Source: Melastoma dodecandrum (lineage: Eukaryota; Streptophyta; Magnoliopsida; Myrtales; Melastomataceae). Taken from it: a stretch of 64,000 nucleotides of DNA. The first letter of the stretch is position 1, and the number at the start of each line of letters is the position of its first letter. The stretch spans positions 4,154,001-4,218,000 of the forward strand of contig JARUPY010000474.1 in NCBI GenBank assembly GCA_029817715.1. Reading direction: 5' to 3'. A program made the position numbers and the translations under genes. Shown piece after piece: positions 1 to 64,000 of this stretch. The notes below the pieces were generated by a model. The model ran no database searches, was not told the origin of the DNA, and saw only the letters and a program-made list of their open reading frames with translations.

Positions 1-127
1 GAAGACTGGTAGCTGAGGATGTTCTGCTGGGAATGCTTAAGGGATGACGATTCTATTATTTTTATTAGGTGAACATCATCCCGCCCCCCCATCTCCCCAG
101 AGAAAATGAACTTCTCCACTTTATTTC

Positions 128-709
128 TTGCATTGTCAACTCCAGGAAATACAGATACACCAACACAGCATCCAAAGAAACAAACAAGTATCAAATAATA
201 TATTTTGGGAAAACTGTTGTGAACCGGGGGTTAAGCTTTTTTGTGTTTCCAGATCTCACTGCAGTGCTGAAGCTCATTTGTCGGGACGTGCGTCATGTTT
301 GCGACATTATAATATTCAGGAAATTGGGGAAGACAACAGCATCCGGAGAGGAGACATCATTGGCAGGTCCCAGAGGAATAATTGGCAGTCCAAAGATATT
401 TCAATACTAGATTATTCAATAATCGCGATTACCGTTTTTCACACAATTTGGCTAAAAAAAATATCGAAGGAGAAAAACTTATCAGAGAATGAATCAACCA
501 CAGTTTTAGTCGACAACAAATCTGATCAAGCTTTGGCGATGAATCTTGTTTTTCATGATCGAAGTAAATACATCGATACGCACTGTCACTTCATCCGAGA
601 GAGTGTTACGATGAAAGAGATCAAGCTTGAATATATAAAATTTGTCGATCAAGTTGCAGATATTTTTACGAAGCCTCTTGGAGTAAATGTTTCTAACAAG
701 ATAAGGTGA
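128..709 (+). mobile_element. Ty1/copia retrotransposon 3' coding remnant (RNase H end)
   Basis: The last ~110 residues of this open frame match the C-terminal RNase H end of Ty1/copia polyproteins. I see an ..IWLKKI.. segment, a VDNKSDQALA stretch (the DNKSA-type motif), a H-R-x-K-x-I-D-x-x-x-H-F-I-R-E block and the near-terminal QVADIFTKPL signature. Everything upstream (gag, protease, integrase, most of RT) is absent, and the first ~85 residues of the frame do not look like copia protein. It is a truncated, probably dead copy. The polypurine tract and apparent 3' LTR start follow directly. The family assignment is firm; the exact 5' limit is not. Confidence 0.85.
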
Positions 710-736
710 CTGATTGAGTCATGAATAAAATCAATT

Positions 737-966
737 TTAAGGGGAATGTTGAAAATAAAATTAATTAAGTCATTTATATTATGAATTTTAGTCTGGAATT
801 TACTATGTTTTTTTAATAAAATAAATTAAGTGATTATTATTATGGTGTTTGATAATTATAAATTTATTTTAATTAAAAAAAATGAGTAATACGATAATTT
901 ATCTTTTAATATTTTTTATAACGTTGACGTGAAAAAAAGAGTTAGAATGAGTCTTCTAGAAGAGTC
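737..966 (+). mobile_element. Copia polypurine tract and start of 3' LTR
   Basis: About 30 bases after the stop of the copia frame there is a purine tract (AAGGGGAA, about 739–746), followed at 747 by TGTTGAAAATAAAATT. This is the usual arrangement of polypurine tract plus the TG start of a 3' LTR. The sequence after it is AT-rich and non-coding. I cannot find the CA end of the LTR, and the other LTR is not in the window, so the right boundary is arbitrary. Confidence 0.55.
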
Positions 967-1258
967 TTGTCGATTTTTGTTCGAAGAATCTACCCGATTT
1001 TTTTAGATAAATTACGGCCAGTGCACGTCATTGTTTCCAATGTCATGAGAAGTGACATATATAATAATCCTAGAAGCAACCAAAGTGACAACGTGGGCGA
1101 CGGTGATATGATGGCCATGGCTCTTCCTTTTGTGATAGGACACGCGAAAGATTACTGGGTCAAGGAAGTTACGTGAGGAAATGACCATTGACAGATACAA
1201 AAGATGTTCCATCACGGAGAAAATGAATCCCTCCCCAACATTTAATCAGGGATAAGTA
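967..1258 (+). other. Unassigned stretch, possible retroelement gag scrap
   Basis: A short open frame (967–1176) ends with a leucine/phenylalanine segment followed by A-K-D-Y-W, which faintly resembles the ..F..A..W.. block of retrotransposon gag proteins. Nothing else supports a gene here. It lies between the copia LTR and the endogenous virus, so it may belong to either or to a third decayed element. Confidence 0.2.
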
Positions 1259-1458
1259 GTCCGATCCGAATGAGCCTTGTACCTTTTTACCTATAGTTTC
1301 GAAATTATTTTGAGTTTTACGGTCGCGAGTTTCAAAATTACGGCTTTACGGCAGTTTCACTATTCACTCTCTTTTTCTCTCAATTCTACCCAAAAACTTT
1401 CTCTTTTCCCTCGGCTTAGTCCCTCAAGACAATTATACGAAAATAAATCTTAAGCGGG

Positions 1459-1470
1459 CTCTGATACCAA
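1459..1470 (-). other. tRNA-Met primer-binding site of the endogenous pararetrovirus
   Basis: Read on the minus strand this is TGGTATCAGAGC, the 12-base complement of the initiator tRNA-Met 3' end used by caulimovirids and many plant retrotransposons. It lies about 550 bases downstream of the viral TATA box in transcript sense, a distance comparable to the strong-stop DNA length of caulimoviruses, and shares the orientation of the viral genes. Confidence 0.75.
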
Positions 1471-1491
1471 TAAAAATTACAGGAATCGAAC

Positions 1492-1929
1492 TTAAGATGA
1501 TTTTCCCAATTGTCTTTGTCGTCGGCGTTCTACCAACCTCGAATACTCGTTTGAGTACCTCGAACTTGCCGCAAACCCAAGATTGGATTTACCTTCAAGG
1601 AAATACTCCTCAAATTCACTCTGCAAGAGAGTCAGCTCTTCTAATTTCTTAGAATAGCTATCCACAAGTTCAGTCAGCTGCGTTATTTGTGCTGAAATAC
1701 TTGTTAATCGATCTACTACAGTGTTTAGTAGTCCCGTAGCAGAATCCTTGCCAACCCCGTGATCCAAATGGAGCAACTCTGGGTTAGGACAATCAGTCAT
1801 ACGAATGACTCGTGCACTTGCACTTCTCTCAGATTCTCTTTTCAAGAAAGAAAAGCATAAACAACATAAAGGATGTTTATCATACCTTAACCGATAGGAT
1901 AGCTCAGAGGGTTCACCAAGCTTCCGCAC
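1492..1929 (-). CDS. Small coiled-coil frame in the viral leader, unknown function
   Basis: This is a 145-residue frame between the viral TATA box and the primer-binding site, so it would be the first frame on the genomic transcript. The N-terminal part is basic. Residues ~75–115 show heptad-like spacing of V, L, I and leucine (VVDRLTSISAQITQL and the following stretch), suggesting a coiled coil, and the C-terminus is very basic with R-rrRQRQ-type residues. An internal ATG (MTDCPN..) could be the real start. I do not recognise it. It could be a small virion-associated type protein or a chance frame. It is uninterrupted, unlike the main viral frames. Confidence 0.35.
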   Translation of the reverse strand: MRKLGEPSELSYRLRYDKHPLCCLCFSFLKRESERSASARVIRMTDCPNPELLHLDHGVGKDSATGLLNTVVDRLTSISAQITQLTELVDSYSKKLEELTLLQSEFEEYFLEGKSNLGFAASSRYSNEYSRLVERRRQRQLGKSS

Positions 1930-2021
1930 TATGGATCTTCAAGAGTGAAGAATTCCTCAAATTTGGGGAATTGAGTGGAGAGGCTCTTCTGTGTCACACC
2001 AAATGCCCTTACCTCGAGGGT

Positions 2022-2030
2022 CTTATATAG
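2022..2030 (-). promoter_or_regulatory. TATA box of the viral pregenomic promoter
   Basis: The minus strand reads CTATATAAG here, a textbook plant TATA box. It sits in the non-coding region after the last viral frame (ends 2390) and before the leader and primer site, where the pregenomic RNA promoter of caulimovirids is found. Transcription would start roughly 30 bases further on the minus strand, near 1995. I see no convincing AATAAA shortly after it. Confidence 0.55.
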
Positions 2031-2389
2031 ACACTCCTCATCCAAAGGTTTCGGCCCTTAGGCTTCAATCCTCCAAGGTTCTGATCTAATGACCTGACCA
2101 TCCGTTAGTCTTTAACCAAGTTTGGTTAATTCTAACCACCTTACTCTTGATTCCTTAAGGTATTATTCGGATTACCTATTGGTTTTCCTGAAGGACGATC
2201 AAAGAATTTTTAACTCAGAGAGATGTGAGAGAAAATTCTCTATTCAGATCGCCCCCTCAAATGAGGTAGAAAGCTTGTGAATATATACACAAAGGAGCTG
2301 GTGCCTATGCACTGTTTGCCAGCTCAAAAGTAAAAGGAATCTAAACTATTGCAAAAGTTAGTGGGGTCCTAATGACCGACAAAAATGTC

Positions 2390-4690
2390 CTAGTCTAACT
2401 CTATGCAGTTGTCTTCTCCCGTCTGCATTGGAGCGCTGTCTTGGGAGACTCCTTCCTTGTTGTTGGCGTTTGAAGTTTCGCCAACTCCTTCTTTCTCTGA
2501 GAGTCCCGGCTGGTCTTGAACTGCTTCAAGAATTTGTCGTGATATTTGTTGGGTTCTCTCATCATGCTCGATTTGCTGATTCAAGGTTTTGTCGGTGAAA
2601 TCAGCAATCTTGCTCCAAACCTCGAAGGTATCGGTTCGGAGGTGCAGCTCAGAGTTCTCTCGCCTCCAGAAGCTATCCAGAAGGTCGAGCATTCTCTGCC
2701 ATCCTCGGTCTCCTGCTTGCTCATCGATGAAGCTCAAATTTGACCGAAGAATCGTGACAGTGACCATACCATCACAGAGCACGTAATATTCGTCCTTGCG
2801 GGCTAACACATGCTCCAACACATCTTTAAGGAACTCAACCCTTATGGCCTTTCGGACAGTTTTGTCCTTGTAGTATTTCCGCCATAAACCTCTCTGATCG
2901 AGGTCTTGTCGTTGAGGTTCCGTCAGACGTCTACTCTCACATGGATGGATGTCCCATACTTGCAGATTTTGAAGTATCACCTTCCCATACTGCGGATGGT
3001 CTTCCTCCTCCATCATTGTGCTAGTAATCAACGCCGTGGCATACTTTGGTCCGTAGCCTAGGCATCCGAGTACATACCTTACCAACGTAGGCAGGGGTTC
3101 CATACATTCTGGTTCGGATCTGTCGATTTCCATTATGTCTACAAACCCAGCATATACGTAAGGTGCTGCTACTCCCACCATATCTGAGTGAATTCTCAGA
3201 GACGGCCACTTCCCCGATATCCAATGTAGATACGGTTGAAGCACAGTGTTTTCCTCAAGCGAGGATTCACTCATGTCCACTACTACCTTTGGGACGTCAT
3301 AATCTCTAACTTCCCATGGTATTATAGACATCGTTGTGGAGAATATCTGCTGCCTTTCTTTCTCAACTCGCGACAGCTCCTCCTCACCTGAAGCCATAAT
3401 CGATAGCTTATACTCCAGATCTTTGATGTACTCAACGGTCTTTTTTGCGAAAAACTTAATCTGGCGCTTGTCATCATGTTTGATGCCACCCAGGAGTCCT
3501 CCACAGACCACAGCCGCATCCCAACTTAGGGATTCGTCCTCAAATGAGTCTTCGTCAAAAAACCAGGATCCTCCTAGATCCTCATGGCCTTTGCCATCGT
3601 GGTTTTTACCACCGTGACTGCCCTCACTAGACTCTTTGACTGAGTCTCTTACAGGAATTGCTTCCTCAAAGCTTTCCTTCTTTTCTAGATTGCCTTCCAA
3701 TGCTGCGTAAGCACTTCCGAAGTCGAAGTATTGCTCACACTCCATTGCAGCCGCTTCCTCTGGTTCTGCCCTTGGTTCAGGGTCTACCACTTGGATTGGC
3801 TCGCCAATCATGGCCTTAAACTTAGCCTATTCCTCAGCATACTGTGTTTCCATATTCTCTTTCTGTTCCTCCTTGCTTTGTAACAAAGCCTTGTAGGATT
3901 TCACAGCTTGATTAATGGAAATCTTCTGCTCTTTGGCTAAGTGGTTTCGGCAGTAGTTGAACTGCTCCATGGTCAATGGAGACCACCAAGGTTCTTCAAC
4001 CTTTCCGTCCTTCTTAGGACCATCTTTTGCAAAATCATCCCTTTTGGGACCAGAAGACCCAAGCCTCTTGGCTTTCCTCTTCTTCCTGGCCTTCTCTTCT
4101 GACTCGGCTTTTGCCTTGTCTTTCAGATCTGCCATTTCCACATCTCTTCTGGAGCTTTCCTCCTTCGGATCTGTCATCTTCTTTTGAAGATCTTTCTTCA
4201 CATTTCTTTTAGAGTTGGTGTTACCCTTCTCCTTCAGATCTGCCTTCCCTTCCTGGGAAAATCTCGCTTTCTCCTTAGGACTGGTTGTTACCTTTCCCTT
4301 AGATCCAGCCATCCCCTTCTGGGATTTTTTCGCCTTTCCCTTAGATCTGGCCTCAGCCTCTTTGGGATTAGCCATCTCCTTCTGGAGATCTGGTTTCGCC
4401 TTACTCTCGGAGTCAGCTTTTGCTTTCTCCTTAAGTTCAGCCTTCCCCTTCTGGGAATCCGCAGTTTTCAGCTTCTTGGGACATTCGTAAGAACGATGTC
4501 CTAGTTGCTTGCACTGCCAGCAGAGCACTGCCGCTTTCGTTCCTGAAACGGAACCAGCATCACTATGCTCACCATCTCCCTTATTAGGACATACCTTTCG
4601 GGAGTGTCCCTCCTTCTTGCATCCCCAGCATATCTTTCTCTTTGCAGCAGGATCCATCTGCAGAGTTTTTAGAAAGAGAGGTGTTTGCAA
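2390..4690 (-). pseudogene. Viral second frame: twin zinc knuckles, lysine-rich repeats, unknown C-terminal region
   Basis: One frame of about 767 codons is split by a single in-frame TAG at 3827–3829. The start overlaps the end of the RNase H frame by about 100 bases in another phase (ATG at 4690 or 4657). The N-terminus has two CCHC knuckles close together (CWGCKKEGHSRKVC and CWQCKQLGHRSYEC). About 130 residues of imperfect lysine-rich repeats follow (K-G-K-A-D-L-K-E-K-A type). After the stop comes an acidic segment and then a ~280-residue folded-looking region rich in tryptophan and tyrosine (for example LQPYLHWISGKWPSL) that I do not recognise. Florendoviruses are known to carry an additional frame of unknown function, which this could represent. 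Nucleic-acid binding is the only role the sequence supports. Confidence 0.6.
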
Positions 4691-7013
4691 GTTCTCTAGA
4701 GAGAGAGTCAGCTATTATGTTGTGGTCGGATTTAATGTATTCGACCTCGTATTTATAATAGCTCAATAGTTCCTGCAACCTCAAGAGTCTAGTTTGCCTA
4801 GCCTCCTTAAGGTTCAGACTCATAAACCTTTTTACATAGGTTGAGTCAGATCGCACTAAAAATGCTTTCGGTGCCAAAAAGATGTAAAAAGCCTTTATTC
4901 CATATTTTAAGGCTAATACTTCCTTTTCATGTATCGGGTACCGTAGTTCGTACCCCTTTAAGCTTCCCGACCAGTATTTGCATACCGGTTCTGGTTTTCG
5001 TCATCTAATTTTGAGGACTGCTCCCCAATAATTTTCAGAAGCATCAACTTCCAAGACTAACTCGTCTTTATCAGATGGTAAAGCTAATTGTGGTAAATTC
5101 TTTACCTTTGCTTTAATCTTTCTAATGGACTGAGTGTCTTCATCTTCCCATTTCCAAGGACTTTTAGAAGAGGTTTTCTTCGAAATCCTACTCAGGTCTC
5201 GGGCAAGATCTTTCACAAACTTTCTTGCATAGTTAATGCATCCACAAAATCTTTGGACTTGCTTCCTATCCTCAAGTCTGTCAGGAAAATTAACTATTTT
5301 CTCAGCAATATGATTTTACAGTTTAATTTTTCCCTGCTCAATCTCCATGCCTAGAAAGTTAACTGATTCCTTAAACCACTCTATCTTCTTTTCTGATAGA
5401 ATCATACCTTCCCGTCGGAAGATATCAGTCACCTGATCAAGGTGCCTCATGTGTTCATCCTCAGACTGACTGTAGATTAGCACATCATCAATATAGACCG
5501 CACAAAATTTTCGGACCTGCTTAAAAGCATTATCCATTTTGCGCTGAAACACGCCTGGAGCATTTTTCAGACCGAATGGCATAACCAACCATTCAAACAT
5601 TCATCGCGGAGCATTGAAGGCAGTTAGAGGAACCGACTCTTCTTCCATTTTGACTTGTCAATATCCACTTTTCAAGTCAAATTTAGAAAAGTACTTTGGT
5701 TGACTCAGACTAATCCTATCAATAAGATCTCCCGCAGTTGGAATCTTATAGCCATCTTCCTTTGTAGCTTTATTAAGCCGACGATAATCTATAACCATTC
5801 GTGCTTTGCCTCGCACCTGCTCGGCATGGTTAATTACCATAAAGGCTGGACTAGAATGCGGACTGTAACTGTCCCTAATCAAACCCTTTCCAAGCAACTC
5901 AGGAATTTGTTTATCAAACTCCTCAACCATCTCAGCCGTATATGTAATATTTCTAGCTCTTATAATGGTTTCGGGATCTTTCAACTCTAGTTTAGCCCTG
6001 AGGCTATTTCGAGTCCATAACTTTAGTGGATCTTCACTAAAATTATAGGCCAGTTTTATTAGGAACTTATCCCATTTCGTTCCTGTTAACTTGACGGCCA
6101 TACACACTTCTTGTTTTGGAAACAAGTCGTCATACCAGCTAGAACTTCTGGTATTCGTTGGAGAAAACAGGGTTTGTTCCCATGAATCATTCTCATCCAA
6201 CCGTATATCACCACGTTGAGCTCGTACTCTGAAAGCTCTTTCACATGGGATATCACCACAGTATTCTGTCCGTTTTACCGGATAAAAGCCAAATTTTAAC
6301 CGAAGTCTAGGCTCTTGTAGAATACTTATCTTTACACCACCGATGGAAACATCGTTTTCATTCTGCACAAAAGGAAGGTTTTCCTTCTGTCCCTTCAAAA
6401 AGGCGTTACCAATAATGATGTCGGCCTCTAGTAAAGGATGTGCAAGAATCTCTTTAATGATGAACTTTTGTCCACCAATAAAGACAGGCACGTTGCTTGC
6501 CTTATGACCAATCATTGTGGCCATACCATCGACGTTAACCATGTGGATGGGTTTCTGCAGTGGTTCCCACCACTCATCTGGCAGAGCATTGAGTCTAGCA
6601 CAAGTTATACTACACCCAGTGTCTATCAAAGTATCCAGAGAATACTCATAGTATCCAGGAAATTTGAAAGTTAGAGCCACATATGTGCTCATATCTTCCT
6701 TCCTAACACTAAACCCAATATTCTCAGGTACACTTTGGGATGGTTCTATCATTCTCCAGATATCGTCTATTGCAATAGACCTTTGTTTGGCTATCTGCTC
6801 GATAACCTTACAAACTTCAGGAATCTCATATAAAGAGCTACCCGTATTGGTTATTCTTAACATCCGTATAGACTCCTCTCTCGTTTGATCTACAGGGTCT
6901 TCATAGACTGGTAATGATACCTGTCTATACCCTACGATTCTACCCGTATGTTGCGACGGGGCTCTCGAATCAACAGACCTTCGAGACATCTCTTCTATTA
7001 GTGGAACTTGCAA
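4584..7013 (-). pseudogene. Viral aspartic protease – reverse transcriptase – RNase H frame, broken
   Basis: A single reading frame runs from about 7013 to 4584. It carries an aspartic protease with the LIDTGCS active-site motif, then RT with MVIDYRRLN, FDLKSGY, LVMPFGLKNAP and the YIDD catalytic box. RNase H follows (LEVDASENYWGA, then a second half with VRSDS and SDHNIIADSLS). The frame is interrupted by stops at 5658–5660, 5601–5603, 5316–5318 and 5001–5003, two of them within the RT core, so this copy cannot make the enzyme. Its start overlaps the end of the movement-protein frame in a different phase, which may be native or a later frameshift. There is no integrase after RNase H, as expected for a caulimovirid. 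Confidence 0.85.
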
Positions 7014-8193
7014 CCTCTGGTCGAGAGACTATTACGTCTTCTCCCACATCACTGGCTCTTAAAGAGACTTCAGAGGGCGTTCTATTGAACGGCTCTCTCA
7101 GGATTGGCATCCTCACAGGTAAATGCCTGTCAGCCCTTTCGCTAAGCATAGGTAAATGCCTATCAGCTCTTTCACTAACCCTTGACGGATCTCCTAACAT
7201 AAGAGTAATTTCATTACCCCTCTGTTGGATGTTTGCCGCACTAATGGGCCTAGAGCTACTACCAGGTTCAGTCATAACCCAACTCCTTGGCCAAGTTAAT
7301 TCCAATGGATTCACCTCACGCCTATGGAACTGTTGGTAGTTGCTATGACCTTCCTCGAACAACTCTGTAAGTCTCGAGATGTTCCTCACACCAGGACTAG
7401 TGGTGTTTACTAATCGGTAAATCACCCTAGTGTGATACGCCAAATACTTGGCCTGGGGATTCATACGATCCATATTCATCGACTTGATTCTTAAGGGCAA
7501 TGAAGTCCCCAAACAGCGATCGTTCAAAGCCATCATAAAGTTTGGATGGACTTGGAACCATACAGGGCCATGTGCAAGGTTGGCCTGTACACCTGATATC
7601 AGCTGATCTCTAAACTCTCGCCAACGTTTGTCGATCACTGCTGCTACCAGAGGACTATCTGCTGGTAAATGAAACAGCGGGACTAATCCTATCTGAATCA
7701 ACCCAATGTGTATATAATTATATACACCTCTAGCGTTACGCATAGTTTCTCTTATGCGTTGTACATTCAAGAGTGGGATATCCAAAGTCTCAAGCTCGGT
7801 GCTCGTGACTTGTGCCGTCGCCTCTGTCTGTGAGATATCTATGGTGGATCGAAACCTAAATCTCGATACTTCATAAATTTCTCTCGCATTGACATTTGGC
7901 AACCTCCATTCCAGGATTGACTGGGATGGATCTTCGTACTGGTGGGTTTCCTCCAGTACCTGATTCGTTTTTTCCAGAGGAACCAACTCATCACCATCTC
8001 CTTCTCTTCCTGCTCGCATCATGAACAGATGTTCGGTCCAGAGATCAGAATCATCATCTGAGTCTGTATCATAATCAGACACAATCTCATAAATCGATTC
8101 TACTTCTGAGTCTAAGTCGGGAATCTCTTGCTCATCGATTGGCTCGTAAGCAAGAACTTCTTCCTCACGACTCCTGTCATCCAGGAAGACCAT
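6970..8193 (-). pseudogene. Viral movement protein region (30K superfamily)
   Basis: About 407 residues are open. The central part (residues ~120–280) has the hallmarks of caulimovirid movement proteins. There is an LDIPLL segment, then GVYNYIHIGLIQIGLVPLF, then RDQLISGVQANLAHGPVWF, and a following segment rich in N-F-x-M-x-L. These proteins modify plasmodesmata for cell-to-cell transport. The N-terminus is very acidic (a D/E-rich segment with SDYDTDSDDDSD). The frame is continuous in phase with the coat-protein-like frame upstream, interrupted only by a stop at 8263–8265, so the two were probably one polyprotein. Near its C-terminus an ~11-residue segment (SERADRHLP-M/V) is tandemly duplicated. 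Confidence 0.75.
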
Positions 8194-8262
8194 ACGGAGT
8201 CTTTCTCTCCTTTGGTTTTTCTTCGGACAACTATCCGCTTTGTGGTCTTTTGAACCACAAAA

Positions 8263-9795
8263 TCAGCAGCAATTACAACTGCTCAAGGGTTTCCCTTTAG
8301 GACATTTAGGCTCTCTGCCATGCTTTCTCTTGAAAGCATCTATCCTATCTTTGTCCTTTAGGTTATCCTTTCGTCTTACAAACCTTCTTGGTTTGTAAGC
8401 AGGACCTCCCTTTTGCTTACGCTGGAAGTCCTTCTTGGGCCAAACTTTCTTTTTGTTGTACCCAACAAACTTCCTCTTACGAGGAAAGTTCCTTCTCTTT
8501 AAAGAGTCTCCTGGAGTACTGCGAGTATCGCATCCATACCTTCCAAGCACATACTCTATCTGAGAACAGCAGCTCTTGTTTAGGTAAGGTAGCTTCTTAG
8601 CTGCCTCTTTCACCTGGAGCTCAGTACATGCTTTACGCATTGCGTACTTTACCGCCTGAATTTTTCCTCCGAGTCCAGAGACAATCTTCTCCTCACTCAG
8701 AAGTAATTCATAGGCCTTTTGCGCCACTTCCGGCCAAGGTTCGGGAAGTTTTGCAAAAAAGGTTCCTAATATGAACTGTTGTGATACTACATCCAGATTG
8801 TAATAATACTTCTGGAATTCACATACGTAGCTATCAAACCAGCACATATCACAAATCTATAGTTTAACTAGAGCGGTCAATGACTGCTCCTTTTCCACCG
8901 TTTCAGTGGATAACGAAAAACCACAGAATTCACGTTTCAGGGCGTCTGCAATTATTGCCAATACTCCGTCAACCGTCAGCGCTTGATCTATTTTTTCCTT
9001 AATGTCTGTGTGCGCCACTAAGGTTTTCCAATACTTCTGCGCTGTTCCCATAAGGGCTGCCACACACAATTCGTAGACTGCTCCAGGAGGTACTCCTCCT
9101 GCCGACGCCGTCATTCGAATAAGTGATAACCACTCATCTATCTTTTCAGATACGTGCTTTTCACAATCAATATCTAGAAAAGCACCTGGGGTAATTATAG
9201 GCTTCAAAACGTTATCCCTAGGAACAAACTCTTGTTTGGTTCTATGAGGATAATCAGGCCGGTAAATTTCCCTCTTCGCAGTTACCAGTTCGTTAAACGT
9301 TCTGTTGTCTAAGTGAACTGGAGTATCTTCTGCCAGACCTAAGGCTTTTCTTAGGTCCTTTGCCAACTCCCCGCTCTGGGAGTTCAAGTTTGCACTTCGC
9401 TTTTGTGAGTCTGAAATGAAAGGAGCTACTGACTCTCTATACATCTCATCCACACTCTTGCCTTGATTTTGTTTGGGATTTCTCCCTCCCAGATTCAACC
9501 TTTCGACTGGTTTTCCTGTTGTACTTTCCAGTCCAGAGGTAGCCTCGGCTTCAGGCCTTTTTAAACCTCTCTCTCTTTCCAGAGCGTCTAACATTGAATT
9601 AACAATGGAGCCTACTTCCTTTGCCATTTGGTTTCGGCTTTCTAGACTTTCATTGCTCCCCTGAATCGTTAGCTGAGTTAAAATATCATTTATACTCTTG
9701 CTAACTCCAAAAGGAGATAATCTAGCTTCTGGAACGAACTCCAACCTTGATGGAGTCCCAGAAGGATTTCCCGAAGATTTTCCTTCTCCAGCCAT
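8263..9795 (-). pseudogene. Viral coat-protein-like frame with C-terminal zinc knuckle, broken
   Basis: A 312-residue N-terminal part and a 194-residue C-terminal part lie in the same phase and are separated only by a TAG at 8857–8859 and a few codons. The second part has a segment FFAKLPEPWPEV like caulimovirid/gag capsid cores. It then has a long arginine/lysine-rich region and the first cysteines of a CCHC knuckle, at which point a TGA (8263–8265) cuts the knuckle. The remaining C-x4-H-x4-C residues continue in the same phase beyond the stop. The order capsid before movement protein is the reverse of most caulimovirids that I know. Confidence 0.7.
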
Positions 9796-10063
9796 TTCAA
9801 GGACTTAATTGACGAATCTGTCAAACCTTTTGGGCTAAATTGATTTTTTGGAAAAAGACAAAAATAGGACCACCGTAAATGGGGAATTTCCCAAAATCAC
9901 ACCCTAAAAGACAAAATATTTTCCTTACCACCGGTAAAAAGGAGTTAGACTCCGATCCGAATGCACTGCAGGAAGACTCGGTACTTCTCTCGCAACTAAA
10001 AGAAAAACCATAAGAACTACCTACATCTACTCTGCTTGGCATGTCTCTACGACTAAAACCCAA

Positions 10064-11147
10064 GAAAACAAAACGATTTGGGATCTGACTATGCGATGAA
10101 AGCTTGGAGTAAACAGTCAGGAGGTACCGCGGACACTGGCCGAGTAGTCTACACGGCCTCCACCATTTTGATCGAGGGACGGTAGACTGGTAAACAGTGG
10201 AAAAATAACCAGAAACCTACTGCATTTTACGGTCTAGCAATGGCATGAAGTAGAATCATTTTAGTAGGTAACCAAACAATGTTTTGAGCTATGTTAGATC
10301 AATCGGGCACGGGAGCATGACTCTTTTCTTATCGGATCTTCCGACATATGGAACAATAACCATCAGTAAATGCCACCCAGATGGAACAATTGGATGGTTT
10401 ACTGGTCCAGGCCATGGATGTTATGGAATGGGGTAGTCTCGGATCCATCATGTCTGTCTGTGACTTCAATTCAAATGATAAAGATGTGGCAGACCCTTCT
10501 CAAGAGTCTGAGTTTATCAAGATATCTTATACGAGCAAAAAACAACCAATGGAGAAAATAATCGACAAGGTTTCTGCACTTTTGTCGTACGAAAAGTTTT
10601 GCACGTCCTCCTCATTCTTTTGAGGAAGAGGGAGAGCAACAGTACAGTAAAGAGATACAATCGATGCGAGACCCCACCCCACTTTTAGCAATAGACATGA
10701 TTTTTCTAGTTGATTTCATGGACGACTCAATCCACACAATGCAGCTTATATACCAACTCCATGGTGATCTGTGTGACCGAAATGTATTTGCCACGAAAAA
10801 CAGCTATAAAGCACGAGCTGGTCCGAGACTATCCCCGGACTATCCATTCAGCACAATCCAAACGTAAATAGACTAGTCGGGTCCAGTCCATCCCCCTTCT
10901 TCCTCTCCCTCTCTGTATCAATGACCATTGGTATTCATCTTTATCCCTATCCTGGCGTTGCACAAGCATTTCGTGCTGGACGTTTTCAGTAAATGAAAGC
11001 AGAGGTTTGTCGAGACCAAGTCCGGAAGACGAAGCCCAGCATAAAGGCCCTCCAGACTAAATTAGGATCCTTGTGTCTATATTATAGGAAGCCAAACAAA
11101 TGAAGTTGGACTAAAAGCTTGAGGCTGTTGATATAGTGTTGATATAA
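10064..11147. other. No recognisable gene
   Basis: The stretch upstream of the endogenous virus contains no gene I can support. A frame at 10381–10623 (80 codons, starting MEQLDGLL) is open but matches nothing I recognise and lacks neighbouring exons. The right part becomes AT-rich. A simple explanation is decayed repeat sequence flanking the viral insertion. Confidence 0.4.
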
Positions 11148-12764
11148 TTAGATTAAAAAAATTTTCTATAATTATCTGATAAGACAAACCATTAAAAGTA
11201 AGAAATAAGATATTTTTCCTAGTCAAGTAAATTATCTTATTAATTTTAGGACGCTATTTAGAAATCACTTTCAATTAAATAATTCAAATTAATTTCGTCC
11301 AGACAAACTAATGTAGAACTAATTATTTCATTTTGAAAATAAATAATTGATGTTTCCATCAATATAACCTTTGTAGTGCTCCGTGGGATTAAAATATCCA
11401 ATTAATACAAAATTAATTTTGGATAGTCCCCACTATTTCTCAGGGGAATGAAATATTTTTTTCTTTACAACTATCGAAGGTTGTTGATCGCTCCAACCTT
11501 TTATAATGCGATTGATATGAAATCAATCAGAGATTGTTCTCAAATAATTTATGCATTATGGGAATGCATCTGGTCGCAATTTAAATTTAGTAAAATAAAT
11601 TTTCTTAATAACAAAGGTTGGAACAACTTTATAAAAGAAAAACACAAAAATAATTTGAACGGTTGATTGAGTTGAGTGTGGTAAGTCTTGGTACTCTTGC
11701 AGTGTTATTGTAGTGTTTAACGTGTGTGTCGAGTGTACAGGAATGTAGTCTCCAGGCGAGCATTCTTGCAGGAGGTGACTACAGCAGGTTGAGCGTTAGT
11801 GAAGCCGCTCCGGAGATGCAGGTGGTTACGGATCCAAGGGACTCGATCAGAATATTGTCCGTAACGTCAGACTGCATGCAACCGGGCCTAGAGAGAAAGG
11901 TCGCTGGTTGGCGAGTTGGCGTACAGAGTAGGTCGAAAAGGAGTCCGTAGCAGGCGTAAGCAGTTAGGGACTGACAACCTTCTGTAGTATGTTATCTCGT
12001 TTGTTGTTGTGTTTACAGCAGGAGAACCTTAGTGAAGCCACTCCGTGGGCGTCAGTGGCTGTGAATCTGAAGGACTTAGCCGGAAAGCTGTCCATAATAT
12101 CGAGCTGCATGCAGCAGGACCTTGGAGAAGGTTGCTGGTTGGCGAGTCGGCGTACATCAGGTCTAAGAGGAGTCCGTAGTACGCGCAAGTGGTGAGGGAC
12201 TAGTAACCTTCTGTAGACGTTTATCTTCCTTGTTTTGCAGATAATATCGAAAATACAAAAAAAAGAAGGACATCAGACGACGTCCGAACACGTGAAGGAA
12301 GTGCCATTGAGCCGACCCCAAATCCACATAAAGGACAGCCTGCTACTGCGTCACAAAAGGTTGAAGCTTCCAGTCAGGATCCTGTGATCGCTGAGTCTGA
12401 TTGATTTCCTTGATTCGACCTAGACACATCACAATCTCAGCAACATTGACTAAGTTAATTTTACCGCCTCGTGGTTAAATAAATTATTTTCCTATACCAT
12501 AAAAGGTTGTATCTTATACATTGTAATCACTACTTAAAAGTAGTATTAGTGAAAGTGGCCGAAAGTGAATGTAGGCGTATTTGTCGAACCGTCCATTTCA
12601 TACGTTCTCTAACTACAGAAGCCTGAACGAAAGGTTATGTTTTACAATAACTTTCTTCCACCGCAAGGGTTGTGAAAAAGCGTTAAAGAAATCCTTAATT
12701 GGACTTAACATTAATTCAACTCCTCTTTGTGTAATCTTTGGGCGCACTGGGTCGATCCAACATT
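11148..12764 (+). mobile_element. Possible LTR-like segment (TGTTGATATAAT … CCAACA)
   Basis: The left edge reads TGTTGATATAATTAG. It shares its first 12 bases with the minus-strand start of the probable solo LTR at 47509–49014. The right edge reads ..GGTCGATCCAACA, a plausible CA end. Between them the sequence is non-coding. It contains a direct repeat of about 215 bases and an unassigned AT-rich segment with a 72-codon open frame (11448–11666). I find no clear target-site duplication and no internal retroelement domains, so this may be a solo LTR or a fragment. Confidence 0.35.
11781..12226 (+). repeat. Two-copy direct repeat, ~215-base unit
   Basis: Positions 11781–11997 and 12015–12226 align over their whole length with roughly 70% identity. 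Both begin ACAGCAGG, share AGTGAAGCC..CTCCG, CTGCATGCA, GGT.GCTGGTTGGCGAGT.GGCGTAC, AGGAGTCCGTAG and end AACCTTCTGTAG..TTATCT. The phase is about 234 bases. No coding sense is apparent. It lies inside the LTR-like segment. Confidence 0.75.
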
Positions 12765-12986
12765 TTGAACACTAACGAAACTCTAAGGCATATTTTTTGC
12801 ATATTCGCCTCTACTGTACTTTGCAACTTCATATGCTCATACCCTTGAGTCATTTGTGTTTTCTGTGATAAGAATTTGTACGATTGTACTCTGCATTCGA
12901 CTGGCGGCTGGGTAAAATGTTTGGCGATAACAGGCATATTGCCGATGAATCCTCATCATTGTTCTTTAATGCAGAAGACTAGTTCT

Positions 12987-14504
12987 TTAGAACTTGAGTT
13001 TCAGGAGGAAGGGCATTTTGTCCGCGAAAGGCGGATCAGAATACCTTCCTGTGAGAATTTGTGAGGCGACAAACTGGTTTGCTGCCTCCGTGTAATGGAT
13101 TCCATCCCAATTAACATATTCCGTGCTGTCATCACAAGCCTTTGCTGTGATGGAAGTGCCGTTGATAACTTTCGTTTGCCCACAGGCAATCCTGCTGTCG
13201 TAATTCAACGGCGCTCCTCCATATCCACAGCAGGCCATTATAGGTTGCTCGAATCCTGCAAAATTTCCATAAAATTCCCAATCAACGGGCTGCTGTATCT
13301 GCTTGATATTGATGGGGAGTAAATCATACCGTAGCGGGAATAATTGGCAATCAGGCTGGTTTTGATCATGTTTATGTCGACATATGTAATGTTCGCGTCA
13401 GTGTACTGGGCCCTCAATTTTGTGCAGAGAGCATGGAGTTGTAAGTTGAAAAGCCGTGCAGCTTGGTTGTGCCCACTTACACATCCTAGTTCGTCGAGCT
13501 TTGATGGATCCGTACCAAACCTAGCAACGTTCTGAGGTAAGCATCCGAGGGGACCTGTATTGTGTATCCAGAAATTTCTGCCCCCCTGATCATACAATGT
13601 CTGGAGAAACAAAACCCAGCAAACAGGCATCATTGATCAGGATCATATATCATCTCCGTACTCTTTCGATTTGGGAAGCAGAAAGTACCTTAATCCCGTT
13701 TTCAAACTCAACCAAGACATATGCTATCGAAGCTATGATCTGATCCAATGACTTTGAGTAGAACGCTCCGGCAAGGTCGTTTTGTCCTATGTCAAACATG
13801 TAAAGACCCTTACCAAAGTAGTCTTCTGCTGGAAGATTTTTGTCGATTTTCTTCGCTGCACCGGTGGATCAATTGCTGCTTAGACTCAATCTAGGAAGTG
13901 AAAAGCTGCAGACTGGAGTGTCGAAAATTAAGAATTACCTTTCCCCAGCAGCTGGAGCACACGGGCCTTGAAACGGAGGAACTGAGACACTTGGATTCCA
14001 AAAGAGAATGGGCTGACCGATGTGGCAGTTGCTGGAAGTATGGTGGAGCCAGCGGCCGCAAAGTTGCATCCCGTGCGGAAACTGGGCGATCCGATCGAAT
14101 CTAGGTACGCGTTCAGAAATGGCATATCCATGGCATCCACTGCAACGTACAGCACGGAAAATGAATCACAACCAAGAGAAGGAAGCTTAGATTTCTTACT
14201 GCCGCATCAACTTCCGAAATTCAAAGGGAACTTTACGCAGAAAATCAACAATCAGTCTCCCATCGCTGTATCTTCCGAACGGGTAGCCAAAGAAGCTCTG
14301 TCCATGAGGAGGATCGAGGCTTTCGATCCCAGATGCCACCAGGCAACCCGAGTCGGAATTTGAGTCCCCGAAGTTGAAGACAGCGGGGAAGTCGAATACT
14401 ATTGAATCGACGAGAGATGAAGAGATTGACAGCAACAGGATGAGAACAACGAGGACAGAGAATTTGGTAGCCATTGCTGAAGCAGATGGACTTCGATCAT
14501 TCAT
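12987..14504 (-). CDS. GDSL esterase/lipase, five exons
   Basis: A secreted SGNH/GDSL hydrolase of the plant family related to At3g26430 and alpha-fucosidase-like GELPs, which cleave acyl esters or wall glycans in the apoplast. Exons on the minus strand are 14237–14504, 13939–14139, 13689–13855, 13330–13600 and 12987–13255. All introns are GT–AG and the phases add up to 391 aa, or 381 from the second ATG (MATKFSV.., 14474), which directly precedes the hydrophobic signal peptide and is my preferred start. Conserved blocks are FNFGDSNSDSG (nucleophile serine), GRYSDGRLIVDF, CNFAAAGST, DIGQNDL (oxyanion asparagine) and NWDGIHYTEAAN (catalytic Asp/His). The C-terminus is at the usual place. The second, duplicated first exon upstream (14817–15060) could be spliced to the same exon 2. 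Confidence 0.88.
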
Positions 14505-14816
14505 TTTATCTAGGTTCGTTACCAGCTAGTGATCAGATCTCTCCCCCTAATATAAAAAAAAAAAAAAAGCTAAGCGGTTGGTGTTGAGTTTTACTTAAAA
14601 AGAAAGAAAACTCTTTCCGCATGCTCCAAAAAGAAGACAGAAGAAATGCCCCCATCTTTTTTCCCTAACTTCAATCCTTCGTTTTCCGAGGAATCTTGCG
14701 TTAGTTAGAGAAAGTGAACCAAGTCAACCGAAGGGCAGGTTTCACTAAGTTAAATGTAACCCGCAACTGACAGACACAGACAGATAAACAGACAAACAGA
14801 TGGTGAGGATAGTTAC

Positions 14817-15060
14817 CCAGAAAATCGACCACTAGTCGTCCATCACAGAACCTCTCCGAGGGCATCTTGAAGTAGGTCTGCCCATTTGGGAGGTCCAGGC
14901 GGATGCCGAGGCCTGATACGAGGTTTCCCGTGTCCGAGTTCGAGTCCCCGAAGTTGAAAACAACGGGAAAACTCGAACCTGCTGCGGCAACAAAGCACAG
15001 AACCAAGGGTATGGACAGGAAAAGGATGAAGGACGACATATTATTGTTGGTGGCCGCCAT
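14817..15060 (-). pseudogene. Second GDSL first exon (orphan or alternative first exon)
   Basis: It encodes a signal peptide and the block FPVVFNFGDSNSDTGNL followed by LPNGQTYFKMPSERFCDGRLVVDFL. It then meets a good donor (G|GTAACT), exactly where exon 1 of the downstream gene ends, and in the same phase (244 and 268 bases, both one base over a full codon). No further exons of its own follow before the next gene's exon 1. It is either a partial tandem duplicate or an alternative first exon. The coding sequence is clean, with no stops, which slightly favours recent origin or use. Confidence 0.7.
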
Positions 15061-15551
15061 TGCCTACATCAAATATCTAGTTTGCTCAACAGAAAGCGAG
15101 CCAAATGTCGAATTCATATAAGGGGGAGAGACGGAAGAGAACAAGGGAGGGCCTTTTTTTTTTTGGCTTCCTGCGGTTGCTGAGGCAACAAGAGTGCCAA
15201 GAAGCAAAGGCAACGGCAATGGCAAAGGCAAAAACCCAAGGCAAAGGCAACAAAGCATCTTCCTTCAACTTCGTGGATAAGTTAGACGACAACACACTAA
15301 ACACCCAAAAATCATTAAACAGGGGGAACTCGAAGATGTCTTTTTTTTCTTAATGAAACTAAGGATTTCTATTGATAATGTTAATTGGTGGGTTCCATCT
15401 CCTTAAATCACATGCTCGTTCGTATGTTAGAAAAGATAAATGTGGTTTTACTCAGACAAGTAAAAAGGGGTCGACATAAACATCCGAAGCTAAATTATTA
15501 CAGTTGAGAAGGAACTGGGGGTTTAGGACAAAACTCGGAGGGGACAAACGG

Positions 15552-17841
15552 ATGCAAAATGGCGTCGCCGGTGTCCACCTGATTTCGGCGTTTCTTGCAA
15601 TGGAGCCGACTCAATGCCTGCTGTCCCACGCCAGGTGGGTTCCGCCTTTCTGGGTTTGTTCTTGATTTCCATCTCCCCGCTGTGCCATCGCATCCTGTTT
15701 TCTGGGCTGCTTGTACCGATTTGGATTGTTTTGTGCCGATCCCAGGAATTGCGGAGGTGGGTCCGTCAGTTTGGACGCCAAGAGATTCATTTGGGATCAC
15801 TGCATCAGCAAAAATGTAAGCTTTTTCTACATGGCATTGTAGGAACAGGGAATTTCTGGTTGCTTCTGTGTTTGAATAACCTTAGCCGCTCAGTCTCGGT
15901 TATGTTGAACTAGACACGTGGTAGATTAGTGATATTCTGGTACTTTGATGCTGCAGTATGAACAGTCTCACGCTCCTTATGTGAAGAAGTTTATAAAGAA
16001 GCTCTTGTTAGAGATCGAATCAGATCATGGTGAGGCGCTTGACGAATTATATCAATTGTATGCCGACTATGTAACTAATATTAAGGTATTACTTTATTGG
16101 ACTCGGTTTTCCGTTGGCATGAGTGAACTGTGATTAATTCTATTTTGCTTCTTCCCATGCTCTGTGTTGGGACCATTAGGAGAACGATTCTGTCACAGGA
16201 AATTCCTGGGATTTGAAGGACGTATCTTTTCTTTTCCCTGATGGTATGAGATTCATCCTTCCGGATTAGCGCTGGGTTTTCCTTTGCTCCCTACCCGTTG
16301 AACTTTTATTTTTGTCTGACCGTATTATTTTGGTTTGCTTGAACTCCCAACTTCTTCAGCGTCTAGAAGATTGGTTGTTCCTCTCCAATGTTCTCTGGAC
16401 ATGCTGGAAGGAGATACAGGGTATGATCGGTTTCGATGATTTACTAGTCTGAGTCAAAGTGGCTATGCCTTTTCTGTTAAGTATCACAATAACCTACACT
16501 CAACAGAAAACATAATCACAATGACTGATATGGTTTTATGGTACCCACGGTGCTTGTTTGGATATGGAAAGTGCCCGTCTTTCTAACTCATGTCGAGTAT
16601 CATGTGGCTGCTATTTTATGAGGTATCCTCAAAACTTCTTCTACAGGTGTTCCATATGGCCCTCCAGTCTATACTTATCGGAACTCATCCTTTCTCATCC
16701 CGAACATTTCTCCAGGAAGTCATGTTTTGAGGTGCGTTTTACACTTCACTTTCTGAAAGAAGCTTTTTGTGGTATTTACATCCTACAACAGGAGCAGTGA
16801 ATCAAGCATGTCCACTCCTCTATCAAACTTGTGAATTGCATGAGCGATATCTCGTCTTTCTTTGATTGACCTGCCGGATAACTTTGAACTCCGTCTGTCT
16901 CCCTGATTTTGTAATGATGACCTCAACATAGTTTTAGGTTGGCTCTAGAGTTGGCTTGGTTGGTGTCTGCCTCGCCCAAATAAAAGCTTCAAGAGTAATC
17001 TATCTAATCATCCACTTTATTTCTTTTTGTAAGAGTGCTTAGCCGAAGCAAATAACATGGTCATGATCTGAAGCAGGTGATCCTCACATACGGTGACCCA
17101 TCTTCCTTGGCAAACCAGGAGATAAATTTGAAATCGAATGACATCACTCCCCATAACCAGGAGTTGGATCCTGTGGAATCTACTATCGTGAGTATCCAAC
17201 CATATACCTTTCCCAGACCTGGTTCAATACTGAGGATGTTAAGGTATAAAGCTTATATTTCCTTTCCACACAGGTTAAATGCGTGCACCTCCCATGGGAA
17301 TCTGCGACAGGGGATGAGGTTCAGGACTTCTCGGCAGATATAATGTACCCACAATCCTTCATTGTTTACCTGAGGAAAACATCATTGTTGTACAAACCCC
17401 AGAATGTTCTCTATAATATTTTCATTAGTTTATGCCCATGAAGTCTTCTTCTTTAGCTACAGCTTGGGCGCCGACGTGATATACGATCCACTGTGCCCGC
17501 TTCATCTTGTGCGTTTGCTCGAAATTCTGTTGCATCCAAAGGAAACCATCTTGCCACCAGCAAGCAATAAACCATAAGAGCCACGAGACTGGAATGAGCG
17601 GTGACAACAGCATTGGTCTTGGCACTGTGCCATGTTTGCCAGCAGAGTCTTGATGCATCGATGCATACATTTCATGTGTCGTTCGTAATGCTGAGACATT
17701 CGATCGGTTCCTTTTATTAGTGGATCAAGCCAATCTAGCCATCAGGGACATCACAGAAACACTTCAGCCTTGGATTTGCTTCCTTACCTGCAGTCCCATG
17801 ATCGGTCAAGTATCAGGCTGTTTAAGCTCACGCCAAAGTGA
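15552..17841 (+). pseudogene. EEF2KMT/FAM86-like protein-lysine methyltransferase, damaged
   Basis: Ten exons can be traced: 15552–15634, 15746–15815, 15957–16085, 16180–16243, 16360–16420, 16647–16731, 16938–16994, 17077–17187, 17274–17344 and from 17463. The protein starts MQNGVAGVHLISAFLAMEP. It has the family's YEQSHAPYVKKF and LDELYQLYADYV region, WPSSLYLSELILSHP, the AdoMet-binding region and LGADVIYDPLCPLHLVRLL. The family trimethylates a lysine of elongation factor 2 in the cytosol. Damage: motif I reads VGSRVGL where the middle glycine is expected, and the acidic loop after it reads LTYGD rather than LTDGD. The last exon runs into TAA at 17575. The conserved VVRNAETFDRFLLLVDQAN segment lies in another phase with a TGA at 17651, and LDLLPYLQSHDRSSIRLF returns to the first phase. 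Probably a pseudogene. Confidence 0.8.
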
Positions 17842-18025
17842 TCTTTAAAAGTTTTTGTATGGGATCAGGAAACAGTTTTTTGCATTTGCATCCGATCGGT
17901 CGTATTTGCGTAAGAAAAGTTGAGTGGAATATGATATCGGGATTTTAAAAGTCGCTTAAGAACAGTAGAGGGAATGCAAGATCAGGATGTTATCTAGAAT
18001 GAAAAAGGAAATACTTGAAAAATAA

Positions 18026-18096
18026 TGCGCATCCGGGGAATCGAACCCCGGTCAGTACCGTGGGAGGGTACTATGATACCACTACACCAGATGCGC
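18026..18096 (-). tRNA. tRNA-Gly (anticodon CCC)
   Basis: The minus strand folds as a full cloverleaf of 71 bases. The acceptor stem GCGCATC pairs with GATGCGC and the D-arm is GGTGTAGTGGTATC. The anticodon stem GTACC/GGTAC encloses the loop CTCCCAC with anticodon CCC, and the T-arm is CCGGGGTTCGATTCCCCGG. The A-box and B-box (GGTTCGATTCC) are intact. The T-rich stretch after the 3' end (TTATTTTTC on the minus strand) is a suitable Pol III terminator. There is no intron and the CCA is not encoded, as normal for plants. It reads glycine GGG codons. Confidence 0.96.
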
Positions 18097-18270
18097 TTCT
18101 TGTTACAAAGCCTCTCGAAACAAAATTATTTTAAATAAAACAAATCACAGGTTCACGAATCTTACAATTAAATCACCATTATTTGATCTTAGTGGGAAAC
18201 ATTATTAAGATAATTGGTAGTTGAAACTTATTTTATAACACATTGGGACGTTGGCAGCAAAACAGAGGAC

Positions 18271-19325
18271 TCAATATTGGATTTGATTGCGTTGATGTTT
18301 TAGGAATTCAATCGGGTTTTCCACAACACTTGGTTCTTGGAGGTTGAGGAATATCTGATACACCGCCGATGAGATCTCGTCCGCCGATTTCAGCTCGCAA
18401 CTATCTTCCACCTGCAATGGCAGTTGATTGTCAATGAGGGAGATGTTACTGGTTTTAAATCCCATGGGGGGATAATCTGATGTCTCACCTTTACGCTGAT
18501 CAAGTAATGGATGATTTGGTCGACCGTGTGGATGTTGAGGTGTAGTACGGTGATCCGCAGCGCTTGCAATCCCGTGATCAATATCAGCAGCTGCTTTGGC
18601 CGCCTCCTCGACCTTATTTTGAGATTCGCGTGGCTCTCTACCATGCTCGTTTCTATGTCCGCGACAAGGAAGAACTGATGTTCTTTGCGAGCATTTTCAC
18701 AACGATCACTTGGGGAATTGTATGATGATTTCGAGACTGGCGGGTGCTTCCAAGCATCCAACAGATGAATCTTGTACTCGAGCTCCTTAACGAAGTTTAT
18801 TGCGCTCCCGATGATCGATGCTTGGTCGACCTATGATCAAGAAGGTTGAATGACTCAAAAACCAAATCTATGTAATTAAGTCAGCAGTTCTGTTGGACTA
18901 GGCAAATGTTTTACCCTTTGGCAGTAAGACTCGGGCATCAAAGAACGGAGAGAAGCGAGGTGCTCGTTCATCTGCTTCCTCCTATTCCGCTCCACCGCAA
19001 TGTGCGTCATCCTCTGGCTCTCGATATCCTCCTTGTTCTTGCTAGTCTTAGGCCGGCGCCTTTTCGGCCTCGATGACGACAACGTTGTCCCCCCACCACC
19101 ACCACCACCACCACCGTCACCCCAACCCTGCCTAACTTCGCCATTATCAATGGACGACAACTCGTTCAGCTGTAGCGCGAGTGTGGAAGTGGTCGACTGC
19201 ACGCTCCAGTCAGGATCAAACGGACAGGGGAGGGACCCGGGGTCCTCCAAGACCGGCAAGTCGGTGCAGAGTAGTTCAGACCGAAAGGGGAAGCAGTAGT
19301 CCGGTGGGAAAACGACAAATGCCAT
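18271..19325 (-). CDS. bHLH transcription factor, subgroup Ia (bHLH71/94/96-like)
   Basis: Three exons (18915–19325, 18489–18830, 18271–18411), all GT–AG and phase 0, give 297 aa. The bHLH domain has the basic region [20 protein letters not shown] with the His-Glu-Arg residues for E-box binding. A helix-loop-helix follows ([10 protein letters not shown] / [17 protein letters not shown]). The C-terminal part ([28 protein letters not shown]) is the ACT-like dimerisation region of this subgroup, which also contains SPEECHLESS, MUTE and FAMA. Before the basic region are a run of nine glycines and [15 protein letters not shown], a likely nuclear signal. The residue after SYCQR is valine at the exon junction, where the subgroup normally has glycine. 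Function is inferred as nuclear transcriptional regulation. Confidence 0.88.
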
Positions 19326-22300
19326 TTTTATCGGTTTTTAAGGACCAAAAAAGAACAGATTTCAGATGACGAAGGGGAAAGGAAGTGTCAAGGAAGAGAG
19401 AGAGATGCTGTCCGAACTCCCCAAGTGGGTGGGGGCCTTTTTAAAAGAAGGGCATTGAAACGACGTCGTTTCATCTCCTTCTACAGGAACATCTGCACGT
19501 GAAGTCTCTCCGAGGGTGCGTCCATTCGGTTCAACCCGATCCGAAGCAAAAATAATTCAATTTGATTCGGTAAAACCAAAACACAAATTTTACTTTTAAC
19601 TTTATTTTCTTTATAAACATTTACGCTCTAATTATAAATAATTTAGTCATAAAATTATAACTTATAATTTAATTATATAATAATTTGATGCACGAACATC
19701 GGGACGTTGGTAAATGCTCGTGATGAGAGAATATAAAGGGAAAGGGAAGGACAGCTGATGGACCATTGCTCCATTTTTTATTTGTTGTGTGTAATTCGGT
19801 CCCTCCAAAGAAACAGCCAAGAACACAAGCCGAATCCCTTGTTCTTTTCTTTTGTCTTTGTCTCTGGGGTGTGAACATACAAAAAGACATGCTGACCACG
19901 TCTAATTTGCATAAACAAAGCATATTATATTGTAGTATGTATAAGGATGAGTGTTTGCCCCATACCATGATCATGCATCGTCACCTCTAGCCAATCCATC
20001 CATTAAAGATTTCCTTTTTTACACTTTTATAGAAACGAACTCGCTCTGACAGTGACGACACGATCTCTTTCGGAAACGCGACCGTGAGTCCGAGTCGGAG
20101 TCTTTGCCGGAATCAGTGACGACGGAAGAAATTCCATGTGCAGCAGAAGAGGTCGGGAAAGCCGAACAGGGTATATAGCCAAGGCCGGCCGGGAAAGTTT
20201 CCACAATGTACGGTCCTTTCTACGGGCATGTGTGTCCATGTTGTAATAAAATTAAGTTGTATTACTTGTAGTAGAAGCAGCCAACAGTTCTATGTCTTCT
20301 GTTTTTTAAAAGAAAAATAAAATAATCGATATTAGGAGGAGATTCGGATTAGGCTCAGAATAACAAAACCCCAACTCTCGACGAGTTCTTCTTCTGATGA
20401 TGATGATGATGATGGGGGGATAATGTTAGTAAAGAAATAATGACTCCAGCTAAGGCCTAGGAGAAGCCACCACGGGTTTTGTTATCCTAATAAATTACAA
20501 TGATGTCTCGTTTTGTCGAAAGAAAAAAAAAATCATAAAAAAAGGTGAAGGAGAAAAGAACGTGCATTTGTCGGGTGAAATGAACATGAAATAAATGAAC
20601 AGATGTTTTAGTTCTTGGGATTATGAACAAATTCCACAGGGGGGTTTTTCAATCATGAACAGATGAGAACTCACACATCAACCCCCCCCCCCCCCCCCTG
20701 CTACGTGTTAGTTGATTTAATTACATGTTTCTTTCTAACGTTTCAGAGTGTTATTCAATAAGAAAAAAAAAAGGGAAATAACATATCGTGATGGTTCACT
20801 GCATGTGTTCATCAATTAATTTTGAAATATAATCATTACACGAATCTAGATTAGAATTTTCTTGAAAGGAGCAGATAGATGATTGCAATGCAAACCCAAC
20901 CCCACTTTTAACAACAACAATAGTAATATTATTATCATCCAAGTTAAACCGGAGGCAAATTACCAATGAACAGGAAGTTGGTTTGCAATGTAAGGAAGTA
21001 TTACCACCGCGTGGTGTATTTAGTGGTCAACTGGTTATAAGTTGTTGAACCATTTTCGCAAACCATTTTGGCAAGTCCGACCTATCAAGACCAGGAGATT
21101 TGTTGAACCCGAGATTTCTAAGTGAATTCTCCGTTGGGGACATTGTTATTATTATTATTTATTTTGATGTATGTTTTTTTATGTTGTTGGAATAGAAGGG
21201 CGTCACGTCGGTAATCTTCTCGAATGCAAACCAACCAACGTTTCCCTCCCGAAGAAAACAACAGGAAAGAAAAAAAGGCAGGATCGGAAAAACAACCGGC
21301 GAGAAGAACACGCAATACAAAAACCACCACCACCACCATCCCCAGATGAAAAACACACACGAAAGAAAATACGTCAAAAGTGGATTGCCGGGATCGTATC
21401 AATTGCTCGAGCTCGAGTGGCTTGCGGACACGTGCGAATGGAATGGAGGTTTCGTTGGGGGGCGGCCGGGGTTTAAGAAGGAGAAAGAGATAGATGTTGG
21501 TGAGTTTTTCTCTCTGTTTTTTCTATTAACCTTGATGACTTGAGAGAGAGAGAGAGAGATCTTCGCTTGAAACCGATGGTGTGATTAATAATCATGAATG
21601 ACGATGATGACGATGATTAAGAAGACAGCAATAATGGGGATGGGATTCCCCCGCCCCCCCCCCTTTGAACCTCGACTAAGTTCCAAAAATATGACAGCCG
21701 TCCCCCCCTTCCTTTTTTTACTTGACAAAAAAAATTACAGCCCCCTCTCCCTCGTCCGACTGCAACCCTAATTCAATTGCCATCTTTCCGCACGATTTGT
21801 TACTCGTAATAAAACTATTTGGCGAATAATTCGTAAAATAATATTTTACAATTAATTAGTGAGAATCTACTTGACTTATGAAAGAATTTTGAGAATGATT
21901 TTTCCTAGAAGGAAAAGACCCCCCCCCCCCCAAAAAAAAGGATTCGCTTTTTGGCATGTCATTCCGTAAGAGCGAGGGAGCTCCTATAGATTCATTTACA
22001 AGAAAGATGCAATTATTTGACCAACTAATTTTTCCACTTTTGAAACATACATTACATAACTCATGTTTCCATTTCAACAAAAAGTTCAATCTCCATATCT
22101 TCAACGTTTGGGCCAAAAGGATGGGCGGCGAAGTCTCTCTCGTTTCGGTTTGGGCATTTGATAGAGAGGAAGGAAAGGGCCGATTGACAGAAAGCAACTT
22201 CATCACTCACTCCATTGGCCCAAAGTCAAAAATTCATCGCCGCCATCTTCGACTCTCCACATCCAAGAAGACTTGGTAATTTATTTCTCATTGTTATTTT

Positions 22301-22900
22301 TAACTTTATAATTCCTAAACCAGAAACATCCCGACAAGACCCAAAGAAGGAAGGAAGGAGAAGAAGAAGAAGAAGAAAAGAATATATTTTATGTCTTAAT
22401 AGAACGAACGGGGGGGAAGTCAAAAGTGTTCACAGCATTCACATGATTAGTGTAAGGTGGGTGAGCCACCATAACATTGCACCCCCACCCCACCCCACCC
22501 AGGCGAATAAATACATATTATAATAATCAACTTTAATTGGTAACCGCAATCAAGTGTTTGTGGGTAGAATTACTCCCTCCCATCCCATCCCATAATTTAG
22601 TGACTCCCCAAGAAATCAGCATTTAAACCCCTGCTTGCTGCTGTCTCTGTCTGTCTCCATTTGATTTTTTACTGTTAATTAATTTATACAATGATAAATG
22701 GAAAAAGAAAAAAAGGAAGAGAACAAATCGAACTTCTCCCATGAGCTGTCTCTTTCCCTTCTACTTCTGCTGCCGCGGCGATTCCAATGGATCCCAGAGC
22801 AGATGGTTTGAATACGTCGTCGTTTTAGCCGTTCTCCCCTCCCTCCTTCCCCTTCCCCTTCCCTTTTGATAACATCACATTTCTTCTTCGTCTTCGGAAG
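19326..22900. other. Intergenic region with poly-C and simple repeats
   Basis: I see no gene in this 3.6-kb stretch. It holds AT-rich spacer, several short purine/pyrimidine tracts, (GAT)n at ~20397–20416, a run of 17 C at 20682–20698, a C run near 21651–21663, a run of 13 C at 21919–21931 and (GA)n near 21542–21560. The right end (22750–22900) is the probable promoter and 5' UTR of the ATL gene, pyrimidine-rich as is common in plant leaders. Confidence 0.6.
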
Positions 22901-24025
22901 ATGTGTGGGATCCCTCTCCCGGGACATCGTGTTCTGTTCCCCTTCTTCTTTCTCGCCATCTTCACTTACCATGCTGCCGCTCAACCCCCCCTGCCTCCGC
23001 CTTCCCTTCCTCCTCCTCCGCCACCGCCGCAAGTGGACTTTAACCCTATGGTCGCCATGCTGATCACCCTCACCGTGTCTGCCCTTTTCTTCATCATCTT
23101 CTTCTCTATCTACATCATCGACTGCACGTCTGCCCCTCCCGAACCCGATGTTCGCTGGGGGAGGTCCCCTCGCGGGGTGCCCCTTCCCAAGGGTCTCGAC
23201 GCCGGGGTGGTCGCGGGATTCCCGACTTTTGTCTACTCCGAGGTTAAGGAGCACAAGATCGGCAAGGGGGCGCTGGAATGCGCGGTTTGCCTCTGCGAGT
23301 TCGAGGACTACGAGACCCTCCGTCTCATCCCCAAGTGTGACCACGTGTTCCATCCAGAGTGTATCAACGAGTGGCTGTCGGGCCACGTCACCTGTCCCGT
23401 GTGCCGGGCCAACCTCGCCCCACAGTCAGGGGACTCCGTTAAGGGCAGGACGGCCGACTCGGGACAGGAAGAGCAGGATATCGTGGAGATCGAGGTTGAT
23501 GAGCTGGCGTCTGTGTCGGAGGAGGCAACCCGAGTCGGGAATGGGGAAGCCGGAGCCGAGCAGACGGCCATGGACAACACAAGGGAATCGGTTTCTGGGA
23601 AGCCAGCTCGTCGGCGGCTGGGGAGGTCGCACTCGACGGGCCACTCGCTCGTCCCAAGGGGGGAAGACATGGAGCGATTCACGCTCAGATTGCCAGAAGA
23701 GGTGCGGAATCAGATAATGGAACGGCCAACGACGCCGTACTTCCCCAGCGAAGGCAGCTCGCGGAGGGGGTTCAGGTCGGGGGATGGGAGCAGCAGGGGA
23801 AGGCTCCTGAGGAGGCTGGACCGGCTGGACAGGATGGACAGGCCAGCCAAGTCGGAGAGGTGGATCTTCAGCAGAATGCCGTCGTTCCTGACTCGGGTTT
23901 CTTCGATGGTCCCGCCAAAGTACGCCAACGACGGCTGCGGAGCGGATAGGCCGGAGAAATCAACGTCCAGTAGGGACTGCACGGTGAAGCCCAGCGAATC
24001 GGCGGCGGGTTTAAATATAGTTTGA
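22901..24025 (+). CDS. ATL-family RING-H2 E3 ubiquitin ligase
   Basis: A single-exon gene of 374 aa, the usual state for ATLs, similar in plan to ATL6/ATL31. It has an N-terminal signal-like hydrophobic segment (residues ~10–26), a proline run and a membrane segment (~50–74). The family's GLD box (GLDAGVVAGFPTF, ~98) and a RING-H2 domain (~127–169) follow, with CAVC..CDHVFHPECINEWL..CPVC zinc ligands complete. The tail is long and charged with a conserved SERWIFSRMPSFLTR-like segment. It would be a membrane-anchored E3 working with an E2. ATL6/31-type members act in carbon/nitrogen response and immunity; that role is by family analogy. A TTA microsatellite follows in the 3' flank (~24070–24095). 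Confidence 0.93.
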   Translation: MCGIPLPGHRVLFPFFFLAIFTYHAAAQPPLPPPSLPPPPPPPQVDFNPMVAMLITLTVSALFFIIFFSIYIIDCTSAPPEPDVRWGRSPRGVPLPKGLDAGVVAGFPTFVYSEVKEHKIGKGALECAVCLCEFEDYETLRLIPKCDHVFHPECINEWLSGHVTCPVCRANLAPQSGDSVKGRTADSGQEEQDIVEIEVDELASVSEEATRVGNGEAGAEQTAMDNTRESVSGKPARRRLGRSHSTGHSLVPRGEDMERFTLRLPEEVRNQIMERPTTPYFPSEGSSRRGFRSGDGSSRGRLLRRLDRLDRMDRPAKSERWIFSRMPSFLTRVSSMVPPKYANDGCGADRPEKSTSSRDCTVKPSESAAGLNIV

Positions 24026-25198
24026 ATTGGGAGTTTAGCGTTAAGGGGATTGGTTGTAATTGAAATACAAATTATTATTATTATTATTATTATTACACAT
24101 TACAAAGATTTTAGTGAAATCTCTCATCCTTTATATTCTCGGCACATTGGGAGGTCGATGTAGCGCCACGTGGCATCAGCCATTAATCTAATCTAGTGGG
24201 AGGGGCACGACATTGATGAAACATAATAATTGTTATTATTTTAAGTAATCACTAGGATTACAGGGAGGGATTGATTGCCCCTTTTCCATCGGGTGGGTCT
24301 CACAAAAGAAAAAAAGCGGTGGTGGTTGTGGTGGTGGCGGCAGGGCACTGATTCTCGTCGACCAGAACAGAGTTAAAAGGCGAGGGAGGGGGCTAAAATT
24401 AGATTAATTCAACATTAATGATGATTGCGTGGGTCGACACGCCTGCTCCTCCTTTATTTCACCTACGCCTTCGTCCGGAAGGTCGTAAAGATAGAGAGAG
24501 CAGGTGGTTGCGTGGTGTGCAAGAAAGGGCCGGGGGAGGTCACGGGCAATGTAACGTGACGAGGGTTCTTTGATAACTATTTTTTAATTAATTTTAAAAA
24601 AATTTATGAAATATTATTCTAAAATATAGTTTTACTGTCAGAAAATTACGCCTTTTAAAATATAAAAAGGACGAATTTTTAAGCAAGCATTTATATCAAT
24701 GAAACCAAGACATTTTGCATTCGCAAATAAGTTGTTGGTCAGAGTGTTTGCTTAAGGAGTACGTTTTTTGACGATAAAATCATATTTTACGAAACTCGAA
24801 GGTAAAATAATAAGAATGACTACAAATAAAATAAATTATTATGGAATCGGCATTTTAAGAGATCACTGAACCAAATAAGGAATCACTCGATCGGAAACTC
24901 CATGCCGTTACTCCTTTCCACATTTGAGATAACTGGGCCGACTTGATCCTCCATCAGCCCAAAGTGAATATCAATTTCATTTTAAGCCCCGGCCCTATTG
25001 ACTATCTCCCCCCCCCTCCCCCCCCCCCCCCCCCCCAAAACAGACACCCAACACGTGCTTCGAAACGACGACCGGGAACGACAGCGATGATAAAGATCGT
25101 TTCTTTATTGACGTGCTGGTGTTCGATGATGCACTGGTTGACCCTCAACAGTTGTTTCGGACGACCGTTACTTTTGGGTGCCTTGTCTCTAGCTTAGG
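24026..25198. other. Intergenic region with TTA microsatellite and a long poly-C tract
   Basis: No gene is supported. The stretch includes (TTA)n at ~24070–24095 just after the ATL gene, AT-rich spacer, and a nearly pure C tract at 25008–25036 (one T). A frame crossing this tract is open only because proline codons are C-rich. An in-frame stretch at about 25095–25198 leads into the ERCC1-like exons but does not resemble an ERCC1 N-terminus. Confidence 0.5.
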
Positions 25199-26696
25199 TA
25201 GAAATGCTTTTGTTGGTTCCACATCACAGTCTAAGTCGGGCGGGCAGAGTCGTAATGCTATTCTGGTTAGCCATAGGCAGGTATACATATAACTCATCAA
25301 ATTCCAGCATTCTGAATATACGAAGTTAGGCGTGTTTTGGTTTCTATCTTTGCAGAAGGGAAATCCACTTCTTAAGCACATCAGAAATGTTCAGTGGGAA
25401 TTCGCAGAACTTATCTGTGACTACTTGCTGGGGAAAAATTCATGTGCTCTTTATCTGAGGTCTGATTTCTTGCCTTGAAGCACCTTTCATTCTATAATAT
25501 TGGTCTGTGCCCTGTTGGGGTACGGGTACCGTTTAGACATCCGCTACACTGTTGACTGAGCTTTTGATCATGTGGAGGCAATGATTCAACCTGGCTATAT
25601 GTTGCTACTGTTGATTAGCGGCATCTGAGTTGGAATGATTGCCTAATATCATGAGTACAGTCCCTTTGAAGCTGATAATGCACCGGCTATAATTTAATCT
25701 CATGTTAAGTAACAATTGAGAGCTCATTCAGTGTGTTGTTTGACTACTAGATTTTGTTGTTGCAGTCTACGCTATCATTTCTTGCATCCAGATTACTTGT
25801 ATTATCGGATAAGGGAGCTGCAGAAGAACTTCAGGCTTCGTGTCGTCTTATGTCACGTTGATGTGGTGAGCTTCTTCTTTCTACTTGTAGGGCCGGATAA
25901 GCCAGTTATGAACTAACAGCGGTGGCTAATCATGTCATTTCTATGTGGGTTTCAGGAAGACGTTGTTAAGCCTCTACTTGAAGTTACAAAAATGGCATTG
26001 TTTCATGTGGGTGCCCTGTTGTGTGGATGGAGGTATATGCGCTTCAAAGGAGTTTCAGAATTTCCACCACTCACCATAATGTAGTTTTCTTATCGACGTC
26101 AAAGTGATTTTATGCTGTTTCAGCTTGGAAGAGTGTGGCCGTTATTTGGAGACTATAAAAGTCTATGAAAATAAGCCTGCCAACATCATTCAGGGACATA
26201 TGGTTACAGATTATCTTTCAAGAGTAGGTGCCTTTTTTCCTTCAAATTAGTTTCTTCACTTGGAGCAGTATATTTACTTGTCATTAAGGTCATTTATGCG
26301 TCATCGTATATGCTTGCTTTGAATCTCAAGAAGAGAGAAAATGATTAGGACATGGGGATTTTATGTGGCTTATACAGATTTTTACATTTTGCTATCTTGG
26401 TATGGTTCCTGAATGGGTTAATTTTTCATACCTAGGATGATGGTTTTGCTTTTGAATAGGTGAGGCGCTTGTATGATACATTTCATGAGCCCTTTAGACG
26501 AACGGTTCCCAATATCCCTCTTGCCCCTGAAGCTACCGTGGCAAAAGACAAAGAACCTAACTTGTCAAATCAAGTAGACGAAGTTGCAACCAAGGCAGAA
26601 GAGGCTGGGAAGCAAAAGGAGGAGCCAGACTTGACCGTGAAATCTGTTCTTTCTACTGCTTTTGCTAAATATGCCGACAAATTTAAGCAAGAATAA
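25199..26696 (+). pseudogene. ERCC1/RAD10-like gene lacking the N-terminal exon and HhH exons
   Basis: Exons about 25199–25280, 25356–25459, 25766–25865, 25956–26032, 26124–26223 and 26460–26696 are joined by GT–AG introns with consistent phase. They encode [28 protein letters not shown], the [19 protein letters not shown] segment, DVVKPLLEVTK and LEECGRYLETIKVYENKP, then RRLYDTFHEPFRR and an acidic/lysine tail. This is the central domain of ERCC1, the partner of XPF in nucleotide excision and crosslink repair. The exons for the tandem helix-hairpin-helix domain, expected between DYLSR and RRLYDTF, are absent from the 236-base intron between 26223 and 26460. The normal N-terminus is also not found. 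The usual HDCTLLCGW reads HVGALLCGW. The remaining exons stay in frame. Either a pseudogene or a shortened paralogue. Confidence 0.8.
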
Positions 26697-27180
26697 AAGA
26701 AAAACAGAAGTTGATAGAGGAGAAAGTAGTTCGAGGAAACAGACAGAATCTGAAGGAACGTGATTTCTTTGTTCATTCTTCAGTTTTTAGGAATGGATTG
26801 ATGTACACAGCCAGGAAAGTTGATTGTAGGATTCTTCTGATAATTGATGGTCGAATCTAGAGTATCTGTGCTGGTGAAAATTGTACAAGAGTGCCTCTGA
26901 TTATACTTTGGAACAAATGAAAGATCTTCTTGCCGTGGTAACCACCGGAGAGAAATCATTGCACGGTGAACTATTCTCTTATTGATTGTTGAGCATCGAA
27001 GCTCGAAGATCCAAATGGAAACTGACTGCCCATGGACCATGGCCCCTGTTATGAAAGTGGCTGATCTTTTGTACCTTCCAGTGATTATGAGTTGGATGGT
27101 TTGTTCTTTCTTTGGCTGTTCTGGATATCCTTGGATGTTTCGTTTTATTCCCCCACGGTGAGGTTCAATCGCCAGAGCGT
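26697..27180. other. Intergenic, convergent 3' flanks
   Basis: No gene is seen. The segment separates the 3' end of the ERCC1-like gene (plus strand) from the 3' end of the kinase gene (minus strand), so it probably holds their two 3' UTRs and polyadenylation signals. Confidence 0.5.
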
Positions 27181-29373
27181 CTAATATCCCGGACTAACTG
27201 CATTGCTCTGAATTCTCAAGGACGGGGAAGAGCTGAGAGAGACGTAGTTCCTAACGAGAGGAATCAGCGATTGAACAATGTCCACCATTAAAGGCCGATA
27301 GTCCGCTTCTGGCTGCACGCAAACAGCTGCAATAGCCGCCACCTGTAGAGATTCGTGTAAGTATGTCATGTTTCCATTCACACTGCTCCATAAGGTGGGT
27401 AGACAGTTTGATAAACTCGCCTGGATCAGCTCTTTCTTTGAGTAATTGCCTTTGAGTGCGGGATCCACCATTTCGAAGACCTTGTCTCGGTTTGTCAACC
27501 TTGGAAGCGCCTGAGGCATAATAAAATTTTAAATCTTATTTCTCCGTGTTGATCATCGTCGATGAAATTAGCTAAGCATTACAGGGGCAATGGAGCTACT
27601 GTTTTGCCTACCCATGAAACAAGTACGTGTTCTCCTGGAGGCCTCTTGCTATCCACAGGAACTCTACCTGTCAAGAGTTCTAACAGGACTACCCCGTAGC
27701 TGTATACGTCCGACTTTGTTGTGAGCTTACCGGTCGATGCGTACCTGCATCGTAGAGTGAAGGCAAATGACTGATTTACCCGACCAGGGAACCTTTTTCC
27801 AGTGCCCATGTGCAAGTTGAGTAGAATTTTGTTCTCATTGGCTTCTTTAAGTACGGGTGAAAACGACGTGGATGAGAAATAATTGGAGATACTCACTCGG
27901 GTGCCAGGTATCCTGTGGTCCCAAGTACTCTTGTCCAGATCTGTCCGTTGATCTTGTCCGAGCCCATCTTGGCTAGCCCAAAGTCAGAGACCTTGGCGCG
28001 GAAATCATGATCGAGCAGGACATTGCTGCACTTGAAGTCACGGTGGATGACCGAAAGGGTGGTGTGTTCATGCAAGAACTCGAGTGCCCTGGCGCAGTCG
28101 AGGGCTATCCGGAGCCGAGTCCCCCAGTCCAAGGGCCTGTACTGGGTGTGTGGAGAATGTAGGTGGTTTTGCAGACCGCCATGGGGCATGTACTCAAAGA
28201 CCAAGAGCCTGTGGTTCTGGTCAGCACAGTAGCCAAGCAACTCCACTAAGTATGGGGAGTGCAGCCTGCTCTGTAAGTCAACCTGCAACAAAAACCACAG
28301 GAGGAAAACAATTAAGAGGAATCTCTCATGCAGTTTTGCATTGACCCAGTTAATATAAACTACTCATGTGCACGATGGAGTTATGGAAGGGAAGTGTGCA
28401 TGTGCCTGAAGTGCTACAGAGAAGAGGGAAATCTGCCGAGTTAGTCAATGATTGCCACATTTTAAACCCCTTTGCTTTGGATTTGGGTTACTGGCAACTA
28501 ACAATTTGACTTTTAGCAGAACTGGGGCGCATTGTCTTTGGTGGCAAAAAACTTGGGACTTTGTTTTTGTGATGGGTTAAGGTTTTCTGGAGCAACTTCA
28601 AAGTACAGTCTATTCAATTCAAGAGGATTCGGACAAAGGAGATGAAGAGGAGAGATGAAGAAAAGTTAAACCAACCTCTATCCTGAAAGCACGCTCCCCT
28701 TGCTTTCCTTCCCTATGCAACTTCTTGACTGCGGCTACTGTCCCGTCGCTCAACACCCCTCTGTACACGACCCCGAACCCACCATCTCCGATCACGTTCG
28801 CGTCGCTGAAACCATTCGTTGCCGCTTCAAGTTCCTTGTAGCTGTAAACTTGCACCCCTCTGTTCCCTTGACTTAGTCCTGCCGATGCCAGACTAATACT
28901 AGCCCCGCCGGACAAACAACCACTTTTCACCTCTGCCATCAAGAATAAGATTCGCAGACACATTTAGAGAGTTGTTCACTGATTGAAGCATGAAGATTGA
29001 CTTTCGCTGGGTTATTAAAGCTTGACCAATGATGGGAAGCAACTAGGTGCTGAACCTTACTCACAGGCCAGTCAGTATCTACTATTTGGTACTTACCAGG
29101 ACTAGAGCTGTAGTGCACTGTGTTCTGCACCGAGCAGCCGACACCAATGCTATGGTTTCCATTGGACCCGTGATTTTTCCCAGTTGACCGCAGCCGTCTG
29201 GACAACACGATGATCAGACACACGACAAAGGCCAAAATCACAGAGGTGATCGATATTGCTGCCGCAAACACGGCATCGGAGTGGAAAAGCTCGTGACGGT
29301 GGCCGTTTATCTGAGAATTGGAGTACCCCGTTTGGTTATGGGTAGAAGAAGTAGAGTTCCAATCCGTACCCAT
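27181..29373 (-). CDS. Membrane-anchored receptor-like Ser/Thr kinase without ectodomain
   Basis: Six exons (29097–29373, 28676–28932, 27897–28282, 27612–27744, 27421–27510, 27181–27342) give 434 aa with consistent phases. A short N-terminus precedes one membrane segment (residues ~35–58, [20 protein letters not shown]). The kinase domain starts at [14 protein letters not shown]. It has the glycine loop [11 protein letters not shown], the lysine in [34 protein letters not shown] and the [11 protein letters not shown] end. All catalytic residues (K, D in HRD, D in DFG) are present, so it should be active. It resembles plant RLCK/PBL-like kinases; its pathway cannot be told. The fifth intron uses a GC donor (CAG|GCGAGT), since no GT nearby keeps the frame. 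Confidence 0.88.
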
Positions 29374-30329
29374 AATGAGCTCCCAACAAGGACGGGAGGC
29401 GGAAGGCCTGTGAGCGGACCAAAGGCTAAATATTAATGGCCAGAGAAAGAGGGAATGAATGGAAGTGGTTTGTAGGAATTGGCTATCTCACAATGACTAA
29501 AGTGCTATTGTCGTCGTGTATCTCACGTGAATGATGATGGTGGTGGGTCTGATTGTGTAGGGGCACCCTCTTTCTCTGTCCCTTCTTTTGTATCAATCTT
29601 AAAAGGAATTGTCTCTGTCCAACGTTGTCAGATTCAGAAGCTGTGGAACCTTCTCCCTTATGCTGCTGCTGTCCCTCCCTCCCTCCCTCTACTGTCGGAT
29701 CCATACATTCTTCCAAGCCCGTATGATGCAAAAAGAAGTTAACTTTTATGTCATGCCCATTACTACCATTCTTGCAAGAAATGTGACCTCTCAATCCAAC
29801 TTTCCATGTGGAGGGTGGGTGGGTGGTGGGTGGCAATTACAATAACATTATTTTGAGATAAAAGTCAGCCTTAGCAATTAGCATCCATTTGAGATTCACT
29901 TAATGCAAAGCTACTTCACGTGCCTAGAACACTCTGCCTTGTGACTGCTCCTCGGACTAAGCAAACAAGTTGGGGAATGATAAGCAGGGGAGTGGTGGCA
30001 CCATTAGTTGCGGTTGACAAGTTGCTGAGAATGGAAGATGATCACGTCTATAATCTCTTAGCTCTCCACGTTCTCACTTATGGACACATCTTGTCTTTTC
30101 TGTAAGATAAAAAGCTGTGGCAGGGGGGAAAACAAAGGAACTCCTCTGATGTTGCAACAGAAAGACCACTAAGGTTGTGGGAACATTGAACAGTGGAAAA
30201 CAAAAGCTGTAGATTGATCATAATCTGTACTGGAACTGTTGGGAGTTAAGATTAGTCCTCGGAGTAAAGTCGAAGGAGACTGTGGACAGCCTCCTCTTTA
30301 TTTGAAAAGCAGAGGACAGTGAGAGGAGT
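29374..30329. other. Intergenic region upstream of the kinase
   Basis: No coding sequence is supported. The left part is the 5' flank of the kinase gene and the right part the 3' flank of the ALG13-like gene. Frames here are short, on both strands, and without family features. Confidence 0.5.
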
Positions 30330-31451
30330 TCAATCTTCAGGGAAGCCGAGGAATCTGTTGATATGCTTTACGACTGGAGTTGCGTCACCCGGAACATATG
30401 GCAGCAGAGACTCCACATCCATATTAGCTATGGTTTCACTGAGTGTTTGAGGACGAGCACAATACAAGTGCTTTCTCTCTGCTAATTCCTCTGCCAGCTC
30501 AATTTGATGATTGTCCATAAGGTCTTCATTTACCACCACTACCAAAGGCTTGCCAAGACGCAGCGTCTCAAAAATGCTCCCGGATCCTGTGGTGCGAGAA
30601 TAACCGTTTACAACCTTCTCATTCCCGAAAAAATCTCTGATTCAAAAGGTTTAAGAATGCCAATTTAGACAAAGGAAAGAATGATACAAAATGCAAACCT
30701 GCGTGACTGATCACAAGAGACGATGCCTTCAGATGATCAGCTATGCTGGGCGAGAAGGTGAAGTAGTCAACAACAAGGGAACCATCCTCTCCATCATTCT
30801 GCAATGTTGAGAGCCATGATGGGAAATCACAAGGTTACTGGAGAACAAAACAATTTCCCACAAAACGGAGATGGAAAAGGCTATAATTCAGGAACAAAAA
30901 ATATCCTCTGCCCGTTGATTTCCCCATCCCTATTCTCAAACTCGCACGAAAACAGGCCAATCCCCTAAAGAAACGAGTACCCACCCAATAAACCCAATTT
31001 ACAAGCCCGCAGGGCGTTCCAGAAGCAACAGAAATCGACATCATTCCAACCATGATACCGCCAGGGATGCTCTAAGTAAGCAACAGCCAACGACCGAAAT
31101 TAAACCGCAAGTAAAGAAATGACGGCACAAAAACGACCATAAGCAGAGCCGACTGACATCTAGTCCTTGCACATTCCTAAATCCAACGGCAGGCGATCCT
31201 TTCTCCAGCGACAGAATGAAGAAGAGCAAAGGGAGCAGGAGGACCTTTTGAGGAATGTAAGAACCACGTCCCATCTGGATGACGAGATGGGTATAGCCTT
31301 TGTTCCGCAATTCCCGCTTAACTTGGTCAGTGTCAGCCGCCATCACCAGCTTGTCGAAGCTCGTCGTCCCGACCGTCACGAAAACCGTCCTTTTCGACAA
31401 CTCACGGGAGAAACCGTCGTCACTTCCTCCTTCTCCCATCGGACGAAACAC
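30330..31451 (-). CDS. ALG13: ALG13-like UDP-GlcNAc transferase subunit
   Basis: Three exons (31245–31451, 30699–30798, 30330–30586) encode 187 aa, near the plant ALG13 length. The protein has VFVTVGTTSFDKLV near the N-terminus, then YTHLVIQMGRGSY, VVDYFTFSPSIADHLKASSL, VISHAGSGSIFETLRLGKP and VVVNEDLMDNHQIELAEEL, and ends at ..INRFLGFPED. ALG13 is the catalytic half of the ER enzyme that adds the second GlcNAc to dolichol-PP-GlcNAc in N-glycan assembly. Membrane-bound ALG14 recruits it. The donor of intron 1 (AAG|GTCCTC) is weak, but the phase and the family alignment require it. The gene is head-to-head with the LUL-like gene, ~215 bases apart. Confidence 0.9.
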
Positions 31452-31666
31452 CCCTCATGCGCAACAAAGGAGAATCCCGAGGAACGACATCCCCAATTGC
31501 ATTCCGATCCAAAATTTAGGGTTTTGAATTGCTGAGCTGGGCAGGGACGAAAGCTCGATTCGGGTCGGACCCAACTCGACCCGGTTCTCTCCAATATTTT
31601 CTCCAGCCGACCAACACCGTTGACTTCTCCCGCGCTCGCTTTGACCCCTCCGCCGACGATCGCCCG

Positions 31667-33536
31667 ATGGGTTTCTCCTGCAGCAATTTCCTACGCCAGG
31701 AACCCTCTCCATCCCCCCTTCTCACCAGCCGCAGCTGCCGTCTCCTCCCCCCGCCCCTCCTCCGCCGGTCTCCCCCCCTCCGCTGGCCCCGCCTCCTGGG
31801 GCTTATCCCTACTGCCAATGCTCGCCTCATTCTTATCCCCCTCCTCACTATGCCCACTGCTACAACGCCGGCCCCCGGAATTATGGTTGCGGATATAGCT
31901 CTGGCAGTTACAACGCTCGGCCGGGCGGCCCGGGAACTTCGGGGATGCGGCCCAGGCCGGCTCGGGTTCCTTTTGTGGAGCAGAAGCAGGCCAAGTTGGT
32001 CATAAACGAGGTTAACGTTCATAAGGATTCGATTAGGGTTACGGTCAATGAGAACGGGACGTCTCACTTGGTTTCCTTCACTTTCGATGCTCTTGTTGAT
32101 GGAAGGTATGGGATCGGGAAGTTTGCGGCACTCTGTAAATTAACCTGAACCCTTGCTATATTCTCGATGCCAAGCTTCGGAATTGTTTGTGGCAACGAAA
32201 TTGGTGATGAAATTGATTTGTTGAAATTCAGTGGAATGATCATCTAGTTCATCCCTTCTCCTGTTGATCTGTTCGGGTCTTGCTCATCGCCTGGGTTAGC
32301 TGATCTTTAGCCATTTCCCTGCACCTGCTTGACCATGCCCTTCCATGTTGTGCTGTGTGTCCTTAATTGGAGAGAGATCGTGTCATCCTTTTGCTGAATT
32401 TCAAGAGTGCCATGGTTCTTACATTTGACAGAATATTGTCTATCCTTTGCTTGACAGCTTCACCATTTTTTACTTTGCCAAAGAAGGGGCCAATTGTATA
32501 TTTAGTCCCATATACCCCGAAATTCACACACCTCGGCAATTCCCATTTCTGAAGGGAGTCGGTCAGAGATTTTATCAGCCTCCCGAAGCTGGGATCGACC
32601 TAGGTTTTTTTTTACATTGAAGAACTCGTGAAGCCATCATCTAATGAAGAGGTTTCTCCTCTCGTTATCTGTGCCGGGACGAGTAACAGTTCCCTGATTG
32701 ATGACCCAAGTGGGAAAACTTCATCGACAATGTCCTCCAATTCCCAGATCACACAAGCAGTCCTAGAGAGGGATAACCAGGGCCATTTTCAGGTCAGAGA
32801 GGCAAAGCAGATTCTGTGGAATGAGGGAGTTCGCTATGAACTCCTTGAGATATGCGGAATCAGCTCCGGTAGTAGTAATGCTGAAGAAGCTGGGTTTGAA
32901 GACAATGATCCAGGGTAGGAGTGTGTGATTTGCATGACTGAGCCTAAGGATACTGTTGTTGTGCCCTGCAGACATATGGTAAGAACCCCTTTCAATCTGT
33001 ATCATCATCGTTGTTGGTTGAATGTGTTGTTTCTCGCCATTACTTTTACTACATTCACCCAATAGACTTTTCTAATGTCAGTACTCTGATTTTCTAGTTT
33101 TTAAATTGACTAATGCCCTAGAGATTGTTTTCTTCATTAACGTGTTGCTCAAATGAGAATTTTCTCTAATGTAAGATGAGTACCTTCCCTGAAGTCACTA
33201 TGCCAACCTGTTGTAGTTATCATTACCCTATTGAGTTAAATTTGATGAATAAACAGTCTGATTGTTTCTGCAATTTTGTAATGGCTAACTGGTTAATGGA
33301 GAAATTGGAACTGCCTTGCCCTGGACTCTTAAGATTCTATAATTGGGACAGATTCCTCATCTGATGTCCATGATATGATGCTCTGCGTAGTTCGAATCCT
33401 TGCATACGGTATCATATGTTTACCTCAAACTCTTTCCAATATGCAGTGCATGTGTAGCAAGTGTGCAAAAGACTTGAGGCTCCGGTCGAAGTGTCCTATC
33501 TGTCGCCAGCTTATACAGGGACTTATTGAGATTTAA
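31667..33536 (+). pseudogene. LUL/LOG2-type RING E3 ligase, broken by two frameshifts and a stop
   Basis: Exons 31667–32105, 32458–32978 and 33447–33536 follow the plan of plant LUL ligases. There is an N-myristoylation-type start (MGFSCSN), a proline/tyrosine-rich segment, VNVHKDSIRVTV..HLVSFTFDALVDG, FTIFYFAKEGANC, FPFLKGVGQRFYQPP, TQAVLERDNQGHFQV, KQILWNEGVRYEL, and a RING-HC domain ([33 protein letters not shown]). The protein cannot be read through. The MGFSCSN start is in a different phase from the rest. A run of nine T (32605–32613) shifts the phase by one base, and a TAG (32916–32918) stands directly before the RING. Introns are GT–AG. Lesions could be sequencing errors only if three occurred in one gene. 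Confidence 0.8.
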
Positions 33537-34249
33537 GTAAAATAGATGGTAATTGACCCAATAATGTCTTTCCATTAAGTTGGTTTGAGGTTTACGACGA
33601 TACGTTTGCTAGATAATTATTCGCTTTCATTTTTCGCCATCCAGCCTGGTCACAATCAAGGTTCTTCCCTCGAGGATGGCATAAAAGGGGGGAACTAACG
33701 AAATTTCGCACAGCTTTCAGTAAATATTCTAAACAAACAAGGGGAAGAGAACCTTCTTCCTTACATGAGAAAAAAGGGTTTGGTTTGTTTCATACATTTG
33801 GGGGGAATGCATCTCGCCTGTACTCTTGATGTATATAGTCCCCCACCTTGAATTCTGCTTTATACAAAGTGTTTTGTAGCTCTCGTACATGTAGATAATG
33901 CTTTTTTTGTCTGTGTCCTAGCTGTACGAGGATATTGTTAGATTTGGGAGGTTGATCATTTGGAATTCTCGAGTGTCTCTTGAGGCGACCTGTTGATCTG
34001 ACAGTGCAATACTTGTGGGTAAAGTATCAAATAGAAAGTAGCGTCCCGAAACAAAGGACTTAAAACGTCGGCCTCAGTCGGAGTTTTTCAGGTCGTGATC
34101 CAATGAGGAATGCCGCCAGCATTGTCACCCCCACTCAACCCAAAAACCCAACGTAAGTCCGACGAGGTTGGCTGGAGTCCGTAAAGAAAGTAATAAGCAG
34201 TAGACGAGACAGGGACAAGGAAGAAAGGGAAGAAAGGAAGAGGAGAGGG
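33537..34249. other. Intergenic, probable LUL 3' UTR and SPCS3 promoter
   Basis: No gene is supported. The left part follows the LUL-like stop and looks like a 3' UTR. The right part, ending in a purine-rich leader (GAAGAAAGGAAGAGG..), precedes the SPCS3-like start. Confidence 0.5.
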
Positions 34250-35787
34250 ATGCATTCGTGGGGTTATAGGCTGAATGCCGTTGCTACGTTCTCGCTGACG
34301 GTGCTCGGGGTTATGTGCGGAATGGTCTCCTTCTTCGATAACTTCAGCCATCCCACCCCTTCTGCTGATGTCCGGGTTCGTAGCTTTCCTGGTTTCTCTG
34401 GGTTTTGGTTTGGTTTTGCGGGTCCTTGTTGAAGCTGCTGCTTGTGGGTCCGTCCGGTTAAAGGCTCGATCTTTCCTGTGATTTCATAATCGGGATTCTG
34501 ATCATTAGAGGAGATTGAAGGCAGTCGTTGGTTGTGTTATAAACGCTTCTTTCTCTTACGATTGGATTGGGGCGCAGGTGTGAATTTCTTTCACGTTTTC
34601 TTTTAGTTATCGTGGGGTTAAGTGGTTAGTTGGATAGGATAGGACACTCCCTCTTTAAATGGCTTCTGGACTATGCAAAAAGGACATGGGATAGGAACTC
34701 TGCATAGGTTTTCTTGACTATACAGTTGCCGAAGCCTGGAAATGGCTTCATTCAAGGAGGTGAAGCTGCTCATAACTCCTACTTCCGTGAAATCGCTTAA
34801 AATTTTAGTTGGCAGTCCTCTAGAATTGGCCTGTTGTATATATATGTTGAGTTTCGTGAATTTGTGACATGCCTTAATCATCCCTGCCAACATTCTGTGG
34901 TTATATTCACATTGGCTCATGCCAGTGAATACGTTGCTTGCAATACCCATCAGAGTGTTCCTCTGATTACCTGTTTTCAATTTGGTTTAGAGGTGCAGGG
35001 GCACCGTGGTCATTTGTGCTGTCAGCTTGCCTGATTGCTGTAGACTAAATGCGTTATCCTGGCCCTTTTGGTGAATTGGCTCATTTTTGGTTCAACAGGT
35101 TAGCATGACTATGAATATAACGGCGAACCTGCAATCTTTATTCACTTGGAACACCAAGCAGGTTTGCTTTATTTACCTTGACATGTCATTCTCCTGAAAA
35201 GCTATATTTTGTTTTAGTTCTAAGTGGAGGAGAAGCTATTTCCTCTCATTGTTTGCCTGCGCTTGCTCGCTTGTGTATCAAGAGTAACCGAATTTTCTAC
35301 TACGAGTTTCCCTTACGATCTGCAGGTTTTTGTCTTTCTTGGGGCAGAATATGAGACTCCTATGAACTCCTTGAATCAGGTATGCTTCCTTGCGGCCATC
35401 CCTCACCTGACTTACATCCCAGAAATGTGATACGGTGCCGTCTTTTGGCATACCTGTTTTCAATTTCTCTTTAACCCGATGACTCTTGTCAGGTTTCCCT
35501 CTGGGATGGCATCATACCCACCAAAGAGCATGCTCGATTTTGGATACATACTGCCAACAAGTATGGTTTCATGGACCAGGTAGCATACTGCCACATTTGA
35601 CTGCTGCAGCTTTGCGTTTCCTGCACTTCCTGTAACTGGTATTTGGCCAAACAAATCTCTCTTGCGGGGTAGCAATCTCCAGGGCAAGGATTTCAACCTA
35701 AAGCTGCATTGGCACGCGACGCCCAAGACCGGAAAGATATTTGCTGACAAAATAGTCATGCCGGGATTCCGTTTACTTGACGCTTAA
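34250..35787 (+). pseudogene. Signal peptidase complex subunit 3 (SPC22/23)-like, exon loss and mutated acceptor
   Basis: Exons 34250–34375, 35099–35161, 35326–35379, 35493–35579 and 35683–35787 encode the family's MHSWGYRLNAVATFSLT signal-anchor, [54 protein letters not shown] and [22 protein letters not shown]. This subunit stabilises ER signal peptidase. The exon carrying the conserved LNINWFQKQ region, expected between the first two exons, is not found in the 723 bases between them. The acceptor expected before GSNLQGKDF reads TTGCGG (35662–35667) instead of TTGCAG. A downstream CAG (35680–35682) could restore the frame with loss of five residues. The remaining frame is open, so expression as a shortened protein cannot be excluded. 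Confidence 0.7.
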
Positions 35788-36089
35788 AGATAGGGAGCAT
35801 CTCGTCTCTTGGACCACCTAATTGCTGTAACTTATAACACTGACATAGGAGGGGAGGCGATCTTTTTGAATGACGGCTTACCTTCGATCCTGGAAATCGA
35901 AAAGACGTGCTTCCCCTGTTTGTGTGCCTCTTACATTTCTGGCTGCTTGAGTTGAGTGATTCACAACTGCATTAGCCCGGGAGTTGTTCTGGTCTCATGT
36001 GAATGGAAGACTGGGCTAAAGTGAGTGATGGGCCCATTGTGAGGAAGAAGGTCACAGTAATTTAAACAAATCTCTCCCTCTGACAAACC

Positions 36090-37279
36090 TCCTAGGGGTG
36101 AAAATGAGCCGAGCTGCTCGCGAGCTCGGTTCGAGCTCGACTTTGACCGAGCTCGAGCCGAAACACTAACAGCTCGAAGGCTCGCGAGCTTAATATTATA
36201 TAATAAATTTTAATAAATTATTAATAAAATTACCTAAAAAACTTTTTCCTTCCCCCTCCCCATACTCTGTGGTAAAAGCAAACTCTAAAAAAAAAACATC
36301 TCTCTCCCTCTCCTTTTCTTGTTTGGATTGGTAGAAGATGAATCGGGTACATTACCCAATTTTGTCAAGAATGACAGCTGATATTTTAGTCATCCCAATA
36401 AGCTCAGTGGCTTCTGAAGCTATATTCAGTGCTGGAACGAGGGTAATTGATGCTTATCGTTCATCTCTTTCTCCGAATACGGTAGAAGCATTACTTTGTG
36501 GAGGAGATTGGCTTCGACATTTACATTGGATGAAAAAAATTGAAAAGGTAAGTTTTTTTCATTTAAAGTTTTTTCAATTTATGAAATATATTATTTATTA
36601 AACATGTTACTAACCCAAGCTTTTTATTTCTCTTTTTTGTTTCTTTTACAGAAATGGAAAATATACCAAGAGATATTTATTCAAGTACCTAATTCAACTT
36701 CTTGAAGTAAGCTAAATATCGTTACATACTTTATAAAATTTTAAGATATTTATTGTCTTATTATTGTTATGGTGATTGTAATACTCTTTATAATATTTTA
36801 TATGCAGGTGATGATGCTTGTGATATTATTATGATTGGTAATGAAGTTATATCGCGAAGATGTTTAAGAGTATGATTCTTGTGGTTTGTGATTGTTTTGA
36901 TAAATCTGGTTCTATTTATGGATATGTTTTGGGAGAATAATTTGGATATGTTTTGGAATTATGATTTTGTTGAAATATTTTGACAACATTGTTCATATTT
37001 ATGTTTTTGAAGTTAATTTTATTATATATGTTTTCGAGCCAACCGAGCCAAGTTCGAGTCAACGTCAATATATGTATATTTTGAAATCGAGCTCGAGCTT
37101 TCGAATCAAGCTTAGGCTCGATCTACATTCGAGCCTTTCGAGCCGAGCTCGAGCTCTCCATAATTGGAACGAGCCGAGTTCAAGTTCCAATTATTTGAGC
37201 TCGAGCTCGAGCTTTTTCTAATCGAGCCGAGCTCGAGCCTGGGAGTACTCGGTCTCGACTCGACTCATTTTCACCCATA
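36090..37279 (+). mobile_element. hAT-family DNA transposon, truncated non-autonomous copy
   Basis: The left end reads TAGGGGTGAAAATGAGCCG and the right end, inverted, TATGGGTGAAAATGAGTCG, a hAT-type terminal inverted repeat. The 8-base word GACAAACC lies at 36082–36089 and 37280–37287 and is a likely target-site duplication. The left copy is followed by three or so extra bases before TAG. Both ends carry many GAGCTCGAGC-type subterminal repeats. Inside, about 36330–36720, is the C-terminal dimerisation domain of hAT transposase (ILVIPISSVASEAIFSAG.., SLSPNTVEALLCGGDWL) with one intron, and a TAG replaces a codon just upstream at LDW*K. The rest of the transposase is missing. Confidence 0.8.
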
Positions 37280-37694
37280 GACAAACCCTTTTGGGGGAAC
37301 TTGGGAGGGCAAAACCGTCACAAGAAAAAGGGGGTCAGAGATACGACATCGGTTCTTTGTTCCCTCCTCGTTGTTGCTGTTGGTATTTGTTGGGGTTCAG
37401 ACCGGCGACGGTGTCTCTTATTGCAGAAACCCAATTGCTCCACTAATAAAAGAACCAAACCCCCACCCCCCCCAGGAAGGAAGAGATAAAGGAGTTCGGG
37501 CAGGAGAATCCCAACCCTGCAGGAAGAACAAACGGGTAATTTCGTCGATTCCCCACTGTTTAATCAAACGAAGAAGAGACTGGTTTTGGTCGTCCTCTGT
37601 GTGTTGGTGAGACGTCGACAGATCTGGTTTCTGTGGACTTTTCTAGGTTGCCCAGATCGATAAATAAGCTAATCGGAAACCTTTCGAGGCAAAG

Positions 37695-38363
37695 GTAAAA
37701 ACCAATAAAAAAAAAGGGTTCTCTTTTTTTGTTGGGTTTCTTACTACGATTTTGATGTGTTTTTGTTCGCTTGTTTGCATGCGTCGATGTGGGTTTGATG
37801 AATTCTCTTTCTGGGATTGAGAGGGTTTGATGTTTTTTCTATGGGTGTTCATGCGCCTTGTTCTGGGGGGTTTCCCCTTCTTTCTCTGCGTTTGCTTGTT
37901 AGGGATTTTTACCAGTGGAAATTCTGGTCCTCTCGTGTTATTATTTTCCTGTTGATACCTCAGAAGGTTTGTCTGGCCAAGAATTTCTGTTGTGTTTGGT
38001 TCGCTGTGTTCGGTGAATCTCTTAGCCTCGAATTACGGAAGTCAGTCGTTGAACGCCGCTACTTCCCGTGGGGACAGCCTAGTTCTTCCCCATTTCATTT
38101 ATAAGCAGGGATAAGCCTAGTTTTCCTTCTTGGTTTTGATAATCGAGCTCCTAGGACCTTTAGACTTGAATGTGGAATTTGATTGCCCTATTGAGAGGGT
38201 TATTTCCTACTTGAGTAGTGATAGTTAGAATAACGGACGACGGTAGCATGTTGATGTTTGGTCCTGGGAATCATCAATTCCATGGGGTATCGATAATTGT
38301 TTTCGTTTCAATTCTTTCCTGTCTATACCTGTAATTTCGTCACAACCATGTGCAATTTTATAG
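37695..38363 (+). other. Probable 5' UTR intron of the first NF-YC gene
   Basis: A donor CAAAG|GTAAAAA at 37695 and an acceptor TTTTATAG at 38363 flank a T-rich, non-coding stretch just before the NF-YC start codon. Leader introns are common in plant NF-YC genes. The splice sites are my reading and not certain. Confidence 0.45.
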
Positions 38364-38390
38364 GCTGTTGTCGACGCTTTTAGATTGAAG

Positions 38391-39167
38391 ATGGATCAAC
38401 GAGGACATGCTCAACCTCCGGCCATGGGGGTGGTTGCCGGAACTGCCCAACTGCCATACGCTCCAATGCCTTATCAGCCAGGTCCAATGGGTGGGTCCCC
38501 CAATTACCCTGGTGTTGTCCCACCGGTGGTTGGGACTGTTCAACCGGCAGCACCGGCTACAGGAGCTCAACTCGCATACCAACAAATCCAACAGCAGCAG
38601 CAGCAGCAGCTCCAGCAACAGCTCCAGGCATTTTGGGCCAACCAGTACCAAGAAATCGAGAAAGTCACGGACTTCAAGAATCACAGCCTTCCCTTGGCAA
38701 GGATTAAGAAGATCATGAAGGCCGATGAGGATGTGAGGATGATATCCGCTGAAGCGCCGATCGTATTCGCCAGGGCTTGTGAGATGTTCATCCTTGAGCT
38801 GACGCTACGCTCGTGGAATCACACCGAGGAGAACAAGAGAAGGACGCTCCAGAAGAACGACATCGCCGCAGCCATCACGAGGACCGACATCTTCGACTTC
38901 CTGGTCGACATCGTCCCCCGGGAGGACCTGAAGGAGGAGGTCATGGGAGGCATCCCAAGAGGGCCTATGCCTGTCGGGGTACCAGCCGATACCATCCCTT
39001 ATTGCTACATGCAACCTCCCCACGGGGCTCCAGTCGGGACGCCGGGCATGTACATGGGGAAGCCTATGATGGACCCCTCCATGTACATGCAGCAGCCGCA
39101 TCCTTACATGACTCAGCAGATGGTCCCGGAGTCGTCGGAACAGCAGCAGTCATCCTCCGACCATTAA
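38391..39167 (+). CDS. NF-YC: Nuclear factor Y subunit C (NF-YC3/9-like)
   Basis: An intronless coding region of 258 aa from [10 protein letters not shown]; the ATG at 38391 is the first in frame. A proline/glutamine-rich N-terminus contains a segment [28 protein letters not shown] and a run of glutamines. The NF-YC core follows: [78 protein letters not shown] and DIVPRED. This histone-fold subunit pairs with NF-YB and binds CCAAT boxes with NF-YA, and serves CONSTANS in flowering and other pathways. A possible 3' UTR intron starts just after the stop (GTAAGT at 39176). The neighbour at 41889 is a tandem paralogue. Confidence 0.95.
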
Positions 39168-40973
39168 CATATGGCGTAAGTTAAAAAAAATGACTAAACC
39201 TTTGGTTTATGATGATTTTCATCAGCATTAATCCCTTCTCTCCGCTTTGCCTATGATCACAGGTATGAGAACTCCAAGAGGAGGAGACTACGGTTTGGCA
39301 GTGGGGAGAAGACGGAGCAAAGCAAAGAGAAAGGAGTGGCTTTGTATGGTTAACCATTGGTTCTTATACATTATTCTCGATGATGATGTTCGGCGTGGCC
39401 TGGGTTGGGGTGGTATATTCATGAACTAGACTTCGTTGTGGTCGCAGCTGTCCAGACTCCGCTATCCTACCTATTCTTCTAAAATATTTGCGAGACGCAA
39501 TAAATTAACAGGCGATGTGATCTTTATTTAAAAAAAAAAAAATTTTTGAATATGTTATGAAAACGGGCCATAACACTAAAGAACAACATCAAACAACTCA
39601 TTGAAAATATTTAAAAATTAAAATAGCTGGGTAAATTATTTTTCATTTTATTTAATTGATTTGTATATTAATGCTATTTTAGGTAAAAAAAAAAAGTTTA
39701 AAATAGCATTTTTTAAAAGTAACTTTTAAAAGAAGAAACTATTTCAATTTTATATCAATACAAATTATCATCATTTATAACGGCGGATTTCTTATTAGAC
39801 TTCAATTTATTTTTTTAGTATATTAAGATATAAACTCGAATCTATTGGAATACCTGCGCCCTAATGGCTTGCTGCTGCTGCTGCTGCGAAAATGCATTTG
39901 TGGATTTTCTCATCCCTGGAATCGGATCGTTTATTTGGGCGTTTGTTCCGATGGCACCTTCTAAGAACAGGATGGATCTCCGGCTTTCTGTGTGTCGAAG
40001 TCTCGGTTGGGCGAAGTTGAAGAGTCCTGCTGATGTGGATGATGATATTGGCTGCTACTGCTGCTGCTGCTCCTCTCTGGAGTTTCAGCCGATGGTATAT
40101 CGCGGGGTGCTTTTGTGGATGATGACATGCCCTGCTCTTTCTTTTAGGATGATGCATCACAGTAAAGACAGTTGTGCCGCTAATTTCTGTTGTGACTGTT
40201 ATAACTAATTAGCCGGCTAAATTCTTCCCTGCCTTGCTTTTTAGTTTTGGTTCTATTTCAGCGAGTTAGTGACAGAGAGAAATTTGTCATCACAGCTTGT
40301 GTTACTTGCCATTTTGACACGGAATTTCGGCAGCTCTCTTACGCTGTTTTATGCGACTTGAGTTCCGACATTCTCTCTTTTCATATTGATACCTCTTCAA
40401 CTTTTCCATGTCAGGGAATTGGATAGCGTTATGTTCCTCTATAAGGACAGGCACAATGGATTCTTTCTTGCTATATCATGTCAATAGCATTGGATGACAG
40501 TCTTTCTTGTAAGTCTGATACATCGGAAGCATTGCTCTATTGTGTGTCATATTTCAATTAAATTAGATTTTCTCAAATGATCAGTGAATTGACTGTGCTT
40601 TCTGGACTGCGACAATAGGCAACAATTGGGTAAAAATCCGATGTTATAGCAGCACAATAAAGAGCCTCTTGTGCACTAAATTGATCCTATTTTGTCGTTA
40701 TGCTTGGTTGCGTCTCCAAGTCGTAACAATAGAAAATGGCCATCAAGGAGAGTACTAGCCAAGAAATAAGTAGGTTTTCCATCATGCTGTTAGTCATTAT
40801 ATTTAGTTTTGTGTTTATGTTATTTTGGAAGTCACCGATAGGAAAATGAGAACCTGTCGGTTTGCGTGAGTATAAGTTAGGGTAATTTGATAAGGCCGTC
40901 GCAGCCCTATTGTGCACATTTCATCATCACAAGCCGCAGGCTGATCAGCTGCTCCTTCCATCCTCTTCCTAGG
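39168..40973. other. Spacer between the NF-YC genes
   Basis: It contains the 3' UTR of the first NF-YC gene (poly-A-like tract near 39529), AT-rich spacer and the promoter of the second. A frame at 39864–40208 has two clusters of Cys codons (TGC repeats, 114 codons). On the minus strand the same repeats give Gln/Ala/Ser runs, and I do not recognise a gene in either direction. The last 60 bases are probably the leader exon of the second NF-YC gene. Confidence 0.5.
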
Positions 40974-41882
40974 GTAAGTGATCTCTTGGTTGATTCATGA
41001 TCTTGATATATTCTCTATCGTTTATTATTTTGATTGTCAGATTTCCTTGCTTATTCGCTATGGTTAAACCCTCAGAGGAGCCTGATTTGTATCTTGCTCT
41101 AATTGGTAGATTTAGTGATGCTACATAGTGAAAATGGTTTGACTGATGAAATCAAAGCAATCGTCGTGGTTGCAGATTTTTTTTTTTTTGTCCTTTGGAT
41201 TGTTCTTTAGACATGCTTAGATCGTGAAGCCGTGGCAATTTTAATGGTGACCGAACGACATCTGAGTGTTGTTCTGGCAATCGGACTGTAGAAGCATTTT
41301 ATTACTGCGAGTCTGCTTTCCATGTTGATTGAGTAATTCATATAGCTGTTGCTGGGATGGAAAATTTGGATATCTGGATACGTCTTTCAAGAACAATTAA
41401 TTTTTTACTGCTGTCTATCTTTCAATCAAACGACAGAATAAGGAGTCAATCTGAGTTAGCTCATTAAATAGTTAAGATCTATATGGTATTAGCATCCACA
41501 AAATGCAGATCTAATTTTGTTGATCTGTGCAATGATGGGACTTCATTGCTGAAGAACCAGACTTCATCTCTGGAAACCTGTATGCTAATCTTTAGTGGGC
41601 CTTGCCAATCTCCTTTGTGGAACACCTTTTGATCTTTGGATTGAAGGTTGTAGTCCTTAGCTCCTTAATGAACTAGGAATTGATCAGCAGTTGATGCAAC
41701 CTTTTCATGAGGATTCTCAATGCTTTTTGTGCATTTGAAAGGAACAAATCTATTACAATGAAATAAAATGAACGAATTGTTACTTTCTCATTCGAATTCG
41801 ATGCTCGTATTGGTAAAAAAACGTGTATGGTTGTAGTTTCATTCCCATATTATGACTGTTGTTAAGATGACATTTCTTTCAG
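40974..41882 (+). other. Probable 5' UTR intron of the repeat-bearing NF-YC gene
   Basis: A strong donor (CTAGG|GTAAGT, 40974) and a pyrimidine-rich acceptor (CATTTCTTTCAG, ending 41882) lie six bases before the start ATG at 41889. The enclosed 0.9 kb is T-rich and non-coding, like a plant leader intron. A similar arrangement precedes the first NF-YC gene. Confidence 0.6.
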
Positions 41883-41888
41883 CTCCAG

Positions 41889-44117
41889 ATGGATCAGCAC
41901 CAACAAGAAGGATCTGATATGTCTCCGGTTGTGGTTACCGTTGCTAGCACGGAACAAGTGACATATGCATCACCTGGTTACCAGCCAATCCCTGTGACAG
42001 GATTCCCAAATTTTGTTACCTTTGCCCAGCCAATGGTCCAGGCTGGTTATCCCATTCCACCTACTGGAGGGCAGTTTTCTTACCAGCCAGGCCCTGTGAT
42101 AGGGTCCCCAAACTTGATGACCATGGCCGGGCCAGTGGTCGGTGCAGCTCATCCCGTTCAGCCAAGTGGAGCTCCAGGAGCTCCATCTGTTTACCAGCCA
42201 GGCCATGTCACAGGGTCCCCAAATTTCATGACCATGGCCCAGCCGGTGGTCGGGCCAGCACAACCGGTTCAGCCAACTGGAGCTCCATCTGCTTACCTGC
42301 CAGGCCCTGTGACAGGGTCTCCAAATTTGATAACCATGGTCCAGCCGGGGATTGGGTCTGCTCAACCGGTTCAGCCAACTGGAGCTCCATCTGCTTACCT
42401 GCCAGGCCCTGTGACAGGGTCCCAAAATTTGATGACCATGGCCCAGCCGGCGGTCTGGACTGCTCAACCGGTTCAGCCAACTGGAGCTCCATCTGCTTAC
42501 CTGCCAGGCCCTGTGACAGGGTCCCAAAATTTGATGACCATGGCCCAGCCGGCGGTCTGGACTGCTCAACCGGTTCAGCCAACTGGAGCTCCATCTGCTT
42601 ACCTGCCAGGCCCTGTGACAGCGTCCCCAAATTTGATGACCATGGCCCAGCCGGCGGTCAGGACTGCTCAACCGGTTCAGCCAACTGGAGCTCCATCTGC
42701 TTACCTGCCAGGCCCTGTGACAGGGTCCCAAAATTTGATGACCATGGCCCAGCCGGCGGTGTGGACTGCTCAACCGGTTCAGCCAACTGGAGCTCCATCT
42801 GCTTACCTGCCAGGCCCTGTGACAGCGTCCCCAAATTTGATGACCATGGCCCAGCCGGCGGTCGGGACTGCTCAACTGGTTCAGCCAACTGGAGCTGGAG
42901 CTCCATTTGCTTACCAGCCAGGCCCGGTGACATGGTCCCCAAATTTGATGACCATGGCCCAGCCGGCAGTTGGGGCTGCTCAACCCGTTCAGCCAACTGG
43001 AGCTCCATCTGCTTACCAGCCAGACCCCGTGTCAGGAACCCCAAATCTTGTGACCATTCCCCAGCCAATGGTCCAGGCTGATTATCCCATTCAACCTACT
43101 GGAACACAGTTTTCTTACCAGCCAGGCCCTGTTCCTTACCCGTCAGGTCTTGTGACAGGGTCCCAAAATTTGATGAACATGGCCCAGCCAATGGTTGGGA
43201 CTGCTCAGCCCTTTCAGCCAACTGGAGCTCCACCTGCTTACAATCAAGGCCCTGCTGCTCACCCCGTTCGGGCACCTTCTGTTTATCAGCCTGGGTTCTC
43301 AAATATTGTGACCATTGCCCAGCCAGGGGTTGGGACTACCGCCATACAGCCAACTGGAGGACAGTATGCTCACCAGCCCAGCAATGTGACAGGGTCCTCA
43401 AATTTGGTACCCGTAGCCCCGACTGGATCACAGTTCGTGCAGTACCAACTGTGCCAGCAATACCAGCAGCAGCAGCAGCAACTCCAGCAGCAGCAGCACC
43501 AGCAGCAGCAGCAGCAACTCCAGCCGCGGCAGCAGCAGCAACTCCAGGCATTCTGGGCTAAACAGCGTGAGGAATGCCTGAGAGTCACAGATTTTAGGAA
43601 CAACAGTGTCCCCCTTTCAAGAATCAAAAGGATTATGAAGGCTGATGAGGATGTGAAGATGATAGCAGCTGAAGCACCTGTCTTGTTCGCCAGAGCTTGT
43701 GAGATGTTCATTCTCGAACTGACAAAGCGTGCATGGAATCATGTTGAGGAGAGCGGCAGGAGGACACTTCAGAGGAGTGATATTTTTGCTGCTATCACTA
43801 GGACCGACCTCTTTGACTTCCTGACTGAGCTGATTCCCTGGGAGGACTCGAATGTCCTGGCCATGACCGGAACACCAAGAGAACTGATACCAGTTGGTGT
43901 GCCGCTGACTGCAGTCCCCCCCACCTTTCCACCTCAGCACATGACTCCAGTCAGTGGGCCCGACATGCAGATGGCTGCTCCAGTGATGGGGGGTCCATCA
44001 AGGCTGCAGCTGGCACCCCCTCTTCCTGCGGCTCAGGCGCCGGCTCCCAACGACTTTCAGGAGGAGCAGTCATCCGATGATTCCGAGCAAGGTGACGCTG
44101 TATTGCAGGAATTGTGA
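41889..44117 (+). CDS. NF-YC paralogue with a ~490-residue N-terminal tandem-repeat domain
   Basis: 742 aa in one exon, about three times the usual NF-YC length. Residues 31–518 are a tandem array of about fifteen units, mostly 34 aa, with consensus [34 protein letters not shown] glutamine-rich linker and a complete NF-YC core follow: [74 protein letters not shown]. The C-terminus is acidic. Core residues for NF-YB pairing look retained; PRED of the neighbour is PWED here, and other changes follow (RSWNH to RAWNH). The frame is open across the whole array, suggesting selection or recent origin. It is a tandem duplicate of the gene at 38391. The role of the repeat domain is unknown; a long Pro/Gln-rich activation region is a reasonable guess. 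Confidence 0.9.
41979..43442 (+). repeat. Coding minisatellite, 102-base unit, ~15 copies
   Basis: Units start at 41979, 42081, 42192, 42294, 42396, 42498, 42600, 42702, 42804, 42912, 43014 and 43116, followed by shorter, diverged units to 43442. Most are exactly 102 bases. The units at 42396 and 42498 are identical over all 102 bases, and those from 42396 to 42803 differ at only a few positions, while the outer units are diverged. This is the pattern expected of unequal exchange in the array centre. Length variants are all multiples of three (111, 108, 123 bases), so the frame is kept. Confidence 0.95.
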
Positions 44118-44532
44118 CTGTCATCAGTTTCAATTTGATGTCTTGCAATCCTAATTGTTGACTTTTATTGTTCTCTGTTTCCTTCGACGTAAATCAGATG
44201 ACTTTCCGGTGGAGGATCCTGAAGGATGGAAGCAGCATGCAGGGGAATGAGGCAATATTCTGCTCATTGTGGAGGAATCACAGCTGGGTGTAATGGTTCT
44301 GCGCGAAAGTGTTTGGATCTTGGATTTTCCTTCTGGTGCACCATGGATTGGTGGTGGTAACAAAACCCAGAGGCTGGAATTCTCTCTTGGATAATATCTT
44401 TTGAAACCTATCGGATTTTCTCTCTTTCGTTATCTTTTGTGGGCGTACTTTAATTTCAGTACAGGAAAAATGGCAAATCAGATTAGGCCGAGTATAGACT
44501 ACAAAACAAATAAAGAAACCCAGGTTTGTCTC
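44118..44532. other. 3' UTR and convergent intergenic space
   Basis: No gene is supported between the stop of the repeat-bearing NF-YC gene and the stop of the minus-strand gene. It probably holds both 3' UTRs. Confidence 0.5.
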
Positions 44533-45198
44533 CTACCTTCTGAATACAACTATTTTCCTATGTCTTCTCCTTGATCCTCTCCCCTGGTTGGCGCCGCTTA
44601 GGAACTTCCCAATCCCAGCACAACTCTTCTTCATCGCCTCCTTGTTCAGACCCAAACACCACAACACCAGCAACACCACCCCAAATCCTAAAAACCAAGA
44701 ATAGTAGTCACTAGCCATGCCTACCCCCAACCCAACCATCATCAGGACTCCCAACTGCGGCGGCGGATTAATCTCCATTTCCTTAACAATCAACAGGCTC
44801 AACCCAGTCGCAATCACCACTAACCAAAACCCTAATCCCTTCCTCCATCCCCTCCCATCCCACCGCCACCACCGTCCGGAACCACCCCAGGAACCCAGAT
44901 TCCCGCCTCTACCGTCATCTCCTCCGCCCACGAACTCCCCCACGATCAGATCCAGCGGGGCCGGCAGCACGCTTTTGCTCGACAGGACCGTCCAGAACGC
45001 TCGACCAACCAGCCTCTTGAGCACCGGAGACAGCGACGGAGGCCGCTTCCTCTTCCTCCTATTCCTTCCGTGGCAGGTCGGTCCCTGCTGCGCCACGATC
45101 GGGGGACATCGAGGGACGAGAATGGAGGAGTAAACCGGGGTTCTTTGCTGGGGGAAATCGGACGGAGATGGAATGAACGAGTGGACTAACATTCGCAC
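44533..45198 (-). CDS. Plant-specific integral membrane protein, unknown function
   Basis: A single-exon frame of 221 aa. The N-terminal ~60 residues are basic and Ser/Pro-rich (RNRRKRKRPP), possibly an organelle-targeting region. Next comes LVGRAFWTVLSSKSVLPAPLD and a Gly/Trp-rich segment. Three hydrophobic segments follow: LGFWLVVIATGLSLLIVKEM, LGVLMMVGLGVGMASDYYSW and FLGFGVVLLVLWCLGL. The C-terminus is strongly basic. The pattern resembles uncharacterised small plant membrane proteins that I cannot name. The reading frame is clean and GC-rich compared with the flanks, supporting a gene. The exact start is uncertain. Confidence 0.65.
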   Translation of the reverse strand: MRMLVHSFIPSPSDFPQQRTPVYSSILVPRCPPIVAQQGPTCHGRNRRKRKRPPSLSPVLKRLVGRAFWTVLSSKSVLPAPLDLIVGEFVGGGDDGRGGNLGSWGGSGRWWRWDGRGWRKGLGFWLVVIATGLSLLIVKEMEINPPPQLGVLMMVGLGVGMASDYYSWFLGFGVVLLVLWCLGLNKEAMKKSCAGIGKFLSGANQGRGSRRRHRKIVVFRR

Positions 45199-45587
45199 GA
45201 GGTCGCGATTTGCTCACCGGCGATTGGGGACCGATGCAAGTGGTAGGGTAGGGTTCTCGAGTCCAGTGGACCGTTGGAAACAGATCAGCTGATACAAAAA
45301 GTGGACGCCAGGTTATAAATAATAGGGGCATTGCCACGTGGACACATACGTCAAACTTTAATTCAAAAGGCATAAAAAATACGGACATAAAAAAAGAAAA
45401 ATACGGACATAAAAAAAAGCATTTAACCCCAGGAGGAGGATGCATAAGATATACAGAAGATTTGTGTAAAGGATTACAGCAGCTCATGACACTATTAACA
45501 ACCTTGCGTAAATCCTTCAACACTGAGCTTCCATCAAAAGGGTGGTATTGCTACATCAAAAGTCATGAGCCCCGACTGTCGGCATCT

Positions 45588-46732
45588 TCAAGCGTTCACG
45601 ATTGTCCCACCATTAGGATGGAGGACCTGTCCAGTTATGTAAGACGAGCAGCTATTACAGGCTAGGAACATGAAGCAAGGTGCGACCTCCATCGGCTGCC
45701 CGGCCCTCTTCATCGGCACCTGCATGCCAAAGTTCTTTGTCTCCTCTTCCGTGAAGGATGCTGGGATCAGCGGTGTCCATATTGGACCAGGGGCCACTGC
45801 ATTCACTCTTATTCCCTTCTCGACTAGCTGAAGGGCAAGCCCTCTTGTGAAGGCAACGATGGCTCCTTTTGTCGAGGTGTAGTCCAGGAGCTTACCATTC
45901 CCCTTGTACGCGGTCACTGATGATGTGTTTATGATCGAGCTACCCTGTTTCATATGCTTCAGCGAATTCCTGCCACCATTTTGAGACGATTCAGACAAGA
46001 TTTAGCTTGTACGTTATCGGTGTGCGGAAACCTACTGTCGCCTTACTTGACCATGAAGAAGTCAGAGAAGCAGTTGGTCCTGAAAACCCTCTCGAGCCTC
46101 TCCTCGTCGATCTCCTCCACAGTCTTGCACTCATACTGCTCGGCCGCGTTGTTAACCAAAACATCTATCCGTCCATAAGCACCCATGACCTCCTCGACAA
46201 CTTTCTTGCAATTCTCATCGAATCCGAGGTCCCCTGCGACAGCCATAGGATCCTTCGCATCTGGGGTCTTCCCCTGTCGAAGCATCTGGAGGGTGTCGTT
46301 CGCGTCCTTATCCTCCTGACCTTTCAAGGTATGTGAATGCCACAGTGGCACCCTCCAAAGCGAAGCAGTGGCAAACCGCCCTCCCAATACCGGAGTCACC
46401 ACCCATGACCAACGCCACTTTCCCCTGCAAACAGAAAAAGTACAAAATGGGACATGGAGCTTAACCATGCGTCCGACGCGCTGAGAAACATTAAGACGTA
46501 CATGGAGTTTGTTAGAGGGCTTGTAGTCATGGGAGGTGAACTGAGGGGAGGGGTCCATGACGTGCTCCATGCCAGGTTGCTTCTCCTGCCTATGCGGAGG
46601 GAAATTTCCACCGTCGTGGGACGAAGCCACGGCTGTTCTCTTGGGGGAGAGGAATATGGGGGCGAGTGATGATGGCGGGAGGACGAAGAGCGAGGGGCTG
46701 GCGCGATGCACCGAACAACTTGCAACTCCCAC
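45588..46732 (-). pseudogene. NADPH-dependent aldehyde reductase / glucose-ribitol dehydrogenase-like SDR with frameshift
   Basis: Three exons (46502–46732, 46047–46424, 45588–45969) encode a classical SDR like chloroplast aldehyde reductase ChlADR1. An N-terminal transit-like segment is followed by HDYKPSNKL, GKVALVMGGDSGIGRAV, KGQEDKDANDTLQML, VLVNNAAEQYE, the serine in INTSSVTAYKGNG, the YTSTK catalytic pair, and GPIWTPLIP. These enzymes detoxify reactive carbonyls with NADPH. Two oddities are seen. There is one extra base near 46326–46330 (minus strand ..CATACCTTGAAAGG), which puts the nucleotide-binding half out of phase with the rest and creates an early stop. Also the cofactor motif starts MGGDSGIG where TG is invariant. 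Exon 2 is 378 bases, one more than the phase requires. A pseudogene is likely; a sequence error is possible for the frameshift alone. Confidence 0.8.
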
Positions 46733-47508
46733 ACCGTAAGCGGCAGGATAGCATCATCCCCTGCATGCTGGCGTCTTTATATATATAATATATGGTGCCA
46801 TGACACGTTGCACGTGGCAAATCAGATGCAGGATGGTGGACACGTCATTACAGAATTAGTCCTGGATTATAAATTATATCTTATGTTCATTTTTACGATT
46901 GTTTCCTTCAATATAGTTTCGGTTAGTCGGTCCTCTCTATGGCATCCTGTATAGGGAGATCTCCTTCAATTTTAACCCGATTAAATTATAAGTTATGTTT
47001 TATAATTTATTTATCCTCACGTTTTAAAAAGTTTTAACATGTGTTTATATTTCTTTAGTCTTAAAAAAAATAAATAATAACTTGTTTTGTTTATATTTTA
47101 GTAAAAATGCATGTATTCATAGTTTAAACTAGCAATAATATTTTAATAAGCATACAAACATATTTCAAGTATAAAGTGGGGTGTGCATACATATTGTTAC
47201 ATATCGTGACACCATATCATCTTTTTCTTGTACGTGTCATTTAGCCAAGATATTTCTTAAACGTTAACTCACTTTCAATCGCTAGTAAGATGTTGTCCCC
47301 GGTTGGGATCAGTTCTATTTGTTTAAAAACCGATCTAAATAACTACATGTAATATTTATTCTACCTACCCATGACGAACATTAAGATAGTATGTTTCCCG
47401 ATATTTCTTTTTCCGTTGGATACGAGAAAACGTTTGAAGGACAAAAAGAAGAGTATTGATAACTAGTTTCGAGTTTTCGATGACATGGATAGTAATTTAT
47501 ATTGTATT
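46733..47508. other. AT-rich intergenic sequence
   Basis: No gene is seen. The left end is the promoter side of the SDR gene, with a TATATATAATATATGG run near 46780–46795. The rest is AT-rich spacer up to the LTR. Confidence 0.5.
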
Positions 47509-49014
47509 TGTTGGTATAGGATTTTACTATGAGGGGAGTTGAATTAGTGTCTTTAAGTATTTTGACACTTATTCGATTACAGAAGCGTTGTTCTGTCAGA
47601 TTACAGATATTGGATCTGCTGAATAGATTTTCAGTTCTGATATGAGTTATCTTATGTGTGTGACACAAAGATTTATAGTGGTTCGACAAACAATGCCTAC
47701 GTCCACTTTCCCGGCGCTCATCCCAATTAGGGCGTATTCACTACATAATGATCAGGGGACTTTACAGATGCATACTTCTATCAGAAATGTGACTAACAAC
47801 TTGCGCGTACTCACGTGTCTAACTCAACCCGCACACAACCGACGTGTCTGACTCCAGCTCCTTACTAAGCCCGTGGCTTGACGACTACCACCTGCCCTCG
47901 TGGCTTGACAGCTACCACCTGCCCTCGTGGCTTGACGACTACCACCTGCCCTTGCACACACAACCTGTGTGACTAACAACCTGCACAAATAAAATAGCTG
48001 CAACACAAACAATTTGCAGTTACAGAAGACGCTCTCTCTCAGAGGTGATCGGCTCGGTGAATGAACAATGGACGCTCTCAGCTTTTACAACGGTGCAGGG
48101 ATAAAGGTTTCTGGTAAGCTTTCAGGTAGAACGACAAGTTGGAAATGTTGCTTCACTCTTACTTTTAAGCTTGTCCGTAGAAACGAGTTTCCCAATCAAT
48201 CACCAACGGCTAGTTGATTCACCTGCCATTTTCTTCATGATTCGATCCTGTGGGAAAAAACTTCCTAGAACACAAAACATTATCCTTAGTAATATCAAAT
48301 TATAATAAGCCAGATCAATCACCTAATAAGAGATAATGTAGTCTACTCATAAATTGTTTTCTGCGATAGCAGAATCAACACTTTTCCTTATGTGGAATTG
48401 GCATCCAGATTGATTTGTTTCCATAATATGAAAACATTCCCATTGTAAAATATTCTCACCAAATAAGGGAGATTTAAACCTGATTAGATCGTTGCCAATT
48501 TCCATAATCATAGGATCACTTCAGTTTAGGAAATATATCTAACGATATCTTTTCAAAACAACTCAAGGAAAGAACTTGAGAAACAAGTTAATTCCAAAGG
48601 TGAACCTAGATATGATTCCAGAGTTAATTCAATAAGAATTAACTTAAGGACGTATGAGATGATTATCTCACGTACTCGCATATTGAACAATCTCCAATAA
48701 GAAAATCGTCATTCACAGAAGTGTCATTATGTAAACCGTAGTAAGTACTTGAGCAAGGAGAGTTATAGTATTTGTGACAGAGAAGCTCATCTCTACAACA
48801 GAGATAGTTGACTCGATAATAGATCTTGTCTTCAGAACACTATTTTTGATGGCTAGATCGTTTCCTCCGTTGAAGTACTCCACATAACTCTTTTACATAT
48901 TGCTCAGATAACAAAGATCAGCTTCTACACCCGAAGACACATTCTTCTGTATACTTAAACAGCAAATTAGCAATACATAACGTTTGTCATTACCAAAACC
49001 AGATTATATCAACA
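47509..49014 (-). mobile_element. Probable solo LTR, ~1.5 kb
   Basis: On the minus strand the segment begins TGTTGATATAATCTGG and ends CCTATACCAACA, the TG..CA ends expected of an LTR. The flanking five bases are similar on both sides (GTATT and GTGTT), suggesting a mutated target duplication. No retroelement coding domains lie inside or next to it. A small 27-base tandem repeat is at 47872–47952. The first 12 bases equal those of the segment starting at 11148, so both may belong to one LTR family. Confidence 0.55.
47872..47952. repeat. 27-base tandem repeat, three copies
   Basis: Copies of CGTGGCTTGACGACTACCACCTGCCCT start at 47872, 47899 and 47926. The first and third are nearly identical and the second has a small change (GACAGCTACC). 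It lies inside the probable solo LTR. Confidence 0.9.
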
Positions 49015-50955
49015 GTGTTACTCGTTTCGACTTGTTTACTTTCATATTTGATTAATTTTATAGAGGCTACGATCGAGAAACAACAATCTGATCATGGTAA
49101 GACTCTTGAAGACGACAAATATGATAGCTATTACGATTGCAGGTGATGCGGATACTAATGGTGCCGATATTACGTTCAAAATGGTGAGATAACTAGGATA
49201 ATATTATAAGCTCGTGTTTCGAATAGCCGGACGGAACAATAGGGATTATTATCTTTAATGATCTATTATGTAGACGAAGCGAACAAAGCGGCGTCCGAAC
49301 TCGACGAGTCCGAGTCGTGTCACAATAAAGGATAACGTGGTGGATGGCGAAGATTGATAATCAATCACATAGGAAGAGGTGTTGTGGCTGAAATTAACCA
49401 TTTCACAAAGTTTATGCCACAGTTCCAATCTTCATTCTTCAACTTGGGTGAGATGTATGTCACGTAAGTCCCAATTGAGGCCACAAAATTAAGCATTGAA
49501 CACATCCAGAGTGGTCCATGTCTGCAAAGCAATTAAATGAAAGTTGCTGGTTAGAGGAGCACGCAACATAAGGTTGATGAGCGATTGGAATTTTCCTCTA
49601 AGTGTCAATTACCCAAACTGCTAACTCCAAGTACGACCTGTAAGTGGCGACGATCAGATGCCAAAAAGGAAAAAAGAAAAGGAAAGGAAAGATGGAGATG
49701 ATCCACCGGAGAGGGAAATGGAGATAGATGAAGAAGAAGAAAGACTCATGGGGACCCTCAGGCCAGGCTTCTTCAACGGCCGGATGATTTCCTTCTCTTT
49801 TTTCGGTTGGAAGGTCGATGGGTTGGACCGAATCTGGGTTCGCAAGATGTTAAGGACAGGCCAAGATGGAATACGACGACAACACATATACGTAGTCGAG
49901 TCGAGAGGATATTTATTACTCCCACCCAACCACCGTATTCCCAAGGTCAATAGCGTGAATCTGGTTTCTCTACGCATAATAATGATTAGTGGGACATATT
50001 TACTTACTAAAGAATGTGGTTGAGCAAGAACGACAGTTTCTTTTTTTTTTTTTTTATAAGTAAGAACGACAGTTGAGCAATGTTTTGCTCTTGAACCGTA
50101 GGTGAGACCACGACGACCTCGCATTGCGAATTCGCTATTAGCCATCACATATCTTTTTTATATCGTGTATGATGTGCATTGAATCGGAGGAGTGTGGCAT
50201 CATCAGGGAAACGTGCACCATGCCGTGATATTCATTCATTCGCGATCATTCCATGCATTCGTTCATTCAATGGACGGTGGGGAGTTGTGTTGGCAGTCTC
50301 AATTATTATCGTTTTCTCTCTCCTATTTGATTGATCCGGTGGACTTCATACCTAACTCAAATGATACGTACGACTGAGTGAGTGGTTGTTATTTCCCCCC
50401 GGCGGCTAAAAACCTCCGAAAAAGGCCGCGTTGAATATTCTTAACCCAAACCCTAACCCTAACCCTCACCCTCTTTCATTATTTATTCTTTGTTCAAGCA
50501 CTTGAATTGACTTTTACTAACTCCGTATCATGTCATATAATTTAAAGTCCAACACGTGATTTGGGAATTAAAACCCGTGGGCGTTGGTATTAACAATGAT
50601 AATAATGATAAACCAAATCCTCCCTGCTTGCCACAGTTGATCATAGTCTCTCGGAAAAGCAAAACTCTTCTCTTTAAAGCCGACACGATATCGTCGAAAG
50701 CCCATGACGACAACGACGACCGTGGCCATTTATCCAAGGAGAAGATAAGGTCTAACAAATACTACGAACGTGACCAAATCAACCGCGAAATATTGTACCC
50801 GTTTGGGAATGGGGGAGGGCTTCAGTCTCAATCTATAAATACACCCCCTCCATATCTTTGGTTTGCAGGAAGACAAAGCATACTTTGGTTACGTTCATTG
50901 TCTGTGGAGGAAAGGAAAAGAGAGAGAGAGAGAGAGAGAGAGAGATAAAGAGAAG
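49015..50955. other. Intergenic region with telomere-like motif; LOX promoter and leader
   Basis: No gene is supported. Frames around 49654–50148 on both strands are low-complexity and lack family features. At 50448–50472 is AAACCCTAACCCTAACCCTCACCCT, a telo-box-like run. The last 80 bases are the lipoxygenase leader, with a TATA-like CTATAAATACA at ~50833 and a (GA)n tract at 50919–50944 immediately before the start codon. Confidence 0.55.
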
Positions 50956-53900
50956 ATGTTGGAGGAGATCATTGACGCGATTAAGGAGAAGGTCGGCCAC
51001 CATCCGAAGGCGAAGGTAGGATCCTCCAAGGATGGTCGTAAGGTGTCCGCGACGGTCGTCCTGATGAAGAAGAACGTGCTGGACTTGAACGACTTTGACG
51101 CGTCCGTCATCGACGACCTGGACGAGCTGCTGGGAAAGAAGGTGTCCCTGCGGCTTATAAGCGCGGCTAATGGCGACCCTGGTGAGTGCTTTCATGGTCA
51201 TCCTGTGTCACGGAGCTCGTTGGGGGTCACTTTGCTTTGTAGATGATCTATCTGATAGCAAAAATAAGATAATGCCGCCGGTCGCAGTTATTTCATCGTT
51301 TAATATCGATTATGTGGTTATTGCGACATAATATGACTTAACGATTCGTTGGATCTGAGTCCGAGAAAACCCTTTGAATCGACCCGGTAAATCATATAAA
51401 AAAAAGGTCATTAGGGATGATATGGACATGCCCTCCTTAATTATTACTTTCGTCACTGTTACTTCCTTAATTCTGCTTTTAATGCTACAAGAATATGCAG
51501 GAAATGGTCTCAAGGGGAAGCTGGGAAGCCCAGCCTTCCTAGAAGAGTGGATATCCACCTTCACTCCCCTGACGGCGGGAGAGTCTGCGTTCAAGGTCTC
51601 CTTCGACTGGGATGAAGAAATTGGCCTCCCCGGCGCAATCGCCATAAGTAACAACCACCAGAGCGAGTTCTACCTAAGGTCCATAACTCTCGAGGATGTC
51701 CCGAGCCATGGCCGAGTTCACTTCGTCTGCAACTCCTGGGTGTATCCTGCCCATAGGTACAAGGCGGACCGCATCTTCTTCTCCAACAAGGTATGTACTC
51801 TTAAGGCGTGCCGATGAGCTACTCCGAGTTTTATTTACCTGTCGTATTGGGGTTAACTCTAAGGCGACGTTTTCAGACGTACCTTCCGGGCCAAACTCCG
51901 GCACCGCTGGTTAAGTACAGAGAGGAGGAGTTGAGCAGCTTGAGGGGAGATGGAACGGGAGAGCTAAAGGAATGGGACCGGGTCTACGACTATGCTTACT
52001 ACAATGATTTGGGTGACCCTGACAAAGGTCCAGAATATGAGCGGCCAGTTCTCGGAGGATCGGCAGAGTATCCCTACCCTCGCAGGGGACGGACCGGTCG
52101 CCCTCCGACTAAAGAAGGTAAGTTGCTCAGAGAAATTCGAGTTCCCTCTCTGTTTTGCATCACGACTCAATTTCGTTTCACCTGTCACAGATCCGAACAG
52201 CGAGAGCAGGCTGCCCCTTCTCATGAGCTTGAGCATATATGTTCCTAGAGATGAACGCTTTGGTCACTTGAAGATGTCGGATTTCCTTGCATATGCGCTA
52301 AAGTCCGTCGGGCAGTTCATCAAGCCAGAGCTCGAGTCTCTGTTTGACAAGACCCCAAAGGAGTTCGATTCTTTCCAAGATGTGCTCGACCTTTACGAGG
52401 GAGGTCTCAAGCTTCCCAACAGCTTCGTTAGCAAGATCCAGGAAAATGTTCCATTGGAGTTGCTGAAGCAGGTGCTTCCGACCGAGGGTGAAGGACTCCT
52501 TAAATATCCGATGCCTCAAGTAATTCATGGTCAGCGAAAAATGCTTATAAAGCCGATCCCAGTCCTGAATTCATTATGTCAATTTTCAGTCCGAAAACAA
52601 TTGTTGTTGATTTGCAGAGGATAAGTCTGCGTGGAGGACTGATGAGGAATTTGGCCGAGAAATGCTCGCTGGAGTGAACCCTGTTGTCATCCGCAGTCTG
52701 CAGGAGTTTCCTCCTACGAGCAAGCTAGACCCTGCTGTCTATGGCAACCAAACCAGTTCAATCACTGACGATCACATTAAGCATAATCTTGATGGCCTGA
52801 GCATACAACAGGTGAGCTCGTGGATTCATATTATATATAAGGCACATCGCATCGATCTGCTTTCCTTGTCCTCTCTATCTGCTGGAAATCATAGAGATGA
52901 GTGCAAAACTGCAGGCCATCAAGAAGAACAGGCTATTCATTCTGGATCATCACGACGCTCTCATGCCCTACCTCAGGCGGATAAACAGCACGACCACGAA
53001 GACCTACGCCTCTCGAACTCTCCTGTTTCTGAAGGACGATGGGACTTTGAAACCGCTGGCTATCGAGCTCAGCCTGCCCCATCCCGACGGAGATCAGTAC
53101 GGCGCCGTTAACAAAGTGTACACACCTGCCGATCAGGGGGTGGAAGGTTCCGTGTGGCAGCTCGCCAAAGCTTACGCTGCCGTCAACGACTCCGGCTACC
53201 ACCAACTCATAAGCCACTGGTAAATAAATTGTTGTATTGAGCTGCCGATGATAGTCTTTGAGCACGTCGATTCACTGTATGACTTATTGTGATGACAGGT
53301 TGAACACTCATGCGACGATTGAGCCCTTTGTGATAGCGACCAATAGACAACTAAGCGTGCTACACCCGATTTACAAGCTCCTGCAACCTCATTTCAGGGA
53401 CACGATGAACATAAACGCGTTTGCACGGCAGATTCTCATCGATGCTGGCGGTGTGCTGGAGTCAACCGTATTCCCGGCCAAGTACGCCATGGAAATGTCC
53501 TCCATGGTTTATAAGGACTGGGTTTTCCCCGACCAGGCTCTTCCAGCGGACCTCATCAAGAGGTAGACATCGATAATCTTTTTTGAACAGAGCCGTGTAG
53601 CTCGGCCGCATTGATTGATTGATTGGGATTTGTGTGCTGCAGGGGAGTGGCGGTCGAGGACAAAAACTCGCCACACGGCCTCCGGCTGCTGATAGATGAC
53701 TACCCGTACGCAGTGGACGGGCTTGAGATATGGTATGCAATCGAGGCTTGGGTCGAAGACTACTGCTCCACCTACTACAAGTCCGACGATGCCGTCAAAG
53801 GAGACACGGAGCTCCAGTCGTGGTGGAAGGAGCTGGTCGAGGAGGGGCACGGCGACCAGAAGGGCAAGCCGTGGTGGCCGAAGATGCAGACCCTGAAGGA

Positions 53901-54396
53901 CCTGACAGGGAGCTGCACCATCATCATATGGGTGGCGTCAGCACTCCACGCGGCCGTCAACTTTGGGCAGTACCCTTACGCCGGGTACCTGCCAAACAGG
54001 CCGACGATAAGCCGGAGATTCATGCCGGAGCCAGGGACGGCAGAGTACAGGGAGCTGGAGTTGGACCCGGAGAAGGCGTACCTGAGGACAATAACCGCGC
54101 AGCTGCAGACACTGCTGGGGATATCGCTGATAGAGATACTGTCGAGGCACTCGACGGACGAGGTGTACCTCGGGAGGAGGGACACGGCGGAGTGGACGGC
54201 GGAGAGGGAGCCGCTGGAGGCGTTCGAACGGTTCGGGAGTCGGCTGGGGGAGATCGAGAGGAAGATCCTGGAGATGAACCGGGACGGGAAGTGGAAGAAC
54301 CGGGTCGGGCCGGTGGATGTCGGTTACACGCTGCTCTACCCAACGAGCGAACCGGGCTTGACCGGGATGGGCATCCCCAACAGCGTCTCCATTTAG
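50956..54396 (+). CDS. Linoleate 9-lipoxygenase (LOX1/LOX5 type)
   Basis: Eight exons (50956–51181, 51501–51790, 51877–52117, 52191–52529, 52618–52811, 52915–53219, 53299–53562, 53643–54396) give 870 aa, the usual 9-LOX length with no transit peptide. The N-terminal PLAT/LH2 domain covers residues ~40–170. The catalytic domain has iron ligands in [20 protein letters not shown], the later [11 protein letters not shown] and the C-terminal isoleucine of [29 protein letters not shown] and PNRPT are also present. The enzyme adds O2 to linoleic and linolenic acid at C-9 in the cytosol, leading to oxylipins in defence and development. The C-terminal SVSI replaces the common SISI but keeps the iron-binding isoleucine. 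All phases agree. A degraded copy follows at 54700. Confidence 0.95.
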
Positions 54397-54699
54397 GTGG
54401 AGGACAGGACACGTGGCACCAATTCGTTTCTAATAATCGTTTCCTTAATTTGTTTCTTTAGTTACACTTCGTCCCCGTTCGTTAAATAAATTGACAGTGA
54501 TGACAATGTCGTCAAACATGGTTATTAAATAAAGATAGTAATTCCACTGGATTGATGGCTGTAATCGTTAAGCAGTTGCCGTCATATTTCTGAATTAGGA
54601 TTGTTCAATTTTATAAAATTCAAGCATCTTTCTCACAATCACGATTAGTTTCTGGGGATGCAAACAAGAAAATATAGATCGACAGATGGGTTGGGGGAG

Positions 54700-55590
54700 G
54701 TGTAATGCCTCGCTGTGAATTGATCTGCCACTGGTACGCGCCAATTGCCGGCCGGTGCGATTCGAAGAAAGATTGTTCATGTCAATCTGAGAACTTTGCG
54801 TGCAGGTTGAATACAAATTCTGCGATCGAACCTTTAAGCTTTTGTATTTACATCCAAGTGCTCGATGGAGTTGCCATTGGCAGCGTACAAGGATTGGATC
54901 TTCCCCAGACCAGGCGCTGCCAGCAGATCTCATGTCTTCTCTACAGAGGAATGGCGGTGGAAGATTCTATTAACCTCATGGCCTCCAGCTGATGATTGAA
55001 GACTAACCCTACGCTGTTGATGGCCTTGAAGTATGGTCAAGGACCACTGATCCTTCTGTTAGGGGACTGACAGAGGGGTGCAAAGAGGTCGCACATGGAG
55101 ACAAGGAGGACGAACCATGGTGGCTGAGGATGCAAACCCTTAAGGACCTCACGGTGACTTGCATGACAAACATACGCATGGCATCAGCTCTACATGCGGC
55201 GATGAAATTTTGGCAGTATCCTTATGCAGGTTACCTGCCGAACGGGCCGACCACCAGCAGGCGATTCGTGCCAAAAGAGGGAACTATAGAGCTGTTCGAG
55301 TAGCAGTCCAGGCATTTGACCGACGAGGTCTATATCGGACAGAGAGACACCCCCGAGGAGACCTCAGAGGGCGAGCCACCGGAGTCATCTTACAGAAGTT
55401 CACAAAGAGGTTGAAGGAGATCGAGGGGAGGATTCCGCGGAAGAACAGCGATAAGAGATGGAAGAACAGGGTTCGCATCGCTTTCCCCAGGCAGTGCAGC
55501 ACTGAAGGGATGACCGGCAAGGGAATTCGCAACAGCGGTGAAACAAAAGAAACGCCGTCTATATCCTCCGACGTCTCGACCGCAATCTGA
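54700..55590 (+). pseudogene. Truncated tandem lipoxygenase pseudogene
   Basis: Pieces of the last LOX exons follow in order, in shifting frames. There is ELICHW (end of exon 6), LNTNSAIEPL (start of exon 7), AYKDWIFP (end of exon 7), an RGMAVEDS start of exon 8, TLKDLT, ASALHAA, LPNGPTTSRRF and a C-terminal GMTGKGIRNSG. Segments between are missing and stops interrupt every frame, so it is dead. It lies 300 bases downstream of the intact 9-LOX gene in the same orientation, a tandem duplicate that lost its 5' two thirds. Confidence 0.85.
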
Positions 55591-56689
55591 ATCCGCCCCT
55601 TTCGTCGCTGTCTTAAAAATCTAAAACGTCGTCCCCCTCCCCCCGGGAACTTTAAAATCCAGCCGTCGATCCGAGTACTTTGTGTACGTATGATATGGAC
55701 TGTACTTAGCCGATTCAAAAGTCTCTCGAGTAATTTTATTAACGAAGATAATTTTTAAAATTGGTGAATCTTGATTGGCCAAAATTATTCACATGCGCCC
55801 TTAAAAGTTCAAGTTTCGCGGCAACGTCCCCCCTTCCTCTTTTACTTCCTCCCCCTTCCCCCATCTTTCTTTTCTTCTCTTTTTTTTTTTACCTAGAAAT
55901 CGATCCCCCCGCCCCGCCCGCTCCGATCGAGTCTTCTTCCCTCCCGCCCATCCGATGATCGCCTCCGTTTCCGTGATGGGACTTCAATCGGTGAGTTCCT
56001 CTTCGATTTGTTGCTCCCTCGCCTCCCCTCCGATTCTCCCGATTCTTCGATCCCTTTTGCTTCCCTCGGTGTTTCTGCTTTCCTGAATTTCTTCCTCGGA
56101 GTTCCGATCTTTCCCTTCTCGGCTCCTTCTTTCTGTTCCGTTCGGTTTTTGTGAGCTGATTGGTGGAGGTTTGACAGTCGGCGCGGGGACCTATAATTTT
56201 TTTTTCCCTATTTTGGTCTGTCAACGGAAGTGGAGCGGTACGCCGCTAGTGTGTGCGCGGGATTGTGAATCTGGCGGTTTTTTTTTGTGTGGGGGTCCCG
56301 CTTCTGTACTCCGTGAGCAGTGAAGCGTTGGGAGGAGCGTTTGAAGTCGTGCTAGGGGTTTCTCGTTTTTAGGTTAACGTTATTGGCTTGAGGTTTTGAA
56401 TTTTCTTTCGCGGTGCTCGAGAAATTTATTCTCTGTTTTTATCACGGAGTTATTTTTTTCCTTTTGTGGGGGTGGGGGTGGAGGCGCTGTACTGACCGTA
56501 GTGGTTTTACTTAGTTTGGCTCGAATTTGAATCATTGGGTGAGGTATATGAGTTAGTCACTTCGTATAGTCCTCCTACAAACATTTCATAAGTCATTTGG
56601 TTAATCTTCGTGGCATGTGTATGTTTCTGAGGTGAAGCTATTGACAAGGATGGGATGGTGTTTTAGTTTTGTTAGGCGAATATTTGTCG
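55591..56689 (+). promoter_or_regulatory. ALY promoter, leader exon and 5' UTR intron
   Basis: The stretch has no gene of its own. A pyrimidine-rich segment (55820–55960) leads to a putative leader exon ending ..CTTCAATCG|GTGAGT (donor near 55991). A T-rich leader intron of about 0.7 kb precedes the ALY start. The likely acceptor is GTTAG near 56670–56674. Confidence 0.45.
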
Positions 56690-59600
56690 ATGGCGCCAGC
56701 GAGGAAATCCAGGAGTGTATATAAGCGATTCTCGAACGAGGTGTCTCCTGATAAAGATGCTGGGAATTCGAAAAGTGGTAGCCGGCCTCGGGTCAGTTAT
56801 TGCTTCCATCACTTGTTTGGATGTGCATGAATGCTCTCGTTGAAATTTGTGGACGCATTCTTTATTTGGGTTACTAGCCTTTTGTCGTTAGCTGTTTTTC
56901 CCTGTGGCTTTTGATCAGCTCTTTGTTGTGATGTCTTATGGAAGTATAAAGGTGCCTTTTTCTTGCTACAGAAGAAGAAATTATCAGATATGCTGGGACC
57001 ACAGTGGAGCAAAGAAGATCTTGAATGCTTTTATGAAGCATATAGAAAACATGGAAGAGACTGGAGGAAGGTATGCCAGCCTCAATGATGCCGTTAGCTC
57101 TGCTGCAATTCTTAATCCATGGATCTTTTCCCCATGTATTCTCAAATCTTTTTTTATCTCGTGCCTCTCCATATACTTTGATCGTTGTTGAGATTGACTA
57201 TAGCAGCATCACATTCCCAGTCATATCACTTGTTTGCCTACATGGTTGGGAGGATTGTATGAATTTTTTTCCTTTTGCTCTTAGGTGGCTGCCATTTTGC
57301 GTGATAGGACTGTAGAGATGGTGGAGGCACTGTATAATATGAACAGAGTGAGTTTTTCTACTGCTCTTCATGACCTTTTTGAGGCAAATTTTGCATGATC
57401 GATCAGTTTTATTCTGGAATATGAATGCCAGTTCTTCTCCCAGTGAATTTATGTGGTATTCCAGTGAATGTTTATATGGTATGTAGCCTCCCCATGACTG
57501 ACCTATATTCCAAACATCAAATTACTTGGCATTCGATACTTTGCTCTATTTTTCTCAGTTGGGATGTCAAAGTTCGTGGAAATCTAACCCCTTAGGTTTT
57601 GCAAATTTATGGCTCTGTTAGATATTGAAAGGAACAATATTGTTGTTATGGCTTGTTGTGTTTCAGTTGGTAATTCTCTCTTTTTCTCCGCGTGTCCACT
57701 ATCAGGCTTATTTGTCTCTTCCGGAGGGGATTTCTTCTGTTGTAGGCTTGATAGCCATGATGACAGATCATTACAATGTTCTGGTAGGTTGAGCTTCTTT
57801 CAGTGTTTCCTTCTGCTGATTGGAAAAAGAGTTCCTATCCCGGTTTCACTTTATTTGTTGAATGAATAGTAAATCATTGTTTCAGGCTGATGTAAGGATC
57901 AACTTAACAGATACTTCGTTTTGGCGAGAAATTGCTTGTCCTAACCAATTTAACGCTAAGAAATCATGTTTTGTTTCAGATCATTATCTCATTGCCTTCC
58001 CCTGAAATTTATTTATTTTTTAGCTAGTTTACACATTTTATCACTGTAACAATTTGTGCTGTAGTAAAACTTATACATAAATTGTGTAGAACCATTAAGG
58101 CATCATCAGTGATAGACTTGGACTAGACCTAACTTCCTATCTGGAATCCTTTCATTATTCATTTGGATTCATGTGATGTTTTTTAAAACAACAGGAAGGA
58201 AGTGATGATGGAGAAGAGACCAACAATGACCGAATGGACCGCAGGACTGCACAAAAGCGCAAACGTGGAAAAGTTCAGCTGAAGGAAGATATCGTGAATC
58301 ACCGGACAGAATCCTCAAACGATGGTTGCCTGTCATTATTAAAGAGAAGGCGTGTTGATGGTAATGGCTCCATCTGTTGTACGTACAACTCTCTGGTTCT
58401 GATTCTCTGTTTTATGCTAGCCAGCTCTAACAAGTCGAAAAGAATACTTAGCTGGACAAACCGGCATAATCTGCCAGATGGGGGAAATTCCTTTAATGAT
58501 GATTCTTCTTCCTTTTGATGGAATGAAAAGTACCAAGAATCTCCACCACCAAGGATATCATAAATTAGTGATAAACTCTCCACATATATGCAAAGTTTGT
58601 TCTTTCTAGCTTTAATTTTACATACTCAATCTGGAAGTTAATTTTTTCAAATCACTTTTAAGTTTTTGAACTACTGAATTATGTAGAAGGAAACAGTTGT
58701 GTGTACTGTTGTGTTTGCGACAAAAGTATATCACTGAAGATGCATATTTCAGGTAGCCTACCTCGTGCAGTTGGGAAAAGGACTCCTCGTGTCCCTGTTT
58801 CCTATTTATATAGGAAAGACAATTCCTCTCCAACTAGCAGAAGGGCCCGAAAACTAGAAGTTGAAGGTAATGATGATGACATTGCCCATGGGGCAGCATT
58901 GGTTCTCAGAGCAGCATCACAGAGAGGAGACTCGCCTCAAGCTTCACCAAGTCCCTTCAATAGAAGAACAGAGCATGTTAAGGCATCACCCGTTCAAAGT
59001 CATGAGAGGATGGTATTTACCACAATTTTTTTTTCCTTCCTGAACTTTAAATTCTTTTATTTAATCCATTTAATTATTGATATGCAAGTCAATGTGTTGT
59101 TCTGTTTACCATCTGCAGTCAAGGGTAACCAAACACATTTACTATTCTGAGGAAGATGAATCACATGAAGGGAGCATGGATAGTAAAGGCGGGGAAAATG
59201 GGGATTGTGCAAAGAATGAATCTTCTGTTATGGAAATGGAAGGCATTGGTACGGTAGAAGTCCTTCGTAAGGGCAAGAAGATCTACCAGAAAAAGGAGAA
59301 ATTGGAGGGTGTTGAAAAGAAGCATTTTGAGGATGGTGGGGAGGCTTGCAGTGGAACTGAGGGAGGTACTGATAGTATCTCGAAGAAAAAGCTCAACTTT
59401 GAAGTTTCAAATACCAAGGTGGAGCATCGTGGTCGGCAAAGTCAGAGAAAGAGAAACAAAAAGCTTTTCTTTGGAGGTCCTTTATCAACGACTTTTCTTT
59501 ACTGAACTTATTCTGTTAATGCAGATATAAATTGCTTGATTTTCTTGCTGTTTAGGAAATCTTTTGGTACTTGATTCTGATAAGAGCAGGATTGTTCCTG

Positions 59601-62600
59601 GTTTGAAAATCTTGTTACTTGTGGTAGTCTGGATTGCTGTTAATTAGGAGTTGCTCGGTGCAGTTTCTTTCTTCTTTTCTAGTTTGAAGTAGAGTCTTTT
59701 GTTGGATTACCTGATCCGATAAAGTGACTCCTTCATTGTTTGGTCATTCTTCTTCTTTTGTCCCATCCTTTATCCTGCTTTAGAAGTGTCTGCAGCAATT
59801 GGTTTTTATCCAACTCACCATGAGCTTGCCCTGCCCCCTTAGTTTCTTCTCGTCAACTGTTCCCTAGTTCTTTGTACCATCTGGACTAGTTGCTAATTGG
59901 TGCATATGATGCATGCCAATAGATCTTGGTTGCTAACAGTTGGACCTGTCCACAAAGACGTGAAATGATTTTTTGGGTTATATACAAGACAGTGTGACTC
60001 GACAAGAATGTCCTCTTTGTGCTTTTTCCTTGTCTCCTTTCTTCAATGGGACAAATGCTGACATTCGTTTAGATAATGCAGATGAAAGCACTGCTCTGGA
60101 TGCGCTACAAACTTTGGCTGATTTATCTTTAATGATGCCTACTTCTGCATTGGATTCAGGTTAGTGGTGCATACTTTTGCTTAACTTCCTTGCTTCTGAG
60201 CCATGGCACGATCAGTTGTACTTCGTATTTGGTTTTTTTGTAATGATTATTATTACTATTATCTTACTTCTTTTCCCATTGTGTGGCATAGAATCCTTCG
60301 TGGGGTTGGAGGAAAAGCCCTCAGTTGACGAGGATGATATGCCCATTCAACCTGCATCAGCTGAAGTTTATAGCGATAAAATTTTGGGAAGGAAAGAAAA
60401 GCTTAATGCTGCTTCTGGAGGAGAGACTAAGAAACACAAGCTTGCTAAATCCTCAACAATGTCTGACAATACCTCTAAAGTGAAGAAGCAAAACTTGGGC
60501 AATAAAGCTGAGAAAAGGAAAGGAAAACCATCAGAACTGAAGGTGGATGCCACTGCTTCAAACTTTCTTTTCTACAGCTTGATCAACTTGGTTTGTTGCA
60601 TCCTGTTACTAATATGGTTTTCCCCTTGATACAGTTGATGGGTAGTGAAGCTCAGGTTGATTCTTTAGGAGAACATATGAAGGTTCAGGTAATGATGGTA
60701 AATGGAACATCTTCTTGTACTGAAATGTTCCATCAATTTCAATCAAGTAAAAGTGCTAGCTTTCTATTCTTTGTTACTGAGCATTTATTGCTATTCTTAA
60801 TGAAATTTTCGAAGGATATAAGCAAAGAAGAGAAACAACTGGCTAAGGGAAAAGGTACTGGTCAAACGTGCACTCTTATTGATCGCAAGTCCTCCTTTCC
60901 AGAAGGATGGAAATCGGGTCTTGCAAGAGATAGATCAGCTAAACCATTGGAGAGCCCCTTTGCTTACAGTAAAGATCTGAAAGGAACAGATGGCAAGGTA
61001 GCATCAAGTACTGTTATGTCTGCCATAAGGCCAGTCAATTCAGCAACTACACGGAGAAGTCGGAGAAAGAGCATTGTACAAAGGACAGGGATTCCCACCA
61101 AAACTCCTGACAAGACCTCAAAAAAGCGCAGCGATAAACATGCAACGCGGTTGTCTGAGAGAGCACTTCTCTGGAAGGTCTTTTCTGTCTTCTCTTTGCC
61201 TGAAATTACAGTGAAGGGGCATTAAATTATTATTCTTTGGAGTTGACTTTTATCTATTTTCAGGATAAACTGTATGGCTGTCTCTCATTGCCACTTTCCC
61301 GGAGGTGGTGCATTTTTGAATGGTTTTACAGTGCCATTGATTATCCATGGTTTGCCAAAAGGGAGTTTGTTGATTATTTGAATCATGTGGGTCTTGGACA
61401 CATCCCTAGGCTAACTCGTATAGAATGGAGTGTCATAAGGAGGTAAACATTCTGGTTGTAAGTATCGGTCAACATCTTTGTGATGAACGTAAAACTCATA
61501 TTGCTAGCGAATGAACCTGCAGCTCTCTAGGAAAGCCTCGTCGGTTCTCAGAAAATTTCCTTCGAGAAGAGAGGAGAAAACTTGAACAATATCGTGAATC
61601 TGTGAGAAGACACTATGCTGAACTTCGCACTGGAGTTAGGGAAGGACTTGCTACCGATTTGGCCCGTCCATTTTGTGTTGGACAAAGAGTGATAGCTATT
61701 CATCCTAAAACAAGGGAAGTTCATGATGGTAGTGTACTGACTGTCGATCATGAAAAATGCATGATCCAGTTTGACCGTGCTGATATTGGAGTTCAATTTG
61801 TGATGGTAAAATCTTCTCTCATAACATGTTTCTTTGGTCTTCCATCTTCTGTCTTAAAAAATGCTGATAATGGGAAATGCCCTACCCTTGAGTGTGGTTT
61901 GTAATTCATCTAATATAAGCTCCTGTTGGGTTTTGATATAATATGTGGCCATTGAGTGCATCGCGTACTGCTGGATAATTTTGTAAATTGACTGAAAAAA
62001 TTTGAAAAGATTTTTCTGACTGATATCTTTACAATACGTTGTTCGTATTTCGTTCCATTACCGTTTATTCTGTATTTGGGGGCCTCTCACTTAGGTTAAC
62101 TTTCCATAGAATTGAGTGTGTGCATCAATTATTATACGATTTAGCCTTGAACATACAATGGAAAATTTGGGGCATGATAATGTTAATCATATAGTAGTAC
62201 GAGCCAATGTGGATCCTTTCATTTGCATAATTTTATTGAGCATGCGTCTTCCTGCACATGGAAATCAAGAATATTTGATAAAATTCGCAAAAATTGTTTT
62301 GTGTTTGTTTTCTTGGTATTCAAGCTTGATGGCTGCTTTTGCTCTAAACCTACAGGATATTGATTGCATGCCTTTCAACCCCCTGGACAATATGCCTGAG
62401 GCTCTTCGAAGAAATCGAATTTTTATCGACAAGTATCCTATGACACCTAAAGAACACCAAATGGAGGCAAATGTGAATTTTGGGGGGTCCATTCTTTATG
62501 GTTCTCGTGGGCTCCCTGTGAATGCTCAAACTCCTACTATTGACTTCCTAAAGCAGGCTAAAGTAAGTTACAGAGTTTCTTTTCTTGTTTAGTTCAGTAA

Positions 62601-64000
62601 GTGAACTGACACGGGACCCTTCTATCAGGATGGAAACCATGCAATTTCCGAGGCAAGAGGCGCTGCAGCTGGAGCCGTCAATTCACAACCATCAGTTAAT
62701 CCCTACACATTTGCACATGTGCAAGCAAGGGAAGCTGATATTCGTGCTCTCTCTGAGCTCACCCATGCTTTAGATAAAAAGGTAAGGCTACGCCTTCTGA
62801 AAAATATCTTCTTTCTATAGGTGAATCAAAATAGAATTTCATTTCATTGTATAAAGAGCTACAAAAATAGAGTTCATGCAGTTGTGTCCTTTTTTTTTTG
62901 GTCGAAAGGATAGATTGCATTTCAAAAGGCGTTTTATGCAGTTGTGTCCTCTGTTGTGTCATATTCTGTTTTGTTGATTGGCTGATGTTTGTGCCTAGGG
63001 ATATTCCAAAAACCTGTTGCTTGTCATTTATTACTAGTTGGCCTATTTTCTTTCTGATGTCAAAGTGTTTATTTTTCTTTTGCCTTCAGATCAGGGGTTT
63101 TAAAACATTGTTCTGGAACCGTTACTATGATTTAAATTATTGGTTTCCTCTTAAATAGTGGATTGATCACATACTGGAGCTTATTTTCCTTTTCTTGTAA
63201 TTGTAGGAGGCCTTGATAATGGAGCTTAGGAATATGAATAATGATGTATTGGAAGATCAAATTAATGGAGATGGGTCTCTTAAAGAGTCTGAATCTTTCA
63301 AGAAACATTACGCCATGGTTGTTGTTCAGCTAAAGGAAGCTGGTAGCCAGGCATGAGGCTTCCGTATTTTTGCAAATGATTGAAGTGATTTCACAAAAAT
63401 ATTTGATTTTCTGTGCTTTGTTTTAACAATCGTAGCGAATGTGTCTACACTATGTTCAGGCTGCTTCTGCTTTGGTACATTTAAGAGAAAGGAATACCTA
63501 TAACTCGTCGTTGCCTCCTTGGCTGAAGTCCCCAGCAAATTCCAGCATCCCGTTTGGCCTCTTGCAGGATTCCCAGAAGTATACACCTTCAAGTGAATCA
63601 GAATGTAATGTTCCGGAAATTGTAAAGAACTCAAGAGCGAAAGCACATGCGATGGTGGATACTGCCATTCAGGTGCAAAACTCTTTTCCTTGTTTCTTTG
63701 ATTTCCACTTTTGTTTTGCGCTCCTGGGCATTTTCTGTTCACATCTATCCAAATTTTTCTGAGGTTTTTTGCTTGGCCAACTTGCTGGGGTGTCGATGTT
63801 CTTTAAGTTCTTGTTCCCCGAACGCTTTGGCCGAACAAAGCCATGGATGTTTCTCGGTTCATTGATGCCTTATATTTTCTTAATGCAGGCAATTGCATCT
63901 TTGAAGGAAGGGGAAGATGCTTTCACTAAAATAAGGGAGGCCTTTGACCGATACAGCCAAACACAACACTCCGACTCTCGGTTATTAAACATTAGATATC
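56690..64000 (+). CDS. ALY: ALWAYS EARLY (ALY) / LIN9-type DREAM complex protein, 3' end outside window
   Basis: It starts [16 protein letters not shown] at 56690. Early exons are 56690–56791, 56972–57070, 57285–57347, 57715–57783, 58195–58360, 58753–59012, 59119–59475, ~60073–60159 and from 60292; more follow to the window end. The SANT/Myb domain reads [19 protein letters not shown].. to [18 protein letters not shown] and YLSLPEG. The middle is long, charged and low in structure. The DIRP domain is at ~61264–61800 ([46 protein letters not shown]) and is followed by [19 protein letters not shown]. The C-terminal region ([45 protein letters not shown]) is as in ALY2/ALY3. ALY proteins are nuclear LIN9 homologues that act with MYB3R and E2F/RBR in cell-cycle transcription. 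No damage is seen. The final exon is cut by the window edge. Confidence 0.93.

What the first reader, a model, noticed from the sequence alone, without database searches (positions are those of the whole stretch)
41889..44117. NF-YC with a giant N-terminal repeat array grown from one ancestral segment
A histone-fold CCAAT-binding subunit normally near 250 aa here has 742 aa. About 490 residues are 34-residue units. The unit (Y-Q-P-G-P-x-x-G-S-P-N .. P-x-V-G-T-x-Q-P .. T-G-A-x-x-A-Y) aligns with a single-copy segment just before the Gln run of the neighbouring NF-YC (38391–39167). So after tandem duplication one N-terminal segment was amplified while the histone fold stayed intact. I know of no NF-Y subunit described with such a domain. 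It could be a new transactivation, phase-separating or partner-titrating module.
Basis: partly seen in the sequence, partly recalled or inferred. Interest (0 to 1): 0.88.

Follow-up and report, generated by a model that had tools for sequence, protein, structure and literature searches.

The report
Plant NF-YC subunit with repeat array
A plant copy of a common gene-regulating protein (NF-YC) has had one short segment multiplied into a long floppy arm; a sister copy in the same genome and a related species carry it too, so it is a real, inherited variant whose job is still unknown.

Summary
Window 41889-44117 is an open frame of 742 aa: an NF-YC histone fold behind a 487-residue array (15 units, 9 of exactly 34 aa), grown from the segment that the tandem neighbour (38391-39167) has once. 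New here: (1) the same genome holds a second array gene on contig C501 (12 units) in a duplicated block whose dS (about 0.24 by NG86) fits Melastoma's recent (sigma) genome duplication; that block lost the canonical neighbour except for a 72-bp relic. (2) Melastoma candidum MLD38_018627 is the C501 copy's orthologue (9 units). Flank units correspond in order; central units vary (6, 3, 1). So the array predates the duplication and is no assembly accident. (3) The histone fold is under purifying selection (dN/dS 0.16). The array diverges as fast as adjoining noncoding DNA, yet stays in frame, stop-free and poor in charged residues: it is translated, and constrained in composition more than in sequence. 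It is predicted disordered. Best reading: a working NF-YC paralogue whose enlarged, length-variable disordered arm probably tunes activation or condensation of NF-Y complexes (inferred). A tolerated, functionless minisatellite is a serious rival. No expression data. Six literature searches showed no described counterpart.

The parts
38391..39167 (+). Canonical NF-YC neighbour, 258 aa, tandem partner
   Evidence: M. candidum counterpart P0051 identical at 254 of 258
38472..38576 (+). Single-copy segment (35 aa) homologous to the array unit
   Evidence: unit HMM 21.2 bits on the segment that holds it; borders by eye
41889..44117 (+). Array-bearing NF-YC, unspliced frame, 742 aa
41979..42395 (+). 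Array units 1-4 (5' flank, paired in order with C501 units 1-4)
42396..43013 (+). Array units 5-10 (central, variable in number; units 5, 6, 8 are 99-100% identical)
43014..43439 (+). Array units 11-15 (3' flank; 11-14 paired with C501 units 8-11)
43440..43547 (+). Gln-rich run before the fold; predicted helix 514-565
43569..43844 (+). NF-YC histone fold and flanks, residues 561-652
43845..44091 (+). C-terminal tail, residues 653-735 in part
44092..44197 (+). Predicted last intron (GT..AG, 106 bp)
   Evidence: no RNA evidence
44198..44250 (+). Predicted last coding exon
   Evidence: matches the end of the M. candidum model

Best explanation
A canonical NF-YC was duplicated in tandem before the sigma genome duplication. 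In one copy the roughly 35-residue segment between the N-terminus and the Gln run was amplified in frame into an array of 9-15 units, while the histone fold went through a burst of substitution and then came under purifying selection. Shown: the array, its origin, a lower bound on its age, frame retention, selection on the fold. Inferred: the fold still pairs with NF-YB and enters NF-Y or CONSTANS-type complexes, and the nearly uncharged Pro/Gly/Ala/Gln/Thr/Val-rich array works as an enlarged disordered arm whose length and composition, rather than exact sequence, set activation strength or condensate properties, as the short disordered arm and polyQ of Arabidopsis NF-YC9 do.
For: Second array gene with its own open frame in a shared block. 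Array orthologue in M. candidum, the only array protein returned by searches of about 5.8 billion proteins. HFD dN 0.038, dS 0.239 (NG86), bootstrap range of the ratio 0.04-0.46 over 200 resamples. dS near the sigma event, Ks 0.256-0.280 (PMC9911893, passages). No stop among 99 nucleotide differences in paired units (about 3.2 expected, P 0.04), and 5 of 64 residue changes involve K/R/D/E against 22.6% expected, P 0.0017. In the adjoining upstream noncoding DNA 12 of 12 gaps are not multiples of three over 1089 bp; the N-terminus plus units 1-4 have one gap, of 3 bp. Residues 1-513 have no predicted secondary structure, block pLDDT mostly 35-50. In Arabidopsis, deleting NF-YC9's disordered regions or changing its polyQ length shifts CO/NF-YB/NF-YC condensates and flowering (PMC11696179, passages).
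Against: No expression, binding or condensate data. Paired array units have dN/dS 0.94 by NG86 (0.64-1.62) and above 1 by ML (0.158/0.116), and nucleotide divergence like noncoding DNA (12.5% and 14.9% against 11.9%): this also fits a functionless spacer. Frame retention shows only that the array is translated ahead of the fold. The window copy has five private changes in the fold, among them A577S (A in 125 of 125) and R651W (R in 124 of 125), hinting at relaxation. In PMC11696179 both a lost and a lengthened polyQ impaired function, so longer is not simply stronger. An M. candidum orthologue of the window's own copy was not seen.
Confidence: 0.45

Rival explanations
1. Tolerated minisatellite: the histone fold and tail are a working NF-YC, but the array is a 102-bp coding minisatellite that expanded in a disordered linker where extra length does no harm. 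Unit number drifts; it does nothing specific.
For: Paired units evolve at dN/dS near 1 and at the nucleotide rate of adjoining noncoding DNA; central units turn over (6, 3 and 1); frame retention is explained by the fold lying downstream.
Against: Charged changes are depleted (5 of 64, P 0.0017; 8 of 65, P 0.025); the array has been kept in both homeologues and in M. candidum, and array dN (0.138) equals that of the ordinary disordered tail (0.144).
Confidence: 0.3
2. Partner switch or titration: the derived histone fold binds NF-YB but has changed its NF-YA or CONSTANS face, so the protein competes with canonical NF-YC or serves other partners; the array is bulk that blocks or recruits.
For: 17 of 87 fold positions derived in all three array proteins, including L613K, K623G/C, A633F and V646T; later constraint.
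Against: Most changes are conservative; no structure of a complex was examined here, so contact positions are not known from these calls.
Confidence: 0.18
3. Decaying paralogue on the way to loss, with the array as a symptom of relaxed selection.
For: Five private fold changes in the window copy; the canonical gene of the C501 block was lost, so loss happens here.
Against: Fold dN/dS 0.16 with upper bound 0.46; open frames in all three copies known.
Confidence: 0.06
4. Assembly or gene-model artefact.
For: Near-identical central units are hard to assemble; unit number at the window locus was not checked with reads.
Against: Arrays at two loci of this assembly and in the separate M. candidum assembly, with ordered flank units.
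Confidence: 0.01

Closest known systems
Plant NF-YC3/NF-YC9-type subunits, e.g. Arabidopsis NF-YC3 (5g49) and the window's own 38391-39167
   Same: Histone fold, Gln run before it, start MDQ, one copy of the segment homologous to the unit
   Different: Array of 9-15 units in place of one; 17 derived fold positions; C-terminus probably continued in a further exon
Arabidopsis NF-YC9 disordered arm and polyQ in CO/NF-YB2/NF-YC9 condensates (PMC11696179, passages read)
   Same: Disordered N-terminus with a Gln run next to the fold; candidate way of working
   Different: Short arm, polyQ varied, no unit array; condensation not tested for the present protein
ELF3 polyQ length variation (mentioned in PMC11696179; the original was not read)
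   Same: Length-variable low-complexity tract in a plant regulator
   Different: Another protein; a homopolymer and not a 34-residue unit

Membership tests
NF-YC (CBF-C/HAP5) | NF-Y type histone fold, with NF-YC as nearest solved relative | tested here: met
   PF00808 60 bits against a cut-off of 21.4; best chain NF-YC3, 137 bits, ahead of human NF-YC (108) and NC2 alpha (30.5)
NF-YC (CBF-C/HAP5) | Conserved positions of the fold | tested here: met
   Of positions identical in 125 of 125 fetched canonical folds, four change in at least one array protein (577, 581, 592, 619); 17 of 87 positions differ from the canonical majority in all three
NF-YC (CBF-C/HAP5) | Helix pattern of the fold | tested here: inconclusive
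   Helices 576-584, 596-622, 629-638, 640-648, similar to the canonical control, but modest pLDDT in both
NF-YC (CBF-C/HAP5) | Dimer with NF-YB, trimer with NF-YA, CCAAT binding | not testable with these tools
   needs binding assays
Plant NF-YC3/9 subgroup | N-terminal Gln run and a segment homologous to the unit | tested here: met
Plant NF-YC3/9 subgroup | Position in a tree | tested here: inconclusive
   Array clade joins the Melastoma canonical genes at support 74/76, stem 1.44 changes per column, bootstrap not settled
Condensate-tuning NF-YC9-like factor | Forms or tunes CO/NF-Y condensates | not testable with these tools
   only predicted disorder

The most novel reading that the evidence does not exclude
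A new NF-YC subclass of the Melastoma lineage in which the copy number of a 34-residue unit is a genetic dial on the strength or material state of NF-Y or CONSTANS complexes, giving a natural length series (1, 9, 12, 15 units) kept by selection since before the sigma genome duplication.
Probability: 0.25. Interest if true: 0.78.

Novelty: new variant of a known kind. Interest (0 to 1): 0.55.

Why it matters
NF-Y subunits are conserved, and how the length and make-up of their disordered arms matter is open. PMC11696179 shows that changing polyQ length in NF-YC9 alters condensates and flowering, and names the effect of length, and other NF-Y subunits, as questions of interest. This lineage supplies a natural series: one unit in the canonical gene and 9, 12 and 15 units in array genes, two of them homeologues in one genome. 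It is also a dated case of an intragenic repeat that keeps frame and composition while its sequence drifts. If the array proves functionless, it is still a clean example of a conserved transcription factor tolerating a 487-residue expansion.

Tried and rejected
Assembly artefact: made unlikely, since the array recurs at two loci and in M. candidum. The M. candidum gene model as proof of expression: not used. Its first 170 residues are upstream sequence, matched in pieces and with stops by C501 upstream DNA, and begin MKADEDV like the relic of the lost canonical gene; the paper says RNA-seq was one input to annotation (PMC9911893, passages). An array beside the rho paralogues: tblastn of 12 loci, L012-L023 (three of them 9.9 kb on the downstream side of the genes on C263, C439 and C569; two beside NF-YC genes of another type on C123 and C412), found folds but no array. 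Dating the tandem duplication against rho: unresolved. HFD dS is 1.96 for array against canonical and 1.88 for the canonical rho pair, both near saturation; a clade of array genes with the window's canonical gene is not rejected, AU p 0.204. The first tree was discarded because some rows were cropped wrongly. The first array dN/dS, from a whole-protein alignment (0.178/0.205), was replaced by unit-by-unit pairing, which leaves out central units and unit 15. Pairing of units: by DNA identity alone units 2, 11, 12, 13 and 14 find their counterpart best; unit 3 ties, and units 1 and 4 are as close or closer to another unit of their type, so these are paired by order. Two 1-bp gaps at the 3' end of the array fall where window unit 15 and C501 unit 12 look like different remnants of a unit (by eye) and were not counted as frame changes. 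Minus-strand frames over the array are by-products of units free of stops in that frame. Pfam shows no family in the array at E up to 1. NF-YC with Melastoma gave 2 papers: PMC11477356 (passages; its NF-YC gene is NF-YC11 elsewhere) and PMC10262750 (listing only).

Full report
OBSERVATION. The frame at 41889-44117 encodes 742 residues. Residues 573-636 match Pfam CBFD_NFYB_HMF, and Arabidopsis NF-YC3 is the best solved relative, aligned over 560-650 without gaps. Residues 31-517 split into 15 units, 14 of which begin with Tyr and the last with His. The consensus of the 17 units of exactly 34 aa in the window and C501 copies is [34 protein letters not shown]; Tyr 1 is kept in 17 of 17. TRF scores the middle as 8.7 copies of 102 bp. 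An HMM of the units finds the N-terminal segment of canonical NF-YC in the window (21.2 bits), in two M. candidum proteins (23.0, 22.3) and in Cephalotus (22.5), against 9.0 for the best of 3180 shuffled segments; most of the 159 real segments score much lower.

RELATIVES. Searches of about 5.8 billion proteins with residues 500-742 (44 hits), with the C-terminal 273 residues alone (1529 hits, 120 listed) and with residues 1-520 (1 hit) returned one array protein, MLD38_018627 of M. candidum. Each search scored only the nearly 8000 candidates that shared most words, length limits apply, and I read the sequences of 13 of the hits in full, so absence elsewhere is provisional. The likely true start of the M. 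candidum protein is residue 171 of the model, which leaves 553 residues, 306 of them array. In the window's own genome (373 Mb, 607 contigs, unnamed) 54 places match PF00808; two have open frames over 400 residues: the window gene (748) and C501:8187349 (697).

TWO HOMEOLOGUES. Window 31.1-36.1 kb, 40.1-45.2 kb and 49.4-49.8 kb align with C501 at about 76-87% on the main diagonal. Between the first two, C501 lacks the canonical NF-YC but keeps two abutting pieces of it, 35 bp (97%, E 5e-11) and 40 bp (92.5%, E 4e-12), together 72 bp at C501:8183446-8183517. The M. candidum model begins MKADEDV, a piece of the same fold, which fits the same relic. HFD dS between the two array genes is 0.239 by NG86; other estimators give less (ML 0.186; YN00 0.155). 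The window's canonical gene differs from those on C263 and C439 by dS 1.06 and 0.95, and these two from each other by 0.20. The published Melastoma peaks are 0.256-0.280 (sigma) and 0.927-1.022 (rho), both shared with Osbeckia (PMC9911893, passages). So the tandem pair and its array existed before sigma; whether before rho is open.

ARRAY HISTORY. Units 1-4 and 11-14 of the window copy pair in order with C501 units 1-4 and 8-11 at 84-91% DNA identity. Identity alone singles out the partner for units 2, 11, 12, 13 and 14; the others rest on order. Between lie window units 5-10, C501 units 5-7 and one unit in M. candidum. Units 1 and 11 are of a second type (QPMVQA.YPIQPTG), also paired across copies. 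Window units 5, 6 and 8 are 99-100% identical, so the centre has turned over recently.

SELECTION. NG86 values from unit-by-unit or local alignment: HFD 91 codons, dN 0.038, dS 0.239; C-terminal tail 83 codons, 0.144 and 0.296; paired array units 258 codons, 0.138 and 0.147 (ML 0.158 and 0.116). For comparison the canonical sigma pair on C263 and C439 has 0.013 and 0.203. The array ratio is near 1, but its dN equals the tail's; its dS is low, perhaps from exchange among units (inference). Nucleotide divergence is 12.5% (N-terminus and units 1-4) and 14.9% (unit 11 to the Gln run) in the array, 11.9% in the adjoining upstream noncoding DNA and 6.9% in the HFD. All 12 gaps in that noncoding stretch are not multiples of three; at that rate about 13.5 would be expected in 1227 bp. 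In the array the gaps are 3 bp at the 5' side, and 21, 48, 9, 1 and 1 bp at the 3' side, the last two in a stretch of doubtful alignment; both frames reach the fold. No stop arose where about 3.2 were expected (P 0.04). Frame retention shows that the array is translated in one piece with the fold. Depletion of charged changes (5 of 64, P 0.0017; 8 of 65 variants against the consensus, P 0.025) points to a constraint on composition. K/R/D/E make up 4 of 487 residues in the window array and 9 of 409 on C501 (from the percentages); aromatic residues are 6.6% in the window array.

FOLD. Against 125 fetched NF-YC folds, chosen by a motif filter and gapless over 87 positions, 17 positions differ from the majority in all three array proteins, 5 in the window copy alone and 2 in C501 and M. 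candidum alone. The stem of the array clade is 1.44 changes per column. Rapid change before sigma and constraint after it is what a paralogue with its own role would show, but relaxed constraint followed by retention would look similar.

STRUCTURE. AlphaFold2 gives no secondary structure for residues 1-513, pLDDT mostly 35-50, a long Gln-rich helix 514-565, and histone-fold helices after it; mean pLDDT 48. The canonical control has the same plan, mean 51. Both are modest models on 30 sequences, so they support disorder only weakly.

FUNCTION. Nothing here tests function. The nearest published mechanism is NF-YC9 in Arabidopsis, whose disordered regions and polyQ length tune CO/NF-YB/NF-YC condensates and flowering; both no and a longer polyQ impaired it (PMC11696179, passages). 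A disordered, nearly uncharged, length-variable array beside the Gln run would act on the same property, hence the chosen explanation at 0.45; a functionless but tolerated array stands at 0.30. That this is an NF-YC paralogue with a real, inherited array I hold at about 0.95.

LITERATURE. NF-YC with Melastoma; with tandem repeat, histone fold and N-terminal; with intragenic, repeat expansion and others (4 of 5 terms); with N-terminal extension and repeat; with Myrtales; and with intrinsically disordered and repeat number showed no such subunit. Apart from the two papers whose passages I read, entries were seen as listings only; subscription journals and preprints are not held.

Noticed in passing
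window 2390-9795, minus strand: ORFs with caulimovirid-type domains: movement protein (6970-8193), A3 peptidase (5658-7013) and a zinc knuckle (3827-4690): an endogenous pararetrovirus-like stretch. Observed only.
   Followed up: no
C501:8183446-8183517 (within L009): A 72-bp relic of the canonical NF-YC upstream of the C501 array gene; the annotated M. candidum protein MLD38_018627 appears to start in the matching relic, which would be a gene-model error in a public record.
   Followed up: yes
L011:2843-2944: The predicted last intron of the C501 array gene is 102 bp and open in frame: retention gives 691 aa, splicing 657 aa; in the window copy retention ends at the stop at 44117.
   Followed up: partly
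window 51992-52624 and 46043-46732: Frames with a lipoxygenase domain and with a short-chain dehydrogenase domain near the array gene.
   Followed up: no
own genome, e.g. C123/C412 and C263/C569: Some NF-YC loci occur twice with nearly the same protein, and the assembly (373 Mb) is larger than the 256.2 Mb reported for M. candidum (PMC9911893), so uncollapsed haplotypes are likely.
   Followed up: no
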